From Thioalkalivibrio sp. AKL19 (GTDB lineage Bacteria > Pseudomonadota > Gammaproteobacteria > Ectothiorhodospirales > Ectothiorhodospiraceae): a DNA stretch of 64,000 nt. The translations under genes were made by a program, and so were the position numbers. The stretch is from the NCBI RefSeq assembly GCF_000420165.1, contig NZ_ATUK01000011.1, forward strand, positions 1 to 64,000, read 5' to 3'. Position 1 is the first letter of the stretch. The number at the start of each line of letters is the position of its first letter. Shown here piece by piece: positions 1 through 64,000 of the stretch. The notes under the pieces were generated by a model, which did no database searches, had not been told where the DNA came from, and saw only the letters and a program-made list of their open reading frames with translations.

Positions 1-9
1 CTTGTATGT

Positions 10-180
10 TTAACCCCGGCAGGCCTAGAAAGGGTCTGTCGGGGTGGAGGGACGAGGCCGGCATCTGGCCTGTGGCACAGACGGTAGGAGAATTCGTCCC
101 ACCCCTCACCTTAAACGCCGATAAGGAATCGATCGGCACGGGACCGACGATAGATGGCAAGCCAGCGTTCGGTGAGGCCC
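10..180 (+). ncRNA. Probable bridge RNA of the IS110 element
   Basis: Three consecutive stem-loops precede the recombinase. A 5' hairpin pairs 14-22 with 36-44 (one wobble). A second pairs GGGACGA (49-55) with TCGTCCC (94-100) around a 38-base internal loop. A third pairs CCTCACC (104-110) with GGTGAGG (171-177), with AACGC/GCGTT (114-118/165-169) inside. IS110-group elements encode in this position a bridge RNA with a 5' hairpin, a target-binding loop and a donor-binding loop. The structure is read by eye; loop guide sequences were not assigned. Confidence 0.6.
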
Positions 181-214
181 CGACAGACAACTCCAAGCTA
201 GCTCGGGAGGTGTG

Positions 215-1156
215 ATGATGGCAACGCATCGGATCGGGGTCGATGTCGGCAAGGCCGAGTTGTGGATCAGCATCGACGGTGAAACCGCACAGCCGTGTCC
301 CAACGAGCTCCCGGCGATCCGCCGGTGGGTCCGTGGCTTGGAGGGTCCGGCCGACTTTGCCCTGGAAGCCACCAACGACTATCACTTGGCCCTGGCGCTG
401 GAGGCTCATCATCAGGGCCACCGGGTGTATCTGATTAATGGCTATCGCCTCAATCGCTACCGCGAGAGCATCGGTGGCCGGGCCAAGACCGATGCCGGGG
501 ATGCTCGGCTTCTGGTGCGTTATCTGCAACGCGAACAGGACGAACTGCGCCCCTGGACACCGCCACCCGAGGGCTACCGGACCCTGCAAAAGCTGCTGCG
601 CCGGCGTGCCACGCTGGTGCGGGCACGGGTCATGCTGGAGCAGAGCCTGCGAGGCGTACCCGAACTGCAGTCCAATCTGAAGGATCTGCTCCGGGAGATC
701 GGTCGGCTGGACGCTGTCCTCCAGCGTGTGCTGCGCGAGACGGTCGGTCGCGCCGGCTGGTCGGATCACGCCCGACGCTGCCAGCAGATCGAGGGTGTGG
801 GCCCGCTCACCGCCACCGGCTTGACGATGGCGTTCCATCGCGGCGCCTTCCGCAGCGGTGATGCGTTCGTTGCCTTCCTGGGGTTGGATGTCCGCATACG
901 CGACTCCGGCACGAAACGGGGGCAGCGCAAACTCACCAAACAGGGCGATCCAGAGTTGCGACGGCTGCTCTATCTGGCCGCGATGCAGGCCAAGTCGAAA
1001 GCCGCCTGGAGCGACTACTACCAGCGCTGCCTGGACCGTGGCCTGGCGACGACCCAGGCACTGAACGCCTTGGCTCGAAAGCTGGCCCGCGTCGCCTTCG
1101 CCCTGATGAAAAATCAGACCGATTACCAACCTAAGATCCCTTGTGGAGAGACATAG
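215..1156 (+). CDS. IS110-family RNA-guided recombinase (transposase)
   Basis: Catalyses excision and insertion of its own element. Counting from the GTG at 212 (314 codons), the RuvC-like N-terminal DEDD set is visible as D11 (GVDVGK), E52 (LEATND), D94 and D97 (KTDAGDA). The C-terminal Transposase_20 domain carries the candidate nucleophile S232 in RDSGTKRG. The length fits the family. The GGAGG at 206-210 favours ATG 215 or 218 over GTG 212. The frame is intact with all catalytic residues, so the copy may be active. It sits immediately downstream of the degP-like stop codon, in convergent orientation. Confidence 0.93.
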   Translation: MMATHRIGVDVGKAELWISIDGETAQPCPNELPAIRRWVRGLEGPADFALEATNDYHLALALEAHHQGHRVYLINGYRLNRYRESIGGRAKTDAGDARLLVRYLQREQDELRPWTPPPEGYRTLQKLLRRRATLVRARVMLEQSLRGVPELQSNLKDLLREIGRLDAVLQRVLRETVGRAGWSDHARRCQQIEGVGPLTATGLTMAFHRGAFRSGDAFVAFLGLDVRIRDSGTKRGQRKLTKQGDPELRRLLYLAAMQAKSKAAWSDYYQRCLDRGLATTQALNALARKLARVAFALMKNQTDYQPKIPCGET

Positions 1157-1199
1157 AATCTCCTACAGGGTGGGGCCCTGGCTCGCCGGTGCGGCCGGA

Positions 1200-2549
1200 T
1201 CAGCGCAGGGTGAGGAAGAGCGTCTGGTTGCCGCGACGCAGTTGCAGCTCCAGGGTCTGGTGTGCGGCCAGTTGTTGCGGCAGGTCGGACAGGCGCTGGA
1301 TGCGCTGGCGGTTGATGGCCAGCAGCACGTCGCCCGCGCGCAGGCCGGCGCGCGCCCCAGGGGTGCCGGGCTCGACCGCGATCACCGCCACGCGACTGCC
1401 CCCGTCACGCCCGGTGGCCTCGGACAAGCGAACACCCTCCAGCCGCGGGTGCACGGCCGCGCCCTCGATGCGCCGCTCTTCGGGGCGATCCAGACGGGCC
1501 ACGATCCGCTGTTCGGCCCCGTCGCGCAGGACATCCAGACGCACATCGGAACCGGCGCGCAGCAGGCCGAGCCGGTTGCGCAGGTCGCCGGCGCTGCGCA
1601 CCGGCTGGTCGTCCGCCCGCAGCACGATGTCTCCGCTCTGGAGGCCGGCGCGTTCGGCCGCGGATCCACGCACCACGCGCGTGATCACGGCGCCCTGGGA
1701 AATATCCAACTCAAAGGCCTGGGCCAGCGCCGGGGTCAGATCCTGCATCTCCACGCCCAGCGCGCCGCGTTCGACACGACCCTCCGCCAGCAAATGGTCG
1801 CGAATCTGGCTGGCCATGTTGGCGGGGATCGCGAAGCCGATACCAATGTTGCCCCCGCCGCGCGCGAGAATGGCGGTATTGATTCCGACCAGCTCGCCAC
1901 GCAGGTTGACCAGCGCCCCGCCGGAGTTGCCAGGGTTGATGGAGGCATCGGTCTGGATGAAGTCCTCGAAGCCGGCGCCGCCGAGACCGCTGCGTCCCAG
2001 CGCACTGACGATGCCGCTGGTCACCGTCTGGCCCAGGCCGAAGGGGTTGCCGATGGCGACCACGAAATCGCCCACGCGCAGGGCGTCGGAGTCCGCCAGC
2101 GGGATCGCCTGCAGGTCGTCCGCGTCGATGCGGATCACGGCGACGTCGGTGGCCGGGTCGGTGCCCACCACCTCGGCCTCGTACTGGCGCCCGTCATGGA
2201 GCGTGACCAGGATGGTGTCGGCGCGCGCGATCACGTGGCTGTTGGTCAGGATGGTGCCCGCCTCGGCGTCCACGATCACGCCGGAGCCCAGGCCCTGGCG
2301 CTCGCGTTCACGCGAACGCTCGGGGACATCGAAGAAACGGCGGAAGAAGGGGTCATCGAACAGTGGGCTGACGGACTCCACCACCCGCGCGCGGGTGGCA
2401 ATGTTCACCACCCCGGGGATAGTGCGCTCGAGCATCGGCGCCAGCGAGGGCAGGGGCTGGCCATCGACCGCGGCCGGGAGCTGGGCGGTGGCCGGCGCGG
2501 CCCCGAGCAGGGCGAGGGCCAGGATCAGGAGGGGAATCAGCCGACGCAT
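1200..2549 (-). CDS. degQ: DegP/DegQ-family periplasmic serine protease (Do family)
   Basis: 449-residue HtrA protease that degrades misfolded envelope proteins. Residues 1-22 form a Sec signal peptide ending at an A-x-A site. The trypsin-like domain shows the triad H105 (NSHVI), D135 (DVAVI) and S209 (PGNSGG). Two PDZ domains follow (about 245-335 and 355-445). Length and two PDZ domains match DegP/DegQ rather than single-PDZ DegS; choosing between DegP and DegQ is not possible here. The start lies 27 bases after the cbpA stop, so it is probably cotranscribed with hsp20 and cbpA. Confidence 0.92.
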   Translation of the reverse strand: MRRLIPLLILALALLGAAPATAQLPAAVDGQPLPSLAPMLERTIPGVVNIATRARVVESVSPLFDDPFFRRFFDVPERSRERERQGLGSGVIVDAEAGTILTNSHVIARADTILVTLHDGRQYEAEVVGTDPATDVAVIRIDADDLQAIPLADSDALRVGDFVVAIGNPFGLGQTVTSGIVSALGRSGLGGAGFEDFIQTDASINPGNSGGALVNLRGELVGINTAILARGGGNIGIGFAIPANMASQIRDHLLAEGRVERGALGVEMQDLTPALAQAFELDISQGAVITRVVRGSAAERAGLQSGDIVLRADDQPVRSAGDLRNRLGLLRAGSDVRLDVLRDGAEQRIVARLDRPEERRIEGAAVHPRLEGVRLSEATGRDGGSRVAVIAVEPGTPGARAGLRAGDVLLAINRQRIQRLSDLPQQLAAHQTLELQLRRGNQTLFLTLR

Positions 2550-2576
2550 GGGCGCTCCTCGAGTTGAACGCGACGA

Positions 2577-3497
<921 letters not shown>

Positions 3498-3577
3498 TGC
3501 GTTCCTCGAGCGGTTGCGGCTTCCTCGGGTGACACCCGGATCCCGCCACATGATAGCCGGGATGCGGCTGTCACCCC

Positions 3578-3614
3578 GGGAGACACGGGCCGCAGAAATA
3601 GATCCGTGTCTCCC
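3578..3614 (-). repeat. Stem-loop between hsp20 and cbpA
   Basis: GGGAGACACGG (3578-3588) pairs perfectly with CCGTGTCTCCC (3604-3614) around a 15-base loop. There is no T-run on the minus strand, so it is more likely an mRNA-processing or attenuating hairpin that sets cbpA-degQ levels relative to hsp20 than a full terminator. The rest of the 216-base gap shows nothing else clear. Confidence 0.5.
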
Positions 3615-3713
3615 AAGGCTTAAAAAGACGAGGCGCTACCGCGGGTGGCACCCGGGGCAGCGCCCGTGGCTGCGCACGCCGCGGGGATCCGCGACGCGCG
3701 ACGGGAGGCCGGA

Positions 3714-4145
3714 TCAGCTCTCGATCTCGATCCGGCGCGGCTGCACGCGCGCCTGCTTCGGAATGCGGACTTCCAGCACGCCATTCTCGCTGCGCGCGGA
3801 GATGTTGTCGGCGTCCGCCGTGTCCGGCAGGGAGAAGCGGCGGAAGAACGTGCCACGCACGCGCTCGATGCGCTTGTAGCCGTTCTTCTCTTCCTCGCTC
3901 TCGTGCTTGCGCTCGCCGCGCAGGGTCAGCACGCCGTTCTCCATGTGCAACTCGATATCCTTCGGGTCCACCCCGGGGATGTCGGCATGCAGCACGTAGG
4001 CATCGGTCTCTTCGCGGATATCCACCGCTGGAGCCCAGTCGGAGGTCGCGGCAGAGTCCTCGGTGCCGGGCATGTCCGGCATGCGGCCGAGTTCGCGCGA
4101 CAGTTGACCAAGCAGGCTGAACGGTTCGTAACGGGTCATGGTCAT
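3714..4145 (-). CDS. Small heat-shock protein, Hsp20/alpha-crystallin family
   Basis: 143-residue ATP-independent holdase. The alpha-crystallin domain runs from about residue 42 to 132 and includes the hallmark G-x-L segment in ARSENGVLEVRIPK. The C-terminal tail is short and basic with only a weak I-x-I-like end (RRIEIES). The ATG at 4145 is preceded by AAGGAGGG; upstream ATGs in frame lack a ribosome site and fall between promoter and gene. A sigma-32-type promoter lies 43-70 bases upstream. Confidence 0.93.
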   Translation of the reverse strand: MTMTRYEPFSLLGQLSRELGRMPDMPGTEDSAATSDWAPAVDIREETDAYVLHADIPGVDPKDIELHMENGVLTLRGERKHESEEEKNGYKRIERVRGTFFRRFSLPDTADADNISARSENGVLEVRIPKQARVQPRRIEIES

Positions 4146-4187
4146 GGCTTTCCCTCCTTGTGCGGGTGTCATCTGACTCATCCTTAG

Positions 4188-4215
4188 AGGTAGGGACACA
4201 TCCCCCGTTTTCAAG
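4188..4215 (-). promoter_or_regulatory. Sigma-32 (heat-shock) type promoter for hsp20-cbpA-degQ
   Basis: On the minus strand CTTGAAA (4215-4209) is followed after 13 bases by CCCTACCT (4195-4188). The RpoH consensus is CTTGAAA, 11-16 bases, then CCCCATNT: the -35 matches fully and the -10 differs at two positions. Expected transcript start is near 4181, about 36 bases before the hsp20 ATG. Confidence 0.75.
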
Positions 4216-4236
4216 GGCCTGGGGGGGGGACGCCCG

Positions 4237-4458
4237 TCATCGCAGACGGCGAAACTCGCGCAGCTTGTAGTCGTCGTCGGTGATCAGCTCGAACACGCCG
4301 TGCACGCCGCGCTGATCCAGGTGGCTGCGCAACAGCCGCGCGGGGAATTGCACGCTCTCGCCACTGTCGGCCTGCGCGAAGACCACCGCGGCGCGGCCGG
4401 TGTAGTAGTCCTCCATCTCCTGGCGCGATATCGCCAGGCGCAGGCGAAACCGGCGCAT
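4237..4458 (-). CDS. DUF2835 family protein
   Basis: 73 residues, the usual size of this small uncharacterised gammaproteobacterial family. Family hallmarks are visible: an N-terminal RFRLRLAIS strand, a YY-x-G segment (DYYTGRAA), VQFPARLLR in the middle and the closing F-ELI...KLREFRRL. It begins 3 bases after the yicC stop and is probably translated from the same message. No function is known; nothing in the sequence suggests catalysis. Confidence 0.8.
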
Positions 4459-4461
4459 CGG

Positions 4462-5325
4462 CTATTCCAGATTCTGCACCTGCTCGCGCAGCTGCTCGAT
4501 CAGGACCTTCATCTCCACCGTGGCGCGGGTGATCTCGAGGTCATGCGATTTCGACGAGATGGTATTGGCCTCGCGGTTGAACTCCTGCATCAGGAAATCG
4601 AGCCGCCGGCCACTGGGTCCGCCCAGGTCCAGGATCTCGTGCACGGCGGCCACGTGACCGTCGATGCGGTCCAGCTCCTCGGCGATGTCCATGCGCTGGG
4701 CCAGCAGCGCGACCTCCTGCTCCAGGCGCTTCGGGTCCAGGTTCAGATCCAGTTCGTGGATACGGGCGAGGATGCGGCTGCGCTGCTCGTCCAGCATTGG
4801 CTGGCGCCGCGCGCGGATCGACCGGGCGTGCCCGGCCAGCGCATCCAGCCGCGTGCGCATGCCATCGGCCAGGGCCGCGCCCTCGGTGGTGCGCATCCCG
4901 ACCAGGGCGTCCAGCGCGGTGTCGAAACCGGCCAGCAGCGGCTCGGCCAGAGCCTCCCCGTCATCCGCCGCACCCTGCAGGACTCCGGGCCAGCGCAGCA
5001 CATCCAGCGGCGATACCGGGGCCGGACTGCGCATCATCCGCTCGATCGCCATGCAGGCACCGATCAACGCCTGCGCCCGATCCGGGTCGAAGGCCTCCGG
5101 GCTGCTGTCCGCCTGACCGCGATCGCGCAATACCGCGTCCACCTTGCCGCGCGCCAGACGACCCTTGAGGCGGTTGCGCACCGCGCCCTCCAGCGAGCGC
5201 AGATGGTCGGGCAGGTGAATCCGCAGCTCCAGATAACGGTGATTGACGCTCTTGAGCTCCCAGTCGAACACGCCCGCGTCCAGCGTCATGGCGTGCCGGG
5301 AAAACCCGGTCATGCTGTTAATCAT
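4462..5325 (-). CDS. yicC: YicC family endoribonuclease
   Basis: 287 residues, the normal length of YicC (YicC_N plus DUF1732), starting [10 protein letters not shown] as in the family. The C-terminal half has the conserved segments [15 protein letters not shown] and [16 protein letters not shown]. YicC proteins are reported to act in RNA turnover. A much longer in-frame extension upstream is a GC-rich artefact running through the divergent rph gene. Divergent from rph, which also acts on RNA 3' ends; the yicC-rph neighbourhood is common in Proteobacteria. Confidence 0.93.
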
Positions 5326-5409
5326 GCTTCCCCCCGTTGCGGTCCCTGCTGCGTATGGCGGTGGCGGCCCGTATACTGCGCCCCTCTCAAATCTAGCAAG
5401 GATCACAGC

Positions 5410-6129
5410 ATGCGACCCAGTGGCCGAGCAGCCGACGCGATGCGCGACGTGCGTTTTACCCGCCATTTCACCCGGCACGCGGAGGGTTCCGTACTGGTGG
5501 AATTCGGGGATACGCGCGTGCTGTGCAACGCCACGGTGGAGTCGCGCGTGCCGCCGTGGCTGAAGAACAAGGGCCGCGGCTGGGTGACGGCCGAATACAG
5601 CATGCTGCCGCGCTCCACCCACGACCGCATGGTGCGCGAGGCCGCCCGCGGCAAGCTGGGCGGACGCACCATGGAGATCCAGCGCCTGATCGGCCGCTCG
5701 CTGCGCGCGGTGGTGGACCTGGAGGCCCTGGGCGAGCGCCAGATCATCGTCGACTGCGACGTCATCCAGGCCGATGGCGGCACCCGCACCGCCTCGATCA
5801 GCGGGGCCTACGTCGCGCTGTCCGACGCCATCCGCAAGGCCCGCGAGCAGGGCCTCATCCGCAAGGACCCGCTGCACGGTCAGGTGGCGGCGATCTCGGT
5901 GGGCATCTTCGGCGGCGAGCCGGTGCTGGACCTGGATTACGACGAGGACTCGCAGGCCGAGACTGACCTCAACCTGGTGATGAACGAGGCCGGCGGCGTG
6001 ATCGAGATCCAGGGCACGGCCGAGGGCCACGCCTTCCGCCGCGACGAGCTGGACCAGATGCTGAACCTGGGCGAAAAGGGCATCCAGGAGATCTGCGAAG
6101 CCCAGCGCACCGTGCTGGCCGGGGGCTGA
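5410..6129 (+). CDS. rph: Ribonuclease PH
   Basis: 239-residue phosphorolytic 3'-5' exoribonuclease that trims tRNA precursors and rRNA 3' ends. The start MRPSGR, the phosphate-site region [20 protein letters not shown] and the acidic [16 protein letters not shown] segment are characteristic. The ATG at 5410 is chosen because RNase PH begins at this point; the frame is open further upstream only as a shadow of yicC. The rdgB ATG follows 3 bases after its stop, as in the usual rph-rdgB pair. Confidence 0.96.
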
Positions 6130-6132
6130 GCC

Positions 6133-6753
6133 ATGGGCGAGGCTGGCCGCGTCGTTCTTGCTACCGGCAACCCCGGGAAGCTGCGCGAGATCCGTGCCCT
6201 GCTGGAACCGCTGGGACTGACGATCGAGGCGCAGTCGGAGCACGCCGTGCCCGAGGCCGAGGAGACCGGCCTGACCTTCGTGGAGAACGCCATCCTGAAG
6301 GCGCGCAATGCCGCCCGGCACACCGGGCTGCCGGCCATTGCCGACGATTCCGGGCTGGAGGTGGATGCCCTGCGCGGCCAGCCGGGGATCTACTCCGCAC
6401 GCTATGCCGGCGCCGATGCCGACGACGCGGCCAACAATGCCAGGCTGCTGGAGGCGCTGGCCGGCATCCCGCCGGAGCGCCGCGGCGCGCGCTTCCGGGC
6501 GGTCGTGGTGTACCTGGAACACGCGGAGGACCCGGCACCGATTATCGCCGAGGGGGCGTGGCCCGGGCGGATCGCGGAGCAGGCCAGCGGTGCCGAGGGC
6601 TTTGGATACGACCCGCTGTTCTTCGTGCCGGAGGAGGGCTGCACCTCGGCCGAGCTGCCCCCGGAGACCAAGAACCGACTGAGTCACCGTGGCCAGGCCC
6701 TGCAGCAGCTCGTGGCCAGCCTGCGCAACCGCATGGGCAACCCGACGGCCTGA
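6133..6753 (+). CDS. rdgB: Non-canonical purine NTP pyrophosphatase (RdgB/HAM1)
   Basis: 206-residue house-cleaning enzyme that hydrolyses dITP, ITP and XTP to monophosphates so they are not built into DNA or RNA. The family start [14 protein letters not shown], the [21 protein letters not shown] metal/catalytic region (cited in part: [11 protein letters not shown]) and the base-recognition segment GFGYDPLFF are present. It directly follows rph. The downstream 338 bases hold only repeat sequences before hemW. Confidence 0.96.
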
Positions 6754-6784
6754 AATCCCCGGGCCCCATTCGGACCCGAGGCCC

Positions 6785-6990
6785 ATCCAGGTTGCTCGCC
6801 ACACCGCTGTGCGCCTCGCGATGACGGGGCCTTTGTGCCCGTCGTTGCGAGGCCCCACAGGGGCCGTGGCAACCTCCCGACGACACCCCGGCGCATGTTC
6901 GGGCCCGCGTCGGAGCCAAACCGGGGAGATCGCCGCGCGCCTGCGGCGCTCGCGATGACAGTGCTTCCTGTTCCCGTCATCGCGAGGCGC
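6785..6990 (+). repeat. Cluster of four REP-like repeats in alternating orientation
   Basis: A 15-base core close to CCCGTCATTGCGAGG occurs four times, at 6814-6828 (inverted), 6838-6852, 6946-6960 (inverted) and 6973-6987, so the copies form two inverted pairs. The same core occurs singly at 23071 and as a pair at 43317/43499. The intergenic stretch 6754-7091 between rdgB and hemW contains nothing else I can support. Confidence 0.7.
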
Positions 6991-7091
6991 GCAGCACCGT
7001 GCCGGTCGGCACGAAAATCCAGACATCGCAGGCTGCAATGGCGGGACTGGGTGCTTTCGACGCCACCCGGAGCCTCGCCTATGCTTCGCAC

Positions 7092-8306
7092 ATGAACCCC
7101 GCGCTGACCCATCCGCCACCACTGGCGCTGTACGTGCACCTGCCCTGGTGCGTGCGCAAGTGCCCGTATTGCGACTTCAACTCGCACGAGCCCCGGGGCG
7201 AGGCGCCGTTCGACGACTACGTGGCGGCGCTGCTGAGCGACCTGGAAAGCCAGCTGCCGGACGTCTGGGGGCGGCGCCTGGAGAGCGTGTTCATCGGCGG
7301 CGGTACGCCCAGCCTGTTCCCGCCGGAGGCCATGGATGCGCTGCTCTCCGGCCTGCGCGCCCGGCTGCCGCTGCGCCCGGACTGCGAGGTCACCCTGGAG
7401 GCCAACCCCGGCACCGCCGATCGCGCCTACTTTCGCGGCTACCGCGAGGCGGGGGTGAACCGGCTCTCGCTGGGCATCCAGAGTTTCGACGACGCGATGC
7501 TCGCGCGCCTCGGCCGCATCCACGGGGCGGCCGAGGCGCGCAGCGCGGTGGAACACGCCCGCGCCGCCGGCTTCGAAGCGATCAATCTGGACCTGATGTT
7601 CGGCCTGCCGGGGCAGTCGGTCACGGCCGGGCTCGCGGACCTGCAAGCAGCGATCGAGCAGGATCCAGGGCACATCTCCTGGTATCAACTGACCCTGGAG
7701 CCGAACACGCTGTTCGCCGCGCGACCGCCCGAACTGCCGGAGGACGCCATGATCGAAGAGCTGTTTGCTCGGGGTCAGTCCGATCTGGCGGCGGCTGGCT
7801 ATACTCGGTACGAGGTATCCGCCTATGCACGCGCGGGGCAGGCATGTCGGCACAATCGCAATTACTGGACCTTCGGCGATTATCTCGGTATCGGCGCAGG
7901 GGCCCACGGCAAGCTGACACAGGTGCACGAGGGCGCAATCCTGCGCCGGATGAAGCCACGTCAGCCCGAGGCCTACCTGGCGGCGCCCCGGCAGCACAAG
8001 GACCAGGCGGTGCCCCCGGCGGAGCGGCCCTTCGAGTTCCTGCTGAACGCGCTGCGCCTGGTGGACGGCGTGGAGGCCGCGAGCTTCGAGGCGCGCTGTG
8101 GCCTGCCCCTTACGGCGCTGGAACCGGCGCTTTCCGAGCTGCGCGCAGAGGGACTGCTGGTAGAAGGCACGGAGCGCCTGCAGGCCACGGAGCGGGGTTT
8201 GGCATTTCTCAATGACGTGCTGGAACGTTTTCTTCCGGAAGGGACTCCGCAGGAGTCGATCGCCACGCCGATAACCTGGCCCGCGGGCCGGGAGGAGAGT
8301 CGATGA
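7092..8306 (+). CDS. hemW: Radical SAM protein HemW (coproporphyrinogen oxidase-like heme chaperone)
   Basis: 404 residues. The radical-SAM cluster motif C20-x3-C24-x2-C27 (CVRKCPYC) follows the family YVHLPWC. GGGTPS, LEANPG and GIQSFDD are the usual SAM-binding segments, and a HemN C-terminal domain closes the protein. HemW proteins bind heme and deliver it to respiratory enzymes rather than oxidising coproporphyrinogen. The ATG at 7092 gives the family-typical N-terminus; its ribosome site is weak. The rdgB-hemW order is common in Gammaproteobacteria. Confidence 0.93.
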   Translation: MNPALTHPPPLALYVHLPWCVRKCPYCDFNSHEPRGEAPFDDYVAALLSDLESQLPDVWGRRLESVFIGGGTPSLFPPEAMDALLSGLRARLPLRPDCEVTLEANPGTADRAYFRGYREAGVNRLSLGIQSFDDAMLARLGRIHGAAEARSAVEHARAAGFEAINLDLMFGLPGQSVTAGLADLQAAIEQDPGHISWYQLTLEPNTLFAARPPELPEDAMIEELFARGQSDLAAAGYTRYEVSAYARAGQACRHNRNYWTFGDYLGIGAGAHGKLTQVHEGAILRRMKPRQPEAYLAAPRQHKDQAVPPAERPFEFLLNALRLVDGVEAASFEARCGLPLTALEPALSELRAEGLLVEGTERLQATERGLAFLNDVLERFLPEGTPQESIATPITWPAGREESR

Positions 8307-8500
8307 TGCGTCCCGTCGAGTTTGTCGGTTTTGCCTGCCCCTGGTGCGGCGAGCCCGGCGAGATCACGGTGGACATGGTCAGCAACGACCGCGAGTGGGT
8401 CGAGGACTGCGCGGTGTGCTGTGCCCCCATCGTGTTTCGCCGCGAGGATGCCGGCGACGAGGAGATCCCGCGCGTCGAGGCACAACGGGAGGGCGAGTGA
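8303..8500 (+). CDS. CPXCG-motif cysteine-rich protein
   Basis: 65 residues. The N-terminal FACPWCG and the later DCAVCC form two Cys pairs, a probable single zinc site as in the family named for its CPxCG motif. GGAGGAG at 8291-8297 serves either ATG 8303 (overlapping the hemW stop as ATGA) or ATG 8306. The acidic tail overlaps the start of the next gene. Function unknown; the coupling suggests cotranslation with hemW and the Rof-like gene. Confidence 0.75.
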   Translation: MMRPVEFVGFACPWCGEPGEITVDMVSNDREWVEDCAVCCAPIVFRREDAGDEEIPRVEAQREGE

Positions 8501-8745
8501 GTTCGGCGCCGCCGTACACCCCGATCGCCTGCGAGCGCTACTCCGAGCTGGAGCTGGCGATCGTGCGCGGGCAGTTCCTGCGCACGCACTGGCGGCGCGG
8601 GGCGATGGACCGGATCGCGATCGTGCGGCCACTGGACCTGCGCACTCGGCGCGGCGCCGAGTACCTGATCCTGCGCGACACCGCGGGCCGCCGGCAGTGG
8701 TGGCGCCTGGACCGCCTGATCAGCTTCGAACCGGTCTCGGGCTAA
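8497..8745 (+). CDS. rof: Rof-like (YaeO) Rho-binding antiterminator
   Basis: 82 residues from a GTG that overlaps the preceding stop (GTGA). It has the Rof pattern YTPIACERYSELELA near the N-terminus and EYLILRD...WWRLDRLISFEP at the C-terminus, matching from memory E. coli Rof (Y-PI-C--Y--LELA ... EYL ... RLD-I-SF). Rof blocks RNA binding by Rho and relieves termination. The next gene, convergent across 229 bases, is rho itself, which strongly supports the call. The length fits the family (about 84). Confidence 0.8.
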   Translation: MSSAPPYTPIACERYSELELAIVRGQFLRTHWRRGAMDRIAIVRPLDLRTRRGAEYLILRDTAGRRQWWRLDRLISFEPVSG

Positions 8746-8774
8746 AGCCCCCCGCAGTCAACACGCCCGCGGAC

Positions 8775-8913
8775 GCGGAGAAAACCTATTTACAGGAAGA
8801 TCGGAAGACTGGAAGCATGCCAGTGCAGTCGGCGTTTCCTGTGGTTCCGAACCCTCTTTTGCAGTCCCGAACCTTCCGTTCTTCCAGCCTTCCTTTGAAC
8901 CGGTTTTCTCCGC
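8775..8913. repeat. 139-bp element with 12-bp perfect terminal inverted repeats between rof and rho
   Basis: GCGGAGAAAACC (8775-8786) and its exact complement GGTTTTCTCCGC (8902-8913) bound the segment. Inside, ACAGGAA (8792-8798) pairs with TTCCTGT (8836-8842) and encloses ACTGG/CCAGT (8808-8812/8820-8824). The segment fills most of the gap between the two convergent genes. It may be a small non-autonomous element or a large bidirectional RNA structure; T-runs beside the arms are short. Confidence 0.7.
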
Positions 8914-8974
8914 AGTCCCGACGGCACAGGCCACCGGGCGCGAAGCGTGAAACGTCAGGCTGGGAGGCGCCGGG

Positions 8975-10234
<1,260 letters not shown>

Positions 10235-10394
10235 GCGTGGGATGCTGTGTTCAACGTGGATGATCGGCGACCGGGGGTGGTCACACGGATTGACTGGAAG
10301 GAGGCAGGGAATGACCTGGCGGCCACTCGAACTCGTTCGATGGTAAGCGAGGCAGCGGCCCGGGGCAAGCCCGGCGAACCCGCTCGCCTGCGAG

Positions 10395-10416
10395 GCCTGG
10401 CGGTTACCCGCCAGGC
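10395..10416 (-). promoter_or_regulatory. Hairpin between trxA and rho
   Basis: GCCTGGCGG (10395-10403) and CCGCCAGGC (10408-10416) form a 9-bp stem with a four-base loop just after the trxA stop. There is no T-run, so it is probably a trxA mRNA 3' stabiliser or an attenuator ahead of rho rather than an intrinsic terminator. Confidence 0.45.
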
Positions 10417-10423
10417 CCGGGTG

Positions 10424-10750
10424 TTACAGGTGCTGGTCCAGGAACGCCGTCAGCTGCGACTTGGACAGGGCACCGACCTTGGTGGCCTCGACATCGCCGC
10501 CCTTGAACAGCATGAGCGTCGGGATCCCGCGGATGCCGTATTTCGGCGGCGTGGACGGGTTCTCGTCGATGTTCAGCTTGGCGACCTTCACCTTGCCGGC
10601 GTATTCTTCGGCGATTTCGTCCAGAATGGGCGCGATCATCTTGCAGGGGCCGCACCATTCGGCCCAGTAGTCCACCAGGACGGGCTGATCGGCCTTCAGG
10701 ACGTCCTCGTCGAAACCGGCGTCCGATGTGTACACAATTTTGTCGCTCAC
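10424..10750 (-). CDS. trxA: Thioredoxin 1
   Basis: 108-residue cytoplasmic disulfide reductase of classical length. The redox motif is WCGPC with C33 and C36; the buried Asp region and the cis-Pro loop ([11 protein letters not shown]) are intact. Reduced by thioredoxin reductase, it supplies ribonucleotide reductase, PAPS reductase and others. Upstream of rho and divergent from rhlB, exactly the E. coli arrangement. Confidence 0.96.
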
Positions 10751-10865
10751 TCCGAGCCCTCATGACTTGGGTTGGGGGAGCAGCCCGCACCGCCGGCTGC
10801 ACGGCCCTTACTATCGACCATCAGCGCCGGACAGTTCAAGTAACACGCAGGACCCGAGGAACCCC

Positions 10866-12158
10866 ATGACCGAAACCGCGCAGGACACGACCCGCTTCGA
10901 CCAGCTCGATCTGCCCGAACCCGTCCAGGCGGGCATCCGCGCGACCGGCTTCGAGACCTGCACCCCGATCCAGGCGCAGACCCTGCCGATCGCCCTGGCC
11001 GGGCGCGACGTCGCCGGCCAGGCGCAGACCGGGACCGGCAAGACCGCAGCCTTCCTGATCGCGACCTTCAACCGCCTGCTGCGCCAGCAACCCGCGCCGA
11101 ACCGGCGGTCCACGGACGTGCGCGCCCTGATCCTGGCCCCGACCCGCGAACTGGCGATCCAGATCCACAAGGATGCCGAGTCGCTGGGTGCCGAAACCGG
11201 ACTGAAGCTCGCACTGGCCTACGGTGGCACCGGCTACGACAGCCAGCGCGAGCAGCTGGAGGCCGGGGCCGACATCCTGATCGGTACGCCCGGGCGCATC
11301 ATCGACTACTTCAAGCAAAAGGTCTTCGGGCTCGGGCACACCGAGGTGGTGGTGCTGGACGAGGCCGACCGCATGTTCGATCTCGGCTTCATCAAGGACG
11401 TGCGCTTCCTGATGCGCCGCTGCGCGCCGGCCCGCGAACGCCTTTCCATGCTGTTCTCGGCCACGCTGTCCTACCGCGTGATGGAGCTGGCCTTCGAACA
11501 CATGAACAACCCGGAGAAGGTCCAGATCGAAAGCGAGACCCTGACCGCCGACCGCGTACGCCAGGTGATCTACTACCCGGCCAACGACGAGAAGATCCCG
11601 CTGCTTCTGGGACTCGCTCGCGACCTCGGGCCGGAACGCGCCATCGTGTTCGTGAACACCAAGCACGGCGCCGAGAAGGTCTGCGACTGGCTGAACGCGA
11701 ACGACCAGAAGGCCGCACTGCTGTCGGGTGACGTGCCACAGAACAAGCGCCAGCAACTGCTGGAACACTTCACCGCCGGGGAGTACCGGTTCCTGGTGGC
11801 CACCGACGTGGCCGCCCGCGGGCTGCACATCCCGGCGGTCACGCATGTCTTCAACTTCGACCTGCCGCAGTCCGGCGAGGACTACGTGCACCGCATCGGG
11901 CGCACCGCCCGCGCCGGCGCCGAGGGCGACGCGATCAGCTTTGGCTGCGAGGACTCGGCCTTCTACCTGCCGGACATCGAGAGCTATCTGGGCGAACGCA
12001 TCCCCACCGCGAGCGTGGACCCGGAACGGCTGTACCAGGATGCGGTGAAGCCGAAGCCGCGCCCGCGCAAGCCGCGCGATGACCGTCGCGGCGGTGGCCG
12101 GGGCGGCCCGCGCGCCAGCGGGGGCGGCCAGCCACAACGCGGCGGCAACCGGAACTGA
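10866..12158 (+). CDS. rhlB: DEAD-box ATP-dependent RNA helicase RhlB
   Basis: 430 residues. Motifs in order: Q motif (F-E-T-C-TPIQ), Walker A AQTGTGKT at 53-60, PTREL, DEAD at 165-168, SAT at 198-200 and [10 protein letters not shown]. The C-terminal 50 residues are Arg/Gly-rich, typical of RhlB and of RNA-degradosome partners. The call as RhlB rests on position (divergent from trxA-rho) plus the Q-motif region. The ATG at 10866 follows GAGGAACCC. Confidence 0.9.
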
Positions 12159-12187
12159 ACCGGGGCGGCAAGCCCCGCAGGAAAAGA

Positions 12188-12263
12188 TGGTGCCGGCGAG
12201 AGGAGTCGAACCTCCGACCTATCGATTACGAATCGATTGCTCTACCAACTGAGCTACACCGGC
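12188..12263 (-). tRNA. tRNA-Thr (anticodon CGT)
   Basis: All 76 bases fold into a cloverleaf: acceptor GCCGGTG/CGCCGGC, D arm GCTC/GAGC, anticodon stem ATCGA/TCGAT with loop TTCGTAA, T arm GGAGG/CCTCT with TTCGACT, discriminator A and encoded CCA. A T-rich trailer (TCTTTTC) follows the CCA. Confidence 0.96.
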
Positions 12264-12326
12264 GAAGCGCGACATGATAGCGGGGGCCGGGACCGACCAC
12301 AATCCGGCGGGGCCGGACGACCGGAT

Positions 12327-12764
12327 TCAGGAGCGGCGGCTGCCCACACGGATGATGACGTCCACCCCCTGCAACTCCTTGCCTTCCGGCAGGGGGGGCA
12401 GATCGGAGATGTCGATCCGCGCCGGGTCCACGTCTTCCAGTTCCCCGGTATCGGTGTGGAACAGGTGGTGGTGGGGATTCAGGTTGGAGTCGTAGAACAG
12501 CTTCGCGGGGTCGATCAGGACCTCGCGCACCAGCCCTTTCTCGGCGAACAGGTTCAGGGTGTTGTACACCGTCGCCTTGGAGACCCGCGAGGCATGCCGC
12601 ATCAGCTGCGCGAGGATCTGCTCGGCGCTGAGGTGCTGATGGCGGGCGAACATCACGCGGGCAATCTCGACGCGCTGCTCGGTCGGGGAGATCGCATGAT
12701 CGCGCAGCAGTTCGCGCGCCGCGTCGACCGACAGCAGTTCCGGATTGTGGGAGTCGAGGTTCAT
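12327..12764 (-). CDS. Fur-family regulator without cysteines, Irr-like
   Basis: 145-residue winged-helix Fur superfamily protein (ISPTEQRVEIARVM start of the DNA-binding domain; YNTLNLFAEKGLV recognition region). The dimer domain has the run PHHHLFH. There is not one cysteine, so the structural CxxC zinc sites of classical Fur, Zur and PerR are absent. A HHH run without Cys clusters resembles Irr, the heme-responsive iron regulator, but many uncharacterised gammaproteobacterial Fur relatives look alike. It is flanked by two tRNA genes and stands alone. Confidence 0.8.
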   Translation of the reverse strand: MNLDSHNPELLSVDAARELLRDHAISPTEQRVEIARVMFARHQHLSAEQILAQLMRHASRVSKATVYNTLNLFAEKGLVREVLIDPAKLFYDSNLNPHHHLFHTDTGELEDVDPARIDISDLPPLPEGKELQGVDVIIRVGSRRS

Positions 12765-12867
12765 GTTTCCGACGATATAACAGGGGTCTGGAGCAAGTCC
12801 ATATCCCGCCCCGGAGACAGGTCAGGGCGATCGATAGGGCCGGGAAGCCTGATAGAATAAGAAAAGA

Positions 12868-12941
12868 TGGAGCGGGTGATGGGAATCGAACCCACATTAA
12901 GAGCTTGGGAAGCTCCCGTTCTACCATTGAACTACACCCGC
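12868..12941 (-). tRNA. tRNA-Gly (anticodon CCC)
   Basis: A 74-base cloverleaf: acceptor GCGGGTG/CACCCGC, D arm GTTC/GAAC, anticodon stem GGAGC/GCTCT with loop TTCCCAA, T arm GTGGG/CCCAT with TTCGATT, discriminator T and encoded CCA. The trailer TCTTTTC after CCA is the same as behind tRNA-Thr. Confidence 0.96.
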
Positions 12942-13006
12942 TCGAGCCGGCGATTGTAGGCCTTGTCGGCCTCCGGCTCAACGGCAAACTGAGCAGTCGA
13001 AGAACC

Positions 13007-13213
13007 ATGCAGATCCAGCTGAACGGCGAACCCTTCGAACTTCCCGGTGACCGCGAGGCGACCCTGGCCGCACTGATCGAGGCGCGCGGCCTTGGCGGCC
13101 GCCGTCTGGCGGTGGAGGTGAACGAAGAGCTGGTCCCGCGCAGCGAGCACGCGGCCCATCCCCTGAAACCCGGGGATCGCGTGGAGATCGTGCAGGCGAT
13201 CGGCGGCGGATAG
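13007..13213 (+). CDS. thiS: Sulfur carrier protein ThiS
   Basis: 68-residue ubiquitin-fold carrier that holds the thiocarboxylate sulfur for the thiazole ring of thiamine. It begins [13 protein letters not shown] and ends in the required Gly-Gly (VQAIGGG). The ATG at 13007 gives the usual length; the open frame upstream overlaps tRNA-Gly and is not coding. thiG follows after 59 bases, the typical thiS-thiG pair. Confidence 0.95.
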
Positions 13214-13272
13214 GAGGAAACCGTGCTCCCCAGCCGCACCGGCCTGCAATCACTTACAACGAAGGAAGCACC

Positions 13273-14079
13273 ATGACCCAATCGGCCGCCGCAAAAGCCG
13301 ACGACCTGTTCCGCGTGGGCTCGCGCGAGTTCACCTCCCGTCTGCTGGTGGGCACCGGCAAATACCGCGACCTGGACCAGACCCGCGACGCCATCGAGGC
13401 CAGCGGGGCGGAGATCGTGACCGTCGCGATCCGCCGCACCAACATCGGCCAGAACCCGGACGAGCCCAACCTGCTGGACGTGATCTCGCCGGAGCGCTAC
13501 ACCCTGCTGCCAAACACCGCGGGCTGCTTCAACGCCGAGGACGCGATCCGCACCTGCCGCCTGGCGCGCGAACTGCTCGACGGCCACAACCTGGTGAAGC
13601 TGGAGGTCCTGGGCGACGAGAAGACCCTGTACCCGGACGTCTTCGAAACCGTGAAGGCCGCCGAAACCCTGGTGGCCGAGGGCTTCGACGTGATGGTCTA
13701 CACCACGGACGATCCGCTGCTGGCAAAGCGCCTGGAAGACATCGGCTGCCTGGCGATCATGCCGCTGGCCGCGCCGATCGGCTCCGGTCTGGGCATCCAG
13801 AACCGCTACAACATCCGCGAGATCGTCGAGAACGCCACGGTCCCGGTGCTGGTGGATGCCGGGGTCGGCACCGCTTCGGATGCCGCGATCGCGATGGAGC
13901 TGGGCTGCGACGGTGTGCTGATGAACACCGCGATCGCCGCCGCCGAGGACCCGGTGCTGATGGCCTCGGCCATGCGCCACGCCATCGTGGGCGGGCGCCA
14001 GGCCTTCCTCGCGGGACGCATGGCGCCGCGGCGCTACGCCTCGGCCTCCTCGCCGCAGACCGGCCTGTTCTTCAGCTGA
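13273..14079 (+). CDS. thiG: Thiazole synthase ThiG
   Basis: 268-residue TIM-barrel enzyme that builds the thiamine thiazole phosphate from 1-deoxy-D-xylulose 5-phosphate, dehydroglycine and ThiS thiocarboxylate. The Schiff-base lysine is K109 in [10 protein letters not shown]; the phosphate-binding [14 protein letters not shown] and GVLMNTAIA are intact. A GAAGGAAG ribosome site precedes the ATG. The glycine or tyrosine oxidase partner (thiO or thiH) is not in this window. Confidence 0.96.
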
Positions 14080-14081
14080 AC

Positions 14082-14873
14082 ATGAACGACCTTGCCAACC
14101 GCGGGGCGGACGAGACGCCGTTCTACCGCCGCATCCGCAGCTTCGTGCGCCGCGAGGGCCGGCTGACGCCGGGCCAGCAGCGAGCGCTGGACGACCTGTT
14201 CCCGCGCTTCGGACTGCAGCTCCCGGACGCCGCCGAACCCCTGGACCTCAACACGGTCTTCGGCCGCACGGCGCCTGTGACCCTGGAGATCGGCTTCGGT
14301 GACGGCGAGAGCCTGGCCGAACAGGCGGCCCGCCAGCCGGAGCGCGACTTCATCGGCACCGAGGTGCACCGACCGGGCGTCGGCCACCTGCTGCGCGAGG
14401 TGGAGCAACGCGGCCTGACCAACGTGCGGGTCAGCGACGCCGATGCGGTGGAGCTGCTGGAGCACTACCTGACACCGGACAGCCTGGACTGCGTACAGGT
14501 GTTCTTCCCCGATCCGTGGCACAAGAAGCGCCACCACAAGCGCCGCCTGATCCAGCCGGCCTTCGTACAGCACCTGGCGACGCGCATCCGGCCGGGCGGA
14601 CGCTTGCACCTGGCGACCGACTGGGCCGACTACGCCGAGCACATGATCGCCGTGATGGAGGAGTGCACCCCGTGGTTCGAGCCGGACGGTCCGGTTCCGG
14701 CACCCGGCCGGCCGCCGGATCGCCCGGAGACCAAGTTCGAGCGCCGCGGGCTGCGCCGCGGTCACACGGTCGCCGACCTGGTCTATCGCCGCACCCAGGC
14801 CCCGGCCGCCGCGGACGCGGGATCATTCGGGCGGGCGAGCCCGCAGGACGGAGAGCCGGTCAGACGTTCTTGA
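14082..14873 (+). CDS. trmB: tRNA (guanine-46-N7)-methyltransferase
   Basis: 263-residue SAM-dependent enzyme that makes m7G46 in tRNA. The SAM motif is LEIGFGDGESL, and the family signature VFFPDPWHKKRHHKRRL is complete. It starts 3 bases after the thiG stop, the same thiG-trmB coupling found in other Gammaproteobacteria. The C-terminus is about 20 residues longer than E. coli TrmB and overlaps by 14 bases the end of the convergent universal-stress gene. Confidence 0.95.
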   Translation: MNDLANRGADETPFYRRIRSFVRREGRLTPGQQRALDDLFPRFGLQLPDAAEPLDLNTVFGRTAPVTLEIGFGDGESLAEQAARQPERDFIGTEVHRPGVGHLLREVEQRGLTNVRVSDADAVELLEHYLTPDSLDCVQVFFPDPWHKKRHHKRRLIQPAFVQHLATRIRPGGRLHLATDWADYAEHMIAVMEECTPWFEPDGPVPAPGRPPDRPETKFERRGLRRGHTVADLVYRRTQAPAAADAGSFGRASPQDGEPVRRS

Positions 14874-15708
14874 CCACCAGCACCGGGCAGTCGGCGCCAC
14901 CGATCACGCGTTCGGAGACACTGCCCATCAAAAGGCGCTTGAGACCGGTACGGCCATGGCTGCCGAGCACGATCAGATCGCGCTGGTCGCGATGGGCGAT
15001 ATCCACCAGCGCGAGTTCCGGGCGGCCTTCCTCGGTGGTGGCATCGGCCTTCCGCCCTTTCGCGCGGGCCTCGCCCTGCAGGCGCTGGACGGCCTCGACG
15101 CCCTCCTTGCGACGCTCTTCACTCTGGCCCGGAATCGCCACCGTGGCGATGGTGAGCGGCAGGTCGCAGTAGCCGGCCAGCTCGATGGCGGCCAGCACGG
15201 CCTGGTCGCCCAGTTCGGAACCGTCGGTCCCGACCAGCAGGCCGCGGTGCGGCGCCTGCGCCCCCCGCGGGACGACCATCACGTTGCAGGGCGCCAGCCC
15301 GATGACCTTGCGCGTGGCGTCGCCGACCATCAGGCGCGACAGGTCGCCACGATCACGGCGCCCGATCACGATCAGGCCGGCCTCGAACTCCTCGGCAATG
15401 GCGACGATTTCCTGATGCCGGTCGACCCCGTGACGCAGGATCATCGAGGCATCCAGCCCGGCCTCGCGGGCCCGCTTCTCCAGCGCGTCCAGGCCGGCCT
15501 GGCCGGCCACGCTCGCCTCGTGGCTGCGCGGCGGCGACAGGGCGTCGTGCTGGGTATCCGTGGGGATGATGCGGGCGACGACCAGACGCGCTCCGCAACG
15601 CTGCGCCAGGTCCAGCGCCACGTTCTCGGCGGATTCGCTGAATTCGGAGCCATCCGTCGCCAGGACGATGGTCTCGAAGCGGCACAGCGGGGCATCGGAT
15701 TCGGACAT
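14860..15708 (-). CDS. Tandem universal stress protein (two UspA domains)
   Basis: 282 residues with two UspA folds, about 10-150 and 155-282. The second domain keeps the nucleotide-binding pattern G-x2-G-x9-G-S (GSHGRTGLKRLLMGS); the first has GRRDRGDLSRLMVGD, where the final Ser is replaced, so only one half may bind ATP strongly. The ATG at 15708 starts MSESDAPLC; a longer frame upstream has no ribosome site. Divergent from the SLC13-type transporter. Role probably in stress or energy-state sensing. Confidence 0.88.
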   Translation of the reverse strand: MSESDAPLCRFETIVLATDGSEFSESAENVALDLAQRCGARLVVARIIPTDTQHDALSPPRSHEASVAGQAGLDALEKRAREAGLDASMILRHGVDRHQEIVAIAEEFEAGLIVIGRRDRGDLSRLMVGDATRKVIGLAPCNVMVVPRGAQAPHRGLLVGTDGSELGDQAVLAAIELAGYCDLPLTIATVAIPGQSEERRKEGVEAVQRLQGEARAKGRKADATTEEGRPELALVDIAHRDQRDLIVLGSHGRTGLKRLLMGSVSERVIGGADCPVLVVKNV

Positions 15709-15960
15709 GCGGGGTCTCCACCTAGGCTTTTTTTCAGCATAACCGAGATGCCGCGAAACGCCAGCAGGGATGGCCAGGATGAAACGCCGACGGCCCGTTT
15801 TTTGCGTCCGTGCCCGGGGGATGAAATAATCCCGCGCTTTCAAGGGAAAGGCGGAACCCGTTTCCTCCGACCCGCCTCGGCGCCCACGCCCGGCGCGCGT
15901 CCCCTTATCGGCTTCCGGCCACGTGCCGCCCGGCGCGGGTCTTCAGGACACGACTGGAAC

Positions 15961-17799
15961 ATGGAAAACCTTACGCTGACCACCGAGATGATCGTGGTGC
16001 TCGCGCTGCTCGCGTTCACGATCTTCCTGTTTGTTTCCGAGATCGTCCGGGTCGACCTCGCGGCGATCTCGGTCATGGTCCTGCTGGGCCTGCTGACCCT
16101 GGTGCCCGGGCTCGGGATGCTCGTCGGTCAGGAGGAGCTGTTCAGCGGCTTCGCTTCCAATGCGGTGATCTCGATCATCGCGGTGATGATCATCGGCGCG
16201 GGGCTGGACAAGACCGGGGTGATGCACAGGGTCGCGGCCTTCATCATGCGGGTGGGCGGCACCTCGGAGAAAACCATCATCCCGACCGTCTCCGGCACGG
16301 TCGGCGTGATCTCCAGCTTCATGCAGAACATCGGCGCCGCCGCCCTGTTCATGCCGGTGATGAGCCGCATCTCCAACCGCCTCAACATCCCGCTGTCGCG
16401 CCTGCTGATGCCGATGGGTTTCGCCGCGATCGTCGGCGGCACCATTACCCTGGTCGGCTCCAGCCCACTGATCCTGCTGAACGACCTGCTGCCTTCGGAT
16501 ATGGAGCCGTTCCAGCTGTTCGACGTCACCCCGATCGGCCTCGCCCTGCTGGCCACGGCCATCGTCTATTTCGTGCTGCTGGGTCGATTCGTACTCCCGT
16601 CGGTGAAGACCAAGTCAGCCCAGCGCGAGAGCGCCCAGGACTATTTCCAGCGCGTATACGGGTTGTCCTACGAGGTTCACGAGCTGTTCGTCCCGGAGAA
16701 CGACCCGCTGGTCGGTCGCACCGTCGCGGAGATCGAGCGCGAGACCGGGATCGCGATCGTCGGGACCTACGCGCGTGACGAGCTACGCATGGCACCCTGG
16801 ACCGGCTACGAGATCCAGGCCAACTCGCACCTGGCCGTGCTGGCCAGCCCGTCGCGCATGGAAAAGCTGTGCGAGGGCACGCGCAAGCGTCCCACCACCC
16901 GCCTGGACGTGTTCGCCAATGCGATGGATACCAGCCGCTCCGGGGTTGCGGAGGTCGCCATCGCCCCCGGCTCGAACCTGGTCGGCAAGACGGTCACGGA
17001 ACTGGCGATGCGCCAGACCTACGGCCTGTCGGTCATGCGGATCCAGCGCGGCAACGAGATCTATGGCGAGGGGCTGCGGGAAATCCCGCTGGAGACCGGC
17101 GACATTCTGGTGGTGCACTGCACCTGGGAATCGCTGGCCCGCCTGGAGCAGGACCGCGACTTCGTGGTGATCACCTCGGACTACCCGCACGAGGAACTGG
17201 TGCCGTCCAAGGTACCGCACGCCCTGTTCTTCCTCGCGCTGACCGTGGGCCTGATCGTATTCACCGACCTGATGCTGTCGGTCGCGCTGCTCACCGGCGC
17301 GCTGGGCATGATCCTGACCGGCGTGATCAGCCTCGACAACGCCTATCGCGCGGTCAGCTGGAAAACGGTCTTCCTGCTGGCATCGCTGATCCCGCTGGGC
17401 ATGGCCGTGGAGAACACCGGCACCGCCGCATGGATCGCGCAGAACACGCTGGAGATGCTGGGGACCGTGCCGCCCTGGGTGCTGCAGGCGACGATCTTTG
17501 CCCTGGCCACGTTCTTTACCCTGGTCATGTCCAACGTGGGCGCGACCGTGCTGCTGGTGCCACTGGCGATCAACTTCGCGATCGCCGCACAGGCCGCGGG
17601 CATGGATGCCGACCCGCGTGTGTTCGCGCTGACCGTCGCGATTGCGACCTCGAATTCCTTCCTGATCCCGACCCACCAGGTGAATGCCTTGATCATGGGC
17701 CCCGGTGGCTACCGGGTGAAGGACTACATGAAGGCCGGTGGCATCATGACCATTCTGTTTGCCGTGGTCGCCATGTTCATGCTCAACCTGATTTTCTAG
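15961..17799 (+). CDS. SLC13/DASS-type anion transporter with two TrkA-C domains
   Basis: 612-residue inner-membrane protein. Five to six helices (residues 1-215) are followed by a cytoplasmic insert of about 200 residues with two TrkA-C (RCK_C) regulatory domains (about 230-310 and 325-405), then six more helices. The paired hairpin motifs are MQNIGAAALFMP and MSNVGATVLLVP; the second has the Ser-Asn expected of the family, the first has Gln-Asn. Relatives with this build carry sulfate or dicarboxylates with sodium. It is 48 bases ahead of prk on the same strand, so an anion linked to autotrophic sulfur growth (sulfate, perhaps bicarbonate) is plausible but unproven. Confidence 0.85.
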   Translation: MENLTLTTEMIVVLALLAFTIFLFVSEIVRVDLAAISVMVLLGLLTLVPGLGMLVGQEELFSGFASNAVISIIAVMIIGAGLDKTGVMHRVAAFIMRVGGTSEKTIIPTVSGTVGVISSFMQNIGAAALFMPVMSRISNRLNIPLSRLLMPMGFAAIVGGTITLVGSSPLILLNDLLPSDMEPFQLFDVTPIGLALLATAIVYFVLLGRFVLPSVKTKSAQRESAQDYFQRVYGLSYEVHELFVPENDPLVGRTVAEIERETGIAIVGTYARDELRMAPWTGYEIQANSHLAVLASPSRMEKLCEGTRKRPTTRLDVFANAMDTSRSGVAEVAIAPGSNLVGKTVTELAMRQTYGLSVMRIQRGNEIYGEGLREIPLETGDILVVHCTWESLARLEQDRDFVVITSDYPHEELVPSKVPHALFFLALTVGLIVFTDLMLSVALLTGALGMILTGVISLDNAYRAVSWKTVFLLASLIPLGMAVENTGTAAWIAQNTLEMLGTVPPWVLQATIFALATFFTLVMSNVGATVLLVPLAINFAIAAQAAGMDADPRVFALTVAIATSNSFLIPTHQVNALIMGPGGYRVKDYMKAGGIMTILFAVVAMFMLNLIF

Positions 17800-17847
17800 A
17801 CTCCCTTTCCACCACCTTTGCGCAACCCGTTTGCAAGGAGAAATCCC

Positions 17848-18738
17848 ATGTCCCAGAAGCATCCCGTGATTGCGGTGACCGGTTCCTCGGGTGCCGGCAC
17901 CTCCACCGTGAAGCGCTCCTTCGAGTCGATCTTCCGTCGCGAACAGATCAACCCCGTCGTCATCGAGGGCGACAGCTTCCACCGCTATGACCGCAAGGCG
18001 ATGAAGGAGGCGATGCAGAAGGCCGCCGACGACGGCAACCACCACTTCTCGCATTTCGGGCCCGACGCCAACCTGTTCGAACGCATCGAGGGCCTGTTCA
18101 AGACCTACGGCGAGACCGGCCAGGGCGAGAAGCGCTACTACCTGCACTCCGACGAAGAGGCCGCTGCCCACAACGAGCGCCTCGGCACCAACCTGGGCCC
18201 GGGCGAGTTCACTCCATGGGAAGAGATCCAGCCGGGTACCGACCTGATGTTCTACGAGGGCCTGCACGGTCTGGTCGTGGACGGTGACGTGAACGCCGCG
18301 CAACACGTGGATCTGGGCATCGGCGTGGTGCCGATCGTGAACCTCGAGTGGATCCAGAAGATCTTCCGCGACAACGCCGAGCGCGGCTATTCCGCCGAGG
18401 CCATCGTCGACACGATCCTGCGCCGCATGCCGGACTACGTGAACTACATCACTCCGCAGTTCGGCTACACCGACATCAATTTCCAGCGCGTGCCGACCGT
18501 GGACACCTCCAACCCGTTTATCGCCCGCGCGGTCCCGACCCCGGACGAGTCCATGGTCGTCATCAGCTTCAAGGATCCGTCGAAGTTCGGCATCGACTTT
18601 CCCTACCTGCTGAACATGATCCCCGATTCCTTCATGTCCGACCCCAAGACCCTGGTGGTCCCGGGCGGCAAGATGAGTTTCGCGATGGAGGTCATCCTGG
18701 GCCCGATCATCCACGAGATGCTGTCGCGCCGCGGCTGA
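17848..18738 (+). CDS. prkB: Phosphoribulokinase
   Basis: 296 residues, the bacterial class I octameric type. It phosphorylates ribulose 5-phosphate to ribulose 1,5-bisphosphate, the CO2 acceptor of the Calvin cycle. The P-loop is GSSGAGTS (12-19) and the sugar-phosphate region includes EGDSFHRYDR and EGLHGLVVDGDV. The ATG at 17848 has AAGGAG seven bases upstream. A strong terminator follows. RuBisCO and other cbb genes are not nearby. Confidence 0.97.
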   Translation: MSQKHPVIAVTGSSGAGTSTVKRSFESIFRREQINPVVIEGDSFHRYDRKAMKEAMQKAADDGNHHFSHFGPDANLFERIEGLFKTYGETGQGEKRYYLHSDEEAAAHNERLGTNLGPGEFTPWEEIQPGTDLMFYEGLHGLVVDGDVNAAQHVDLGIGVVPIVNLEWIQKIFRDNAERGYSAEAIVDTILRRMPDYVNYITPQFGYTDINFQRVPTVDTSNPFIARAVPTPDESMVVISFKDPSKFGIDFPYLLNMIPDSFMSDPKTLVVPGGKMSFAMEVILGPIIHEMLSRRG

Positions 18739-18763
18739 TCGAGCAGCACGACGGAAGTTCCCC

Positions 18764-18789
18764 AGCCCCGCTCCGGCGGGGCTTTTTTC
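18764..18789 (+). terminator. Intrinsic terminator after prkB
   Basis: AGCCCCGC/GCGGGGCT-type stem (18764-18782) with a short TCCG loop followed directly by six T residues. Confidence 0.9.
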
Positions 18790-18848
18790 GTTCGGGGGCG
18801 AGCATTCGGCTAGGATTCGGGCTTTATCCGGATAAGGACGGAGTAGGC

Positions 18849-19307
18849 GTGTTGGGACTCTTCGGGCCACGGCCAGCCCAGCAGATGGAGCGCTTTCGCG
18901 GCCGCTATACCGGCCGCTCCCTGATCGTTCATCAGGGCTTCACCGGCGACTGGCTGGAGGAGCTCCTGAAGCAGCCAGGCGGCGGCGGTCACTTCCGCAT
19001 CGACAGCCGGCCACTGCCACGGCGGCGGCCAAGCCCGGTGGAATGGCTGGTGCAAACCCACATCCTGGCCCTGGGACTGCCGCTACCCCTGTTTCTGGAT
19101 GTGCGCGAGGAGGCGATCCTGATCCGTCACCTGAAGCGCGGAGAACATACGGTGCATCCCTCCGAGATCGCCTGGTTCCTGGAAGAACTGGACACCCGCC
19201 ACCATGCCCGCCTGGTCTTCGCCGAAGACGGCGGCCTGAACGTGCACACCGGCCTGCCGGTCGACGACAACGAGGCCCTCAGCATGCTGGAGCATCTCGG
19301 TTTATGA
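18849..19307 (+). CDS. Conserved hypothetical protein coupled to a FIST-domain gene
   Basis: 152 residues from a GTG (MLGLFGPRPAQQ) with a GGACGGAG site upstream. I recognise no domain. It looks like a soluble alpha/beta protein; Arg/Pro-rich stretch at about 58-64 and the regular acidic-hydrophobic C-terminal half (EIAWFLEELDTRHHARLVFA) are visible. Its TGA overlaps the ATG of the FIST protein (ATGA), so both are made together, which hints at a joint signalling role. Start is moderately certain. Confidence 0.6.
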   Translation: MLGLFGPRPAQQMERFRGRYTGRSLIVHQGFTGDWLEELLKQPGGGGHFRIDSRPLPRRRPSPVEWLVQTHILALGLPLPLFLDVREEAILIRHLKRGEHTVHPSEIAWFLEELDTRHHARLVFAEDGGLNVHTGLPVDDNEALSMLEHLGL

Positions 19308-20434
19308 CCACAGCCTTTCGCAGTGCCACCGCCCGCGGCGACGAACCCCGGGCCCTGGCCGACGCCCTGATCGCCGAGCTGGGCGATCAGCCCGCGCGCG
19401 GCGAGGACCAGGTCCGGGTCGGCTTCATCTTTCTCTCCGACGCGCTCAGCCGCCACGCCCGCACCCTGCTGAACCACCTGCGCGCGGGGCTGGGCGTGGA
19501 TCATTTCGTTGGCGGCATGGCCATGGCCGTCATCGGGCCGCACGACGAGGTCTACGAGCAACCGGGCGCGACCCTGATGGTCGGCGAGTTCCCGGCCAGC
19601 AGCGTCCGTGTCATCTACCACCCGGTGCGGAGCTTTGACGAACTGGCGAAGGTGCTGGACGGCTTTCTCGATCCGCAGACACCGGGCCGCCTGATCCTGA
19701 ACGCCGATCCGCGCATGGAGGGCCTGGAAGACCTCCTGACCGAGATCGACCAACACACCGCCTGGTTTGCCACCGGCGGGGTCAACTCCGGCGACGACGG
19801 CGTGGTACAGATCGCCGACGGGGTCGCCGCCTCGGGCATCACCGGCCTGGCCCTGCGCGATGACGTCGGGATTGCCGCGCGCCACACCCAGGGCTGCACG
19901 CCGCTGCCCGGCCAGCACGAGCTGACCGAAACCTGGCGCAACATCATCGTGCGCCTGGACGGCCAGCAGGCCCTGCCGGCGTTCAAGGGCATCATTGGCG
20001 ACGTCCTGTCGCGCGACCTGGAGCGGGCGCTGGGCTACATCCTGGTCGGTTTCCCCATTCCCGGCTCGGACACCGGCGACTATCGCGTGCGCAACATCAT
20101 CGGGATCGACCTGGACCAGCAGGTGCTGGCGGTCGGCGAGATGCTGGAGCCGGGCTCGCAGATCCTCTTCGTGCGCCGTGACGGCCAGGCGGCCATCGAG
20201 GACCTGGAGCGCATGCTGGACCAGATCCGCACGCAGGCGCCGAACGGCATTCGCGGGGCCATCTACGTCTCCTGTGTCGGGCGCGGGCGCCACCAGTTCG
20301 CGCAGGAAGGCACGGAACTGGGTATCGTGCAGAAACACCTGGGCGACGTGCCGCTGGTCGGCTTCTTTGCCAACGGCGAGATCTTCGCCAACCGCCTGTA
20401 CGGCTACACCGGGGTTCTGACCCTGTTCACCTGA
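19304..20434 (+). CDS. FIST-domain sensory protein
   Basis: 376 residues with an N-terminal FIST domain (about 30-215: GMAMAVIGP, GGVNSGDDG) and a FIST_C domain (about 220-370: ending GFFANGEIFANRLYGYTGVLTLF, the C-terminal signature GE--G-lng-TG being recognisable). FIST domains bind small ligands, possibly amino acids, usually in signal transduction. No output domain is fused and no kinase is adjacent. Translationally coupled to the upstream unknown gene. Confidence 0.85.
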   Translation: MTTAFRSATARGDEPRALADALIAELGDQPARGEDQVRVGFIFLSDALSRHARTLLNHLRAGLGVDHFVGGMAMAVIGPHDEVYEQPGATLMVGEFPASSVRVIYHPVRSFDELAKVLDGFLDPQTPGRLILNADPRMEGLEDLLTEIDQHTAWFATGGVNSGDDGVVQIADGVAASGITGLALRDDVGIAARHTQGCTPLPGQHELTETWRNIIVRLDGQQALPAFKGIIGDVLSRDLERALGYILVGFPIPGSDTGDYRVRNIIGIDLDQQVLAVGEMLEPGSQILFVRRDGQAAIEDLERMLDQIRTQAPNGIRGAIYVSCVGRGRHQFAQEGTELGIVQKHLGDVPLVGFFANGEIFANRLYGYTGVLTLFT

Positions 20435-20453
20435 ACCATCAAGGGAACCGCGC

Positions 20454-21488
20454 ATGCAATACCGCAGACTGGGACGGACCGACATCGAGGTCAGCCTGAT
20501 CGGCCTGGGCACGATGACCTGGGGCGAACAGAACACCGAGGCCGAGGCCCACGAGCAACTCGACTACGCGCTCGAACAGGGCGTGAACCTGATTGACGCC
20601 GCCGAGATGTACCCCGTGCCCCCGCGTGAAGAGACCCAGGGGCTGACCGAGACCTGCATCGGGAACTGGCTGGCGGCACGCGGCAACCGCGACCAGGTCG
20701 TGCTGGCCAGCAAGGTCGCCGGCCCCGGCATGATCGACTACCTGCGCGGCGGCCCGAAGCTGGACCGCAAGCACATCGAGCAGGCCCTGGACGACAGTCT
20801 CAAGCGGCTGCAGACCGACTACCTGGATCTCTACCAGGTTCACTGGCCGGCCCGCTCCACCAACTTCTTCGGCCAGCTGGGCTATGTCCACAAGGCGGAC
20901 GATGACGCGACCCCGATCGAGGAGACCGCCGAGGCCCTGAAGGCCGTGGTCGACAGCGGGCGCGTGCGCAGCATCGGTATCTCCAACGAGACCCCGTGGG
21001 GCTTCATGGAGTGGATTCGCGCGCATGACCGCGGGTTGTCCGAGCGCATCGTCTCCATCCAGAACCCCTACAACCTGCTCAACCGCAGCTTCGAGGCGGG
21101 CCTGGCCGAGATGGCCATCCGCGAGGACGCGGGGTTGCTGGCCTATTCGCCGCTGGCCTTCGGCATGCTCTCCGGCAAGTACCTGGACGGTGCCAAACCC
21201 GAGGGCGCTCGCCTGACGCTGTTCGAGCGCTTCCAGCGCTACAGCAACGAATCCGGTCTGGCCGCGACGGCCGAATACGCCAGGCTCGCCGCAGAACACG
21301 GCCTGACCCCGGCCCAGCTGGCGCTCGCCTTCGTCAACCAGCAGCCGTTCGTGACCAGCAATCTGGTCGGCGCCACCAACATGGAGCAGCTGCGCGAGAA
21401 CATCGCGACCGTGGATATCACCCTGTCCGATGCCGTGCTGGAGGCCATCGAGACCATCCACGCCCGCTACACCTACCCCTGCCCATAG
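20454..21488 (+). CDS. Aldo/keto reductase, Tas type
   Basis: 344-residue NADPH-dependent TIM-barrel oxidoreductase. The catalytic Asp and Tyr are in NLIDAAEMYPVPP, the form seen in E. coli Tas; the Lys is in ASKVAGPG and the His in YQVHWP. The insert FFGQLGYVHKADDD also resembles Tas. The physiological substrate of this subfamily is unknown. It follows the FIST gene by 19 bases on the same strand. Confidence 0.9.
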   Translation: MQYRRLGRTDIEVSLIGLGTMTWGEQNTEAEAHEQLDYALEQGVNLIDAAEMYPVPPREETQGLTETCIGNWLAARGNRDQVVLASKVAGPGMIDYLRGGPKLDRKHIEQALDDSLKRLQTDYLDLYQVHWPARSTNFFGQLGYVHKADDDATPIEETAEALKAVVDSGRVRSIGISNETPWGFMEWIRAHDRGLSERIVSIQNPYNLLNRSFEAGLAEMAIREDAGLLAYSPLAFGMLSGKYLDGAKPEGARLTLFERFQRYSNESGLAATAEYARLAAEHGLTPAQLALAFVNQQPFVTSNLVGATNMEQLRENIATVDITLSDAVLEAIETIHARYTYPCP

Positions 21489-21508
21489 GAATCGGGAACC
21501 CCGGCGCC

Positions 21509-22291
21509 GTGTACCTGATCGACACGCATGTCCACCTGGACCTGGACGCGTTCGATCCGGACCGCCCGATGGTGCTGGACCGCGCCCGGGCCGCTGGCGT
21601 GGGTGAGCTGGTCCTGCCCGGCGTCACGCGCGCACGCTGGCCGGACCTGGACGCCCTGCACCGGCAGGACAGCGGCCTGCATGTCGCCTACGGTCTGCAC
21701 CCGCTCTTCCTGCAGGACCATGCGGATGACGACCTCGACGCGCTGGAGGCCTGGCTGGACACACACCCGGAGACCGTCGCCATCGGCGAGATCGGACTGG
21801 ATGGATACCAGGAGGGCCTCGACTGGGACCGCCAGTGGCGCTTTTACACGCGACAGCTGGCCATCGCCCGGGAACACGACCTTCCGGTGATCATCCACAG
21901 CCGGCGCGCGCTCGACGCGGTCCTGAAGGGTCTGCGCCAGTACCCCGGCGTAACCGGCATCCTGCACGCATTCATCGGCTCGCCGCAGCAGGCACAACAG
22001 GCCGTGGACCTGGGCTTTGCACTCGGCATTGGCGGACCCGTCACCTATGATCGGGCGAAGAAACTGCACCGCGTGGTGCGCGACGCGCCGCTGGCGGCCC
22101 TGGTGGTAGAGACCGACGCTCCCGATCAGCCGCTGGCCGGACACCAGGGCGAGCGCAACGAACCGGCCCGGGTGACCGAGGTCAACACGGCGCTGGCGAC
22201 ACTGCGGGACATGGCTTCGCAGGACATGGCTATAATAACCACACAAAATGCACGCCGGATCCTCCGGCTACCCAACGGCACCGCCCAATGA
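21509..22291 (+). CDS. TatD-family metal-dependent hydrolase (YjjV-like)
   Basis: 260 residues from a GTG. The metal-binding D-x-H-x-H motif is DTHVHLD at 5-11, with further ligands in AIGEIGLDG, IIHSRRA, HAFIGS and ETDAP. TatD proteins are DNases or deacylases. The GEIGLD and HAF-GS variants resemble the YjjV branch. Its stop overlaps the tcdA ATG (ATGA). The two are probably cotranscribed with the aldo/keto reductase. Confidence 0.92.
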   Translation: MYLIDTHVHLDLDAFDPDRPMVLDRARAAGVGELVLPGVTRARWPDLDALHRQDSGLHVAYGLHPLFLQDHADDDLDALEAWLDTHPETVAIGEIGLDGYQEGLDWDRQWRFYTRQLAIAREHDLPVIIHSRRALDAVLKGLRQYPGVTGILHAFIGSPQQAQQAVDLGFALGIGGPVTYDRAKKLHRVVRDAPLAALVVETDAPDQPLAGHQGERNEPARVTEVNTALATLRDMASQDMAIITTQNARRILRLPNGTAQ

Positions 22292-23034
22292 GCACGAACC
22301 CGCCCCCCGACTTCAACCCGTACACCGAGCGCACGGATCTGCTTCTGGGACGGGACGTGACCGCGCGCCTGCGCGACCGGCACGTATTCATCGCCGGGCT
22401 CGGCGGGGTGGGCAGCTACGCCGCCGAGGCGATCGCCCGGGCCGGGATCGGGCGCATGACCCTGGCCGATCACGACGTGGTCGGGGCCTCCAACCTGAAC
22501 CGCCAGCTGGTGGCGCTGCGCTCCACCGTGGACCGGCCCAAGACCGAGATCATGACGGCCCGCATCCGCGACATTGATCCCGACATCGAGGTCACGATCC
22601 GCCACGACTTCCTTCAACCCGACACCATCGGCGACCTGGTGCCGGAGGATGCCGACTTCGTGCTGGACGCGATCGATTCCATTGTGTGCAAGGCCGCCCT
22701 GGTGGCAACGGCCCAGGCCCGCGGACAGGGCGTGATCTCGAGCATGGGGGCAGGCGGACGCATCGACCCGACGGCCGTGCGCGTCGGGCCGCTGGCCGAG
22801 ACCCGCGTGTGCCCGCTCGCGCGGCAGATGCGCAAGCGCCTGCGCCGACTGGGCGCGCATCTCGACTACCCCGTGGTGTTCTCCATCGAGCAGCCGCGCA
22901 AGGGCACGGAGCACCGGCCGGTCGGCGATGGCGGACGCCCGCGCTCGGTCAACGGCACCATCTCCTACCTGCCGGCCATCTTCGGCCTGACTGCCGCCGG
23001 CCACGTGATCCAGAACCTGATCGCCCGCGCCTGA
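22288..23034 (+). CDS. tcdA: tRNA threonylcarbamoyladenosine dehydratase TcdA
   Basis: 248-residue E1-like enzyme that cyclises t6A37 to ct6A in an ATP-dependent way. The nucleotide-binding GLGGVGSYAAEAIARAGIG (19 residues) and the DHDVVGASNLNRQ segment are intact; the C-terminal FSIEQP and NGTISYLPAIFG match TcdA/CsdL. Length is that of the family. Downstream lies a single REP-like repeat and the convergent unknown gene. Confidence 0.93.
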   Translation: MSTNPPPDFNPYTERTDLLLGRDVTARLRDRHVFIAGLGGVGSYAAEAIARAGIGRMTLADHDVVGASNLNRQLVALRSTVDRPKTEIMTARIRDIDPDIEVTIRHDFLQPDTIGDLVPEDADFVLDAIDSIVCKAALVATAQARGQGVISSMGAGGRIDPTAVRVGPLAETRVCPLARQMRKRLRRLGAHLDYPVVFSIEQPRKGTEHRPVGDGGRPRSVNGTISYLPAIFGLTAAGHVIQNLIARA

Positions 23035-23070
23035 CGCGCACGAATCCGCGCCGGAGAAACGGGCCAACTG

Positions 23071-23106
23071 GTCATTGCGAGGCGCAACGCGCCGCGGCAA
23101 TCGGCG
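23071..23106 (+). repeat. Single REP-like repeat
   Basis: Contains the core GTCATTGCGAGGCGC followed by a short GCGCC-type stem, the same family as the clusters near 6.8 kb and 43.4 kb, here alone between two convergent genes. Confidence 0.55.
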
Positions 23107-23147
23107 AGGGACACCCCTCTGCCGCGCCAGGCCGCGGGCACCCAACC

Positions 23148-23789
23148 CTAGTCGTCGAAGACGGCCTCGATACGGGCCTGGATGTGCTGGTCGGCGTCCG
23201 GGCCGAAGTGGGTGGTGGCGGGATCGAAGCGGTCGCAGAAGGCGTAGGCGAATTTCAGGTCCTTCACGCCCAGCGCGCCGAACAGGCGCGCCTCGAAGGA
23301 GTGATCCTCGGGGTTCTGGATCAGCGTGGGCCAGCCATCCGCGCCGGGGGACAGCGCGGGGCCGAAGAAGACCACGCCGGGCAGGTTCTTCAGGCGCAGC
23401 GCGCAGGTCCCGTCGGTCACGCCGGCCATCGGCAGAAAGTCGATGGTGCGCGACAGGCGCTGCTTGCGGTTGAAGGCGATGTCGATCTCGCCACCGGCGG
23501 CGCGGATTGCCGGGGCCTCGGCCTCGAACGCCAGGGTCTCGAGCCCCGCGGCACGCCAGGCATCCAGATCCTGCGCCCCGTGCCGGCTAGGCAGGAACAG
23601 GTAGGCGGGCTTGCGGATGGCCCGGATCGCCCCCAGGAGCGGCTCGGAGTAGACCGGCGCGTTCACCAGGATGCCGCCGAGCTCGAGGTCGTCGATCAAC
23701 CAGACGGCCGGCTCCGAATCGCCGATCCGGTAGATCGTCCGGTCACGCAGCTCGACCAGCGGCGCGCTGATCACGGGTTCACTGGCCAT
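23148..23789 (-). CDS. Hypothetical protein, possibly a metal-less metallo-beta-lactamase fold
   Basis: 213 residues, start overlapping the plsC stop by 11 bases on the same strand. The order of motifs recalls an MBL fold (GGILVNAP for ILVDTP, YLFLPSRHGAQDLDAW for the T-H-x-H-x-D region, GVTDGTCALRL for PGHTPGSC, VVFFGPAL for LFTGDAL), but every metal-binding His is lost. This is a by-eye resemblance only. Coupling to an acyltransferase suggests an envelope-lipid or housekeeping role. Confidence 0.55.
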   Translation of the reverse strand: MASEPVISAPLVELRDRTIYRIGDSEPAVWLIDDLELGGILVNAPVYSEPLLGAIRAIRKPAYLFLPSRHGAQDLDAWRAAGLETLAFEAEAPAIRAAGGEIDIAFNRKQRLSRTIDFLPMAGVTDGTCALRLKNLPGVVFFGPALSPGADGWPTLIQNPEDHSFEARLFGALGVKDLKFAYAFCDRFDPATTHFGPDADQHIQARIEAVFDD

Positions 23790-24534
23790 TCGGCTTCTCC
23801 GCGGGCGTGCTGGCCGGGCGCGGCTCGATCCCGGCCATGGTGGTCTCGATCCAGTCCTCGGCCTCGCCGAGTACCTCGACCGGCTTGCGCCCGGCGGTCT
23901 CGATCGGCGGCCCGATCACCACCTCGATGGTGCCGGGGTAGCGCCGGATGCCCTTCTTGGGCCAGAAGCTCCCGCTGTTCAGCGCCACCGGCAGGACCGG
24001 ATAGCCGGTACGTGCCGCCAGCATCGCGCCGCCCTGGCGATAGCGCCCGTGTTCGCCCGGGGCCACGCGCGTCCCCTCGGGGAACACGACCACCCAGCGG
24101 CCCGCGTCCAGGCGCTGCTGACCCTCGGTCACCAGGTTCTCCAGCGCCTGGCGCCCGCCCTCGCGGTCGATGGGCACCGGGTCGATCATGGACAAGGTCC
24201 AGCCGAACACCGGGATCCGCATCAGCTCGCGCTTGAGCACCCAGGTCTGCATCGGGAAGATCATGACGAAGGCCACCGTCTCCCAGGCCGACTGGTGTTT
24301 CGACAGCACCACATGCGGACGCGAGGGATCGATGTGCTCGGCCCCGTGCACCCGGTAGTCGATGCCGCAGGTGATGCGCAGCCACCAGACATTGAAACGC
24401 CCCCACTGGGTCAACACGCGGTAGCGAACCGGGCGCGAGAACGGCCAGATCAGCGGCGGCACCAGCAGCCCGAACACCAGCATCGAGCCGATAAACCCCG
24501 CCTGGAACAGCAGGCCGCGGATCAGGGGCAGCAT
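23779..24534 (-). CDS. plsC: 1-acyl-sn-glycerol-3-phosphate acyltransferase
   Basis: 251-residue membrane-bound enzyme that makes phosphatidic acid from lysophosphatidic acid. One or two helices at the N-terminus precede the catalytic HQSAWE (H80-x4-E85) and FPEGTR motifs. The ATG overlaps nothing and lies 9 bases after the glyS stop, so it is the tail of a glyQ-glyS-plsC transcript. In many relatives gmhB sits between glyS and plsC; it is missing here. Confidence 0.93.
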   Translation of the reverse strand: MLPLIRGLLFQAGFIGSMLVFGLLVPPLIWPFSRPVRYRVLTQWGRFNVWWLRITCGIDYRVHGAEHIDPSRPHVVLSKHQSAWETVAFVMIFPMQTWVLKRELMRIPVFGWTLSMIDPVPIDREGGRQALENLVTEGQQRLDAGRWVVVFPEGTRVAPGEHGRYRQGGAMLAARTGYPVLPVALNSGSFWPKKGIRRYPGTIEVVIGPPIETAGRKPVEVLGEAEDWIETTMAGIEPRPASTPAEKPNGQ

Positions 24535-24543
24535 GGAAGGGCC

Positions 24544-26625
24544 CTATCCAGTGGCCAAGCGGCCGATATCGGCCACCGTCTCGAAGGCGCGGCGCAACTC
24601 GCGCAGCAGGGCCAGGCGATTGCGCCGCTCGGTGGCGTCCTCCGCCATCACCATGACCTGGTCAAAGAAGGTATCCACGCGGTCGCGCAGGCCCGCCAGC
24701 TCGCCGAGGGCATGCAGGTAGTCGCCCGCGGCCACGGCCTGCTCGACGCCCGGGCGAACCGCCTGCAGCCCCTGGTACAGCTGACGCTCCTCGTCCAGCG
24801 CCAGGGTCTCCGGATCGAGTTCCGCCTCGGCCTCCTCGCCGGCCTTGCGCAGCAGGTTGTGGATCCGCTTGTTCGCGGCGGCCAGCGCCTCGGCCTCCGG
24901 GCGTTCGCGGAACAGGCTGACCGCGCGCACGCGGCGGGCAAAGTCCAGCGGGGCATCCGGCGCGACCGCGGCCACCGCCTCGATGGTCTCGTGCGCCTGA
25001 CCCTGTTCCAGCAGGTACCCGCGCAGGCGCTCGAGGATGTACTCACGCACTGGCTCCACGGCCTGGTCGGCCTCCGGGACGCGTTCGCGGATGGGCTCGG
25101 CGGCGGCCTGCAGCAGCGGGGTCAGGGCCAGCGGCAGTTCGCGCTCGACCAGGATGCGCACCAGCCCCAGCGCGGCGCGGCGCAGGGCGAACGGATCCTT
25201 GGTGCCGGTGGGCTGCTTGCCGATGGCGAAGATCCCCACCAGGGTGTCGAGACGATCGGCCAGCGCCAGCGCCTGGGCGAGCGGGGCGTCCGGCAGCTCG
25301 GAACCGGACTGACGCGGCCAGTAGTGCTGCTCGACCGCGGCGGCGACGGTCTCGTCCTCGCGGTCGTGCAGGGCGTAGTAACGCCCCATGGTGCCCTGCA
25401 GCTCGGTGAACTCGAACACCATCTGGGTGACCAGGTCGCACTTGGCCAGTCGCGCGGCGCGCGCGGCGAGGTTCGCGTCCAGCTCCATCAGCCCGGCCAG
25501 GCGCTGCATCAGGGCCTCGAGGCGCGTGGACTTGTCGCGCAGCGTGCCCAGGCGCTTCTCGAACACGACCGAGTCCAGCGCCTCCAGGCGTTCCTCCAGG
25601 CGCTTGTTGCGGTCCTGCTGCCAGAAGAATTCGGCATCCGCGAAGCGCGGGCGTAGCACGCGCTCGTTGCCGTCGCGCACCGCATGCGGATCACGCGATT
25701 CGATGTTGCTGATCACGATGAAGTGCGGCTGCATGCGGCCGGCCTCGTCGACCACCGGGAAGTATTTCTGGTTGTCCTGCATGGTGGAGATCAGCGCCTC
25801 CTGCGGGACCTCCAGGAAGCGCGGGTCGAAACCGCCGGTTAGGGCCACCGGCCATTCGACCAGCGCCGTCACCTCGTCCAGCAGGTCCGCATCCACCAGT
25901 GCACGGCCACCCAGCGCCTTCGCCTGTTCGTGGACCTGTTCCAGGATGCGTTCGCGCCGCGCCTCGAACGACGGCTCGACGAAGCCCGGGCTGCGCAACC
26001 GCTCCGCGTAGTCGTTCCCACGCTTCAGTTCCAGCGCACCGGGCTGGTGGAAGCGGTGGCCGTACGTGGCGTGCCCGGCCGTTTGTTCCAGCACCGTCAT
26101 CTCCAGCACCTCGGTGCCGTGCAACACCACCAGCCAGTGCGCCGGGCGCACGAACTCGGTGCGGCTGCTGCCCCAGCGCATGCGCTTGGGGGTGGGCAGC
26201 GCCTCCAGCGCGGCCTCGAGCATCTCCGGCAGCAGCTCGCCCAGCGCGCGGCCCGGCTGCAGTTGGCGAAACACCAGGTATTCACCCTTGTCGGTGGTCT
26301 CGCGCTCCAGGCGATCGACCTCGACCCCACAGGAGCGCGCAAACCCCAGCACTGCCTTGGTGGGCTCACCCGCATCGTCGAAGGCGGCGGCCACGGCCGG
26401 GCCGCGACGCTCCTGGAGCTGAGCCGGCTGCTGCGCCGGGACGTCCGGGAACAGCACGGCCAGCCGGCGCGGGGTGGCGAAGGTCTCGGGCGCGCCCGGC
26501 TCCAGCCCGGCCTCGCGCAGGCGGGTGGTCAGGCCCTCGGCCAGGGCATCGCGCAGGCGGGTCAGCGCGGTCGGGGGCAGCTCCTCGGTGCCGAGTTCGA
26601 TCAGGAGTTCGCGGGCTTCAGCCAT
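24544..26625 (-). CDS. glyS: Glycyl-tRNA synthetase beta subunit
   Basis: 693 residues, full length for the alpha2beta2 bacterial enzyme. It begins with the characteristic LLIELGTEELPP, contains KRMRWG and the HD-like and DALR-type anticodon-binding C-terminal region. It binds tRNA-Gly and supports catalysis by GlyQ. glyQ ends 59 bases upstream on the same strand. Confidence 0.97.
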   Translation of the reverse strand: MAEARELLIELGTEELPPTALTRLRDALAEGLTTRLREAGLEPGAPETFATPRRLAVLFPDVPAQQPAQLQERRGPAVAAAFDDAGEPTKAVLGFARSCGVEVDRLERETTDKGEYLVFRQLQPGRALGELLPEMLEAALEALPTPKRMRWGSSRTEFVRPAHWLVVLHGTEVLEMTVLEQTAGHATYGHRFHQPGALELKRGNDYAERLRSPGFVEPSFEARRERILEQVHEQAKALGGRALVDADLLDEVTALVEWPVALTGGFDPRFLEVPQEALISTMQDNQKYFPVVDEAGRMQPHFIVISNIESRDPHAVRDGNERVLRPRFADAEFFWQQDRNKRLEERLEALDSVVFEKRLGTLRDKSTRLEALMQRLAGLMELDANLAARAARLAKCDLVTQMVFEFTELQGTMGRYYALHDREDETVAAAVEQHYWPRQSGSELPDAPLAQALALADRLDTLVGIFAIGKQPTGTKDPFALRRAALGLVRILVERELPLALTPLLQAAAEPIRERVPEADQAVEPVREYILERLRGYLLEQGQAHETIEAVAAVAPDAPLDFARRVRAVSLFRERPEAEALAAANKRIHNLLRKAGEEAEAELDPETLALDEERQLYQGLQAVRPGVEQAVAAGDYLHALGELAGLRDRVDTFFDQVMVMAEDATERRNRLALLRELRRAFETVADIGRLATG

Positions 26626-26684
26626 GTCGGGTCCGTGTCGGGTCCATCACGACCGCGCGGGTTGGCGCGGTCCGGGAAGAGAAT

Positions 26685-27629
26685 TCAGGCGGCGTCGGGC
26701 TTGTTGCGGTCGTCGGCGGCGCACAGCGGGAAGCCCAGGGCCTCGCGCGACTCGTAGTACTTCTGCGCAACATTCCGCGACAGCTCGCGCACGCGCAGGA
26801 TGTAGCGCTGGCGTTCGGTGACCGAGATTGCGCCGCGCGCATCCAGCAGATTGAAACTGTGCGAGGCGCGCAGCATCTGCTCGTAGGCCGGCAGGGGCAG
26901 GCCCAGCTCGATCATGCGATCGCTCTCGGTCGCGTGCTGGTCAAAGGCGGCGAACAGGGCGTCGCGGTCGGCGTGCTCGAAGTTGTAGGTGGACTGCTCC
27001 ACCTCGTTCTGGTGGTAGACGTCGCCATAGGTGATCGCGCGGCCGTCAGGCCCGATCGTCCAGACCAGATCAAAGACGCTCTCCACCCCCTGCAGGTACA
27101 TCGCCAGGCGTTCGAGGCCATAGGTGATCTCGCCGGACACCGGGTGGCAGTCCAGTCCGCCCACCTGCTGGAAGTAGGTGAACTGGGTGACCTCCATGCC
27201 GTTGAGCCAGACCTCCCAGCCCAAGCCCCAGGCGCCGAGGGTCGGGGACTCCCAGTTGTCCTCGACGAAGCGCACGTCGTGGGTCAGGGTGTCGAAGCCC
27301 AGCGCCTCCAGGGAACCGAGGTAGAGGTCCTGGATGTCCGGCGGCGAGGGTTTCAGCAGGACCTGGAACTGGTAGTAGTGCTGCAGGCGGTTGGGATTGT
27401 CGCCATAGCGCCCGTCGGTCGGGCGACGGCTGGGCTGCACATAGGCCGCGCGCCACGGCTCCGGACCGATGGAGCGCAGGAAGGTCGCCGGATGGAAGGT
27501 GCCCGCGCCCATCTCCATATCGTAGGGCTGCAGGACCACACAGCCGTGATCGTTCCAGTAATCCTGCAAGCGCCGGATCAGGTCCTGGAAGGTCGGGCTG
27601 CTGCTGGACGGGGTGCGTTCGTGCGACAT
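26685..27629 (-). CDS. glyQ: Glycyl-tRNA synthetase alpha subunit
   Basis: 314 residues, catalytic subunit activating glycine with ATP. The start [13 protein letters not shown] and class II motifs ([45 protein letters not shown]) are intact. The ATG at 27629 is used because it gives the family start; the frame is open further upstream into the promoter region shared with the divergent metal transporter. Confidence 0.97.
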
Positions 27630-27760
27630 GCGGGATCCCGGGTCAGGGCAAAGCCGACAGTATATCGGCCCGGCTTCGGCCGCGGCCACCGCCCGCGCGA
27701 AACGCGGGCCGACGGACCCGCTCGCCCGACCCCGTGTTAGCCGTGGCGCGGTGGGCGGTT

Positions 27761-27788
27761 TTGCACCGGGCGGGAAGGCGCCCATACT
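27761..27788 (+). promoter_or_regulatory. Sigma-70-like promoter for the CDF transporter
   Basis: TTGCAC (27761-27766), 16 bases, then CATACT (27783-27788). Transcription would start close to 27795, which coincides with the most upstream TTG, so translation may begin leaderless there or at the in-frame GTG 27852. Confidence 0.5.
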
Positions 27789-27794
27789 GGGCGC

Positions 27795-29018
27795 TTGATC
27801 CTGTTCGGGAGAGCGGCCCTGAGCGAGCCCCACGCCAATGCGGAACCGACGGTGACGGCGGCGAACGGCCAGCGCTATCGCGATACGCGCCGGGTCACGC
27901 TGGTGGGCGCGACCGTGAACAGCGTCCTTGCGGTCGCGCAGCTACTCAGCGGCTGGCTGCTGAACTCGCAGGCACTGGTGGCGGACGGCGTGCACACGCT
28001 GTCGGACCTGGTCACCGACGGGGTGGTGCTGTTCGCCGCGCGCAAGGCGTCCGCCTCCCCTGACCAGGACCACCCCTACGGGCACGCCCGGATCGAGACG
28101 CTGGCGACGGTGATCGTCGGGGTCTTTCTGGCATTCGCGGGCCTGGGGATCGCCTGGGCGGCCGGCAGCCGGCTGGTCGAGCCCGAGGCGATGACCGGTC
28201 CCGCGAACATGGCCATCTTCTTTGCCGCGCTGACGCTGGTGGCCAAGGAAGGCCTGTACCAGTACACCCACCGGGTGGCGAAGCGCCTGCGCTCGCGGAT
28301 GCTGGATGCCAATGCCTGGCACCACCGCACGGATGCGATCTCGTCGCTGTTCGTACTGGTCGGGGTCGGTGCTGCGGTGGCCGGATTCCCGTGGGCGGAT
28401 GCGCTGGCCGCGCTGATCGTGGCGCTGTTCATCCTGCATATCGCCGGGCGCCTGATCGTGCGCGCCGCGGCAGAGTTGATCGACACCGGGCTGGAACCGG
28501 AGAAGGTGGACCGCATCCATCGCACCATCACCGATGTGCCCGGGGTCAAGGATGCACACATGCTGCGCACCCGCCGCCACGGCAGCGACGTGGTGGCCGA
28601 CGTGCATATCCAGGTCGCGCCGATGATCTCGGTCTCCGAGGGGCATCGCATCGCCGACGCGGTCTTCCATGCGGTGACCGACGAACATGACCGGATCAAC
28701 GACATTACCGTGCACGTGGACCCGGAAAACGACGCGGAACAGGCGCGCAGTTCCGCCCTGCCACTGCGCCCGACGCTGGTCGAGGCCCTGCGCGAGGCCT
28801 GGGCCGACACGCCGGAACTGGACGCGGTGGAGCACTTGTCGCTGCACTATCTCGGCGGCCGGGTGCACATGACGGTGACGCTGCGCCTTGACGGGGCAAC
28901 GGCTTCGGCAGACCTGGAGGCGCGCGCTCAGGCGCTCGCCGACCGGCTGCACGACCATCCTCGGGTAGGCGACATGCTGGGCGAGGTCACGCTACTCTAT
29001 CGCCCATGCACTCATTAG
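27795..29018 (+). CDS. Cation diffusion facilitator metal/proton antiporter
   Basis: Up to 407 residues with six helices and a cytoplasmic domain, exporting divalent metal in exchange for protons. Metal-site motifs are H-x3-D in TM2 (HTLSD) and H-x3-D in TM5 (HHRTD), the HD/HD pattern of zinc-type members. A C-terminal extension of about 90 residues repeats a CDF-dimerisation-like fold (after PENDAEQ). Start is uncertain: TTG 27795 or GTG 27852 (family starts usually lie just before [14 protein letters not shown]). Its last bases overlap an NtrC-type site for glnA. Confidence 0.9.
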
Positions 29019-29022
29019 GTGC
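29008..29022 (+). promoter_or_regulatory. NtrC-type enhancer site 2 for glnA
   Basis: GCAC (29008-29011), 7 bases, GTGC (29019-29022): exact GCAC-N7-GTGC dyad. It overlaps the end of the upstream coding region and is centred about 152 bases before the predicted glnA transcript start. Confidence 0.7.
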
Positions 29023-29059
29023 GCACCCGTCCCGGACGCACGATCTTCGTGCACCCTGG

Positions 29060-29074
29060 GCACTACATTGGTGC
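29060..29074 (+). promoter_or_regulatory. NtrC-type enhancer site 1 for glnA
   Basis: GCAC (29060-29063), TACATTG, GTGC (29071-29074): exact GCAC-N7-GTGC dyad, very close to the E. coli glnA NtrC site. Centred about 100 bases before the predicted start and 52 bases (five helical turns) from site 2, so both lie on the same DNA face. Confidence 0.8.
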
Positions 29075-29139
29075 AAAAAGGATGCGGCGGCGGGACACGG
29101 GTGCCCGTTTTTCGCGCGCCCGGGCCGGATCGGACCGAA

Positions 29140-29155
29140 TGGCATGATGCCTGCA
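29140..29155 (+). promoter_or_regulatory. Sigma-54 promoter of glnA
   Basis: TGGCATGATGCCTGCA matches TGGCACG-N4-TTGCW except for two bases; the invariant GG and GC are correctly spaced. The predicted start is near 29167, 73 bases before the glnA ATG. Confidence 0.85.
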
Positions 29156-29239
29156 TAGTGAATCGCGAAGCCGCGCTGGGACCGAAGAGCCGGCCGGCCA
29201 CCATTGAAGACTTTATTAGTGAAGACCAAGGAGACCCCC

Positions 29240-30649
29240 ATGTCCGCAGCCGACGTGCTGAACCAGATCAAGGAAAAGGAAGTGCGCTTCGTCGACTTCC
29301 GTTTTACCGACTCCAAGGGCAAGGAACAGCATGTGACCATGCCGGCCCACGACATCGACGAAGAGACCTTCGAGGAAGGCAAGATGTTCGACGGCTCCTC
29401 GATCTCCGGCTGGAAGGGGATCAACGAGTCCGACATGATCCTGATGCCGGACGCCGAGTCGGCCGTGATCGACCCGTTCTTCGAAGACATGACCATGAAC
29501 ATCCGCTGTGACGTGGTCGAGCCGGCCACCATGCAGGGCTACGACCGCTGCCCGCGCTCCCTGGCGCGCCGTGCCGAGGCCTACCTGCAGAGCACCGGCA
29601 TCGCCGACACCGCGCTGTTCGGCCCGGAGAACGAGTTCTTCATCTTTGACGACGTGAAGTGGGGCACCAGCCTGTCCGGCTCCTATTGCCGCGTCGACTC
29701 CCAGGAAGCCTCCTGGAACTCCGAGCGCGTCTACGAGGACGGCAACATCGGGCACCGCCCGGGCGTGAAGGGCGGCTACTTCCCGGTCCCGCCGGTCGAC
29801 AGCCTGCACGACATCCGCTCCACGATGTGCGAAGTCATGACCGAGATGGGCCTGGAGACCGAGGTGCACCACCACGAGGTGGCGACCGCCGGCCAGTGCG
29901 AGATCGGCGTGGGTCCGGCGACCCTGACGCAGAAGGCCGACGAGGTGCAGATCCTGAAGTACGTGGTGCAGAACGTGGCCCATATCCACGGCAAGACCGC
30001 GACCTTCATGCCCAAGCCGATCGTGGGTGACAACGGTTCCGGCATGCACGTGCACCAGTCACTGTCGAAGGATGGCAAGAACCTGTTCTCCGGCGACCTG
30101 TACGGAGGCCTGTCCGAGACCGCACTGTTCTACATCGGCGGCATCATCAAGCATGCCCGCGCGCTGAACGCCTTCACCAACCCGTCCACCAACAGCTACA
30201 AGCGCCTGGTGCCGGGCTTCGAAGCACCGGTCATGCTGGCCTACTCCGCGCGCAACCGCTCCGCTTCGCTGCGTATCCCGTTCGTGATGAACCCGAAGGG
30301 CCGTCGCGTCGAGCTGCGCTTCCCGGACTCCACCGCCAACCCCTACCTGGCGTTCGCCGCCATGCTGATGGCTGGCCTCGACGGTATCCAGAACAAGATC
30401 CACCCGGGCGACGCGATGGACAAGAACCTCTACGACCTGCCGCCGGAAGAGGAAAAGGGCATCCCGCAGGTCTGCCACTCGCTGGACCAGGCGCTGGAAG
30501 CCCTGAACCAGGATCGCGAGTTCCTGACCCAGGGTGGCGTGTTCACCGACGACATGATCGATGCCTACATCGACCTGAAGATGGAAGACGTCACGCAGAT
30601 GCGCATGACCACCCATCCGATCGAGTTCGACATGTACTACAGCCTGTAA
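29240..30649 (+). CDS. glnA: Glutamine synthetase, type I
   Basis: 469-residue dodecameric enzyme that makes glutamine from glutamate, ammonia and ATP. Catalytic segments are [24 protein letters not shown] and [13 protein letters not shown]. The regulatory adenylylation tyrosine is Y398 in NLYDLPPEE. The ATG at 29240 follows AAGGAG. Upstream are a sigma-54 promoter and two NtrC sites, so nitrogen control is expected. It converges with the asnB-like amidotransferase gene of the proposed carbamoyl-amide cluster. Confidence 0.98.
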
Positions 30650-30686
30650 GGCACCCGCTTCCGGCCCCTCGGGGCCGCGAGGCCAT

Positions 30687-30721
30687 CCGCCGCCGCGCCC
30701 GCCGGGCCGGCGGCTTTTTTG
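30687..30721 (+). terminator. Intrinsic terminator after glnA
   Basis: CCGCCG (30687-30692) pairs with CGGCGG (30708-30713) with further GC pairs inside, followed by CTTTTTT. A smaller GGCCCC/GGGGCC hairpin sits just upstream at 30663-30676. Confidence 0.85.
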
Positions 30722-30765
30722 TGTCCGCCTGCCCGGCAGGCAGTCAGTCGGGAGCCGCAAATGAA

Positions 30766-30796
30766 AGGCCCCGCGGATCGACAATCCGCGGGGCCT
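30766..30796 (-). terminator. Stem-loop terminator of the carbamoyl-amide cluster
   Basis: A perfect 13-bp stem (30766-30778 with 30784-30796, arms AGGCCCCGCGGAT and its complement) with a 5-base loop. On the minus strand it is followed by TTTCATTTG, a weak T tract, 53 bases after the asnB-like stop. Confidence 0.7.
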
Positions 30797-30848
30797 GCGA
30801 GCGGGACAGGGGAGGAGTTCCCCGGACCCGCCTGGTCGTCGCCGGTGA

Positions 30849-32867
30849 TCAGGCGTGCCAGCCGAACTCCTCGGCCTTTTGCTGCGCCAGCGCCGGGATG
30901 TCCGTGGCGACGAACTTCTCGTACAGCACCTGGACCCCGATCATGTGGTTGATCACCGCGTCCAGCTGGACCTGGGTGGCGGCCGGGGTATCCTCGGACT
31001 CGTGCAGCTCGAACACCTGGCGCACACCCTCCGGGTCGAGCAGGCCGGCCTGCTCGACCTTCTCCGGCGCGAGGTAGCGATCGGCGAGGGCCTTCATCGC
31101 GGCCCACTTCACCGGGTCGGTGTGCGCCGGCGGCGCCATGAACGCGAACTTCTCGCGCTCGTAGAGGACCTTGGGCAGCAGTCCCTTCATCGATTCGCGC
31201 AGCACGTACTTCTCGGTCTTGCCCTTGATGCGCATGGTCGGCGGCAGTTGGGCGGCGAACTCGGCCAGGTGGTGATCGAGGAACGGCGGACGCGCCTCCA
31301 TCGAATTGGCCATGTCCATGCGGTCGCCACCCCAGGTCAGGATCTGGCCTTCCAGCATGGTCTTGATCCAGACGTACTGCGCCTTGTCCAGCGGATGCCG
31401 GCCTTCCAGCATGTCGTCGTCCAGGGCATCGGCGATGGCCTTGCCCGGCTGGTAGCCCTGCATGCGCGCGCGGCGCTTCGGATGCAGCAGGCCCGGGACG
31501 TGGTCGGCCGCGGCCAGCCACGGCTGCAGGCAGGACGGCGTGAACCCCATCATCTTCGTGAATTCGGGGTCATCCAGCTCGTTCTCGGCCAGCATCGCGC
31601 CGGATACCAGTTCGTTGGATTCGTTCAGCATCTGCTGCCAGGCCTGGCGATCGGCCTCCGGCAGGGTATCGAGGCCGTGCAGGAACATGTCGCGCCGGAA
31701 GGCCGGGTAGCCGCCGAACAGCTCGTCCGAACCCTCGCCGGTGACCACGACCTTGTAGCCGGCCTTGTTCACGTGGCGGCTCATCAGCAGCTTGGCCACG
31801 CCGAGCGTGTTGTAGATGGTGCGCTCGGCGTGCCACAGCGCCTCTTCGAAGTTGTCGTAGAGGTGGTCGGCGTTCAGGGTCATGATGTCCTGGTCGGCGC
31901 CGACGCTCTCGGCCATCTCGCGGGCGATCGCGGTCTCGTCGTAGTCGTCGTTGTCGAAGCCGATGGTGAACGCCTTGACCGGCGCCTGCTGGCTGGCCGA
32001 GGCGAGCCCCAGGGTGATGCAGGAGTCGATCCCGCCGGAGAGATAGCAGGCCACCGGCACGTCGGCCTCCAGGCGCAGCTGCACCGCCTCCATCAGCTTC
32101 TCGCGCACGCCCTCGATCCAGTACTCCTCGTCGGTCTCGCTCTCGGGCGGGCGCTCGGAGGCCAGCGGGAAGTCCATGTCCCAGTACTTCTCCTGGCGGA
32201 TCTTCAGCTTCCCGTGGGCGCGCTCGACGATCACCATGTGCCCGGGCTTCACCTGGTGGATGTCCTCGAACGCCGTGGTCCCGGGCACCATCGTCTGCAT
32301 CAGCTGGTGGTACAGGCCGTCGTCGGAGAACTGGCGCGGGACGTCGGGGTTGGCGAACAGCACCTTCAGCTCGGAGCCGAATACGAAGCTGCCGTTGGCC
32401 TCGGTGAAGTACAGCGGCTTGATGCCGAAGCGGTCGCGGATCAGTACCAGCCGGTCATGCTCGCGGTCGTACAGCGAGATCGCGAATTCGCCGCGGAAGT
32501 GCTTCACCGCGTCCTCCAGCCCCTCGCGCTGGTACAGGTGCATGACCATCTCGGAGTCACTCTTGGTGCGGAACTTGACCCCGCGAGAGGTGAGATCCGT
32601 GCGAATGCGCTTGTAGTCGTACAACTCGCCATTGACCGCGGTCATGATCTCGCCGTTGGTCATGCAGAACGGCTGGCGCCCGCGGTTCTCGTCCAGGTCG
32701 ATGATCGACAGCCGCGCGTGGGAGAACCCCACGCCACGGTCATCCTGCGTCTTGTAGCCAAAGCCGTCAGGGCCGCGGTGATACTGGATCGCGGCCATGT
32801 TGACCAGGGTTTGCGGGTCGACCTTGCGGTTCGGGTCGGCGTGAAAGATTCCGGCGATGCCACACAT
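30849..32867 (-). CDS. asnB: Asparagine-synthetase-like glutamine amidotransferase
   Basis: 672 residues, about 120 longer than E. coli AsnB. The class II glutaminase domain starts at C2 (MCGIAGIF) with RGPDG and VNGELYD; the ATP-pyrophosphatase synthetase domain has SGGIDS (277-282) and GEGSDELFGG (377-386). The family activates a carboxylate with ATP and amidates it with ammonia from glutamine; substrates range from aspartate to osmolytes such as N-acetylglutaminylglutamine. The gene lies 90 bases downstream of the carbamoyltransferase and ends the minus-strand cluster. Ordinary asparagine synthesis cannot be excluded; context suggests amidation of an N-carbamoyl amino acid. Confidence 0.9.
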   Translation of the reverse strand: MCGIAGIFHADPNRKVDPQTLVNMAAIQYHRGPDGFGYKTQDDRGVGFSHARLSIIDLDENRGRQPFCMTNGEIMTAVNGELYDYKRIRTDLTSRGVKFRTKSDSEMVMHLYQREGLEDAVKHFRGEFAISLYDREHDRLVLIRDRFGIKPLYFTEANGSFVFGSELKVLFANPDVPRQFSDDGLYHQLMQTMVPGTTAFEDIHQVKPGHMVIVERAHGKLKIRQEKYWDMDFPLASERPPESETDEEYWIEGVREKLMEAVQLRLEADVPVACYLSGGIDSCITLGLASASQQAPVKAFTIGFDNDDYDETAIAREMAESVGADQDIMTLNADHLYDNFEEALWHAERTIYNTLGVAKLLMSRHVNKAGYKVVVTGEGSDELFGGYPAFRRDMFLHGLDTLPEADRQAWQQMLNESNELVSGAMLAENELDDPEFTKMMGFTPSCLQPWLAAADHVPGLLHPKRRARMQGYQPGKAIADALDDDMLEGRHPLDKAQYVWIKTMLEGQILTWGGDRMDMANSMEARPPFLDHHLAEFAAQLPPTMRIKGKTEKYVLRESMKGLLPKVLYEREKFAFMAPPAHTDPVKWAAMKALADRYLAPEKVEQAGLLDPEGVRQVFELHESEDTPAATQVQLDAVINHMIGVQVLYEKFVATDIPALAQQKAEEFGWHA

Positions 32868-32957
32868 GGCATGTCTCCTTGGTTATCCGTTCGGGGCGAG
32901 CGGGGCGCGGGCCGGACAGGCCGGCGCGCCACGCCGCTCGCGGTTCAGTGAAAAGGT

Positions 32958-34040
32958 TCAGCCTTCCGGGGTGTCCATCACCGCGCTGATGCGGCGCACC
33001 ACCGTGGTCAGCAGCGCCATGCGCACGAACACCGCCCCGCGGGCCTGGGCGAAGTACCAGTTGTGCGGAGTGTCGTCGAGGTCGGTGGACAACTCGTTGC
33101 CACGCGCGAGCGGATGCATGACGATCGCGCCTTGCTTCAGCGGCGAGTTGCGATCCAGCTTCAGGCCCTCGCCCATGGATTCGAAGGTATCGCCGACCCA
33201 GGCAATGGCGTTGATGTAGACCACGTCCAGCTCCGGCAGCACCGGGTCCAGGTCGTGCACCACCCGCAGCGAAAGCCCGGCCTGCTCCAGCTCCTCGCGC
33301 TGGCCGGGGTCGAAGTTCTCGTCCTCGCGCGAGATGATCACCACCTCCTCGACCGCCTCCGGGAACAGGCTCAACAGGCGCAGCAGGGAACGGACCGTGC
33401 GCATCCGCGACGGCACTCCGATGATGCCCACCTTGACGCGGCTTTCCGGCGCGACCGTTTCGGCGAACAGCTCCGGGCGCCACTTGGCCAGGGTATAGAC
33501 ATCCGCCAGCGCCTGGGTCGGATGCTCGTCGATGCCGTTGCCGGCATTGACCAGCGGGATGCGCAGATTCTCCAGCATGTTGTGCGCGGCCTCGCCGTCG
33601 GAGGAGCGCAGCACCAGCACATCGCCGTAGTTGTTGAACATCTCGGCGATGTCCGCCAGCGATTCGCCCTTGGCAATACCGGTGCTCTTGGGGTCGGTAA
33701 TCGACATGACCGACCCGCCCAGGCGGTGCCAGGCACTCTCGAACGACAGTCGCGTGCGCGTCGACGGCTCGTAGAAGGCGCTGATGAGGATTTTGCCCGC
33801 CAGCGGCAGGTGCATCAGCGCCGGGGTAGTCTCGTACTGCGCCGCCAGGCGGAACAGCTGCAGCAGCTCGTCACGCGAGAACTGCTGGCTGGAGACCACA
33901 TGCGAGGCCGCCAACTTCAGCAACGGATCGGGGTCTTCCTCCACCGCGTCCAGCAGCGCCTTCGGCCGGTCGGTACCGGCGGCGCCGTCTTTCGGGTGGA
34001 GTACATGCAGGGGATCTTCGGTGTAGTTCACCAGAGGCAT
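32958..34040 (-). CDS. ATCase-like carbamoyltransferase of unknown acceptor
   Basis: 360 residues with a 50-residue N-terminal extension compared with PyrB. Carbamoyl-phosphate motifs are complete: STRTR (93-97), NAGNGIDEHPTQ with HPTQ at 173-176, and HPLAR (309-313). In E. coli PyrB the aspartate-binding loop reads RVQKER; here the equivalent stretch is NAIAWVGDTFE (277-287), so the Arg and Gln that hold aspartate are lost, while R214 in MRTVRS (PyrB R167) is kept. No pyrI or pyrC is adjacent. The acceptor is therefore probably another amino compound. The start overlaps the small membrane ORF by 13 bases. Confidence 0.88.
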   Translation of the reverse strand: MPLVNYTEDPLHVLHPKDGAAGTDRPKALLDAVEEDPDPLLKLAASHVVSSQQFSRDELLQLFRLAAQYETTPALMHLPLAGKILISAFYEPSTRTRLSFESAWHRLGGSVMSITDPKSTGIAKGESLADIAEMFNNYGDVLVLRSSDGEAAHNMLENLRIPLVNAGNGIDEHPTQALADVYTLAKWRPELFAETVAPESRVKVGIIGVPSRMRTVRSLLRLLSLFPEAVEEVVIISREDENFDPGQREELEQAGLSLRVVHDLDPVLPELDVVYINAIAWVGDTFESMGEGLKLDRNSPLKQGAIVMHPLARGNELSTDLDDTPHNWYFAQARGAVFVRMALLTTVVRRISAVMDTPEG

Positions 34041-34150
34041 CCTTTTTTCCAGTCGCGGATGAACAGGGCAATCAGCAGGATCGGGGTCAGGGTCGCCACG
34101 CTGGTGGCGAGGACCACGATCACGGACAGTGCGGTAATCGAGATCGTCAT
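34028..34150 (-). CDS. 40-residue membrane peptide, probable symporter accessory subunit
   Basis: Starts MTISITALSVIVVLATSVAT, continues as one hydrophobic helix (LTPILLIALFI) and ends RDWKKGCLW. Its ATG overlaps the symporter stop (ATGA at 34147-34150) and its end overlaps the start of the carbamoyltransferase, so it is translationally coupled on both sides. One-helix peptides of 30-60 residues often accompany SSS and NSS transporters (MetS-like or symporter small accessory proteins). Coding is supported by overlap geometry and hydrophobicity, not by similarity I could test. Confidence 0.7.
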   Translation of the reverse strand: MTISITALSVIVVLATSVATLTPILLIALFIRDWKKGCLW

Positions 34151-35604
34151 GCCGGCACCTCGGCGTCCGAACGGGCCAGGCGGCCCCAGTCAAACGGCCG
34201 CGGCATCAGCCAGGTAGTCAGGACCATCACGGCCAGCGACACGGCGGCCCCGACCAGCGCGGCCACGTAGAACCCGATCAGGAAATAGCTGGTCAGCCCG
34301 ATGCCGGACCCCAGTATCATCGACCAGGCGGCGCCCTGCGGGTTCGCCTTCTTCCAGTACAGCCCGGCGACGATGGGCCAGATCGCGGAGGCCACGAAGG
34401 CGCCGGTGAAGTACAGGAGCTCCGCCAGGGAGCCGACAATCGGGATCTCGCCGCGGTAGCTGGCCGCCAGCCAGGTCAACAGCCCCAGCAGCACGACGAT
34501 CACCTTGGTCGCGTGGAACTGGTGTTGCTCGCTGGCCTGCGGGCGGATGTGCCCGCGATAGATGTCGCGCGTGACCAGGTCGGACGTGGCCGCCAGCAGC
34601 GAGTCGAGACTGGAGGCCAGCGCGGCGAACACCACGATGAACACCACGATCGCCCCGGTCAGGCCCAGCACCTCGGCGGCCACCAGCGGCCCGACCATGT
34701 CGGCTGCGGGCACGTTGATCCCCAACGCCGGCGTGGCCAGCGCGATGAAACCGGCGACGATCGGGATCGGCAGCCACAGCAAGCCGCCGAAGAGGTAGGC
34801 GCGAAAGCCCACGTTGCGGCCGAAGGCGAAGGCGCGCGACCACCAGACGTTGGAGTGGAAGATCTCGCCCACGCCGAACAGCAGGTTGTTGAACAGGAAC
34901 ATGATCGCGGCCGGGAACAGCAGGCTGAGCAGTTCCGGGCGCTCTTCCATCAGGTTGAAGTGGATTGCCTCGAAGCCGACTTTGTCGATGGTCAGCCAGG
35001 CGATGAACGCCGCGCCGGCGATGATGATGACGGTCTGGATGAAGTCGGTGCCGATCACCGCGCGCAGGCCGCCCAGCAGGGTGTAGAGCACGCAGACAGT
35101 CAGGATGACGGTCATGCCTACGCGGTAGTCGATGCCGGCCAGGGCGTTGATCAGCACGCCGCCGGCCATCGCCATCGAGACCAGCCAGCCGAAGGCGTAG
35201 ATCAGTGACACCACCAGGAACACCCGCCAGGTGAATTTGCCGTAGCGCAGGCGGATGAAGTCGCCGGAGGTAAAGCCCTCGGGCATCAGTTCGCGGATGC
35301 GCCGCGCCAGCGGCGCGAACAGGATCAGTCCCAGGGCGCCCAGCGAGTAGCCGAGCATGCCCCAGACCCCCAGTTGCAGCGCCAGCTGCGGGGCCGTCAT
35401 CGTGGTATTGGCAGTGACCCAGGTGGCCATCGCGGTGGCGGTGGCCAGCGCCAGACCGACGTTGCGCCCCGCCAGCATGTGATCCTCGGCGGTCTTGTTG
35501 CGACGACCCAGCCACCAGCCCAGCACGACCCAGAGGACGCTGAACGCCGCCAGCAGCCCCCAGGCGATGGAGGTCGGGAGGATCGGGTCATCGAGACCGG
35601 TCAC
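34147..35604 (-). CDS. Sodium:solute symporter (SSS family), DUR3/urea-transporter-like
   Basis: 485 residues, about 13 helices. It starts at GTG 35604, overlapping the upstream stop (GTGA). SSS sodium-site segments are visible near VFAALASSLDSLLAATSDLVTRDIYRGHIRP (cited in part: ASSLDSLLAATSDL). The TAEDHMLAGRNVG and ATWVTANTTMTAP regions recall the DUR3 urea-transporter branch, so a ureido or carbamoyl compound is a sensible substrate. It stands between the amidase genes and the carbamoyltransferase. Confidence 0.9.
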   Translation of the reverse strand: MTGLDDPILPTSIAWGLLAAFSVLWVVLGWWLGRRNKTAEDHMLAGRNVGLALATATAMATWVTANTTMTAPQLALQLGVWGMLGYSLGALGLILFAPLARRIRELMPEGFTSGDFIRLRYGKFTWRVFLVVSLIYAFGWLVSMAMAGGVLINALAGIDYRVGMTVILTVCVLYTLLGGLRAVIGTDFIQTVIIIAGAAFIAWLTIDKVGFEAIHFNLMEERPELLSLLFPAAIMFLFNNLLFGVGEIFHSNVWWSRAFAFGRNVGFRAYLFGGLLWLPIPIVAGFIALATPALGINVPAADMVGPLVAAEVLGLTGAIVVFIVVFAALASSLDSLLAATSDLVTRDIYRGHIRPQASEQHQFHATKVIVVLLGLLTWLAASYRGEIPIVGSLAELLYFTGAFVASAIWPIVAGLYWKKANPQGAAWSMILGSGIGLTSYFLIGFYVAALVGAAVSLAVMVLTTWLMPRPFDWGRLARSDAEVPA

Positions 35605-36344
35605 GAAGCCTCCTGCACCTTCTTAATCTCGCGGATCGCCTCGTCGGTGGTCATCACGCGGGCGTAGCGGTCCTTGATGGTCGTGAGCGTGGCCTTCTGC
35701 ATCTCCGGCGTCACCGTGGCCGTGGCGTCGTCCATCAGGGTGACATAAAAGCCCAGGTCACAGGCATCCCGCACGGCGGTGGAGACGCACTCGTTGGAAT
35801 ACACCCCGACGATGAACAGCGCGCTGATGTTCAGGTTGCGCAGGATGTAGTGGAGGTTGGTGGAATTGAAGACCCCGCTGGCGGTCTTGTCCAGCACGAT
35901 CTCGTCGCCCACCGGGGCCACCTGCTCGACGAACTCGGCGTCCTTGGAACCGGGGGCCGCGTGCAGGTTCAGGCGCTTGTGGCCCGGGCTGCGGTCGCGG
36001 CCATCATGCGTCAGCGAGCGGATGCGGGTATGGATCACCTCCAGCCCCTCTTCGCGGAAGGCATCCTGCAGGCGGCGCACATTGGGCAGCACCGTCTGCT
36101 CCAGGCGATTGAAGTAATACTCCTGGGCCTCCAGCGGCACACCAGAGTCGGCGGAGTTCGCGAACACGCCGTGGCCGCGCGCGGCATCCAGATACTGCAA
36201 GTCGATGCACAGCAGGGCAACATGGTGCTCCCGCAACTCCTGACGCAGCACCGGCGTGGTGATCAGGCTTTCCTGGTACTGCTCGCGCAGCGGATCCAGG
36301 GAGTCGTAGTCGGTCAACTGGGTGACGTTGTCGTGTTCGGCCAT
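35601..36344 (-). CDS. Isochorismatase-family cysteine amidohydrolase
   Basis: 247 residues. The catalytic triad is D48 (LLCIDLQ), K153 (VLDKTASGVFNST) and C186 (YSNECVSTA). Family members hydrolyse amide or carbamoyl C-N bonds (N-carbamoylsarcosine, ureidoacrylate, nicotinamide). It is about 40-50 residues longer at the N-terminus than the core fold. ATG 36344 has GAGGAAG upstream. The gene is 25 bases behind the M20-type hydrolase and overlaps the symporter start, so one pathway is implied: I infer removal of the C1 amide from a carbamoylated amino-acid amide. Confidence 0.88.
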   Translation of the reverse strand: MAEHDNVTQLTDYDSLDPLREQYQESLITTPVLRQELREHHVALLCIDLQYLDAARGHGVFANSADSGVPLEAQEYYFNRLEQTVLPNVRRLQDAFREEGLEVIHTRIRSLTHDGRDRSPGHKRLNLHAAPGSKDAEFVEQVAPVGDEIVLDKTASGVFNSTNLHYILRNLNISALFIVGVYSNECVSTAVRDACDLGFYVTLMDDATATVTPEMQKATLTTIKDRYARVMTTDEAIREIKKVQEAS

Positions 36345-36369
36345 TCCGGGCGCTTCCTCTCGTCGCGAT

Positions 36370-37611
36370 TTATTGCCGAGCGGCCAACGCCAGGGCACTT
36401 TGCAGGGTCAGATTGGCGCCGGTCTCGATGTCTTCCCAGTTTGTCCATTCCGCGGCGGAATGGCTACGCCCCTGCAGGCTCGGCACGAAGATCATGCCGG
36501 TACGGGTGATGCGGCTCATGCTCTGGGTGTCGTGGGCCGCGCCGCTGGGCATGGTGATGTACTCCAGCCCCATGCGCTCGGCCTGCGCCTCGATGGTCTG
36601 GACGATGCCCGGGTCACAGCGCACCGGGTCGATCTCCGAGAGGACGTCGAACTCGAACATCAGGTCGCGCCGACGGGCCAGACTCGAAAGCGTGCGCCGG
36701 GCCGCATGGGCCAGCGCGGTCAGGACCTTTTCGTCGGTGTCGCGCACCTCGAAGGAAAAGGTCGCCATGCCCGGCACGGTGTTCGCCGCCCCCGGTGCCA
36801 GCTCCACGCGGCCGATGGTGGCGCGCGAGTTCGGGCTGCCATGCTCCTCGATCAGGCGATTGATCTCGCCGCCGAACTCCGCCAGCCCCTGGAAGGGATC
36901 GATGCGCATGTCCATCGGCGTGGTGCCGGCGTGGTTGGGCTGGCCCTTCAGGCGCACCTCCCACTTGAACAGGCCGGTGATCGCCTCGACCACGCCGACA
37001 CTGAGGCCGCGGCGGTCCAGCACCGGGCCCTGTTCGATATGGGTTTCAATGAAGGCGTGCAGGGTGTGCGGGTCGCGCCGCGCGGCCAGGGCGTCATCGG
37101 CGTTCAGGCCCCAGTTGGCCATCGCCTCGACCAGGGTGACCCCTTCCAGGTCGCGGGCGTGGCTGATGCTCTCCGGGGTCAGCTTGCCGGCCATCGCCTG
37201 GGAACCGAACATGCCGCCGAACCGGCCTTCCTCGTCGGTGAAGTCGATCACCTCGAGGGGGTATTCGAGGTCGACCGCATTCTCCTTGGCAGTGCGCAGC
37301 ACCTCCAGCCCGATCAACACGCCCAGCGCCCCGTCCAGCGGACCCCCACCGGGCACGGTATCCAGGTGCGAACCCATGGCCACTACCGGGCGCTTGCCGT
37401 CGTAGTCCAGGCGCCCATGCAGGTTGGCGGCACCGTCCTGCCAGACATCCAGGCCGGCAGCCTCGAGGCGCCCCCGAAACCACTCGCGCCCCGCGCGGTC
37501 GCCCTCACTGAAAGCGCGGCGATGCAGGCCGCGGTCGGCATCACGACCAATCTGCCCCAACTCGTTGATGTCCTGTTGCAGGCGCTGCATGTTGATCTTG
37601 AGATCCGTCAT
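36370..37611 (-). CDS. Zn-dependent hydantoinase/carbamoylase family amidohydrolase (M20)
   Basis: 413 residues, standard for N-carbamoyl-L-amino-acid hydrolase and allantoate amidohydrolase. Binuclear metal ligands are H82 and D93 (GSHLDTVPGGGPLDG), E127/E128 (DFTDEEGRFGG), the His in FIETHIEQG and the His late in the catalytic domain. The family removes carbamoyl groups from L-amino acids, giving ammonia and CO2. The ATG at 37611 has the strongest ribosome site in the cluster, AAAGGAGG. It is first of four tightly coupled genes. Confidence 0.92.
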   Translation of the reverse strand: MTDLKINMQRLQQDINELGQIGRDADRGLHRRAFSEGDRAGREWFRGRLEAAGLDVWQDGAANLHGRLDYDGKRPVVAMGSHLDTVPGGGPLDGALGVLIGLEVLRTAKENAVDLEYPLEVIDFTDEEGRFGGMFGSQAMAGKLTPESISHARDLEGVTLVEAMANWGLNADDALAARRDPHTLHAFIETHIEQGPVLDRRGLSVGVVEAITGLFKWEVRLKGQPNHAGTTPMDMRIDPFQGLAEFGGEINRLIEEHGSPNSRATIGRVELAPGAANTVPGMATFSFEVRDTDEKVLTALAHAARRTLSSLARRRDLMFEFDVLSEIDPVRCDPGIVQTIEAQAERMGLEYITMPSGAAHDTQSMSRITRTGMIFVPSLQGRSHSAAEWTNWEDIETGANLTLQSALALAARQ

Positions 37612-37694
37612 GGAAACCTCCTTTAGCGGGTCCACCCCGGATCAAGCGAAAACGTTCTACGCCAACACGGATCGACAGGACTGGACCGGGTGAA

Positions 37695-38096
37695 TCAGTC
37701 GCGCGGACGGCCGCGCAGGATGGCCCCGATCAGGACCAGGAAGACGACTGCGCCCACCGCGAAAAAGCCGAAGGCGCGCGCCAGGCTGTGATGCTCGACC
37801 ACGACCGTGGCCTCGTCGGCCCAGGCGTCGGCATCCGCGGCGCGCAGGCGGAAACGGTATTCACCGTCGGGCAGGCCGCTGATGACCGTGCTGGTATCAC
37901 CGCCCTCGTAGAGCGTGCGCGCATCCCCATGATCCGGCCCGGTGGCCTGCTCCAGCACCACCGGCCCATCGGCCTCCCAGGCGAGTGTGAAGCCGCCATC
38001 CGTGGAGCGTTCGGGCGGTGCGTCGAATGCCGGCTGGGCACTCACGGCAAGCGGCAGCCAGAGCAGAAACGGCAGGAGGGGGCGAATGAGTCGCAT
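37695..38096 (-). CDS. Membrane-anchored protein with fibronectin III-like domain
   Basis: 133 residues: signal peptide (1-20, cut near VSA-QP), a beta-rich domain of about 75 residues resembling FN3 (TLAWEADGPVVLEQA; YRFRLRAADADAW) and one C-terminal helix (about 107-126) ending RGRPRD. The bulk should face the periplasm. It lies 23 bases after the marR-type gene, on the same strand. I do not recognise a specific family; an envelope role in osmolyte sensing or uptake is only a guess. Confidence 0.65.
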   Translation of the reverse strand: MRLIRPLLPFLLWLPLAVSAQPAFDAPPERSTDGGFTLAWEADGPVVLEQATGPDHGDARTLYEGGDTSTVISGLPDGEYRFRLRAADADAWADEATVVVEHHSLARAFGFFAVGAVVFLVLIGAILRGRPRD

Positions 38097-38119
38097 CGGG
38101 GCCTCCGCGTCACCCCGGC

Positions 38120-38656
38120 TCAGGACTTGCCGTCGAACGGCTGCAGCCCGGCCTTGGGCTCGGTTGTATTCATCGCCTCGACCAACAGGTCCAGGCCCTG
38201 ATCCAGTTCCTCGAGGCGGCCCTTCGGCAGCGACTGCAGGGCCCGGTTGAGCTCACCCTGCGGCGCGGCCGGTGCCTTGTCCAGCAACTCCATACCCGCA
38301 TTCGTCACGTACAGGCGGACGATGCGCTGGTCCTTTTCCGGACGCCGGCGCTCGATCAGGCCACGGTGCTCCAGCTTGTCCAGCAGGTTGGAGGTGGTGG
38401 AGGCATGCACCGAGAGCCGGCGCGACAGGTCGCTGACGTTCAGCCCCGGTGTGCGCTGCAGCTCCCACAGCGCCCACAGCTGCGAGGCACTGATCCCGCA
38501 GGCTCGCTCCACGGTCCGCGAATGGCCCTGCAGGGCGCGGATGATCACGCGTAACTGGCGGATCACCGAGCGCGCGACATCCGGCTCGCCCTGGGTACTG
38601 GCCGCCGGGCCGCTCTCGTTTTCGGGTGCCTGGGGCACAGCCTGGGTGGATGCCAT
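38120..38656 (-). CDS. MarR-family transcriptional regulator
   Basis: 178 residues. A 30-residue acidic leader precedes the winged-helix domain: ISASQLWALWEL, LNVSDLSRRLSVHASTTSNLLDKLEHRGLI (recognition helix in HASTTSNLLDKLE) and the wing RRRPEKDQRIVRLYVT. No Cys redox pair. The promoter contains a 16-bp palindrome that probably is its operator. MarR-type regulators (EctR) also control ectoine genes in halophilic Gammaproteobacteria, which fits an osmolyte cluster. ATG 38656 was chosen over a long upstream frame that crosses the porin promoter region. Confidence 0.88.
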   Translation of the reverse strand: MASTQAVPQAPENESGPAASTQGEPDVARSVIRQLRVIIRALQGHSRTVERACGISASQLWALWELQRTPGLNVSDLSRRLSVHASTTSNLLDKLEHRGLIERRRPEKDQRIVRLYVTNAGMELLDKAPAAPQGELNRALQSLPKGRLEELDQGLDLLVEAMNTTEPKAGLQPFDGKS

Positions 38657-38690
38657 CAAAACTTCTCGCAATTGAATCACTCGGTTAGTT

Positions 38691-38706
38691 ATTTTTGTAC
38701 AAAAAT
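38691..38706 (-). promoter_or_regulatory. Palindromic operator in the marR promoter
   Basis: ATTTTTGTACAAAAAT is a perfect 16-bp palindrome 35 bases before the marR-type ATG. On the minus strand TTGCAA (-35 like) is followed after 17 bases by AAAAAT (-10 like), so the palindrome covers the end of the spacer and the -10. Binding there would block the cluster and autoregulate. The remaining part of the 371-base gap to the porin gene shows no clear element. Confidence 0.65.
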
Positions 38707-39027
38707 AGTTCCATTGCAACTTACGCCCCGGCTGGCGAAATCGCGCCACGGGCTCTACACAAGTGGATTGGGGAGCCTGCTCCAGCGGAGAGCCCTTCCC
38801 GCTACGCCGGGGGAAGCCGGGCAGCTGCAGGCCCTCGAGCCAGAGAAGGAACACGGGGCGAGTGTCGTGGTCATACCACAGTGTGCGGGACTCACGTCGC
38901 CTGTTTACAACGCACCAGGAAGTGCTCATAAGCATTCCCCGCGTTGGATTCGGGAGGCCGGACGCACTGCGTGTCGGGCCGGAAGGCCACTGCGACACCC
39001 GACCCGCCCGACCAGAGAGGAATCGCA

Positions 39028-40218
39028 ATGAAGAAGACGATGAGCTGGACCCTGGCACCCCTGTCCGGTGCCGTTGCCCTGGCCCTGTTCCTGGGCCCGA
39101 ATGTCGCTGCCGCGGAATACGACAGCATCCAGGTTGGCAACCTGTCGATCGGCGGCGCCCTGCGCGCGAACTACGTAATCGGTGACTACCCCGACTCCGA
39201 CCGCGAATCGTGGGACAAGGGCGGAAACTTCGTCCTCGACACCGCTCGCATCAACCTCGACTACGAGAACGGCCCCTGGCTCGGCAAGCTGGAGTACCGC
39301 TGGTACGACGGCTACAACATGCTGCACACCGGTTGGGTGGGCTACAACTTCGAGAACGAGAGCCAGTTGCAGGTCGGCGTGAACCGCGTGCCCTTCGGCC
39401 CGGGCCCCTACGGCGTCTCCCAGAGCTGGTTCTTCGACCAGCACTACTACGTGGGCCTCTCCGACGACATGGATCTCGGCGTCAAGTACACGATGCCGAT
39501 GGGCGACTGGACCTGGGACTTCGGCTACTACGCTCGCGATGAGGGGCACTACTCGGGTGATACCCGGGACAGCGCCCGGTACTCCTACGATGTCGTCAAC
39601 GAATCGGGTGACGGCTACGAAGAACGCAATCAGTTCAACGTGCGCGGGATCTACAGCATCCCGAATGCCGACACCGACGTCGGCTTCTCGGCCCAGTACG
39701 GCGAGCTGAAGAGCAAGGGTCCGCAAAGCGATGGCGACCACTACGCGGTCTCGGGCCACATGGTCAACAACTGGGGCAACTGGACCCTGGCCAGCCAGCT
39801 GACCTATTACAAGTTCGACGTGGACGCGAACCAGCCGCTTGGAACGGACACGCTCGTCCAGATGGGCGCGTATGACTTCCCCAATACCGTGGCAGCCGAG
39901 GGCTGGATTCCGGCCGTCTCGCTTAGTTACTACCAGGAAACCAGCAACATCCCGTGGCTGGACTACGTAATCCCCTACGCCGAGGTCTCCTCCATCGTGA
40001 AAAGCGAGAGTGACTTCAACAACAGCGACATGCTGGTGCTGGGCGCCGCCTGGGCGCGGGGCAACTGGTACATCTACACGGACCTGGCCTATTCCAACGG
40101 CAACGAGTTCGTGGGCGGCAACCGTCGCGGCGACAACCCGTTTGGCGATCGCCTTGGGGCCAACGAGGACGACAACTGGGAGGCCCGTTTCAATATTAAC
40201 TTCGGGTATTACTTCTAA
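39028..40218 (+). CDS. Outer-membrane porin
   Basis: 396 residues with a 29-residue signal peptide (VAAAEYDS cleavage region). The mature part is rich in alternating aromatic/polar beta strands with Gly, Asp and Tyr and ends in the beta-barrel signal Y-Y-F. It resembles phosphate-selective O/P-type or carbohydrate porins; selectivity cannot be told. RBS GAGAGGAA. It diverges from the marR-led cluster, so it may form the outer-membrane entry for the same substrate. Followed by a good terminator. Confidence 0.85.
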   Translation: MKKTMSWTLAPLSGAVALALFLGPNVAAAEYDSIQVGNLSIGGALRANYVIGDYPDSDRESWDKGGNFVLDTARINLDYENGPWLGKLEYRWYDGYNMLHTGWVGYNFENESQLQVGVNRVPFGPGPYGVSQSWFFDQHYYVGLSDDMDLGVKYTMPMGDWTWDFGYYARDEGHYSGDTRDSARYSYDVVNESGDGYEERNQFNVRGIYSIPNADTDVGFSAQYGELKSKGPQSDGDHYAVSGHMVNNWGNWTLASQLTYYKFDVDANQPLGTDTLVQMGAYDFPNTVAAEGWIPAVSLSYYQETSNIPWLDYVIPYAEVSSIVKSESDFNNSDMLVLGAAWARGNWYIYTDLAYSNGNEFVGGNRRGDNPFGDRLGANEDDNWEARFNINFGYYF

Positions 40219-40263
40219 AGGCGGTCGCGGAAGGTCGTCGCCTGACGGCCTTCGGACGAATGG

Positions 40264-40292
40264 AGCCCGCACCATCCGGTGCGGGCTTTTTT
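40264..40292 (+). terminator. Intrinsic terminator after the porin gene
   Basis: AGCCCGCACC (40264-40273), loop ATCC, GGTGCGGGCT (40278-40287), then TTTTT. Confidence 0.93.
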
Positions 40293-40314
40293 GTGCTCGG
40301 GGCAGCGCCCTGGG

Positions 40315-41730
40315 TCAGGCGCTATTCGCGGCCTGCGGCTCGGGCACATCGGGCCGGCCGGGCTGGGGCATTTGGTCGGGGTTGGCCCAGCGCATCAGGG
40401 CAAGCGCCAGCAGGATGGTGGGGATCCCGATCAGGGCCGAACTGGCGAAGAACCAGACCCATCCGATGTGCTCGGCCAGCACGCCGGTGAAGCCGGCGAG
40501 GAACTGCCCCGGCAGGGTCATGATGGAGCTGAACAGGGCGTACTGGGTGGCGGTGTAGGCGCTGTTGGTCAGACTGGAGAGATAGGCGATGAACACCGAA
40601 ATCGCCATGCCACCCGACAGGTTGTCGGCCATGATGGCGAACACCAGGCCGTAGGTCTCGGGACCGAGGGTCGCCAGCCAGGAGAAGGTGAGATTGGTCA
40701 GCGGCGCCAGGATCGCGGTCGCGATCAGCATGCGCATGATGCCAAAACGCACCACCAGCAGCCCGCCCAGGGCCGCGCCGGTCAGGGTCATGGCCAGGCC
40801 GAAGGCAGCGGCGATATTGGCGATCTCTTCCTTGGTGAATCCGATGTCCAGATAAAACGGGTTGGCCATCACCCCCATGAAGATGTCGCTGATGCGAAAG
40901 ACCGCGATGAAGGCGATCACGACCAGGGCGATCTTCCCGAAGCGCTGCCAGAACTCGACAAAGGGGCAGACCACCGCGCCGATGGCCCAGGCCTTGAGGT
41001 CCCGCCACCAGCCGGTATCCGAGGTGCTGTTGAGGTAGTGGACCACGCGGTCCTCGAGCCGCGCCGTGGCGGAGTCGCGCCGGGCGACCTCGGGTTCGCG
41101 GACGATCAGGGTACAGACCACCCCCACGAGCATCAGCGCGGCCATGGCCCCGTAGGACAGGCTCCAGCTCCCGATGGCGGCGATATGCAGCGCCCCGGCC
41201 CCGGCGGTCAGCAGGGCCACGCGGTAACCGAACACGTAGGCCGCGGCCATCGCCCCCTGGCGCTCCTGGCTGACGGCCTCGATGCGGTAGGCATCGATGG
41301 CGATGTCCTGGGTCGCGGCGCCGAATGCGGTGAGCACGGCCCAGACGGCAACCAGCCAGAGGTGCTCGACCGGGTCGGTCAGGGCGATCCCGGCCAGGCC
41401 GAGGATGATCACCGCCTGGGCGAACAGCATCCAGGCACGGCGGCGGCCGAAGACCCGGGTCAGCACCGGCAGGGCCAGGCGGTCGACCACCGGCGCCCAG
41501 AACACCTTGATGCTGTAGGCCATGCCGACCCAGGACAGGAAGCCGATGGAGGCCAGCTCCACCCCGAGATCGCGCAGCCAGGCGGTAAAGGTCCCGCCGG
41601 TCAGCAGCAGCGGCAACCCCGCGGCGAAGCCGAGGAACAGCATCCCGATGACCCGTGGGTGGCGGTAGACCGCCAGGGCCGCGCGCCAGTCGCGGCTCGG
41701 GGGCCGTTGTGCTTCAGCGACTCCAGTCAT
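40315..41730 (-). CDS. ampG: AmpG-family MFS muropeptide permease
   Basis: 471 residues with about 12-14 helices. Family segments include GFAAGLPLLLTGGTFTAWLRD, KVFWAPVVDR, ATQDIAIDAYR and a late NLSGGMA-x-F-x-AYLSSLTN (each cited in part). AmpG imports anhydromuropeptides (GlcNAc-anhydroMurNAc peptides) for cell-wall recycling. Next to xth on the same strand with 36 bases between; no ampD/nagZ/ampR nearby. Confidence 0.87.
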   Translation of the reverse strand: MTGVAEAQRPPSRDWRAALAVYRHPRVIGMLFLGFAAGLPLLLTGGTFTAWLRDLGVELASIGFLSWVGMAYSIKVFWAPVVDRLALPVLTRVFGRRRAWMLFAQAVIILGLAGIALTDPVEHLWLVAVWAVLTAFGAATQDIAIDAYRIEAVSQERQGAMAAAYVFGYRVALLTAGAGALHIAAIGSWSLSYGAMAALMLVGVVCTLIVREPEVARRDSATARLEDRVVHYLNSTSDTGWWRDLKAWAIGAVVCPFVEFWQRFGKIALVVIAFIAVFRISDIFMGVMANPFYLDIGFTKEEIANIAAAFGLAMTLTGAALGGLLVVRFGIMRMLIATAILAPLTNLTFSWLATLGPETYGLVFAIMADNLSGGMAISVFIAYLSSLTNSAYTATQYALFSSIMTLPGQFLAGFTGVLAEHIGWVWFFASSALIGIPTILLALALMRWANPDQMPQPGRPDVPEPQAANSA

Positions 41731-41766
41731 GCGCCGACGTCACCGAATGCGAGGAACATGCCCCGA

Positions 41767-42540
41767 TCAGGGCTGGTAGTCATAGTCGATCCAGAACGGC
41801 GCGTGGTCGGAGAAGCGATCGTCGGTATGGATGTACGGGTCATGCGCGGTGGCCGCGATGCCCGGCGTGGCGATCTGGTAGTCGATGCGCCAGCCCACGT
41901 TCTTGGCCCAGGCCTGGCCGCGGTTGGACCACCAGGTGTACCGCTCCGGGCGCTCGTCCAGTCGGCGGAACACATCCACCATGCCGATCTCGTCGAACAG
42001 ATGGTCCAGCCAGGCCCGCTCTTCCGGCAGGAAGCCCGAATTCTTGCGGTTGGACTTGTAGTTGGTCAGGTCGATCTCCTTGTGGGCGATGTTCCAGTCG
42101 CCGCAGATGACCCATTCGCGCCCGTCCTGCATGCGCTCCGCCAGCCAGGGCCGGAAGAACTCCAGGAAACGCCACTTGGAATCCTGGCGATGATCGCCGG
42201 AGGAGCCCGACGGCAGGTACAGCGAGACCACCGACAGGTTGCCGAAACGCATCTCGGCATAACGGCCCTCGTTGTCCGCCTCCTCGAAGCCGATACGCGT
42301 GATGACCTCGTCCGGCTGGCGGCGGCTGTACAGGGCCACCCCGCTGTAGCCGGGCTTCACCGCATCGACATAGACACTGTGGTACCCGGGTGGATGGAAG
42401 GGCTCGCCCTGGATCTGGTGGATCTGGGCCTTGGTCTCCTGGATGCAGACCACGTCGGCCCCGGTCCCCGGGAGCCAGTCGAAGAAGCCCTTGCGGGCGG
42501 CGGCACGGATGCCGTTGGCGTTCATCGAGAGTATGCGCAT
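41767..42540 (-). CDS. xth: Exodeoxyribonuclease III
   Basis: 257-residue AP endonuclease/3'-5' exonuclease of base-excision repair. It starts [14 protein letters not shown]. Metal and catalytic residues are in [37 protein letters not shown] and SDHAPFWID. The first ATG four codons upstream is also possible. Divergent from pyrE, as often in Gammaproteobacteria. Confidence 0.95.
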
Positions 42541-42653
42541 GGCGGGGAACAATACCCGTGCGCGCGGGCGCGGAAAAGGGCCCCGACCGGCGCCGATGCC
42601 GGATTCGCGGGCGGGTGTGTCAGAATACGGCGTTTTATGACCGGAGCAGCCCG

Positions 42654-43289
42654 ATGACCGCCCACGCCTTCCTGGAATATGCCCTGCAACGCGATGTACT
42701 GCGCTTTGGCGAGTTCACGCTGAAGTCCGGGCGGGTGAGTCCGTACTTCTTCAACGCGGGCCTGTTCAACCGGGGCTCCGACCTGGCGCGGCTCGGCGAA
42801 TTCTATGCGCGGGCAATCAAGGACTCCGGCATCGAGTTCGACCTGGTGTTCGGGCCGGCCTACAAGGGCATCCCGCTGGCGGCGGCGGTGACCGAGGCGC
42901 TTTATCGCGACCACGGCATGGACCGCCCCTGGGCCTTCAACCGCAAGGAGGCCAAGGACCACGGCGAGGGCGGCAACATCGTCGGCGCCCCGCTGGAGGG
43001 ACGGGTGCTGATCGTGGACGACGTGATCACCGCCGGCACCGCGATCCGCGAGTCGGTGGACCTGATCCGTGCCGCGGGGGCCACGCCGGTCGGGGTCGCG
43101 ATCGCGCTGGACCGCGAGGAACGCGGCCGCGGCGAGCGCTCCGCCATCCAGGAGGTCGAGGCCGATCTTGGCCTGCAGGTGGTGCGTGTCGCCCGGCTTG
43201 GCGATCTGGTGACCATGCTGGAGGACACCGGCCGAGCCCCCGAACACCTGGAGGCCCTGCGCGCCTACCGCGCCGAATACGGGGTATAG
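42654..43289 (+). CDS. pyrE: Orotate phosphoribosyltransferase
   Basis: 211-residue enzyme of UMP synthesis that joins orotate to PRPP. The PRPP-binding motif [13 protein letters not shown] is complete, as is the catalytic loop [14 protein letters not shown]. The family start ([22 protein letters not shown], in part) fixes ATG 42654; the frame is open far upstream through the divergent xth. Confidence 0.96.
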
Positions 43290-43315
43290 GGGGCGCGTAC
43301 CGCGGCATCCATGAC

Positions 43316-43500
43316 CCCGTCATTGCGAGGAGTGCAGCGACGAAGCACAAAAGCAGCGAAGCTGCGTTGAACGGCCGCAGGCCGGCCCGCAGGGCGAGCG
43401 AAGCGAGTAACCTCCAGAAGCTGACAGGGGGCGGGCCGGGATCGGGTGGTTCCGGACGGAGGTTGCTTCGTCGGCTGCGCCTCCTCGCAATGACGGGAGG
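43316..43500. repeat. 185-bp inverted-repeat element of the REP-like family
   Basis: The left arm begins at 43316 with CCCGTCATTGCGAGGAG and the right arm ends at about 43499 with its near-exact complement CTCCTCGCAATGACGGG. Similarity extends through GCAGC and GACGAAGCA for about 33 bases per arm. The middle (43350-43460) has no similarity to the other copies. It lies between pyrE and the convergent cupin gene. Confidence 0.75.
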
Positions 43501-43539
43501 TCGGGGGATGCGGCGTGGTGCGGCATACGCCGCCCCGGA

Positions 43540-43896
43540 CTACAGGAGCTCTGTGTCGTCGTGCGAGTATGCCGGCGAGCAGCTGCACAGGATGTGCAGC
43601 GGCTCGCTACCCGTGTTGCGGATGTTGTGCGGCGTGCCGGGGGCAATGCAGACGGTGTCGCCCACACTCACCGGGAAGGTCTCCTCGCCCAGACGCATCT
43701 CGCCCTGTCCGCGCGTGACGTGATAGAGCTCCTCGGTGCGGGCGTGGCGATGCAGGCGCGTAATCGCACCGGGTTCCACCACGGCCTCGGCCAGGCTCTG
43801 GGCGGCATTGCCATGCACGTCGGGGTGCATCAGCTCGCGGATCTCGGAGCCGTCCTTGGTGTCGTAGGCCGGGATGTCACTGTAGCGCGTGTGCAT
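43540..43896 (-). CDS. Cupin-domain protein
   Basis: 118 residues, a single small beta-barrel. Cupin motif 1 is visible as RLHRHARTEELYHVTRG and motif 2 as PGTPHNIRNTG, giving a probable His/Glu metal site. Substrate unknown; small cupins of this type include sugar epimerases and dioxygenases. It lies 12 bases after gpmI on the same strand. Confidence 0.88.
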   Translation of the reverse strand: MHTRYSDIPAYDTKDGSEIRELMHPDVHGNAAQSLAEAVVEPGAITRLHRHARTEELYHVTRGQGEMRLGEETFPVSVGDTVCIAPGTPHNIRNTGSEPLHILCSCSPAYSHDDTELL

Positions 43897-43908
43897 GGCT
43901 CCCCCTGC

Positions 43909-45459
43909 TCAGGCCGAGGCCGGCACTTCCTCGAGCAAAAGGCTGTGCCCGCCCATTGCGGCGGGCTTGGGCACCCCCATCAACTCCAGCACGGTCGGGG
44001 CCACATCGGCCAGCCCGCCGCCGGTGCGCAGGCGCCAGCGCTGCGAGTCGGTGATCATGCACATCACTGGATAGATGGTGTGCTGGGTATGCGGCGCCCC
44101 GGTCACCGGGTCGATGTATTCGTCGCAATTGCCGTGGTCGGCGGTCACGATCGCGGAGTACTCCAGTTCCTTGGCGGCATCCAGCACGCGACCGACCTCG
44201 CGGTCGAGGCTCTGGACGGCCTGGATCAGGGCCTCGCGCTTCGCGGTGTGCCCGACCATGTCGCCGTTGGCGAAGTTCACCAGGATGAAGCCGTAGCGCC
44301 CGCTCTCCATCGCCTGGATGGTCTCGTCGGCGACCTGCCTGGCGCTCATCTCCGGCTGTTCGTCATAGGTATCCACCGACGGCGAGGGCACCATCACGCG
44401 CTGTTCGCCGGCGTAGGGCTCTTCCTTGCCGCCGTTGAAGAAGAAGGTGACGTGGGCGTACTTCTCGGTCTCCGCACAGTGGAACTGCGGGATGCCGGCG
44501 GAGGCGATCGTGCTGCCCAGGGTCGTCGACGGGCGCTCCGGGGGAAAGGCGATCGGCGACAGGAAACGCGGGTCGTACTCGGTCAGGCAGGTTTCGGACA
44601 CCGGATGGAAGTCGCCGCGATCGAAGCCGTCGAACTCGTCCATACCCAGGGCGGCCGTCAGCTGGCGCGGGCGGTCGTTGCGGAAATTGAACAGCACGCA
44701 GACCGCATCCCTCCCCAGCGGCGCGCCGCCGTTGATGATGCGCGGATTGATGAACTCGTCATCCTCGCCGGCGCCATAGGCGGCCTCGATGGCCTCGCGG
44801 GCGGATCCGGCGGCCTCGCCCTCGGCGTAGGCGATCGCGCGGAAGGCCTTCTCCGTGCGCTTCCAGCGCTTGTCGCGGTCCATCGCATAATAGCGCCCGC
44901 ACACCGTGGCGATCGCGCCACCGGCATTCGCCAGCTCCTCCTCGAGCGGATCGAGGTAGTTGAGTGCGGAGCGGGGTGCGGTGTCACGGCCGTCGGTGAT
45001 CATGTGCACCATCGGCCGCGCGCCCTCGCGCTGACAGATCTCGACCAGGGCGCGCAGGTGACGAATATGCGAATGCACACCGCCATCGGAGACCAGTCCG
45101 ATCAGGTGGAGCGGCAGGTCGTTGTTGGCCGCCGCGCGTGCGGCGCTGACCAGGGCGTCATTCTCGTAGAAGCTGCCATCGGCAATGGAGTCGTCGATGC
45201 GCACCAGGTCCTGGTTGATCACCGTGCCCGCCCCCAGCGTGAGATGCCCGACCTCCGAGTTGCCCATCTGTCCGTCCGGCAGCCCGACGGCCCGGCCACA
45301 GGCGTCCAGCGTTGTATGGGCATGGGTGGAGAGGTACTCGTCGAGACGCGGTGTATTGGCCTCGGCGTAAGCGTTGTTCAGCTTGGAGGGGTTCACGCCC
45401 ACTCCGTCCATGACGATCAGCAGGACGGGGCGGCGGGGGGTGGAACGCGGGTCTGCCAT
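43909..45459 (-). CDS. gpmI: 2,3-bisphosphoglycerate-independent phosphoglycerate mutase
   Basis: 516-residue manganese enzyme of glycolysis/gluconeogenesis. The catalytic serine is S68 in GQMGNSEVGH; alkaline-phosphatase-type metal ligands are in VMDGVGVN, TADHGNCDEY and APHTQHT. Length is normal. In an autotroph it works mainly from Calvin-cycle 3-phosphoglycerate towards pyruvate. Confidence 0.97.
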   Translation of the reverse strand: MADPRSTPRRPVLLIVMDGVGVNPSKLNNAYAEANTPRLDEYLSTHAHTTLDACGRAVGLPDGQMGNSEVGHLTLGAGTVINQDLVRIDDSIADGSFYENDALVSAARAAANNDLPLHLIGLVSDGGVHSHIRHLRALVEICQREGARPMVHMITDGRDTAPRSALNYLDPLEEELANAGGAIATVCGRYYAMDRDKRWKRTEKAFRAIAYAEGEAAGSAREAIEAAYGAGEDDEFINPRIINGGAPLGRDAVCVLFNFRNDRPRQLTAALGMDEFDGFDRGDFHPVSETCLTEYDPRFLSPIAFPPERPSTTLGSTIASAGIPQFHCAETEKYAHVTFFFNGGKEEPYAGEQRVMVPSPSVDTYDEQPEMSARQVADETIQAMESGRYGFILVNFANGDMVGHTAKREALIQAVQSLDREVGRVLDAAKELEYSAIVTADHGNCDEYIDPVTGAPHTQHTIYPVMCMITDSQRWRLRTGGGLADVAPTVLELMGVPKPAAMGGHSLLLEEVPASA

Positions 45460-45560
45460 CGCGGGATCATTACCTGGGTCAATGGGTTACCCGGGTATTT
45501 TAGCAAGTTCCAATGCTTGGCGGGGCAGGGGCCGCACAAAACGTGCTTCGCACCGGAGGG

Positions 45561-46775
45561 TCAGCGATCCCGCCCGGCGTCGCGCCCCCCCGGTGCCGCA
45601 TCCGCTTCACCCGGGGCGGCGGGCGGGCCGTCATCGCTCGGCGCACCGGAAGAGGCCGGCGGGCCGGCATCGGGTGCCGGATCTCCGCCGACAGCCTCGT
45701 CCGCATGCGCGGCAGGGTCACGCGGAGCCTCGCGCTGGCGCCGCAGCTCGGCCTGCTCTTCCTCGAGACGGTCGAGTTCGGCATCCATCTCCTCGTCCGT
45801 CAACGGAGTGTAGCCGGTACGCGCCGCCGCCGTGGTGCCTTCGCCACTGGCGGGCCCAGAGCGCCCCGATGCGGACGCCGTGGATGCCGCCGCGGCCTGC
45901 TTGCGCGAACCGCCGCCGCTGCCGCCACTACGCGGCGCACCACCGCCACCGCCCGGACCATCGTCGTCCGGCCCGTCATCATCGGCCCCGGCCGCATCGT
46001 CACCGCCCGCCGTGGCGCGGCGCTCGGCCTTCTTGCGCTCCATGATCCGCGACAGAATCAGGCCGATCTCGAACAACAGCCACATCGGAAGGGCCAGCAG
46101 CGTCTGCGAGATGATGTCCGGCGGGGTCAGCACCATGCCGACCAGGAACACGCCAACGATCACGTAGGGGCGCTTCTGCGCCAGCTTGGCCGGGGTCGTG
46201 GCCCCCATGGAGACGAGCAGGATGGTTGCGACCGGCACCTCGAAGGCGATGCCGAAGGCGATGAACAACATGATGACGAACGACAGATAACGCGAGATGT
46301 CGGTCATCACCGCCACGCCCTCGGGCGCCGTGGCCGTAAAGAACGCAAAGATCAGCGGAAAGACCACGAAGTAGGCGAACGCCATCCCCAGATAGAACAG
46401 CGCGGTGGACGACGCCACCAGCGGCAGCGCCATGCTCTTTTCGTGCGAGTAAAGCCCCGGGGCCACGAAGGACCAGACCTGATACAGCAGGTAGGGGATG
46501 CTGAGCACCACCGCCAGCAGCAGGGTCAGCTTGAACGGGATCAGGAACGGCGCGGCCACGTCGATCGCGATCATGCTGGTGCCTTCCGGCAGGTGCTGCA
46601 TGAGCGGATCGGCCAGCCACGTGTAGATCGGGTTGGCGAACGGGAACAGGATCAGGAACACCACCAGGATGGCGATGAACATCCTGAGGATGCGGTCGCG
46701 CAGCTCGATCAGGTGCGTGAGCAGGGTCTCGGTTGCTTCCGGACTCGGCTCGACCCCCGGTTTGGTCTTGCTCAT
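45561..46775 (-). CDS. tatC: Sec-independent translocase TatC with long C-terminal tail
   Basis: 404 residues. The first 250 form a normal six-helix TatC (LTHLIELRDRILR, signal-peptide-binding glove with FVAPGLYSHEK, and the P-x-PDxxSQ-type loop LTPPDIISQTLLALP). Residues about 255-404 are an unusual tail rich in Gly, Ala, Asp, Ser and Pro with one predicted coil (DEEMDAELDRLEEEQAELRR, 20 residues). The ATG overlaps the tatB stop (ATGA). Confidence 0.96.
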   Translation of the reverse strand: MSKTKPGVEPSPEATETLLTHLIELRDRILRMFIAILVVFLILFPFANPIYTWLADPLMQHLPEGTSMIAIDVAAPFLIPFKLTLLLAVVLSIPYLLYQVWSFVAPGLYSHEKSMALPLVASSTALFYLGMAFAYFVVFPLIFAFFTATAPEGVAVMTDISRYLSFVIMLFIAFGIAFEVPVATILLVSMGATTPAKLAQKRPYVIVGVFLVGMVLTPPDIISQTLLALPMWLLFEIGLILSRIMERKKAERRATAGGDDAAGADDDGPDDDGPGGGGGAPRSGGSGGGSRKQAAAASTASASGRSGPASGEGTTAAARTGYTPLTDEEMDAELDRLEEEQAELRRQREAPRDPAAHADEAVGGDPAPDAGPPASSGAPSDDGPPAAPGEADAAPGGRDAGRDR

Positions 46776-47479
46776 GAGTGCTTGTCAGGGGTCTGGTCGT
46801 CGTGAGTGGCGTCGCCGGCGGAATCCGGATCCTGGTTCGATGACGGGCTGGACGCATCCGGCGTGCGGCGCTCGCGCACGGCCGGCTTCTTGCGTTCCGG
46901 CCGCGGGCCATCGGCGCTGCGCGCCTTCTGCTCGGCGGCCAGGGCGGGATCGTCGGTCATCAGGTTGCCGTCCAGGTTGCCCTGGGTCGGCACGCGGCGA
47001 ACCTCCGTGGGCTCCTCGGTCGTCGTCTTCTCCGACGTCTCCGGATCATCCTGCGCGTCGCCGGCAGCGGCCTCCGGGCTGCGCATGGAGGGCTTGTCCC
47101 GCACCGCGGGCTTGGACTTCTTCCCGGAGAGCGCCTCTTGCTCGCTGGAGGAGAGGTTCTTGCGCGTCTTCGGCGGGCCCTCGATGTCTTCCCGCAATCC
47201 GCGCTCGGTATCCTCGATATCCTCGCGCAGGCTGGTCTCGGTCTCGTCCATCATGTTCTTGAGCTGGCGGATCTCGCGGTCCTGGCTCTTCAGCATGTTG
47301 CGCAGCTCGTCGGTCTGCAGCTCCTGTTCGAAATCGGAGCGCACGCTGTGGACGAAGCGCCGGGTCTTGCCGACCCAGCGCCCGATCTCGCGTGCAAGAC
47401 CGGGCAGCCGCTCCGGCCCGACGACCAGAAGCGCCACCAGCACGATGATGATGATTTCCCAGAAGCCGATGTCGAACAT
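46772..47479 (-). CDS. tatB: Sec-independent translocase TatB
   Basis: 235 residues: N-terminal helix (FWEIIIIVLVALLVVGPERLP, with the GPERLP hinge of TatB), amphipathic helix (LAREIGRWVGKTRRFV) and a long charged coil and tail. It recognises twin-arginine substrates with TatC. Between tatA and tatC on the same strand. The tail is longer than in E. coli TatB (171), matching the tail seen on TatC. Confidence 0.95.
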   Translation of the reverse strand: MFDIGFWEIIIIVLVALLVVGPERLPGLAREIGRWVGKTRRFVHSVRSDFEQELQTDELRNMLKSQDREIRQLKNMMDETETSLREDIEDTERGLREDIEGPPKTRKNLSSSEQEALSGKKSKPAVRDKPSMRSPEAAAGDAQDDPETSEKTTTEEPTEVRRVPTQGNLDGNLMTDDPALAAEQKARSADGPRPERKKPAVRERRTPDASSPSSNQDPDSAGDATHDDQTPDKHS

Positions 47480-47523
47480 GGGCTACCGCCGCTCGAGCCG
47501 GTCCGTCGCGCCGGGCGCGACGT

Positions 47524-47814
47524 TCAGGACTTCTTGTCCGATTGCGAGGCGTCGGAATCCTTTTCGCTGCTCTTCTTGACCTCGGCGTCGACGACGCGGC
47601 CCTTCTCGTCGGTCTGGTCCTCGACCTCGGGCGGCTCGCCCTCTTCGCCTTCCTTCTTCTCTTCGGCGTCGGGATCCTTCACGGCCTGACGAAAATTCTT
47701 CATCGCCGAGCCGATATCCCCACCCATGTTGCGCAGCTTCTTCGTGCCGAACAGCAGCACGACGATCAACAGGATGATGAGGAGCTGCCAAATACTGATA
47801 CCACCAATACCCAT
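47524..47814 (-). CDS. tatA: Sec-independent translocase TatA
   Basis: 96 residues: [20 protein letters not shown] helix, the F-G-T-K-K-L hinge ([16 protein letters not shown]) typical of TatA, amphipathic helix, then an acidic tail ([16 protein letters not shown]). It forms the Tat pore. ATG 47814 is family-typical; an upstream in-frame extension is not coding. SoxY, with a Tat signal, is 4.6 kb upstream. Confidence 0.96.
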
Positions 47815-47903
47815 GGACTCTGTTCTCCAGTCATACAACTTTGGGGTTAGCCTGAACGGCGCCAGGCCCATAATCAACTCTGGGGCACACCCGCCACCGG
47901 GGA

Positions 47904-48040
47904 CGTTCGTGCTGGAGTCGCTTTTTCTTCGCGGACAGGGCGCTGCGATTGCAGTGTAGCCGCGCCACATGAACGAACGCTTTACAGCCGGCGACTAAAT
48001 GAGCCCCCGCGGGGAAACACCGCTTAATGTACACGCTACG
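47904..48040. repeat. Degenerate relatives of the 50.6-kb inverted-repeat element
   Basis: Within the tatA-hisE gap (47815-48035), 47904-47960 resembles the subterminal part of the 50618-50918 element (shared GGAGTCGCTTTT-like block, then CAAGGCGC/CAGGGCGC and GCAGT). At 48012-48035 GGAAACACCGCTTAATGTACACGCT-like sequence parallels its terminus (20 bases or fewer matching: GGAAACAC and TGTACACGCT). Order is rearranged, so these look like remnants. Confidence 0.45.
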
Positions 48041-48404
48041 AATGGTCGGACCGGCGACCACTGGTTTCGCGCGCAGCCTTCTCGGCGACGCCCGACAGGC
48101 CGAAACGCCGGCCCAGTTCATCGAGGACATCGTCCGGGTGTCGTCCGCGGGCCGCGAGCACTACCAGGGCATGAAACCACAGGTCGGCCATTTCTGACAC
48201 CAGGGCGTCGGTGTCGTCATTCTTGGCCGCGATCAGCGTCTCCGCCGATTCCTCGCCCAGTTTCTTGAGCATCTCGTCCAGCCCGCGCGCGTGAAGCTTC
48301 GCCACGTAGGACTGCTCCGGGTCGGCCTGGCGGCGCTGCTCGATCACCTCGGCGAGCGCGGAAAGCACCTCGGCACCACCCGGACGGGGAGTCGAATCGG
48401 TCAT
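48036..48404 (-). CDS. hisE: Phosphoribosyl-ATP pyrophosphatase
   Basis: 122-residue MazG-fold enzyme, step 2 of histidine synthesis. Motif [15 protein letters not shown] and [13 protein letters not shown] carry the metal-binding Glu/Asp. It is a separate gene, not fused to hisI as in enterics; hisI is not present in this window. ATG overlaps the hisF stop (ATGA). Confidence 0.95.
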
Positions 48405-49195
48405 TGCGCGGCGACCTCGGCGTCGTTCGGCCGCACCGGGACGCCGGCGGCCGCCATCGCGTCCTTGGCCTCGCCCACCGTGTGCTGACCAAAGTGAAAG
48501 ATACTGGCCGCCAGCACGGCATCGGCATGGCCCTCGGTCACGCCCTCCACCAGGTGCCGCAGTTCACCGACCCCGCCCGAAGCAATCACCGGCACGCCGA
48601 CCGCATCGCTGACCGCGCGGGTCAGCGGCAGGTCGAAGCCGATGCGGGTGCCGTCACGATCCATGCTCGTCAGCAGGATCTCGCCAGCCCCCAGGGACTC
48701 CATACGCTGCGCCCACTCGACCACGTCCAGACCGGTCTCGCGGCGACCTCCGTGGGTAAAGACCTCCCAGCGCGGTGGTTCATTCCCCGTGCTGACCTGC
48801 TTGGCGTCGATCGCGACCACGATGCACTGGCTGCCGACCCAGTCGGCGGCCTCGCGCACCAGCTCGGGCCGGTGCACCGCGGCGGTGTTGATGGAGACCT
48901 TGTCGGCCCCGGCGTTCAGCAGGCGGCGGATGTCCTCCACCGCGCGCACGCCCCCGCCCACGGTCAGCGGGATAAACACCTCGCGGGCCACCGCCTCGAC
49001 CACGTGCAGGATGGTCTCGCGGTCGTCGCTGGAGGCGGTGATGTCGAGGAAGGTGATCTCGTCCGCGCCCTGGGCGTTGTAGCGCCGGGCGATCTCCACC
49101 GGATCGCCGGCATCGCGGATGCCCACGAAGTTGACGCCCTTGACCACGCGGCCGGCATCGACATCCAGGCAGGGGATGATGCGCTTGGCGAGCAT
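48401..49195 (-). CDS. hisF: Imidazole glycerol phosphate synthase subunit HisF
   Basis: 264-residue TIM barrel, cyclase half of the HisFH complex. It starts [20 protein letters not shown]; the catalytic Asp are D11 (CLDVD) and the Asp in TSMDRDGT. Two bases separate its ATG from the hisA stop. Normal length plus about 8 residues at the C-terminus. Confidence 0.97.
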
Positions 49196-49196
49196 C

Positions 49197-49925
49197 TCAG
49201 GTCGCGAGGGCCTTGCGGGCCTCCTCCAGGGTGAAGGCGCCGTCGTACAAGGCCCGGCCGACGATGGCGCCGGTGATGCCGTCCTCCTCGCGCGCGGCGA
49301 GGTTGCGCAGGTCGTCCAGCGAACTGATGCCGCCGGAGGCGATCACCGGCACCCGCACGTTGCTCGCCAGGCGCGCGGTGGCCTCCACGTTGGGGCCCTT
49401 CATCATCCCGTCGCGGGCGATGTCAGTGTAGACAAAGGCCACCACGCCGTCGGCCTCGAAGTGCTGGGCCAGATCGATCACGTCGTGGTGCGACAGCTTG
49501 GACCAGCCATCCACCGCCAGCTTGCCGTCCTTGGCATCCAGCCCGACGATGATACGGCCGGGAAACTCCAGGCACAGGTCGTTCACGAAGTGCGGGGCGC
49601 TGACGGCGCGGGTGCCGATGATCACGAACTCCACCCCGGCGTCCAGGTAGGCCTGGACCGTGTCCTCGTCACGCACGCCGCCGCCGATCTGGATCGGCAA
49701 CTCGGGGAAGGCCTTGGCGATCGCGTGCACCGCCTGGGCATTGCGTGGCTGGCCGGCGAAGGCGCCATCGAGATCGACGATATGCAACCGCTCGGCCCCG
49801 GCATCCACCCAGCGCTTTGCCATCTCCACCGGGTCCTCGCCGAACACGGTGGAATCGTCCATGTTCCCCTGACGCAGGCGAACGCACTTGCCTTCCTTCA
49901 GATCGATTGCGGGAATGACCAGCAT
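49197..49925 (-). CDS. hisA: ProFAR isomerase HisA
   Basis: 242-residue TIM barrel that isomerises the aminoaldose intermediate (Amadori step). Start [17 protein letters not shown] fixes ATG 49925; acid/base residues are D8 (AIDLK) and the Asp in YTDIARDG. It lies 10 bases after hisH. Confidence 0.97.
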
Positions 49926-49935
49926 CTTCGACTCC

Positions 49936-50592
49936 TCACGACGCCCCGGGACCGTCTCCGTCCCAGCGCAGAAAGTTGTGCAGCAGGCGCAGCCCGCAGG
50001 CGGCGCTCTTCTCCGGATGGCACTGCATGGTGAACAACGAGCCCCGCGCCAGTGCCGAGGCAAAGGTCTCGCCGTAATCGGTGCGCCCGGCCACATCGGC
50101 CTCGCGCTCGGGCTGCACCCGGTAACTGTGGACGAAATAGAACCACGGGGTTTCCGGCAGGCCGTGCCACAGGGGATGCTCCTGCGCCGGCAGCACGCGG
50201 TTCCAGCCCATGTGCGGGATCTTCAGGCGCCGGCCATCCGCACCCTGCATGGCGGGGAAGCGCGCGACCCGGCCCGGCAGGATACCCAGCAGGTCGACAC
50301 CGCCACTCTCCTCGCTGGCGTCCATCAGGATCTGCTGGCCCAGGCACAGGCCCAGGAACGGGCGGTCCGCCGCCAGCTCCGGCAGCAGCCGGTCGAGCCC
50401 GCGACTCGACAGCGCCTGCATGGCGTCCCCGGCCGCGCCCTGGCCGGGAAACACCAACCGGTCGGCCTCGCGCAGGGTCTCGGGGTCGTCGGTCAGCAGT
50501 ACGCGCTGGTCGCCCGCGGCCTCGTGCTCCAGTGCACGCACGACCGAGTGCAGATTCCCCATGCCGTAATCGATGACGGCAACAGTTTCCAT
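49936..50592 (-). CDS. hisH: Imidazole glycerol phosphate synthase subunit HisH
   Basis: 218-residue class I glutaminase partner of HisF. It has the nucleophile Cys in GLCLGQQ and the His-Glu pair in CHPEKS; N-terminal [14 protein letters not shown] is standard. Its upstream neighbour hisB is separated by the 301-bp inverted-repeat element. Confidence 0.97.
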
Positions 50593-50617
50593 GGCCGGTT
50601 CTCGTCCGTTGGTCCGT

Positions 50618-50918
50618 TAAGGAAACACTGATCCATGTACACGCTCGCGCTCGAGTCGCTTTTGCGTGCGAACAAGGCGCGGTGACTGCCGTGCAGTCAT
50701 TCTGCACAAAGGAACCGCAACGCCGTGCGCGCGCCCGTTTTTGATAACAACAGGCGGCCGAGCCCCTTGGGGTTGGCACCCCAGGTTCCCCGATCCGGCG
50801 TTGCGCCCCGAATCCATCAAGACCGGGCGGGTAGAACCACTACCCACTGCGCACCGCGCCTTGTCTCGGAAAACCTGGGGTACCAACGCGAGTGTGTACA
50901 TGGATCAGTGTTTCCTTA
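50618..50918. mobile_element. 301-bp MITE-like element inserted between hisB and hisH
   Basis: Perfect 25-bp terminal inverted repeats lie at 50618-50642 and 50894-50918 (outer bases TAAGGAAACACTGATCC, then ATGTACAC). Similarity between the arms continues further in (ACAAGGCGCGGTG near 50673 and its complement near 50856). No protein is encoded. The right terminus supplies the TAA stop codon of hisB. No clear target duplication was seen. Confidence 0.8.
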
Positions 50919-51509
50919 GAGACTGCCCTTGGTGGACGGCGTGATCCCCGCCGAGCGCGGATCGAGCTCGGCCGCCACCCGCAGGGCGCGGCCAAGGGCC
51001 TTGAAGATGGTCTCGGCGACATGGTGCGCGTTGTCCCCGCGCAGGCAGTCGATGTGCAGGGTCATCCAGCCGTGGTTGACCAGCCCCTGGAAGAACTCGT
51101 GGAACAGATCAACATCGAACTCGCCGATGTGCGAGCGGCGGAAGTCGGCATGCATCTCCAGCCCCGGGCGCCCGGAGAAATCGATCACCACGCGCGACAG
51201 CGCCTCGTCCAGCGGGACGTAGGCATGGCCATAGCGGCGGATACCCTTCTTGTCTCCCAGGGCCTTCACCAGCGCCTGGCCCAGGGTGATCCCGATGTCC
51301 TCCACCGTGTGGTGGGCATCGATGTGCAGGTCGCCCTCGGCACGCACGTCGAGATCCACCAGACCGTGGCGGGCCACCTGGTCCAGCATGTGATCGAGGA
51401 ACGGGATGCCGGTCTCGAGGTGGCTCTGGCCGGTACCGTCGAGATTCAGCTCGATGGCGATCCGGGTCTCCAGGGTGTCGCGGCGGACGGATGCGGTACG
51501 TTCAGTCAT
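50916..51509 (-). CDS. hisB: Imidazoleglycerol-phosphate dehydratase
   Basis: 197-residue monofunctional enzyme (no phosphatase domain). Manganese motifs [10 protein letters not shown] and DNAHHVAET are both complete, and FLDHMLDQ and the C-terminal STKGSL are present. The stop codon TAA (50918-50916) is the first three bases of the inserted element, yet the protein ends as in other bacteria, so function should be intact. Confidence 0.96.
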
Positions 51510-51577
51510 GTTCCGGTTCAGGCACGGTAAAAGGCCAGTGTAGCAAGGCTGGCGCCCGCCCGGTATGACCGCGGGCG

Positions 51578-51970
51578 TTATCCGCGCGGGCCCAGCTTCG
51601 GCCCCACCAGCAACGCCTCCGGGACAGCCTCCTGGATGGCGCAGGGCAGTTCACTGCAAAGCCCCGGCCGCGCGGTCAGCGAGACCCACAGGGTGTTCAG
51701 TTTCAGGTTCAGCTCGACGAACGCGATATCGGCGCCGTAGCCGTTCAACACCTGTTCGATGGCGCGGGCCCGGGCGTGGAGCTCGTCGCGCGGACGCTCG
51801 CGCAGGCCCGGGATCAGCATCATGAAGTCGGCCAGGCGGCGCCCTTCTGCATCGCGACGGGGCAGACGCTGCCACAGGGGCTGGTGGGGCTCGAGGAGCA
51901 GGGCCGGGCGCAGGGCTGGATCGGCCTCGCGAGGCGCGGGGGAATCGGGGGACATGGCGATTCTCGGCAT
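51578..51970 (-). CDS. Conserved hypothetical protein upstream of hisB
   Basis: 130 residues from ATG 51970, which has GGAAAGG five bases upstream; an alternative ATG lies five codons in. Pro/Arg-rich N-terminal half, then an alpha/beta part ([30 protein letters not shown]) that may be a ferredoxin-like fold. No motif I recognise. Two Cys near the C-terminus (GLCSELPC). First gene of the his-tat series, 68 bases ahead of hisB. Confidence 0.6.
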
Positions 51971-52037
51971 GGACCTTTCCGGAGTCTAGCAGGCTGCCAG
52001 GCCAGAAGGTCCGCACCAGGACGGCTTTCCCGGACAC

Positions 52038-52064
52038 AAAAAAGCCGGGGACAAGCCCCGGCTT
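52038..52064 (-). terminator. Intrinsic terminator after soxYZ
   Basis: AAGCCGGGG (52042-52050) pairs with CCCCGGCTT (52056-52064). On the minus strand it is followed by six T (52043-52038). A second hairpin, AAAGAGA/TCTCTTT, lies between it and the soxZ stop (52070-52091). Confidence 0.92.
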
Positions 52065-52093
52065 CTACTAAAGAGAACTGAAGCTCTCTTTAA

Positions 52094-52378
52094 TTACCGC
52101 ACTTCGACCTCGGTCGAGTCGGATTCACCCTTGTTGTCCGTCCAGGAGATGGACACGGTGTCACCGGAAGAACCGTCGATCTCGGTCTGCAGGAACGGGT
52201 TGCGGGAGACGGTGTAGTTCCAGTTGGCGGTCAGCACGTTGCTGCCGTTACGGGCTACTTCCACGGTCTCGATGAAGTGCGGGCCACCGTCGTCATCGGG
52301 GACGAGCATGTCGTGGCTGATGAGCGCACGGATGTTGATTACGCCGTTGCTTTCCTGGGCGCGAACTCGAATAGACAT
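52094..52378 (-). CDS. soxZ: Sulfur-oxidation carrier subunit SoxZ
   Basis: 94-residue beta-sandwich partner of SoxY. Family segments are the alternating start SIRVRAQ, ALISHDM, HFIETVEVARNG, VSRNPFL and the closing VSISWTDNKGES. The SoxYZ dimer holds sulfur intermediates during thiosulfate oxidation. It follows soxY by 46 bases. RBS region AAACCTCCAGT on the plus strand reads as ACTGGAGGTTT. Confidence 0.93.
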   Translation of the reverse strand: MSIRVRAQESNGVINIRALISHDMLVPDDDGGPHFIETVEVARNGSNVLTANWNYTVSRNPFLQTEIDGSSGDTVSISWTDNKGESDSTEVEVR

Positions 52379-52424
52379 ATCTTAAACCTCCAGTAGTGTT
52401 CGGATCAGCGGTTGGGGGTCGGCG

Positions 52425-52895
52425 TTAGCCGCCGCAGCCACCGACCGTGACCTTCACTTCTTGAACCGTCTTGTACCAGGTGTCGCCCGACTTCACGGCG
52501 GCGACCACGTTGGAGGACTCGCCCATGCGGATACGGCCGGAGACGTTCGCGTGCGCGCCGTCAGCCAGGACGTAGTGGGCGGTCAGCGGCTGATTGTTCA
52601 GCTCGACGAACACGGCCATTTCGGTCACGTTGTCCAGGCCGGACTCGATCGACACCGGAACCACGGCGCCGTTTTCGGCGATTTCCGGGGCGCTCAGGGT
52701 GACGTCACCATCGGCGATGTCGCTGGAGCCGGTGACGGCTTCCATGGCGGCTTCGAGGCCTTCGGCGCCGAAGGCCTCGGACGGCCAGGCGGCGAGCAGC
52801 TTGCTCGGGGCGAGCAGACCGGCCCCGACGGCGACACCGACAGTACCGGCGGCGAGAGTGCCTTTCAGGAAGACACGGCGCTTGGTGCTAATCAT
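52425..52895 (-). CDS. soxY: Sulfur-oxidation carrier subunit SoxY
   Basis: 156 residues. A twin-arginine signal (KRRVFLKGTLAAG, residues 5-17) directs export. The C-terminal GGCGG carries the carrier Cys (C154) to which sulfane intermediates are attached. ATG 52895 has GAGGAGAT upstream. Other sox genes (soxAX, soxB, soxCD) are not here; lone soxYZ is common in Ectothiorhodospiraceae with dispersed sox loci. Confidence 0.94.
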   Translation of the reverse strand: MISTKRRVFLKGTLAAGTVGVAVGAGLLAPSKLLAAWPSEAFGAEGLEAAMEAVTGSSDIADGDVTLSAPEIAENGAVVPVSIESGLDNVTEMAVFVELNNQPLTAHYVLADGAHANVSGRIRMGESSNVVAAVKSGDTWYKTVQEVKVTVGGCGG

Positions 52896-53098
52896 GGATG
52901 ATCTCCTCTCATCTTGTGGGTCAGTTCCGGATAATCCGGGGACGTCCTGGCGGCAAGCCGCGATGACGTCTGTTGCATTGGACGGCGACCTGCATGGGTC
53001 TATTCCCTGCGGATCGGGCTCCGCCCCCTGACCAGCTTCAGTGGTCTTTTGCTGGTCTCGCAGATGCATCGTCCCAAACCTGGCTGAATCATTGATGA

Positions 53099-53117
53099 AC
53101 GAATCATCGCGATTCGT
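53099..53117. promoter_or_regulatory. Palindrome between soxY and lptM
   Basis: ACGAATC-ATCGC-GATTCGT is a perfect 7-bp dyad with a 5-base spacer, about 200 bases before soxY and 117 before lptM. It could be an operator for either divergent unit. Nothing else is clear in the 338-base gap 52896-53233. Confidence 0.4.
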
Positions 53118-53233
53118 GATCGGGCGAATTTCGTCCGGGAGGACGCGGCGGCGTTGAGCCCTGCCACCTGAAGCCAGCGGCGTATCAATGGCACACTATC
53201 GCCCTTCAATGCAACGAAGACCCGGACCCGACC

Positions 53234-53365
53234 ATGTTCTCCTGCAAGGCCCAATGGCTGTTGATTGCCGTGATCGTCGTGCTTGGCACGATGCAGATGC
53301 TCGCCTCCTGCGGCCAGAAGGGCGATCTCTACCTGCCCGATGACGAGGAAACCGAGGAGCGCTGA
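53234..53365 (+). CDS. lptM: LPS-assembly lipoprotein LptM (YifL)
   Basis: 43 residues. Signal helix WLLIAVIVVLGTMQM, lipobox LASC with C26 as lipidation site, then the hallmark CGQKGDLYLP and a short acidic tail. LptM assists LptD maturation in the outer membrane. It lies 31 bases ahead of lysA, close to dapF, as yifL is in E. coli. Confidence 0.88.
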   Translation: MFSCKAQWLLIAVIVVLGTMQMLASCGQKGDLYLPDDEETEER

Positions 53366-53396
53366 GCCCGTAATGATCCCACTGAAGGACCACTAG

Positions 53397-54686
53397 ATGG
53401 ACTATTTCGATTATCACGGCGACACCCTGCACTGCGAGGGGGTGGCCCTGGACGGCCTGGCCGATCTGGTCGGCACCCCCGCGTACGTGTATTCCCGCGC
53501 CACGCTGGAGCGCCACTACCGCGCGTTCAGCGAGGCCCTCATCGGGACCCCGCACCAGGTCTGCTTCGCCGTGAAGGCCAACTCCGCGCTGGGCGTGCTG
53601 AACGTGCTCGCGCGCCTGGGCGCCGGGTTCGACATCGTCTCCGGGGGCGAACTGGAACGCGTGCTGCGCGCCGGGGGCGACCCGGCGAGGGTGGTGTTCT
53701 CCGGGGTGGGCAAGACCGCCGCCGAGATGCGCCGGGCGCTGGAGGTCGGCATCCACTGCTTCAATGTCGAGTCCGCCCCGGAGCTGGACCGGCTGGAGGC
53801 GGTCGCCGCGGACATGGGGGTACAGGCCCCGGTGTCGATCCGGGTGAACCCGGACGTCGACGCCGAGACCCACCCCTATATCGCCACTGGTCTGCGCGAG
53901 AACAAGTTCGGCGTCGCCATCGAGGAGGCGCCGGCGCTGTATGCCCGGGTGCGTGACAGCGAACACCTGGAGGCAACCGGCGTCGACTTCCATATCGGCT
54001 CGCAACTCACGCGCATCGATCCGTTCACCGATGCGTTGAAGCGCGTGCTGGCACTGGTCGACCAGCTGGCTGCGGACGGTATCGAGCTGGAGCACATCGA
54101 CGTCGGCGGTGGGCTGGGCGTGCGCTACCGCGACGAGACGCCGCCGGAACCGGATGCCTGGGCCAGCGCCCTGCGCGAGGTCCTGGACGATCGTCCGCTG
54201 AAGGTATTGCTGGAGCCGGGGCGCGCCATTGCCGCGAATGCCGGCGCATTCCTGACCCGGGTGGAATACCTGAAGCACACCGAGGCGCACGACTTCGCGA
54301 TCGTCGACGGCGCGATGAACGACCTGCTGCGCCCGGCGCTGTACGGCGCCTGGCAGGAGATCGTGCCGGTGGTGCAGCGCCACGACACCGAGACCCGCAC
54401 CTACGACATCGTCGGCCCGGTCTGCGAGACCGGCGACTTCCTCGGGCGCGAACGCGAACTGGCGCTGGCCGCCGGCGACCTGCTGGCGGTGCGCTCGGCC
54501 GGCGCCTACGGCTATGTGATGGCCGGCAACTACAACTCGCGCCCGCGCCCGCCGGAGGTGATGGTCGACGGCGACCACTTCCAGATCATCAACCGCCGCG
54601 AGCAGGTGGATCATCTGATGATGCGCGAGAGCATGCTGCCGCAGGATGCCGACGACGAGAACCCGCCCGGGAGCGTGGAACCATGA
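53397..54686 (+). CDS. lysA: Diaminopimelate decarboxylase
   Basis: 429-residue PLP enzyme, last step of lysine synthesis. PLP lysine is K60 (FAVKANS). HIGSQ, GGGLGV, EPGRAI, CETGDF and GAYGYVMAGNYNSR are the remaining PLP and substrate motifs. Its stop overlaps the methyltransferase ATG (ATGA). Operon lptM-lysA-methyltransferase-dapF. Confidence 0.97.
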   Translation: MDYFDYHGDTLHCEGVALDGLADLVGTPAYVYSRATLERHYRAFSEALIGTPHQVCFAVKANSALGVLNVLARLGAGFDIVSGGELERVLRAGGDPARVVFSGVGKTAAEMRRALEVGIHCFNVESAPELDRLEAVAADMGVQAPVSIRVNPDVDAETHPYIATGLRENKFGVAIEEAPALYARVRDSEHLEATGVDFHIGSQLTRIDPFTDALKRVLALVDQLAADGIELEHIDVGGGLGVRYRDETPPEPDAWASALREVLDDRPLKVLLEPGRAIAANAGAFLTRVEYLKHTEAHDFAIVDGAMNDLLRPALYGAWQEIVPVVQRHDTETRTYDIVGPVCETGDFLGRERELALAAGDLLAVRSAGAYGYVMAGNYNSRPRPPEVMVDGDHFQIINRREQVDHLMMRESMLPQDADDENPPGSVEP

Positions 54687-55357
54687 TCCCGCGCCAGCCC
54701 GAACCGGAGCTGATGCTGGAGCCGGAGCAGGCCCGCGCCTACGCCGAGGCCGACTTCGCCGCCCCGCACGAGGGCTTCGTGGATGCCTACACCGAGACGT
54801 TCCCGGGCCCGGTCAGCGGACCGGTGCTGGATCTCGGATGTGGCCCCGGCGATGTCTCGCTGCGCTTCGCCGCACGCTACCCCGACTGCGAGGTCGACGG
54901 CCTCGACGGTGCCCCCGCAATGCTGGCCGCGGGTGACGCGCTGATGGCGGGCCACCCGGCGGCCGGCCGCGTACATCTGTCCGCGGGCTGCCTGCCCGAC
55001 GCGCGGGGCCCGCGGGCCCCGTACGCCACGATTATCAGCAACTCCCTGCTGCATCACCTGCACGACCCGGCGGTGCTGTGGCAGGCAATCCGTCGCGACG
55101 GCGCACCGGGCGCGGCAGTGTTCATCATGGACCTGCGGCGCCCGGACTCGACGGAGGCGGTCCAGGCCCTGGTGGCACAGTACGCGGCCGACGACCCGCC
55201 GGTTCTGCGCCGCGACTTCGAGCACTCCCTGCACGCCGCCTTCACTCCCGACGAGGTCCGCGACCAGCTGGCCGCCGCCGGGCTCCACGGTTTCACGGTC
55301 CGCGCCACCTCGGACCGGCACATGATCATCTTCGGGCACTTGCCGGAGGCCGTCTGA
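54683..55357 (+). CDS. Class I SAM-dependent methyltransferase
   Basis: 224 residues. SAM motif I is [12 protein letters not shown] (48-59), acidic motif II is [11 protein letters not shown], and post-motif [10 protein letters not shown] resembles ubiquinone/trans-aconitate-type methyltransferases. Substrate unknown. It is inserted between lysA and dapF with ATGA overlaps on both sides, so it is translated with the lysine genes. Confidence 0.88.
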
Positions 55358-56193
55358 TGCGCCTGGAATTCACCAAGATGCACGGGCTGGGCAACGACTT
55401 CGTCGTAATCGACGGCATCCGCCAGTCGGTGCGGCTGGACGAGCCGGCGCTGCGCCATCTTGCGGATCGCCACTTCGGGGTCGGCTGCGACCAGATCCTG
55501 CTGGTGGAAAACCCCGGCGATCCGGCACAGGCTCTGTTCCGCTACCGCATCTTCAATGCCGATGGCTCCGAGGTCGAGCAGTGCGGCAACGGCGCGCGCT
55601 GCTTCGCCCGCTTCGTGCGCGAACAGGGCCTGACCGAGGCGCGCGAGATCCCGGTCGAGACCCTGGGCGGGCGCATCGTGCTGCATGTCGAGGACGACGA
55701 ACGCGTGCGCGTCGACATGGGACGCCCCGAGTTCGCGCCGGCGCGCATCCCGCTGGTCGCCGAGGGCGAGGCCGACGCCTACACCCTGGACGTGCAGGGC
55801 CACTCGATCACCCTCGGGGCGGTCTCCATGGGCAACCCGCATGCGGTGATCCTGGTCGACGACGTTGCCCGCGCGCCGGTGGCCGAGATCGGCCCGGTCA
55901 TCGAGCGCCACGAAAGCTTCCCCCGGCGGGTGAACGTCGGCTTTGCCGCGCTGCGCGACCGCGGGCATGTCGACCTGCGGGTGTTCGAACGCGGGGTCGG
56001 GGAGACCCTGGCCTGCGGCAGCGGCGCCGCCGCCGCGATGGCCGTCCTGCGCCGCCGCGGCCTGGTCGACGACGACGTCGAGGTGGCCCTGCCGGGCGGG
56101 ACCCTTGTGCTAAGCTGGAACGGACAGGCCGAGGCACCGGTTTGGCTGACCGGGCCGGCCACCACGGTATTCAACGGCTGGATCGATCTATGA
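55357..56193 (+). CDS. dapF: Diaminopimelate epimerase
   Basis: 278 residues. It converts LL- to meso-diaminopimelate. Catalytic cysteines are C76 (QCGNGARC) and C220 (ETLACGSGA). Start [19 protein letters not shown] (19 residues) is standard; ATG 55357 overlaps the upstream TGA. Its own stop overlaps the next ATG. Confidence 0.97.
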
Positions 56194-56927
56194 CTGGGCA
56201 ATCCTCCAACGCCTCTGCTGCAGAGACCGCGAAGACCCGCACAACAAAGAACCACCCCAAAGACGCGATCAGCGCGGCCGATGTCGAGGCCTATCTGCGC
56301 GAACACCCCGACTTCTTCCAGGACCACCTGCCGCTGCTGGACATCCTGCGCCTGCCGCACCCGACCGGCGGCGCGGTATCGCTGCTGGAGCGCCAGGTCG
56401 CCCTGCTGCGCGAGAAGCACCGGGCAATGGAACAGCACATGGGCGAGCTGGTCGAGCGCGCCCGCGACAACGAGCGCATGGGCCAGCACCTGCACGAACT
56501 GGCCAAGACCCTGATGCGCGCCGAGAACCTGGACGCCGTGCTGGCACTGACCCAGGACGCCCTGCGCAACGAACTGGGCGCGGAGCGCGTCAGTATCCGC
56601 CTGGCGCACCGCGAGGTCGACGACCTGCATGCCCTGGACACCGCCGAACTGGGCACCTTCGACCCGCTGTTCAGTCGCGGCAAGGCACAGTGCGGCCGGG
56701 TGCCGGCCGAGATGCTGGACGTGCTGTTCGACGACGCCGAAGAGATCGGCTCGGCCATCCTGATGCCGCTGGGCGACGAATCCGACCGCATCGGCGTGCT
56801 CGGCCTGGCCAGCGAGTCCGCGGACCGCTTCCAGCCCGACATGGGCACCTATTTCGTCACCCATATCGGCGACCTGCTGGCCGAATCGATCCGCTGCCAT
56901 GTCGAGCGGACCCACGCCGCGGCCTGA
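56190..56927 (+). CDS. DUF484 family protein
   Basis: 245 residues. The N-terminal [17 protein letters not shown] and [21 protein letters not shown] are family signatures, followed by a coiled region ([19 protein letters not shown]) and a GAF-like domain. In E. coli the homologue yigA lies between dapF and xerC, as here. Function unknown. Overlaps xerC by 29 bases. Confidence 0.92.
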
Positions 56928-57837
56928 CGCGGCGCGCACCGACGCCCCCGTACAGGATCCGGACATCGCGGCCTTCCTGGCCCACTTGCGCGATGTTCGC
57001 GGTCATTCGCCGCATACCGTCCAGGCCTACCGGCGCGACCTGACGCGTCTTCGCGGGCTGCACGAAGGCCCCTGGGAGACGCTGAAGGCCGCGGACATGC
57101 GCCGCATCGCCGGGCAGCTGGCCCGCCAGGGACGCCACCCACGCTCCATCCAGCGCTTCCTGTCGGCCGTGCGGGGCTTCTTCGCCTACCAGGTGGAACA
57201 GCGGCGCATGCCAGCCAATCCGGCCGCCGGCATGCGCGGGCCGCGCGCCGGGCGCCCGCTGCCACGCGACCTCGATGTCGACCAGACCCAGCAGGCGCTG
57301 GCCCCGGCCGAGGGCCTGGACCCGACGCTGGCGGCCCGCGACCAGGCGATGCTCGAGCTGCTGTATTCGTCCGGGCTGCGCCTGTCGGAGCTCACCGGGC
57401 TGGACCTGGTCGATCTCGACCTCGAGGCCGGGCTGGTCCGCGTGCTCGGCAAGGGCCGGCGCGAGCGCAGTGTCCCGGTAGGCCGGGTGGCCCGCGAGGC
57501 CCTGCGCACCTGGCTGGCACGCCGCGGCGACTGGGCCACGGCGGACGAGCGCGCCGTGTTCGTCAGCCGTCGCGGCCAGCGCCTGGGCAACCGCGCGGTG
57601 CAGCGCCGGGTCGCCGAGGCCGGTCGCCGTGCCGGCCTGGACGTGCGCCTGCACCCCCACCGCCTGCGCCATGCCTTCGCCAGCCACCTGCTGGAGTCGA
57701 GTGGCGATTTGCGGGCCATCCAGGAACTTCTCGGCCACGCAAACCTTGAAACCACCCAGATCTATACCCATCTCGACTATCAGCACCTGGCACAGGTGTA
57801 TGATGCCGCCCATCCGCGGGCCCGCCGGAGGGACTGA
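56899..57837 (+). CDS. xerC: Tyrosine recombinase XerC
   Basis: 312 residues. Acts with XerD at dif to resolve chromosome dimers. SAM-like N-domain, then the catalytic R in [11 protein letters not shown] in [14 protein letters not shown] in LGHANLETT, and Tyr289 in IYTHLDY. Position after DUF484 confirms XerC rather than an integrase. Confidence 0.95.
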
Positions 57838-57955
57838 TCCGGCCGCGATCCACCCGCCGGGTGAACGATCCCGGGTAGCCGCGACCCAACACCGTGCCCC
57901 GAGGGAAACCTTGATCCGGGTTTCCCCCAGATACACAGCCGGACAGGAGAGATCC

Positions 57956-58498
57956 GTGGAACAGTTTCGCGGCACCACCATCGTTTGCGTCCGCAAGGAC
58001 GGCGCCGTCACCCTCGGGGGCGACGGCCAGGTATCCCTTGGCAACACCGTGATGAAGGGCAACGCGCGCAAGGTGCGCCGCGTCTATCACGACCGTATCC
58101 TCGCCGGCTTTGCCGGCGGCACCGCCGATGCCTTCACCCTGTTCGAGCGCTTCGAGGGCATGCTGGAGAAACACTCCGGCAACATCACCCGCGCCGCCGT
58201 CGAGCTGGCCAAGGACTGGCGCACCGACCGCGCCCTGCGCAAGCTGGAGGCGCTGCTGGCCGTATCCGACCGCGAGAACTCCTTCGTGATCTCCGGCAAC
58301 GGTGACGTGATCGAACCGGAGAACGCCCTGATCGCGATCGGCTCCGGCGGCCCCTACGCGCAGGCCTCCGCCCAGGCCCTGCTGCAGAACACCGACCTGT
58401 CGGCCCGCGAAGTCGTGGAGAAATCCCTGAACATCGCCGCCGACATCTGCGTGTACACCAATCACAACATCACCCTGGAGAGCCTGGACGCGGAGTAA
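57956..58498 (+). CDS. hslV: ATP-dependent protease subunit HslV
   Basis: 180 residues from GTG 57956 with GGAGA upstream. [16 protein letters not shown] is processed to expose the catalytic Thr of [21 protein letters not shown] and GSGGPYAQ are conserved. Forms the peptidase rings of the HslVU proteasome-like complex. hslU follows after 41 bases. A convincing sigma-32 promoter was not found upstream. Confidence 0.96.
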
Positions 58499-58539
58499 CG
58501 CGACCCGGCGCCAAGCGATTCGACCAAGGCCCATTTGCC

Positions 58540-59874
<1,335 letters not shown>

Positions 59875-59920
59875 CGCAGCCACGCCGGGTACGACGTCCC
59901 GTGATCTGCGCCAGGGGGCG

Positions 59921-60832
59921 CTACTCGGGGGCCCCCTGGCGATAGGGGTCGAGCCAGCCCTCGGGCGGCGGGTGGAAGCGCTTGTAGGCCCAGTTGTACT
60001 GCTCGGGGCAGCGCCGCACCAGGGTCTCCACATGGGCGTTGATCGCCGTGGCCGCGCGCGCGAAATCGCGGTCGGCCACCTCCGGCCCGGCCTCGACCTC
60101 GTGATAGCGAAAGCCCCGACCCCCGGGCAGGCGCTCGGCAAACAGGAATACCACGTGATCGGCGCGCCCGCGCAGCAGGCGCGGGAGCAGGGTCATGGTC
60201 AGGGCCGGGCGCCCGAAAAACGAGGCGTGCTGTCCCGAGGCGCCCTTGGGGCTCTGGTCCGGCAGGATTCCGATGATCTCGCCGCGGTCGCGGGCCTGCT
60301 GCAGGATGCGCAGGCCGCTGCGATCGGCCGGGGCCAGCTCCGCCCCGGTGGAGGCCCGGGCCGCGCGAACCCAGCGATCAATCTCCGGGGTCTTGAACGG
60401 GCTGTACAACGTGGCCATCGGACCGTGGCGGGCGGCATCCAGGCCGGCGAACTCCCAGGAACCCAGATGCGGGGCGCACAGGAACAGCGCCCGGCCGACA
60501 GGGCGCTGGCGCAGGCGCGCGTACTGCGGCGGCTGGACGGCCAGCGTCTCCAGGCGTTCCGGGGGCGACTGCCACAGCCAGGGCGATTCGGTCAGGGCCC
60601 GGCCCATGGCCATCAACGAGCGGCGTCCCACCCGCCGCCGCCAGGCCGGGTCCTTTTCGGGGAAGCACAGCGCCAGGTTGATGCGGGTGATACGGGCCGC
60701 CCGCGTGGGGAGATACCAGGCAAGCGCCCCCACCCCGCCGCCAAGGGCGTGGTTTACCCGCAGCGGAAGTCGCGCGAGCAGGCGCAGGCCGCCCCCGATC
60801 AGGCGGTCACGCAGATGCCGACGTGGGGCCAT
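59921..60832 (-). CDS. LpxL/HtrB-family lipid A acyltransferase
   Basis: 303 residues with an N-terminal hydrophobic anchor region. The acyltransferase H-x4-E/D box is HLGSWE; further family marks are NLALCFPE, PDQSPKGASGQ, FFGRPA and the C-terminal QYNWAYKRF. It adds a secondary acyl chain to lipid A. It overlaps the end of ttcA by 26 bases. Confidence 0.9.
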   Translation of the reverse strand: MAPRRHLRDRLIGGGLRLLARLPLRVNHALGGGVGALAWYLPTRAARITRINLALCFPEKDPAWRRRVGRRSLMAMGRALTESPWLWQSPPERLETLAVQPPQYARLRQRPVGRALFLCAPHLGSWEFAGLDAARHGPMATLYSPFKTPEIDRWVRAARASTGAELAPADRSGLRILQQARDRGEIIGILPDQSPKGASGQHASFFGRPALTMTLLPRLLRGRADHVVFLFAERLPGGRGFRYHEVEAGPEVADRDFARAATAINAHVETLVRRCPEQYNWAYKRFHPPPEGWLDPYRQGAPE

Positions 60833-61613
60833 GTTCGGATACTTCGGGTTCGACGGCCCTGTCCGGCGGTGGCTCGCGCGGGGGAATGCCGCCCTCGGTC
60901 ATCAGGGGTTTGAGGGTGGTGCGCAGGTTGCGGAACAGCCGGGGGTGCTGCGCCTCCTCCTGCGCCAGCAGCTGTTTCATGTGCTCGCGCTGGGTGGGCA
61001 TGGCGAAGCAGGCCGGGCAGTTGTCGAGGATGACCGGCAGCCCCGCGGCCGCGGCGAAGTCGCGGGTCTGGCGCTCGCGCACGTAGACCAGCGGGCGGAT
61101 GACCCGCAGGTCCCCGGCGTCGATCGCGTAGTGAGCCTTCATGGTGCGCAGCTGGCCGCCGTGAAAGGCGCTCATCATGAAGCTTTCCGCGAGATCATCG
61201 AGGTGCTGGCCCAGCGCCAGTACGTTGTAGCCGTGTTCGCGCGCGGTGCGATACATCAGGCCGCGCTTCATGCGCGAGCAGAAGGAACAGAACGAGTCGT
61301 TGTCCATGTGCTCGCCCGCAAGCTCGGCGATGGGCTCGGACACGAAGTGATAGGGGATGCCGTAGGCACCGAGGTAATCCATCAGCCGCTGCGGCTCGAA
61401 GCCCTCGATCTCGGGGTTGATAGTGACCGCCCCGACCTCGAAACGGACCGGGGCCCGCCGAGCGAGGTTGTGCAGCAGCCACAGCAGGGTGAGCGAGTCC
61501 TTGCCACCGGACAGGCCGACCAGGATGCGGTCGCCCTCGCGGACCATGTCGAAGTCGGCGATGGCGCGCCCGGCGAGGCGGCGGATCGAGGCAGGAACGG
61601 CGGGTGTCTTCAT
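60807..61613 (-). CDS. ttcA: tRNA 2-thiocytidine synthase TtcA family
   Basis: 268 residues. PP-loop SGGKDS at 35-40 adenylates tRNA. Two CxxC pairs (CSFC and CPAC) can hold the 4Fe-4S cluster used for sulfur transfer to C32. ATG 61613 begins MKTPAVPASIRR. C-terminal tail is Pro/Glu-rich and extends into the next gene. A TtcA-like protein with another tRNA target is possible. Confidence 0.88.
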   Translation of the reverse strand: MKTPAVPASIRRLAGRAIADFDMVREGDRILVGLSGGKDSLTLLWLLHNLARRAPVRFEVGAVTINPEIEGFEPQRLMDYLGAYGIPYHFVSEPIAELAGEHMDNDSFCSFCSRMKRGLMYRTAREHGYNVLALGQHLDDLAESFMMSAFHGGQLRTMKAHYAIDAGDLRVIRPLVYVRERQTRDFAAAAGLPVILDNCPACFAMPTQREHMKQLLAQEEAQHPRLFRNLRTTLKPLMTEGGIPPREPPPDRAVEPEVSEHGPTSASA

Positions 61614-61798
61614 GGGGCCGCAACATAGGCCGGGCGCCGGCTGCACGCAAGCACCAGCATGGCGGTGCGGGGAGGGGCACGCAAAGGCCTGGTGCGCAGC
61701 GCGCCGTCCTGCACCGGGGATGGGCAATGCATGCGCCGGGAGGGTGCGCAGCCTGCGGGAACGCCGCGCGCGCACAGCCTGTGGCGCGGCTTCGGGCA

Positions 61799-61814
61799 TG
61801 GCACCCCGTTTGCA
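61799..61814 (+). promoter_or_regulatory. Sigma-54 promoter of the 61.85-kb gene
   Basis: TGGCACCCCGTTTGCA matches TGGCACG-N4-TTGCW at 11 of 12 defined positions. Predicted start is near 61826, 24 bases before the ATG at 61850. No clear GCAC-N7-GTGC enhancer was seen in the 236-base gap. Confidence 0.75.
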
Positions 61815-61849
61815 TAAGCACGGGAAAGCGATGTCCACCGGGAGACCCC

Positions 61850-62161
61850 ATGCACGACCGCAAGAGCCTCAGCCTGGCTGCCGAGCTGCGACGGAACCTG
61901 CGGGCCGAATTTCCCTCGGTGGCACGGCTGTCGGTGAGCGAGCCGGATTTCATGGAGGCGATCCTGGACTATGCCGGGCGCTCGCAGTCGAGCCTGGTAC
62001 AGGCCGCGGCCCTGACCCTGCGCAGCCAGCTGGAAGGATCGGGGTATCTGCGGCCGCCGTCACCGGCGAAGACCGCAGAGGCGCCGGACCCGGATGGCGG
62101 GCAGGGCCCTGCGCACAACCGGCGCGTCTATCGGGGACGGGTGATCGAGGACCCGGAGTAG
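61850..62161 (+). CDS. Hypothetical protein under a sigma-54 promoter
   Basis: 103 residues: a helical, Leu/Ala/Ser-rich N-terminal 60 residues (LSLAAELRRNLRAEFPSV; FMEAILDYAGRSQ) and a Pro/Asp/Arg-rich, probably disordered tail ending RVIEDPE. No family recognised, no Cys, no signal peptide. GGGAGA precedes the ATG. The strong -24/-12 promoter implies control by a specific activator (nitrogen, motility, or stress). Confidence 0.65.
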   Translation: MHDRKSLSLAAELRRNLRAEFPSVARLSVSEPDFMEAILDYAGRSQSSLVQAAALTLRSQLEGSGYLRPPSPAKTAEAPDPDGGQGPAHNRRVYRGRVIEDPE

Positions 62162-62234
62162 CGGCGACGGGCCGCGGGAGGGTTTCGCAGGCGGGGCGTT
62201 TTGGCGACACTCGGTGTTTTTCCGGAGAGCCGCC

Positions 62235-63221
62235 ATGGATGCACTGTACCCCGAGATCGAACCCCACGGGATGGGCCGCCTGAAGGTCGGCGACGGCCAC
62301 GAACTCTACTTCGAGGAATGCGGCAATCCGGAAGGGATTCCGCTCGTGTTCCTGCACGGCGGGCCGGGCTCGGGTTGCGAGAGTTGGCATCGCCGGTTCT
62401 ACGACCCCGAGCATTACCGCATCGTGCTGTTCGACCAGCGCGGATGCGGACGCTCGACCCCGCACGCCAGCCTCGAGGCGAACACGACCTGGCACGGGGT
62501 GGCGGACATCGAACGGCTGCGCGAGCACCTGGGGATCGAGCGGTGGGCGGTATTCGGCGGGTCATGGGGCTCCACCCTGGGGCTGGCGTATGCCCAGAGG
62601 CACCCGGAGCGGGTGCTCGGCCTGGTGCTGCGGGGGATCTTCCTGTGCCGCCCGCAGGATATCCAGTGGTTCTACCAATCCGGCGCCGACCGCCTGTTCC
62701 CCGAGGCCTGGACCGAATACCAGTCCGTGATCCCCGAGGCGGAGCGCGACGACATGGTGGCTGCCTATTACCGGCGGCTGACCAGTGACGATCGCACGGT
62801 GCGCGAGGCGGCGGCGCGGGCCTGGTCCGGCTGGGAGGGGCGCACCTCCTGCCTGGTGCCGAACGACCACGTGATCGCCCATTTCGAGGATCCGGACGTC
62901 GCGGTGAGCCTGGCCCGGCTGGAATGTCACTATTTCCTGCACGATACCTTTCTCGAGCCGGACCAGCTGCTGCGCGACGCCGGACGGCTGAGCGGGATTC
63001 CCGGCACGCTGGTGCACGGACGCTATGACGTGGTCTGCCCGGTCAACCAGGCGGTCGCCCTGCACCATGCCTGGCCCGAGGCACAACTGGAAATCGTACC
63101 GGATGCCGGCCACTCCGCCGCGGAGCCGGGGATCGTGCGCCGGCTCGTCGCCGCCACCGACCGGCTGGCCGCGGCACTCGCCGGGCAGGTCGAGCCCGGT
63201 ACCGGCAGGGGCCAGGCGTGA
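62235..63221 (+). CDS. pip: Prolyl aminopeptidase (proline iminopeptidase)
   Basis: 328-residue alpha/beta hydrolase releasing N-terminal proline. The oxyanion motif HGGPGSG, nucleophile S110 (FGGSWGS), Asp in GRYDVVCP and His in DAGHSA are all seen; DQRGCGRSTPH is typical. Its stop overlaps the dtd GTG (GTGA), a pair often seen together. Confidence 0.95.
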   Translation: MDALYPEIEPHGMGRLKVGDGHELYFEECGNPEGIPLVFLHGGPGSGCESWHRRFYDPEHYRIVLFDQRGCGRSTPHASLEANTTWHGVADIERLREHLGIERWAVFGGSWGSTLGLAYAQRHPERVLGLVLRGIFLCRPQDIQWFYQSGADRLFPEAWTEYQSVIPEAERDDMVAAYYRRLTSDDRTVREAAARAWSGWEGRTSCLVPNDHVIAHFEDPDVAVSLARLECHYFLHDTFLEPDQLLRDAGRLSGIPGTLVHGRYDVVCPVNQAVALHHAWPEAQLEIVPDAGHSAAEPGIVRRLVAATDRLAAALAGQVEPGTGRGQA

Positions 63222-63664
63222 TCGCATTGATCCAGCGCGTGAGCGAGGGCCAGGTAACGATCGACGGGGAGGTCGTCGGCGCGATCGGGCCCGGGCTGGT
63301 GGCCCTGGTGGCGGTGGAGCCGAACGACACCGAGGCGAGCGCCGAGCGCATGCTGGACCGGCTGCTGGGCTACCGGGTGTTCGCGGATGCGGAGGGCCGG
63401 ATGAACCGCAGCCTGGGGGAGACCGGCGGCGGGCTGCTGCTGGTGCCGCAGTTCACGCTCGCGGCCGACACGCGCAAGGGGATGCGTCCGAGCTTCTCCG
63501 GGTCCGCCAGTCCGGAACACGGCGCCACGCTATTCGACGTTTTGGTCCGTCGCGCATCCGAACGCCACGCACCGGTCGCCAGCGGGCGCTTTGGCGCGGA
63601 CATGCAGGTGAGCCTGACCAACGACGGGCCGGTGACCTTCTGGCTGGAGGCCCGTGGCCAGTGA
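63218..63664 (+). CDS. dtd: D-aminoacyl-tRNA deacylase
   Basis: 148 residues from GTG. Proofreads D-Tyr-tRNA and Gly-tRNA-Ala. Family marks: MIALIQRVSEGQVTIDGE, SLGETGGGLLLVPQFTL (each in part), PSFSGSASPEHG for the S-Q/A loop and the cross-subunit Gly-Pro in NDGPVTFW. Confidence 0.95.
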   Translation: MIALIQRVSEGQVTIDGEVVGAIGPGLVALVAVEPNDTEASAERMLDRLLGYRVFADAEGRMNRSLGETGGGLLLVPQFTLAADTRKGMRPSFSGSASPEHGATLFDVLVRRASERHAPVASGRFGADMQVSLTNDGPVTFWLEARGQ

Positions 63665-63784
63665 GCCGCGACGGGCGACCGAACCCAAAACCAGGTCAAG
63701 GGCGAATTAACCACAAAGACCTTCTCTGTGTCCTTCGTGTTCTCTGTGGTGACAAATACGGCGTTCGTGGGCCGCAAACGAAGA

Positions 63785-63805
63785 GACCCGGCACGAGGCC
63801 GGGTC
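63785..63805 (-). terminator. Hairpin terminator of the gene at the window edge
   Basis: GACCCGGC (63785-63792) pairs with GCCGGGTC (63798-63805). On the minus strand TCTTCGTTT follows. It is 36 bases beyond the stop at 63841. The adjoining stretch 63709-63750 has a degenerate repeat of TCTGTG and TTCGTG blocks. Confidence 0.7.
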
Positions 63806-63840
63806 CCTGAGAGCAACGCTGGGTTCGCTGTGCGCGCGGA

Positions 63841-64000
63841 TCAGGCCGCGCGGCGCAGGAACGGGCGCTGGCCGGACTGGACCGCGCGACGGATGAAGTC
63901 GGCACGGCCGGCCTCGCGCTGGTTCAGGTTGTCGGCGCACTGCGACGGCTCGTAGGCGGCAGCGGAGAGCATCACTTCCAGCTCGCACAGGTCGACCTTC
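63841..64000 (-). CDS. C-terminal part of an unknown protein (cut by window end)
   Basis: The last 52 codons are open to the window edge, reading KVDLCELEVMLSAAAYEPSQ at the start and ending FIRRAVQSGQRPFLRRAA and stop. It looks helical, with two Cys and a basic end. The strong codon bias and the downstream terminator support a real gene. I do not recognise it. Confidence 0.6.
   Translation of the reverse strand, partial: KVDLCELEVMLSAAAYEPSQCADNLNQREAGRADFIRRAVQSGQRPFLRRAA

Follow-up and report, generated by a model that had tools for sequence, protein, structure and literature searches.

N-carbamoyl-glutamine amide (CGA) was described in 1991 by Galinski and Oren, as cited in PMC1224877 and PMC3857566, and in the available text of both papers its chemistry is reported for Ectothiorhodospira marismortui. 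In 2013 CGA was still listed from one organism only, where it was termed a minor solute and gave no Raman signal, but a reference spectrum did not exist (available text of PMC3857566). A literature search limited to open-licence PMC papers found no gene for CGA. In the NAGGN operon, a MarR repressor controls an AsnB-like amidotransferase together with an acetyltransferase and a peptidase (available text of PMC8070244), and the site of EctR is described as an AT-rich pseudo-palindrome whose two half-sites, of 8 bp each, are 2 bp apart (available text of PMC5924519). For Thioalkalivibrio, the accessible portions of the solute reports name glycine betaine, and the word ‘carbamoyl’ is absent from their main text (PMC8092127, PMC9062515); the main-text table of a T. 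versutus salt transcriptome, as far as accessible, lists nitrogen genes only, glnA among them, and the operon treated here is not in that table. In Thiorhodospira sibirica, osmotic stress genes are reported to be missing from the annotation (accessible part of PMC7824335).

The window analysed here, a 64-kb stretch of a Thioalkalivibrio genome, contains a minus-strand operon in the order MarR, FN, HYD, ICH, SSS, a 40-aa partner, CT and ASN (Table 1). It is rather likely that this cluster is a pathway making and recycling CGA, with recapture by SSS and control by MarR; the proposal is based on the conservation of CT and ASN, on active-site residues, on co-retention and on the presence of the cluster in a CGA-producing type strain. 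Family assignments were made with Pfam and NCBIfam profiles, with E 0.001 as the criterion for the absence of a match. All of the genes listed in the original prediction are present, with the operon on one strand, and their families are borne out by these profiles except for that of the divergent ‘porin’, whose identity is unconfirmed because it has no match. FN and the 18-bp palindrome are additions to what had been listed before. Terminator-like sites number nine in the window against 3.1 expected, and the hairpin 3' of ASN likely marks, by its sequence, the end of the operon. A sigma-70 promoter scan of positions 30500-39100 found none, and Rfam at gathering cutoffs returned two tRNAs only, both outside the cluster.

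Table 1. Features of the candidate CGA cluster and its flanks in the 64-kb window.
Feature	Position	Strand	Basis or remark
MarR-family regulator	38656-38120	-	PF01047
FN, small FN3-like membrane protein	38096-37695	-	Predicted structure; without Pfam/NCBIfam match
HYD, M20 N-carbamoyl-L-amino-acid hydrolase / allantoate amidohydrolase family	37611-36370	-	PF01546, TIGR01879, NF006771
ICH, isochorismatase-fold amidase	36344-35601	-	PF00857
SSS-family sodium:solute symporter	35604-34147	-	PF00474
SSS partner, 40-aa single-TM protein between SSS and CT	34150-34028	-	Short hydrophobic ORF
CT, ATCase-like carbamoyltransferase	34040-32958	-	PF02729/PF00185, active-site map
ASN, class II glutamine amidotransferase / asparagine-synthetase-like	32867-30849	-	PF00733, GATase_7, TIGR01536
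Terminator-like hairpin, 14 pairs, 3' of ASN	30796-30766	-	Longest stem among terminator-like sites
Perfect palindrome, 18 bp, TATTTTTGTACAAAAATA	38690-38707	.	33 bp before MarR start codon
Divergent ‘porin’	39028-40218	+	Without Pfam/NCBIfam match

Two peptide patterns, one of which we take to be common in ATCases, were used to search for relatives of CT. The 305 candidates may include ordinary ATCases; the locus counts given here refer to the best 80 of these 305, and automatic gene calls, unreliable in GC-rich loci, were used solely to view neighbours. The original prediction had made the conservation of CT and ASN together its own test, and this is what was found: ASN is present in 74 of the 75 informative loci (those that continue for 1500 bp or more downstream of CT, among the best 80 of 305), the exception being T. 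sibirica, and the two genes are adjacent across Gammaproteobacteria as well as in a distant genome of the phylum (G279) and in MAGs labelled Spirochaetota. In all 77 counted cases ASN lies on the strand of CT, at most 400 bp away in 74 of them and separated from it by HYD and ICH in the remaining three (best 80 of 305). As the two are same-strand neighbours in nearly every relative examined, their grouping exceeds chance. The distances of CT and of ASN correlate at 0.83 over 72 loci among the best 80 of 305, a value uncorrected for kinship. Among 144 relatives, 47 hold both orthologues, and two incomplete genomes hold one each, with a fragment of the missing gene at a contig end in both. A search of 398 genomes of the phylum placed CT (E 1e-70) and ASN (E 1e-150) in the same two genomes only, that of the window and G279, the latter with the arrangement FN-SSS-CT-ASN and identities of 46% for CT and 53% for ASN. 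T. sibirica has ICH, CT, ASN, SSS and HYD, the last accompanied by FN, scattered over five places on one contig, with identities of 69-76% (44% for FN). Judged by these comparisons, CT and ASN are the core of the cluster. Porin and glnA, which had been counted as further members, were rejected, because among the loci compared they accompany the cluster in some Thioalkalivibrio and nowhere else: a match to the porin exists in 11 of 80 loci, each of them from Thioalkalivibrio, and in four of these it covers just a part, at 51-57%; glnA, which is convergent with the operon in the window, lies within six of 80 loci, directly beside ASN in four, again all Thioalkalivibrio (both counts for the best 80 of 305). 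What stands of the original prediction of a cluster for CGA synthesis and turnover is its core, through the conservation of CT and ASN, the gene content of the E. marismortui type strain and the residues of CT.

CT scores 199.5 bits against the aspartate carbamoyltransferase model TIGR00670, below its cutoff of 236.95. In E. coli ATCase numbering, S52, T53, R54, T55, K84, R105, H134 and R167 are kept in all 80 loci and Q137 in 79 (best 80 of 305); apart from R167, we take these to be the residues that bind carbamoyl phosphate. One residue of the phosphate loop differs, as S80 is replaced by G in 80 of 80. At the position of R229, CT carries A in 66 loci, S in 11 and T in three, and at that of Q231, where another alignment places a gap, A in 70, S in nine and V in one; R234 is absent from all 80 (best 80 of 305 throughout). 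R229 and Q231, presumably the residues for the aspartate side chain, are both kept by the pyrB of the window's own genome and by four of the four pyrB rows aligned. On the aligned residues, CT retains R167, the alpha-carboxylate arginine of ATCase, without the aspartate side-chain residues, a pattern that fits an uncharged amino acid being carbamoylated first and amidated afterwards. The AlphaFold model of CT (mean pLDDT 63.6) was too poor for use. The type strain of the CGA-producing species E. marismortui, DSM 4180 (FOUO; L095), has the pair, in the arrangement MarR-HYD-ICH-CT-ASN, and its carbamoyltransferase-family genes are exactly three, namely argF, pyrB and CT. CT and ASN could instead make an analogue of CGA from a different uncharged amino acid such as asparagine, as CT shows just the loss of the aspartate side-chain residues and the 80 loci (best 80 of 305) extend over many genera, with the chemistry reported for one species in the available texts. 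This is unlikely, because it is the type strain of the CGA species that has the cluster, with no other spare gene of the carbamoyltransferase family.

The proposed CGA pathway also includes two putative hydrolases. HYD is above the cutoff of TIGR01879 (hydantoinase/carbamoylase amidase; 370.5 bits against 204), passes NF006771 as well, and has the N-carbamoyl-L-amino acid hydrolase 3n5f as its nearest solved relative by sequence. In ICH, D48, K153 and C186, which we take to be the catalytic triad of isochorismatase-fold hydrolases, are invariant in eight of eight sequences, and C186 aligns with the 6xix cysteine whose place is taken by serine in 6xj4; ICH reaches 75.8 bits against the biuret amidohydrolase model NF050097 (cutoff 370) and is likewise far from the RutB cutoff. 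HYD (at least 55% identity) and ICH occupy the identical 37 of 64 long loci among the best 80 of 305. At the level of the locus both are absent from the other 27, of which 12 carry a more distant HYD-like gene and one, T. sibirica, has HYD and ICH elsewhere in its genome. On this distribution the two are a separable pair, with a putative role in turnover. SSS is present in 54 of the 64 long loci (among the best 80 of 305). By a permissive criterion applied without control, a short hydrophobic ORF lies between SSS and CT in 67 of 67 SSS-bearing loci, and by a permissive criterion it ends in D-[WFY]-x(3-7)-W in 59 of the 67 (both among the best 80 of 305). FN, present in 41 of the 64 long loci (among the best 80 of 305), is without a match in Pfam or NCBIfam at E 0.001; its AlphaFold model (pLDDT 88.1) consists of a beta sandwich and a C-terminal helix, 105-129, which is probably transmembrane. 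Foldseek matches of this model are mostly FN3/Ig domains and are weak; the best has an E of 8e-4 and a query TM of 0.34. FN is likely a partner of SSS.

The same genes could be read as a catabolic operon, in which ureido or amide compounds enter through SSS and are degraded by ICH and HYD, CT runs in reverse to yield carbamoyl phosphate, and the asnB-like gene is an unrelated neighbour. Catabolic carbamoyltransferases exist, and the families of HYD, ICH and SSS have many catabolic members. Such an operon is nevertheless quite improbable, since no gene accompanies CT more constantly than ASN (74 of 75, best 80 of 305), which is also co-retained, unlinked, in T. sibirica, whereas ICH is off the locus in 27 of the 64 and SSS is absent from all eight Ectothiorhodospira loci; Thioalkalivibrio hosts are, moreover, obligate chemolithoautotrophs according to paper abstracts.

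ASN passes TIGR01536 (asparagine synthase, glutamine-hydrolysing) with 429 bits against 267.1, and its N-terminus M1-C2-G3-I4, with the glutaminase nucleophile Cys2, is invariant in seven aligned rows. Against TIGR03104, the model of the NAGGN amidotransferase AsnO, it scores 302.5 bits, under the cutoff of 570.1. In a quick tree of 29 rows, whose long branches were flagged by the program, the 17 CT-linked ASN rows form one group (support 100) that stands apart from AsnO and from E. coli AsnB. A chance grouping, with CT as a second ATCase or ASN as a housekeeping asparagine synthetase or glutathione-amide synthetase, is very improbable: ASN does pass TIGR01536, and glutathione amide is considered probable for the family (available text of PMC8877833), but CT falls below the ATCase cutoff without the R229 and Q231 that pyrB keeps, further asparagine-synthase-family genes are found in each of four genomes checked, E. 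mobilis and E. marismortui have ASN but no glutathione reductase was found in them, and Idiomarina and Kangiella also carry the CT-ASN pair.

With 45% identity as the minimum, MarR occurs in 25 of the 64 long loci (among the best 80 of 305), and the palindrome upstream is, by its sequence, a candidate MarR operator. A homology of MarR with the regulators beside asnO was considered and rejected, as a tblastn search of 25 asnO loci, with flanks of about 1.5 kb, and of the asnO region of the window genome gave no match at E 1e-3. None of the 17 NCBIfam matches of MarR is named EctR.

In the CGA scheme that we infer, covering every reaction, acceptor and direction as well as the transport substrate and the regulation, CT would use carbamoyl phosphate to carbamoylate L-glutamine at its alpha-amine, forming N-carbamoyl-glutamine, and ASN would then use ATP and the amide of a second glutamine to amidate the alpha-carboxylate, giving uncharged CGA. 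Glutamine as the acceptor and CGA as the product are inferred from the chemistry of E. marismortui. In turnover, the alpha-amide of CGA would be hydrolysed by ICH and the carbamoyl group subsequently cleaved by HYD, so that glutamine is returned. SSS, together with its tiny TM partner and the FN3-like subunit, would recapture leaked CGA (or import the solute), and MarR would probably repress the operon via the palindrome. That the locus represents a complete CGA system, with CT opposed by HYD, ASN by ICH, and a dedicated three-part sodium symporter, for a widespread osmolyte, is in our judgement evenly balanced. At least some 80 species-level genomes contain the CT-ASN core, and its hosts include soda-lake sulfur oxidisers, purple sulfur bacteria, Idiomarina, Kangiella, clam symbionts and Spirochaetota-labelled MAGs; the cluster predicts CGA in genera where no report of it was found. 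If the wider reading is true, a solute reported from one organism would be widespread as an osmolyte of marine and soda-lake habitats and would add nitrogen-rich material to dissolved organic matter, and a textbook enzyme family would gain a carbamoyltransferase with a non-aspartate acceptor. T. sibirica, which carries all the enzymes, is a clean test case.

Each component has a counterpart in a known system. CT shares with PyrB its protein family, the carbamoyl-phosphate residues and R167, but differs from it in the replacement of R229, the absence of Q231 and R234 (80 of 80, best 80 of 305) and a score below the TIGR00670 cutoff. HYD resembles the N-carbamoyl-L-amino-acid hydrolases / allantoate amidohydrolases (M20) by TIGR01879, NF006771 and 3n5f; unlike these, it adjoins synthetic genes and, at 55% identity or more, always occurs with ICH (37 of 37 long loci, among the best 80 of 305). 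ICH has its family and the D-K-C triad in common with biuret amidohydrolase, RutB and N-carbamoylsarcosine amidohydrolase, but lies far under the BiuH and RutB cutoffs. With EctR, the MarR repressor of ectoine genes, the regulator shares its type and the layout of the site, which matches the 18-bp palindrome (available text of PMC5924519), but the controlled genes differ. In the NAGGN operon (asnO-ngg-peptidase, with the MarR regulator PA3458), an AsnB-like amidotransferase caps a glutamine derivative as an amide, and, as in the cluster described here, it is grouped with an N-modifier, a hydrolase and a regulator of MarR type (available text of PMC8070244). The N-modifier there is Ngg and here an ATCase-like carbamoyltransferase; Ngg and the peptidase are absent from the surroundings of ASN, whose neighbours are CT, SSS, ICH and HYD. 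AsnO and ASN fall into separate groups of the tree, and the window genome keeps its own asnO elsewhere, as a TIGR03104 gene at C10:71301.

In the window, all the genes that the original prediction had gathered into a cluster for an osmolyte of the N-carbamoyl-glutamine amide (CGA) type were recovered, as minus-strand operon genes and a divergent 'porin' gene, the latter matching none of the family models. In order of transcription, the operon encodes a MarR regulator, a small FN3-like membrane protein (FN), an M20 N-carbamoyl-L-amino-acid hydrolase (HYD), an isochorismatase-fold hydrolase (ICH), a sodium:solute symporter (SSS), a 40-residue protein (40-mer), an ATCase-like carbamoyltransferase (CT) and an asparagine-synthetase-like amidotransferase (ASN). 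From ICH through SSS and the 40-mer to CT, each gene runs a few bases into the next; a terminator-like hairpin of 14 pairs lies 3' of ASN, and glnA is convergent with the operon. Judged by sequence, these genes probably form a conserved functional module, the strongest candidate found here for the CGA pathway.

Coordinates of features in the window, its genome and Thiorhodospira sibirica.
Feature	Position	Strand	Remark
FN, FN3-like sandwich and C-terminal helix	37695-38096 of the window	minus	accompanies SSS
40-mer, transmembrane protein, W at end	34028-34150 of the window	minus	accompanies SSS
Candidate MarR operator, perfect 18-bp AT-rich palindrome	38690-38707 of the window		its end lies 33 bp upstream of the MarR start codon
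asnO, separate NAGGN amidotransferase gene	C10:71301-73073 of the window's own genome (G000)		TIGR03104 over cutoff
T. sibirica ICH	~658 kb
T. sibirica CT	1,598 kb
T. sibirica ASN	2,305 kb
T. sibirica HYD with FN	2,467 kb
T. sibirica SSS	2,488 kb

In 84,980 species genomes, a pattern scan picked out 305 candidate CT relatives at E 1e-3, among which there may be ordinary ATCases, and the best 80, each of at least 61% identity, were fetched with their flanks. That CT and ASN are conserved together, a check set beforehand, was borne out: ASN is present in 74 of the 75 loci that extend 1500 bp or further downstream of CT, and both genes occur in 47 of 144 relatives. ASN was counted in 77 of the 80 loci, always on CT's strand and within 400 bp of it in 74; in the other three (L107, L115 and L152) HYD and ICH separate the two. 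One of these three loci is from an unclassified MAG, the others from MAGs that carry the labels Leptospiraceae and Spirochaetaceae. The loci with no counted ASN are that of T. sibirica and two contig ends. Presence at the locus among the 64 with long flanks on both sides was 63 for ASN, 54 for SSS, 41 for FN, 37 for ICH, 37 for HYD (at least 55% identity) and 25 for MarR (at least 45%), the two identity limits being our own choice; some HYD-like gene is present in 49, and the 37 loci with ICH are the very ones with HYD at the 55% limit. The interval between SSS and CT contains a short hydrophobic ORF in all 67 SSS-bearing loci, with an end of the D-aromatic-x-W type in 59. From these counts, the module consists of a CT and ASN core, a transport arm of SSS, FN and the 40-mer, and a HYD and ICH pair. 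FN and the 40-mer, both unnamed small proteins that move with SSS, suggest a multi-subunit type of SSS transporter. In one locus (L050, genome G044) CT lies in two overlapping pieces in different frames, possibly a frameshifted copy; two other class members (L051 and L052) have CT-like genes that are more divergent (40% and 32% identity), in one case near a weak ASN-like match.

Irrespective of gene order, CT (at least 60% identity, which excludes two weaker matches of 38% and 33%) and ASN (E 1e-150 or better) were each found in 48 of the 144 relatives; the two genomes with only one of the pair have a completeness of 66-67%, and both carry a piece of the missing partner gene that stops at a contig edge. 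An even draw of 398 genomes across the phylum, with the top few candidates per genome scored, gave CT at E 1e-70 and ASN at E 1e-150 only in the window's own genome and in G279, where the order is FN-SSS-CT-ASN (CT 46% and ASN 53% identity) with a divergent HYD-like gene (48%) nearby. Gene absence was scored at the locus only, and genome-wide follow-up covered T. sibirica (G032), in which all the genes were located elsewhere, at five dispersed places on one 2.9-Mb contig (69-76% identity; FN 44%). That each of them survived the break-up of the operon is an argument for a single pathway. The loci involved are L042/L099, L161, L162, L168 and L196, the enzymes and symporter being retained despite dispersal. 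This species is described as lacking annotated osmotic stress genes, with sucrose, CGA or N-acetylglutaminylglutamine amide (NAGGN) proposed as possible solutes (PMC7824335).

In ATCase, R167 contacts the alpha-carboxylate of aspartate, and R229 and Q231 its side-chain carboxylate. Numbered by the E. coli enzyme, S52, T53, R54, T55, K84, R105, H134, R167 and T168 are kept by CT in all 80 loci and Q137 in 79, and S80 is G in all 80. At position R229 there is A in 66 loci, S in 11 and T in 3; at Q231 there is A, S or V, and R234 falls on a gap; a separate 12-row alignment places Q231 on a gap in CT, and its four pyrB rows all keep R229, Q231 and R234. Since CT keeps R167 and is devoid of R229 and Q231, its acceptor is predicted to be an amino acid whose alpha-carboxylate is free and whose side chain carries no charge, so that carbamoylation would come first and amidation second; glutamine as this acceptor is inferred from the known chemistry of one species. 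Among solved structures, the nearest to HYD in sequence is an N-carbamoyl-L-amino acid hydrolase, and the D-K-C triad of ICH is kept in 8 of 8 sequences; CT and HYD would form a mirror pair acting on the carbamoyl group, and ASN and ICH one acting on the amide. ASN scores under the TIGR03104 (AsnO) cutoff, its 17 CT-linked rows form one fully supported group in a quick 29-row tree that carried long-branch warnings, and it is not closely akin to AsnO. With asnO, a NAGGN amidotransferase gene, present elsewhere in the window's own genome, the organism may make two glutamine-amide osmolytes.

Ectothiorhodospira marismortui is the reported source of CGA (PMC1224877, PMC3857566), and the genome of its type strain DSM 4180 is given as FOUO00000000 (PMC8877833). 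There (L095, labelled E. mobilis DSM 4180) the order is MarR-HYD-ICH-CT-ASN. The strain of the 1991 CGA study was presumably this type strain. Exactly three carbamoyltransferase-family genes, named by comparison as argF, pyrB and CT, occur in each of four genomes (DSM 4180, E. mobilis DSM 237, T. sibirica and the window's own; 12 genes, assemblies 98-100% complete). As the other two are argF and pyrB, CT is by elimination the sole family member free for another acceptor; an unrelated enzyme could also serve. CGA has been called a minor solute and gave no Raman signal (PMC3857566). Two Thioalkalivibrio papers report glycine betaine, their main text lacking the word 'carbamoyl' (PMC8092127, PMC9062515), and the operon is absent from the salt-induced nitrogen genes listed in the main text of a salt transcriptome paper. 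In the open-licence PMC literature, three papers name CGA under the spellings used, with no gene assigned in their passages on it, and nothing relevant turned up for this combination of genes.

The palindrome occurs once in the window, allowing up to three mismatches, and in none of 100 shuffles. Versions of it lie 5' of MarR in 17 of 21 Thioalkalivibrio loci (L076 and L088 have weaker variants; contigs L089 and L101 are too short to tell) and in 7 of 8 Ectothiorhodospira loci, imperfect (12/18 symmetric) in DSM 4180 and two others; with the same filter none was seen before MarR in the eighth, L096. Applied to the other 51 loci, this filter gives 22 matches scattered over 18 of them, so an isolated match there, for example the one that precedes the operon in L100, could be due to chance. 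The EctR site, also of a MarR-type protein, is described as an AT-rich pseudo-palindrome of 8-bp half-sites with a 2-bp gap (PMC5924519), and the NAGGN operon is reported to be repressed by a MarR protein (PMC8070244). By analogy with these two regulators, MarR is a candidate for control of the operon through the palindrome, and the NAGGN operon is the nearest known system to the cluster as a whole.
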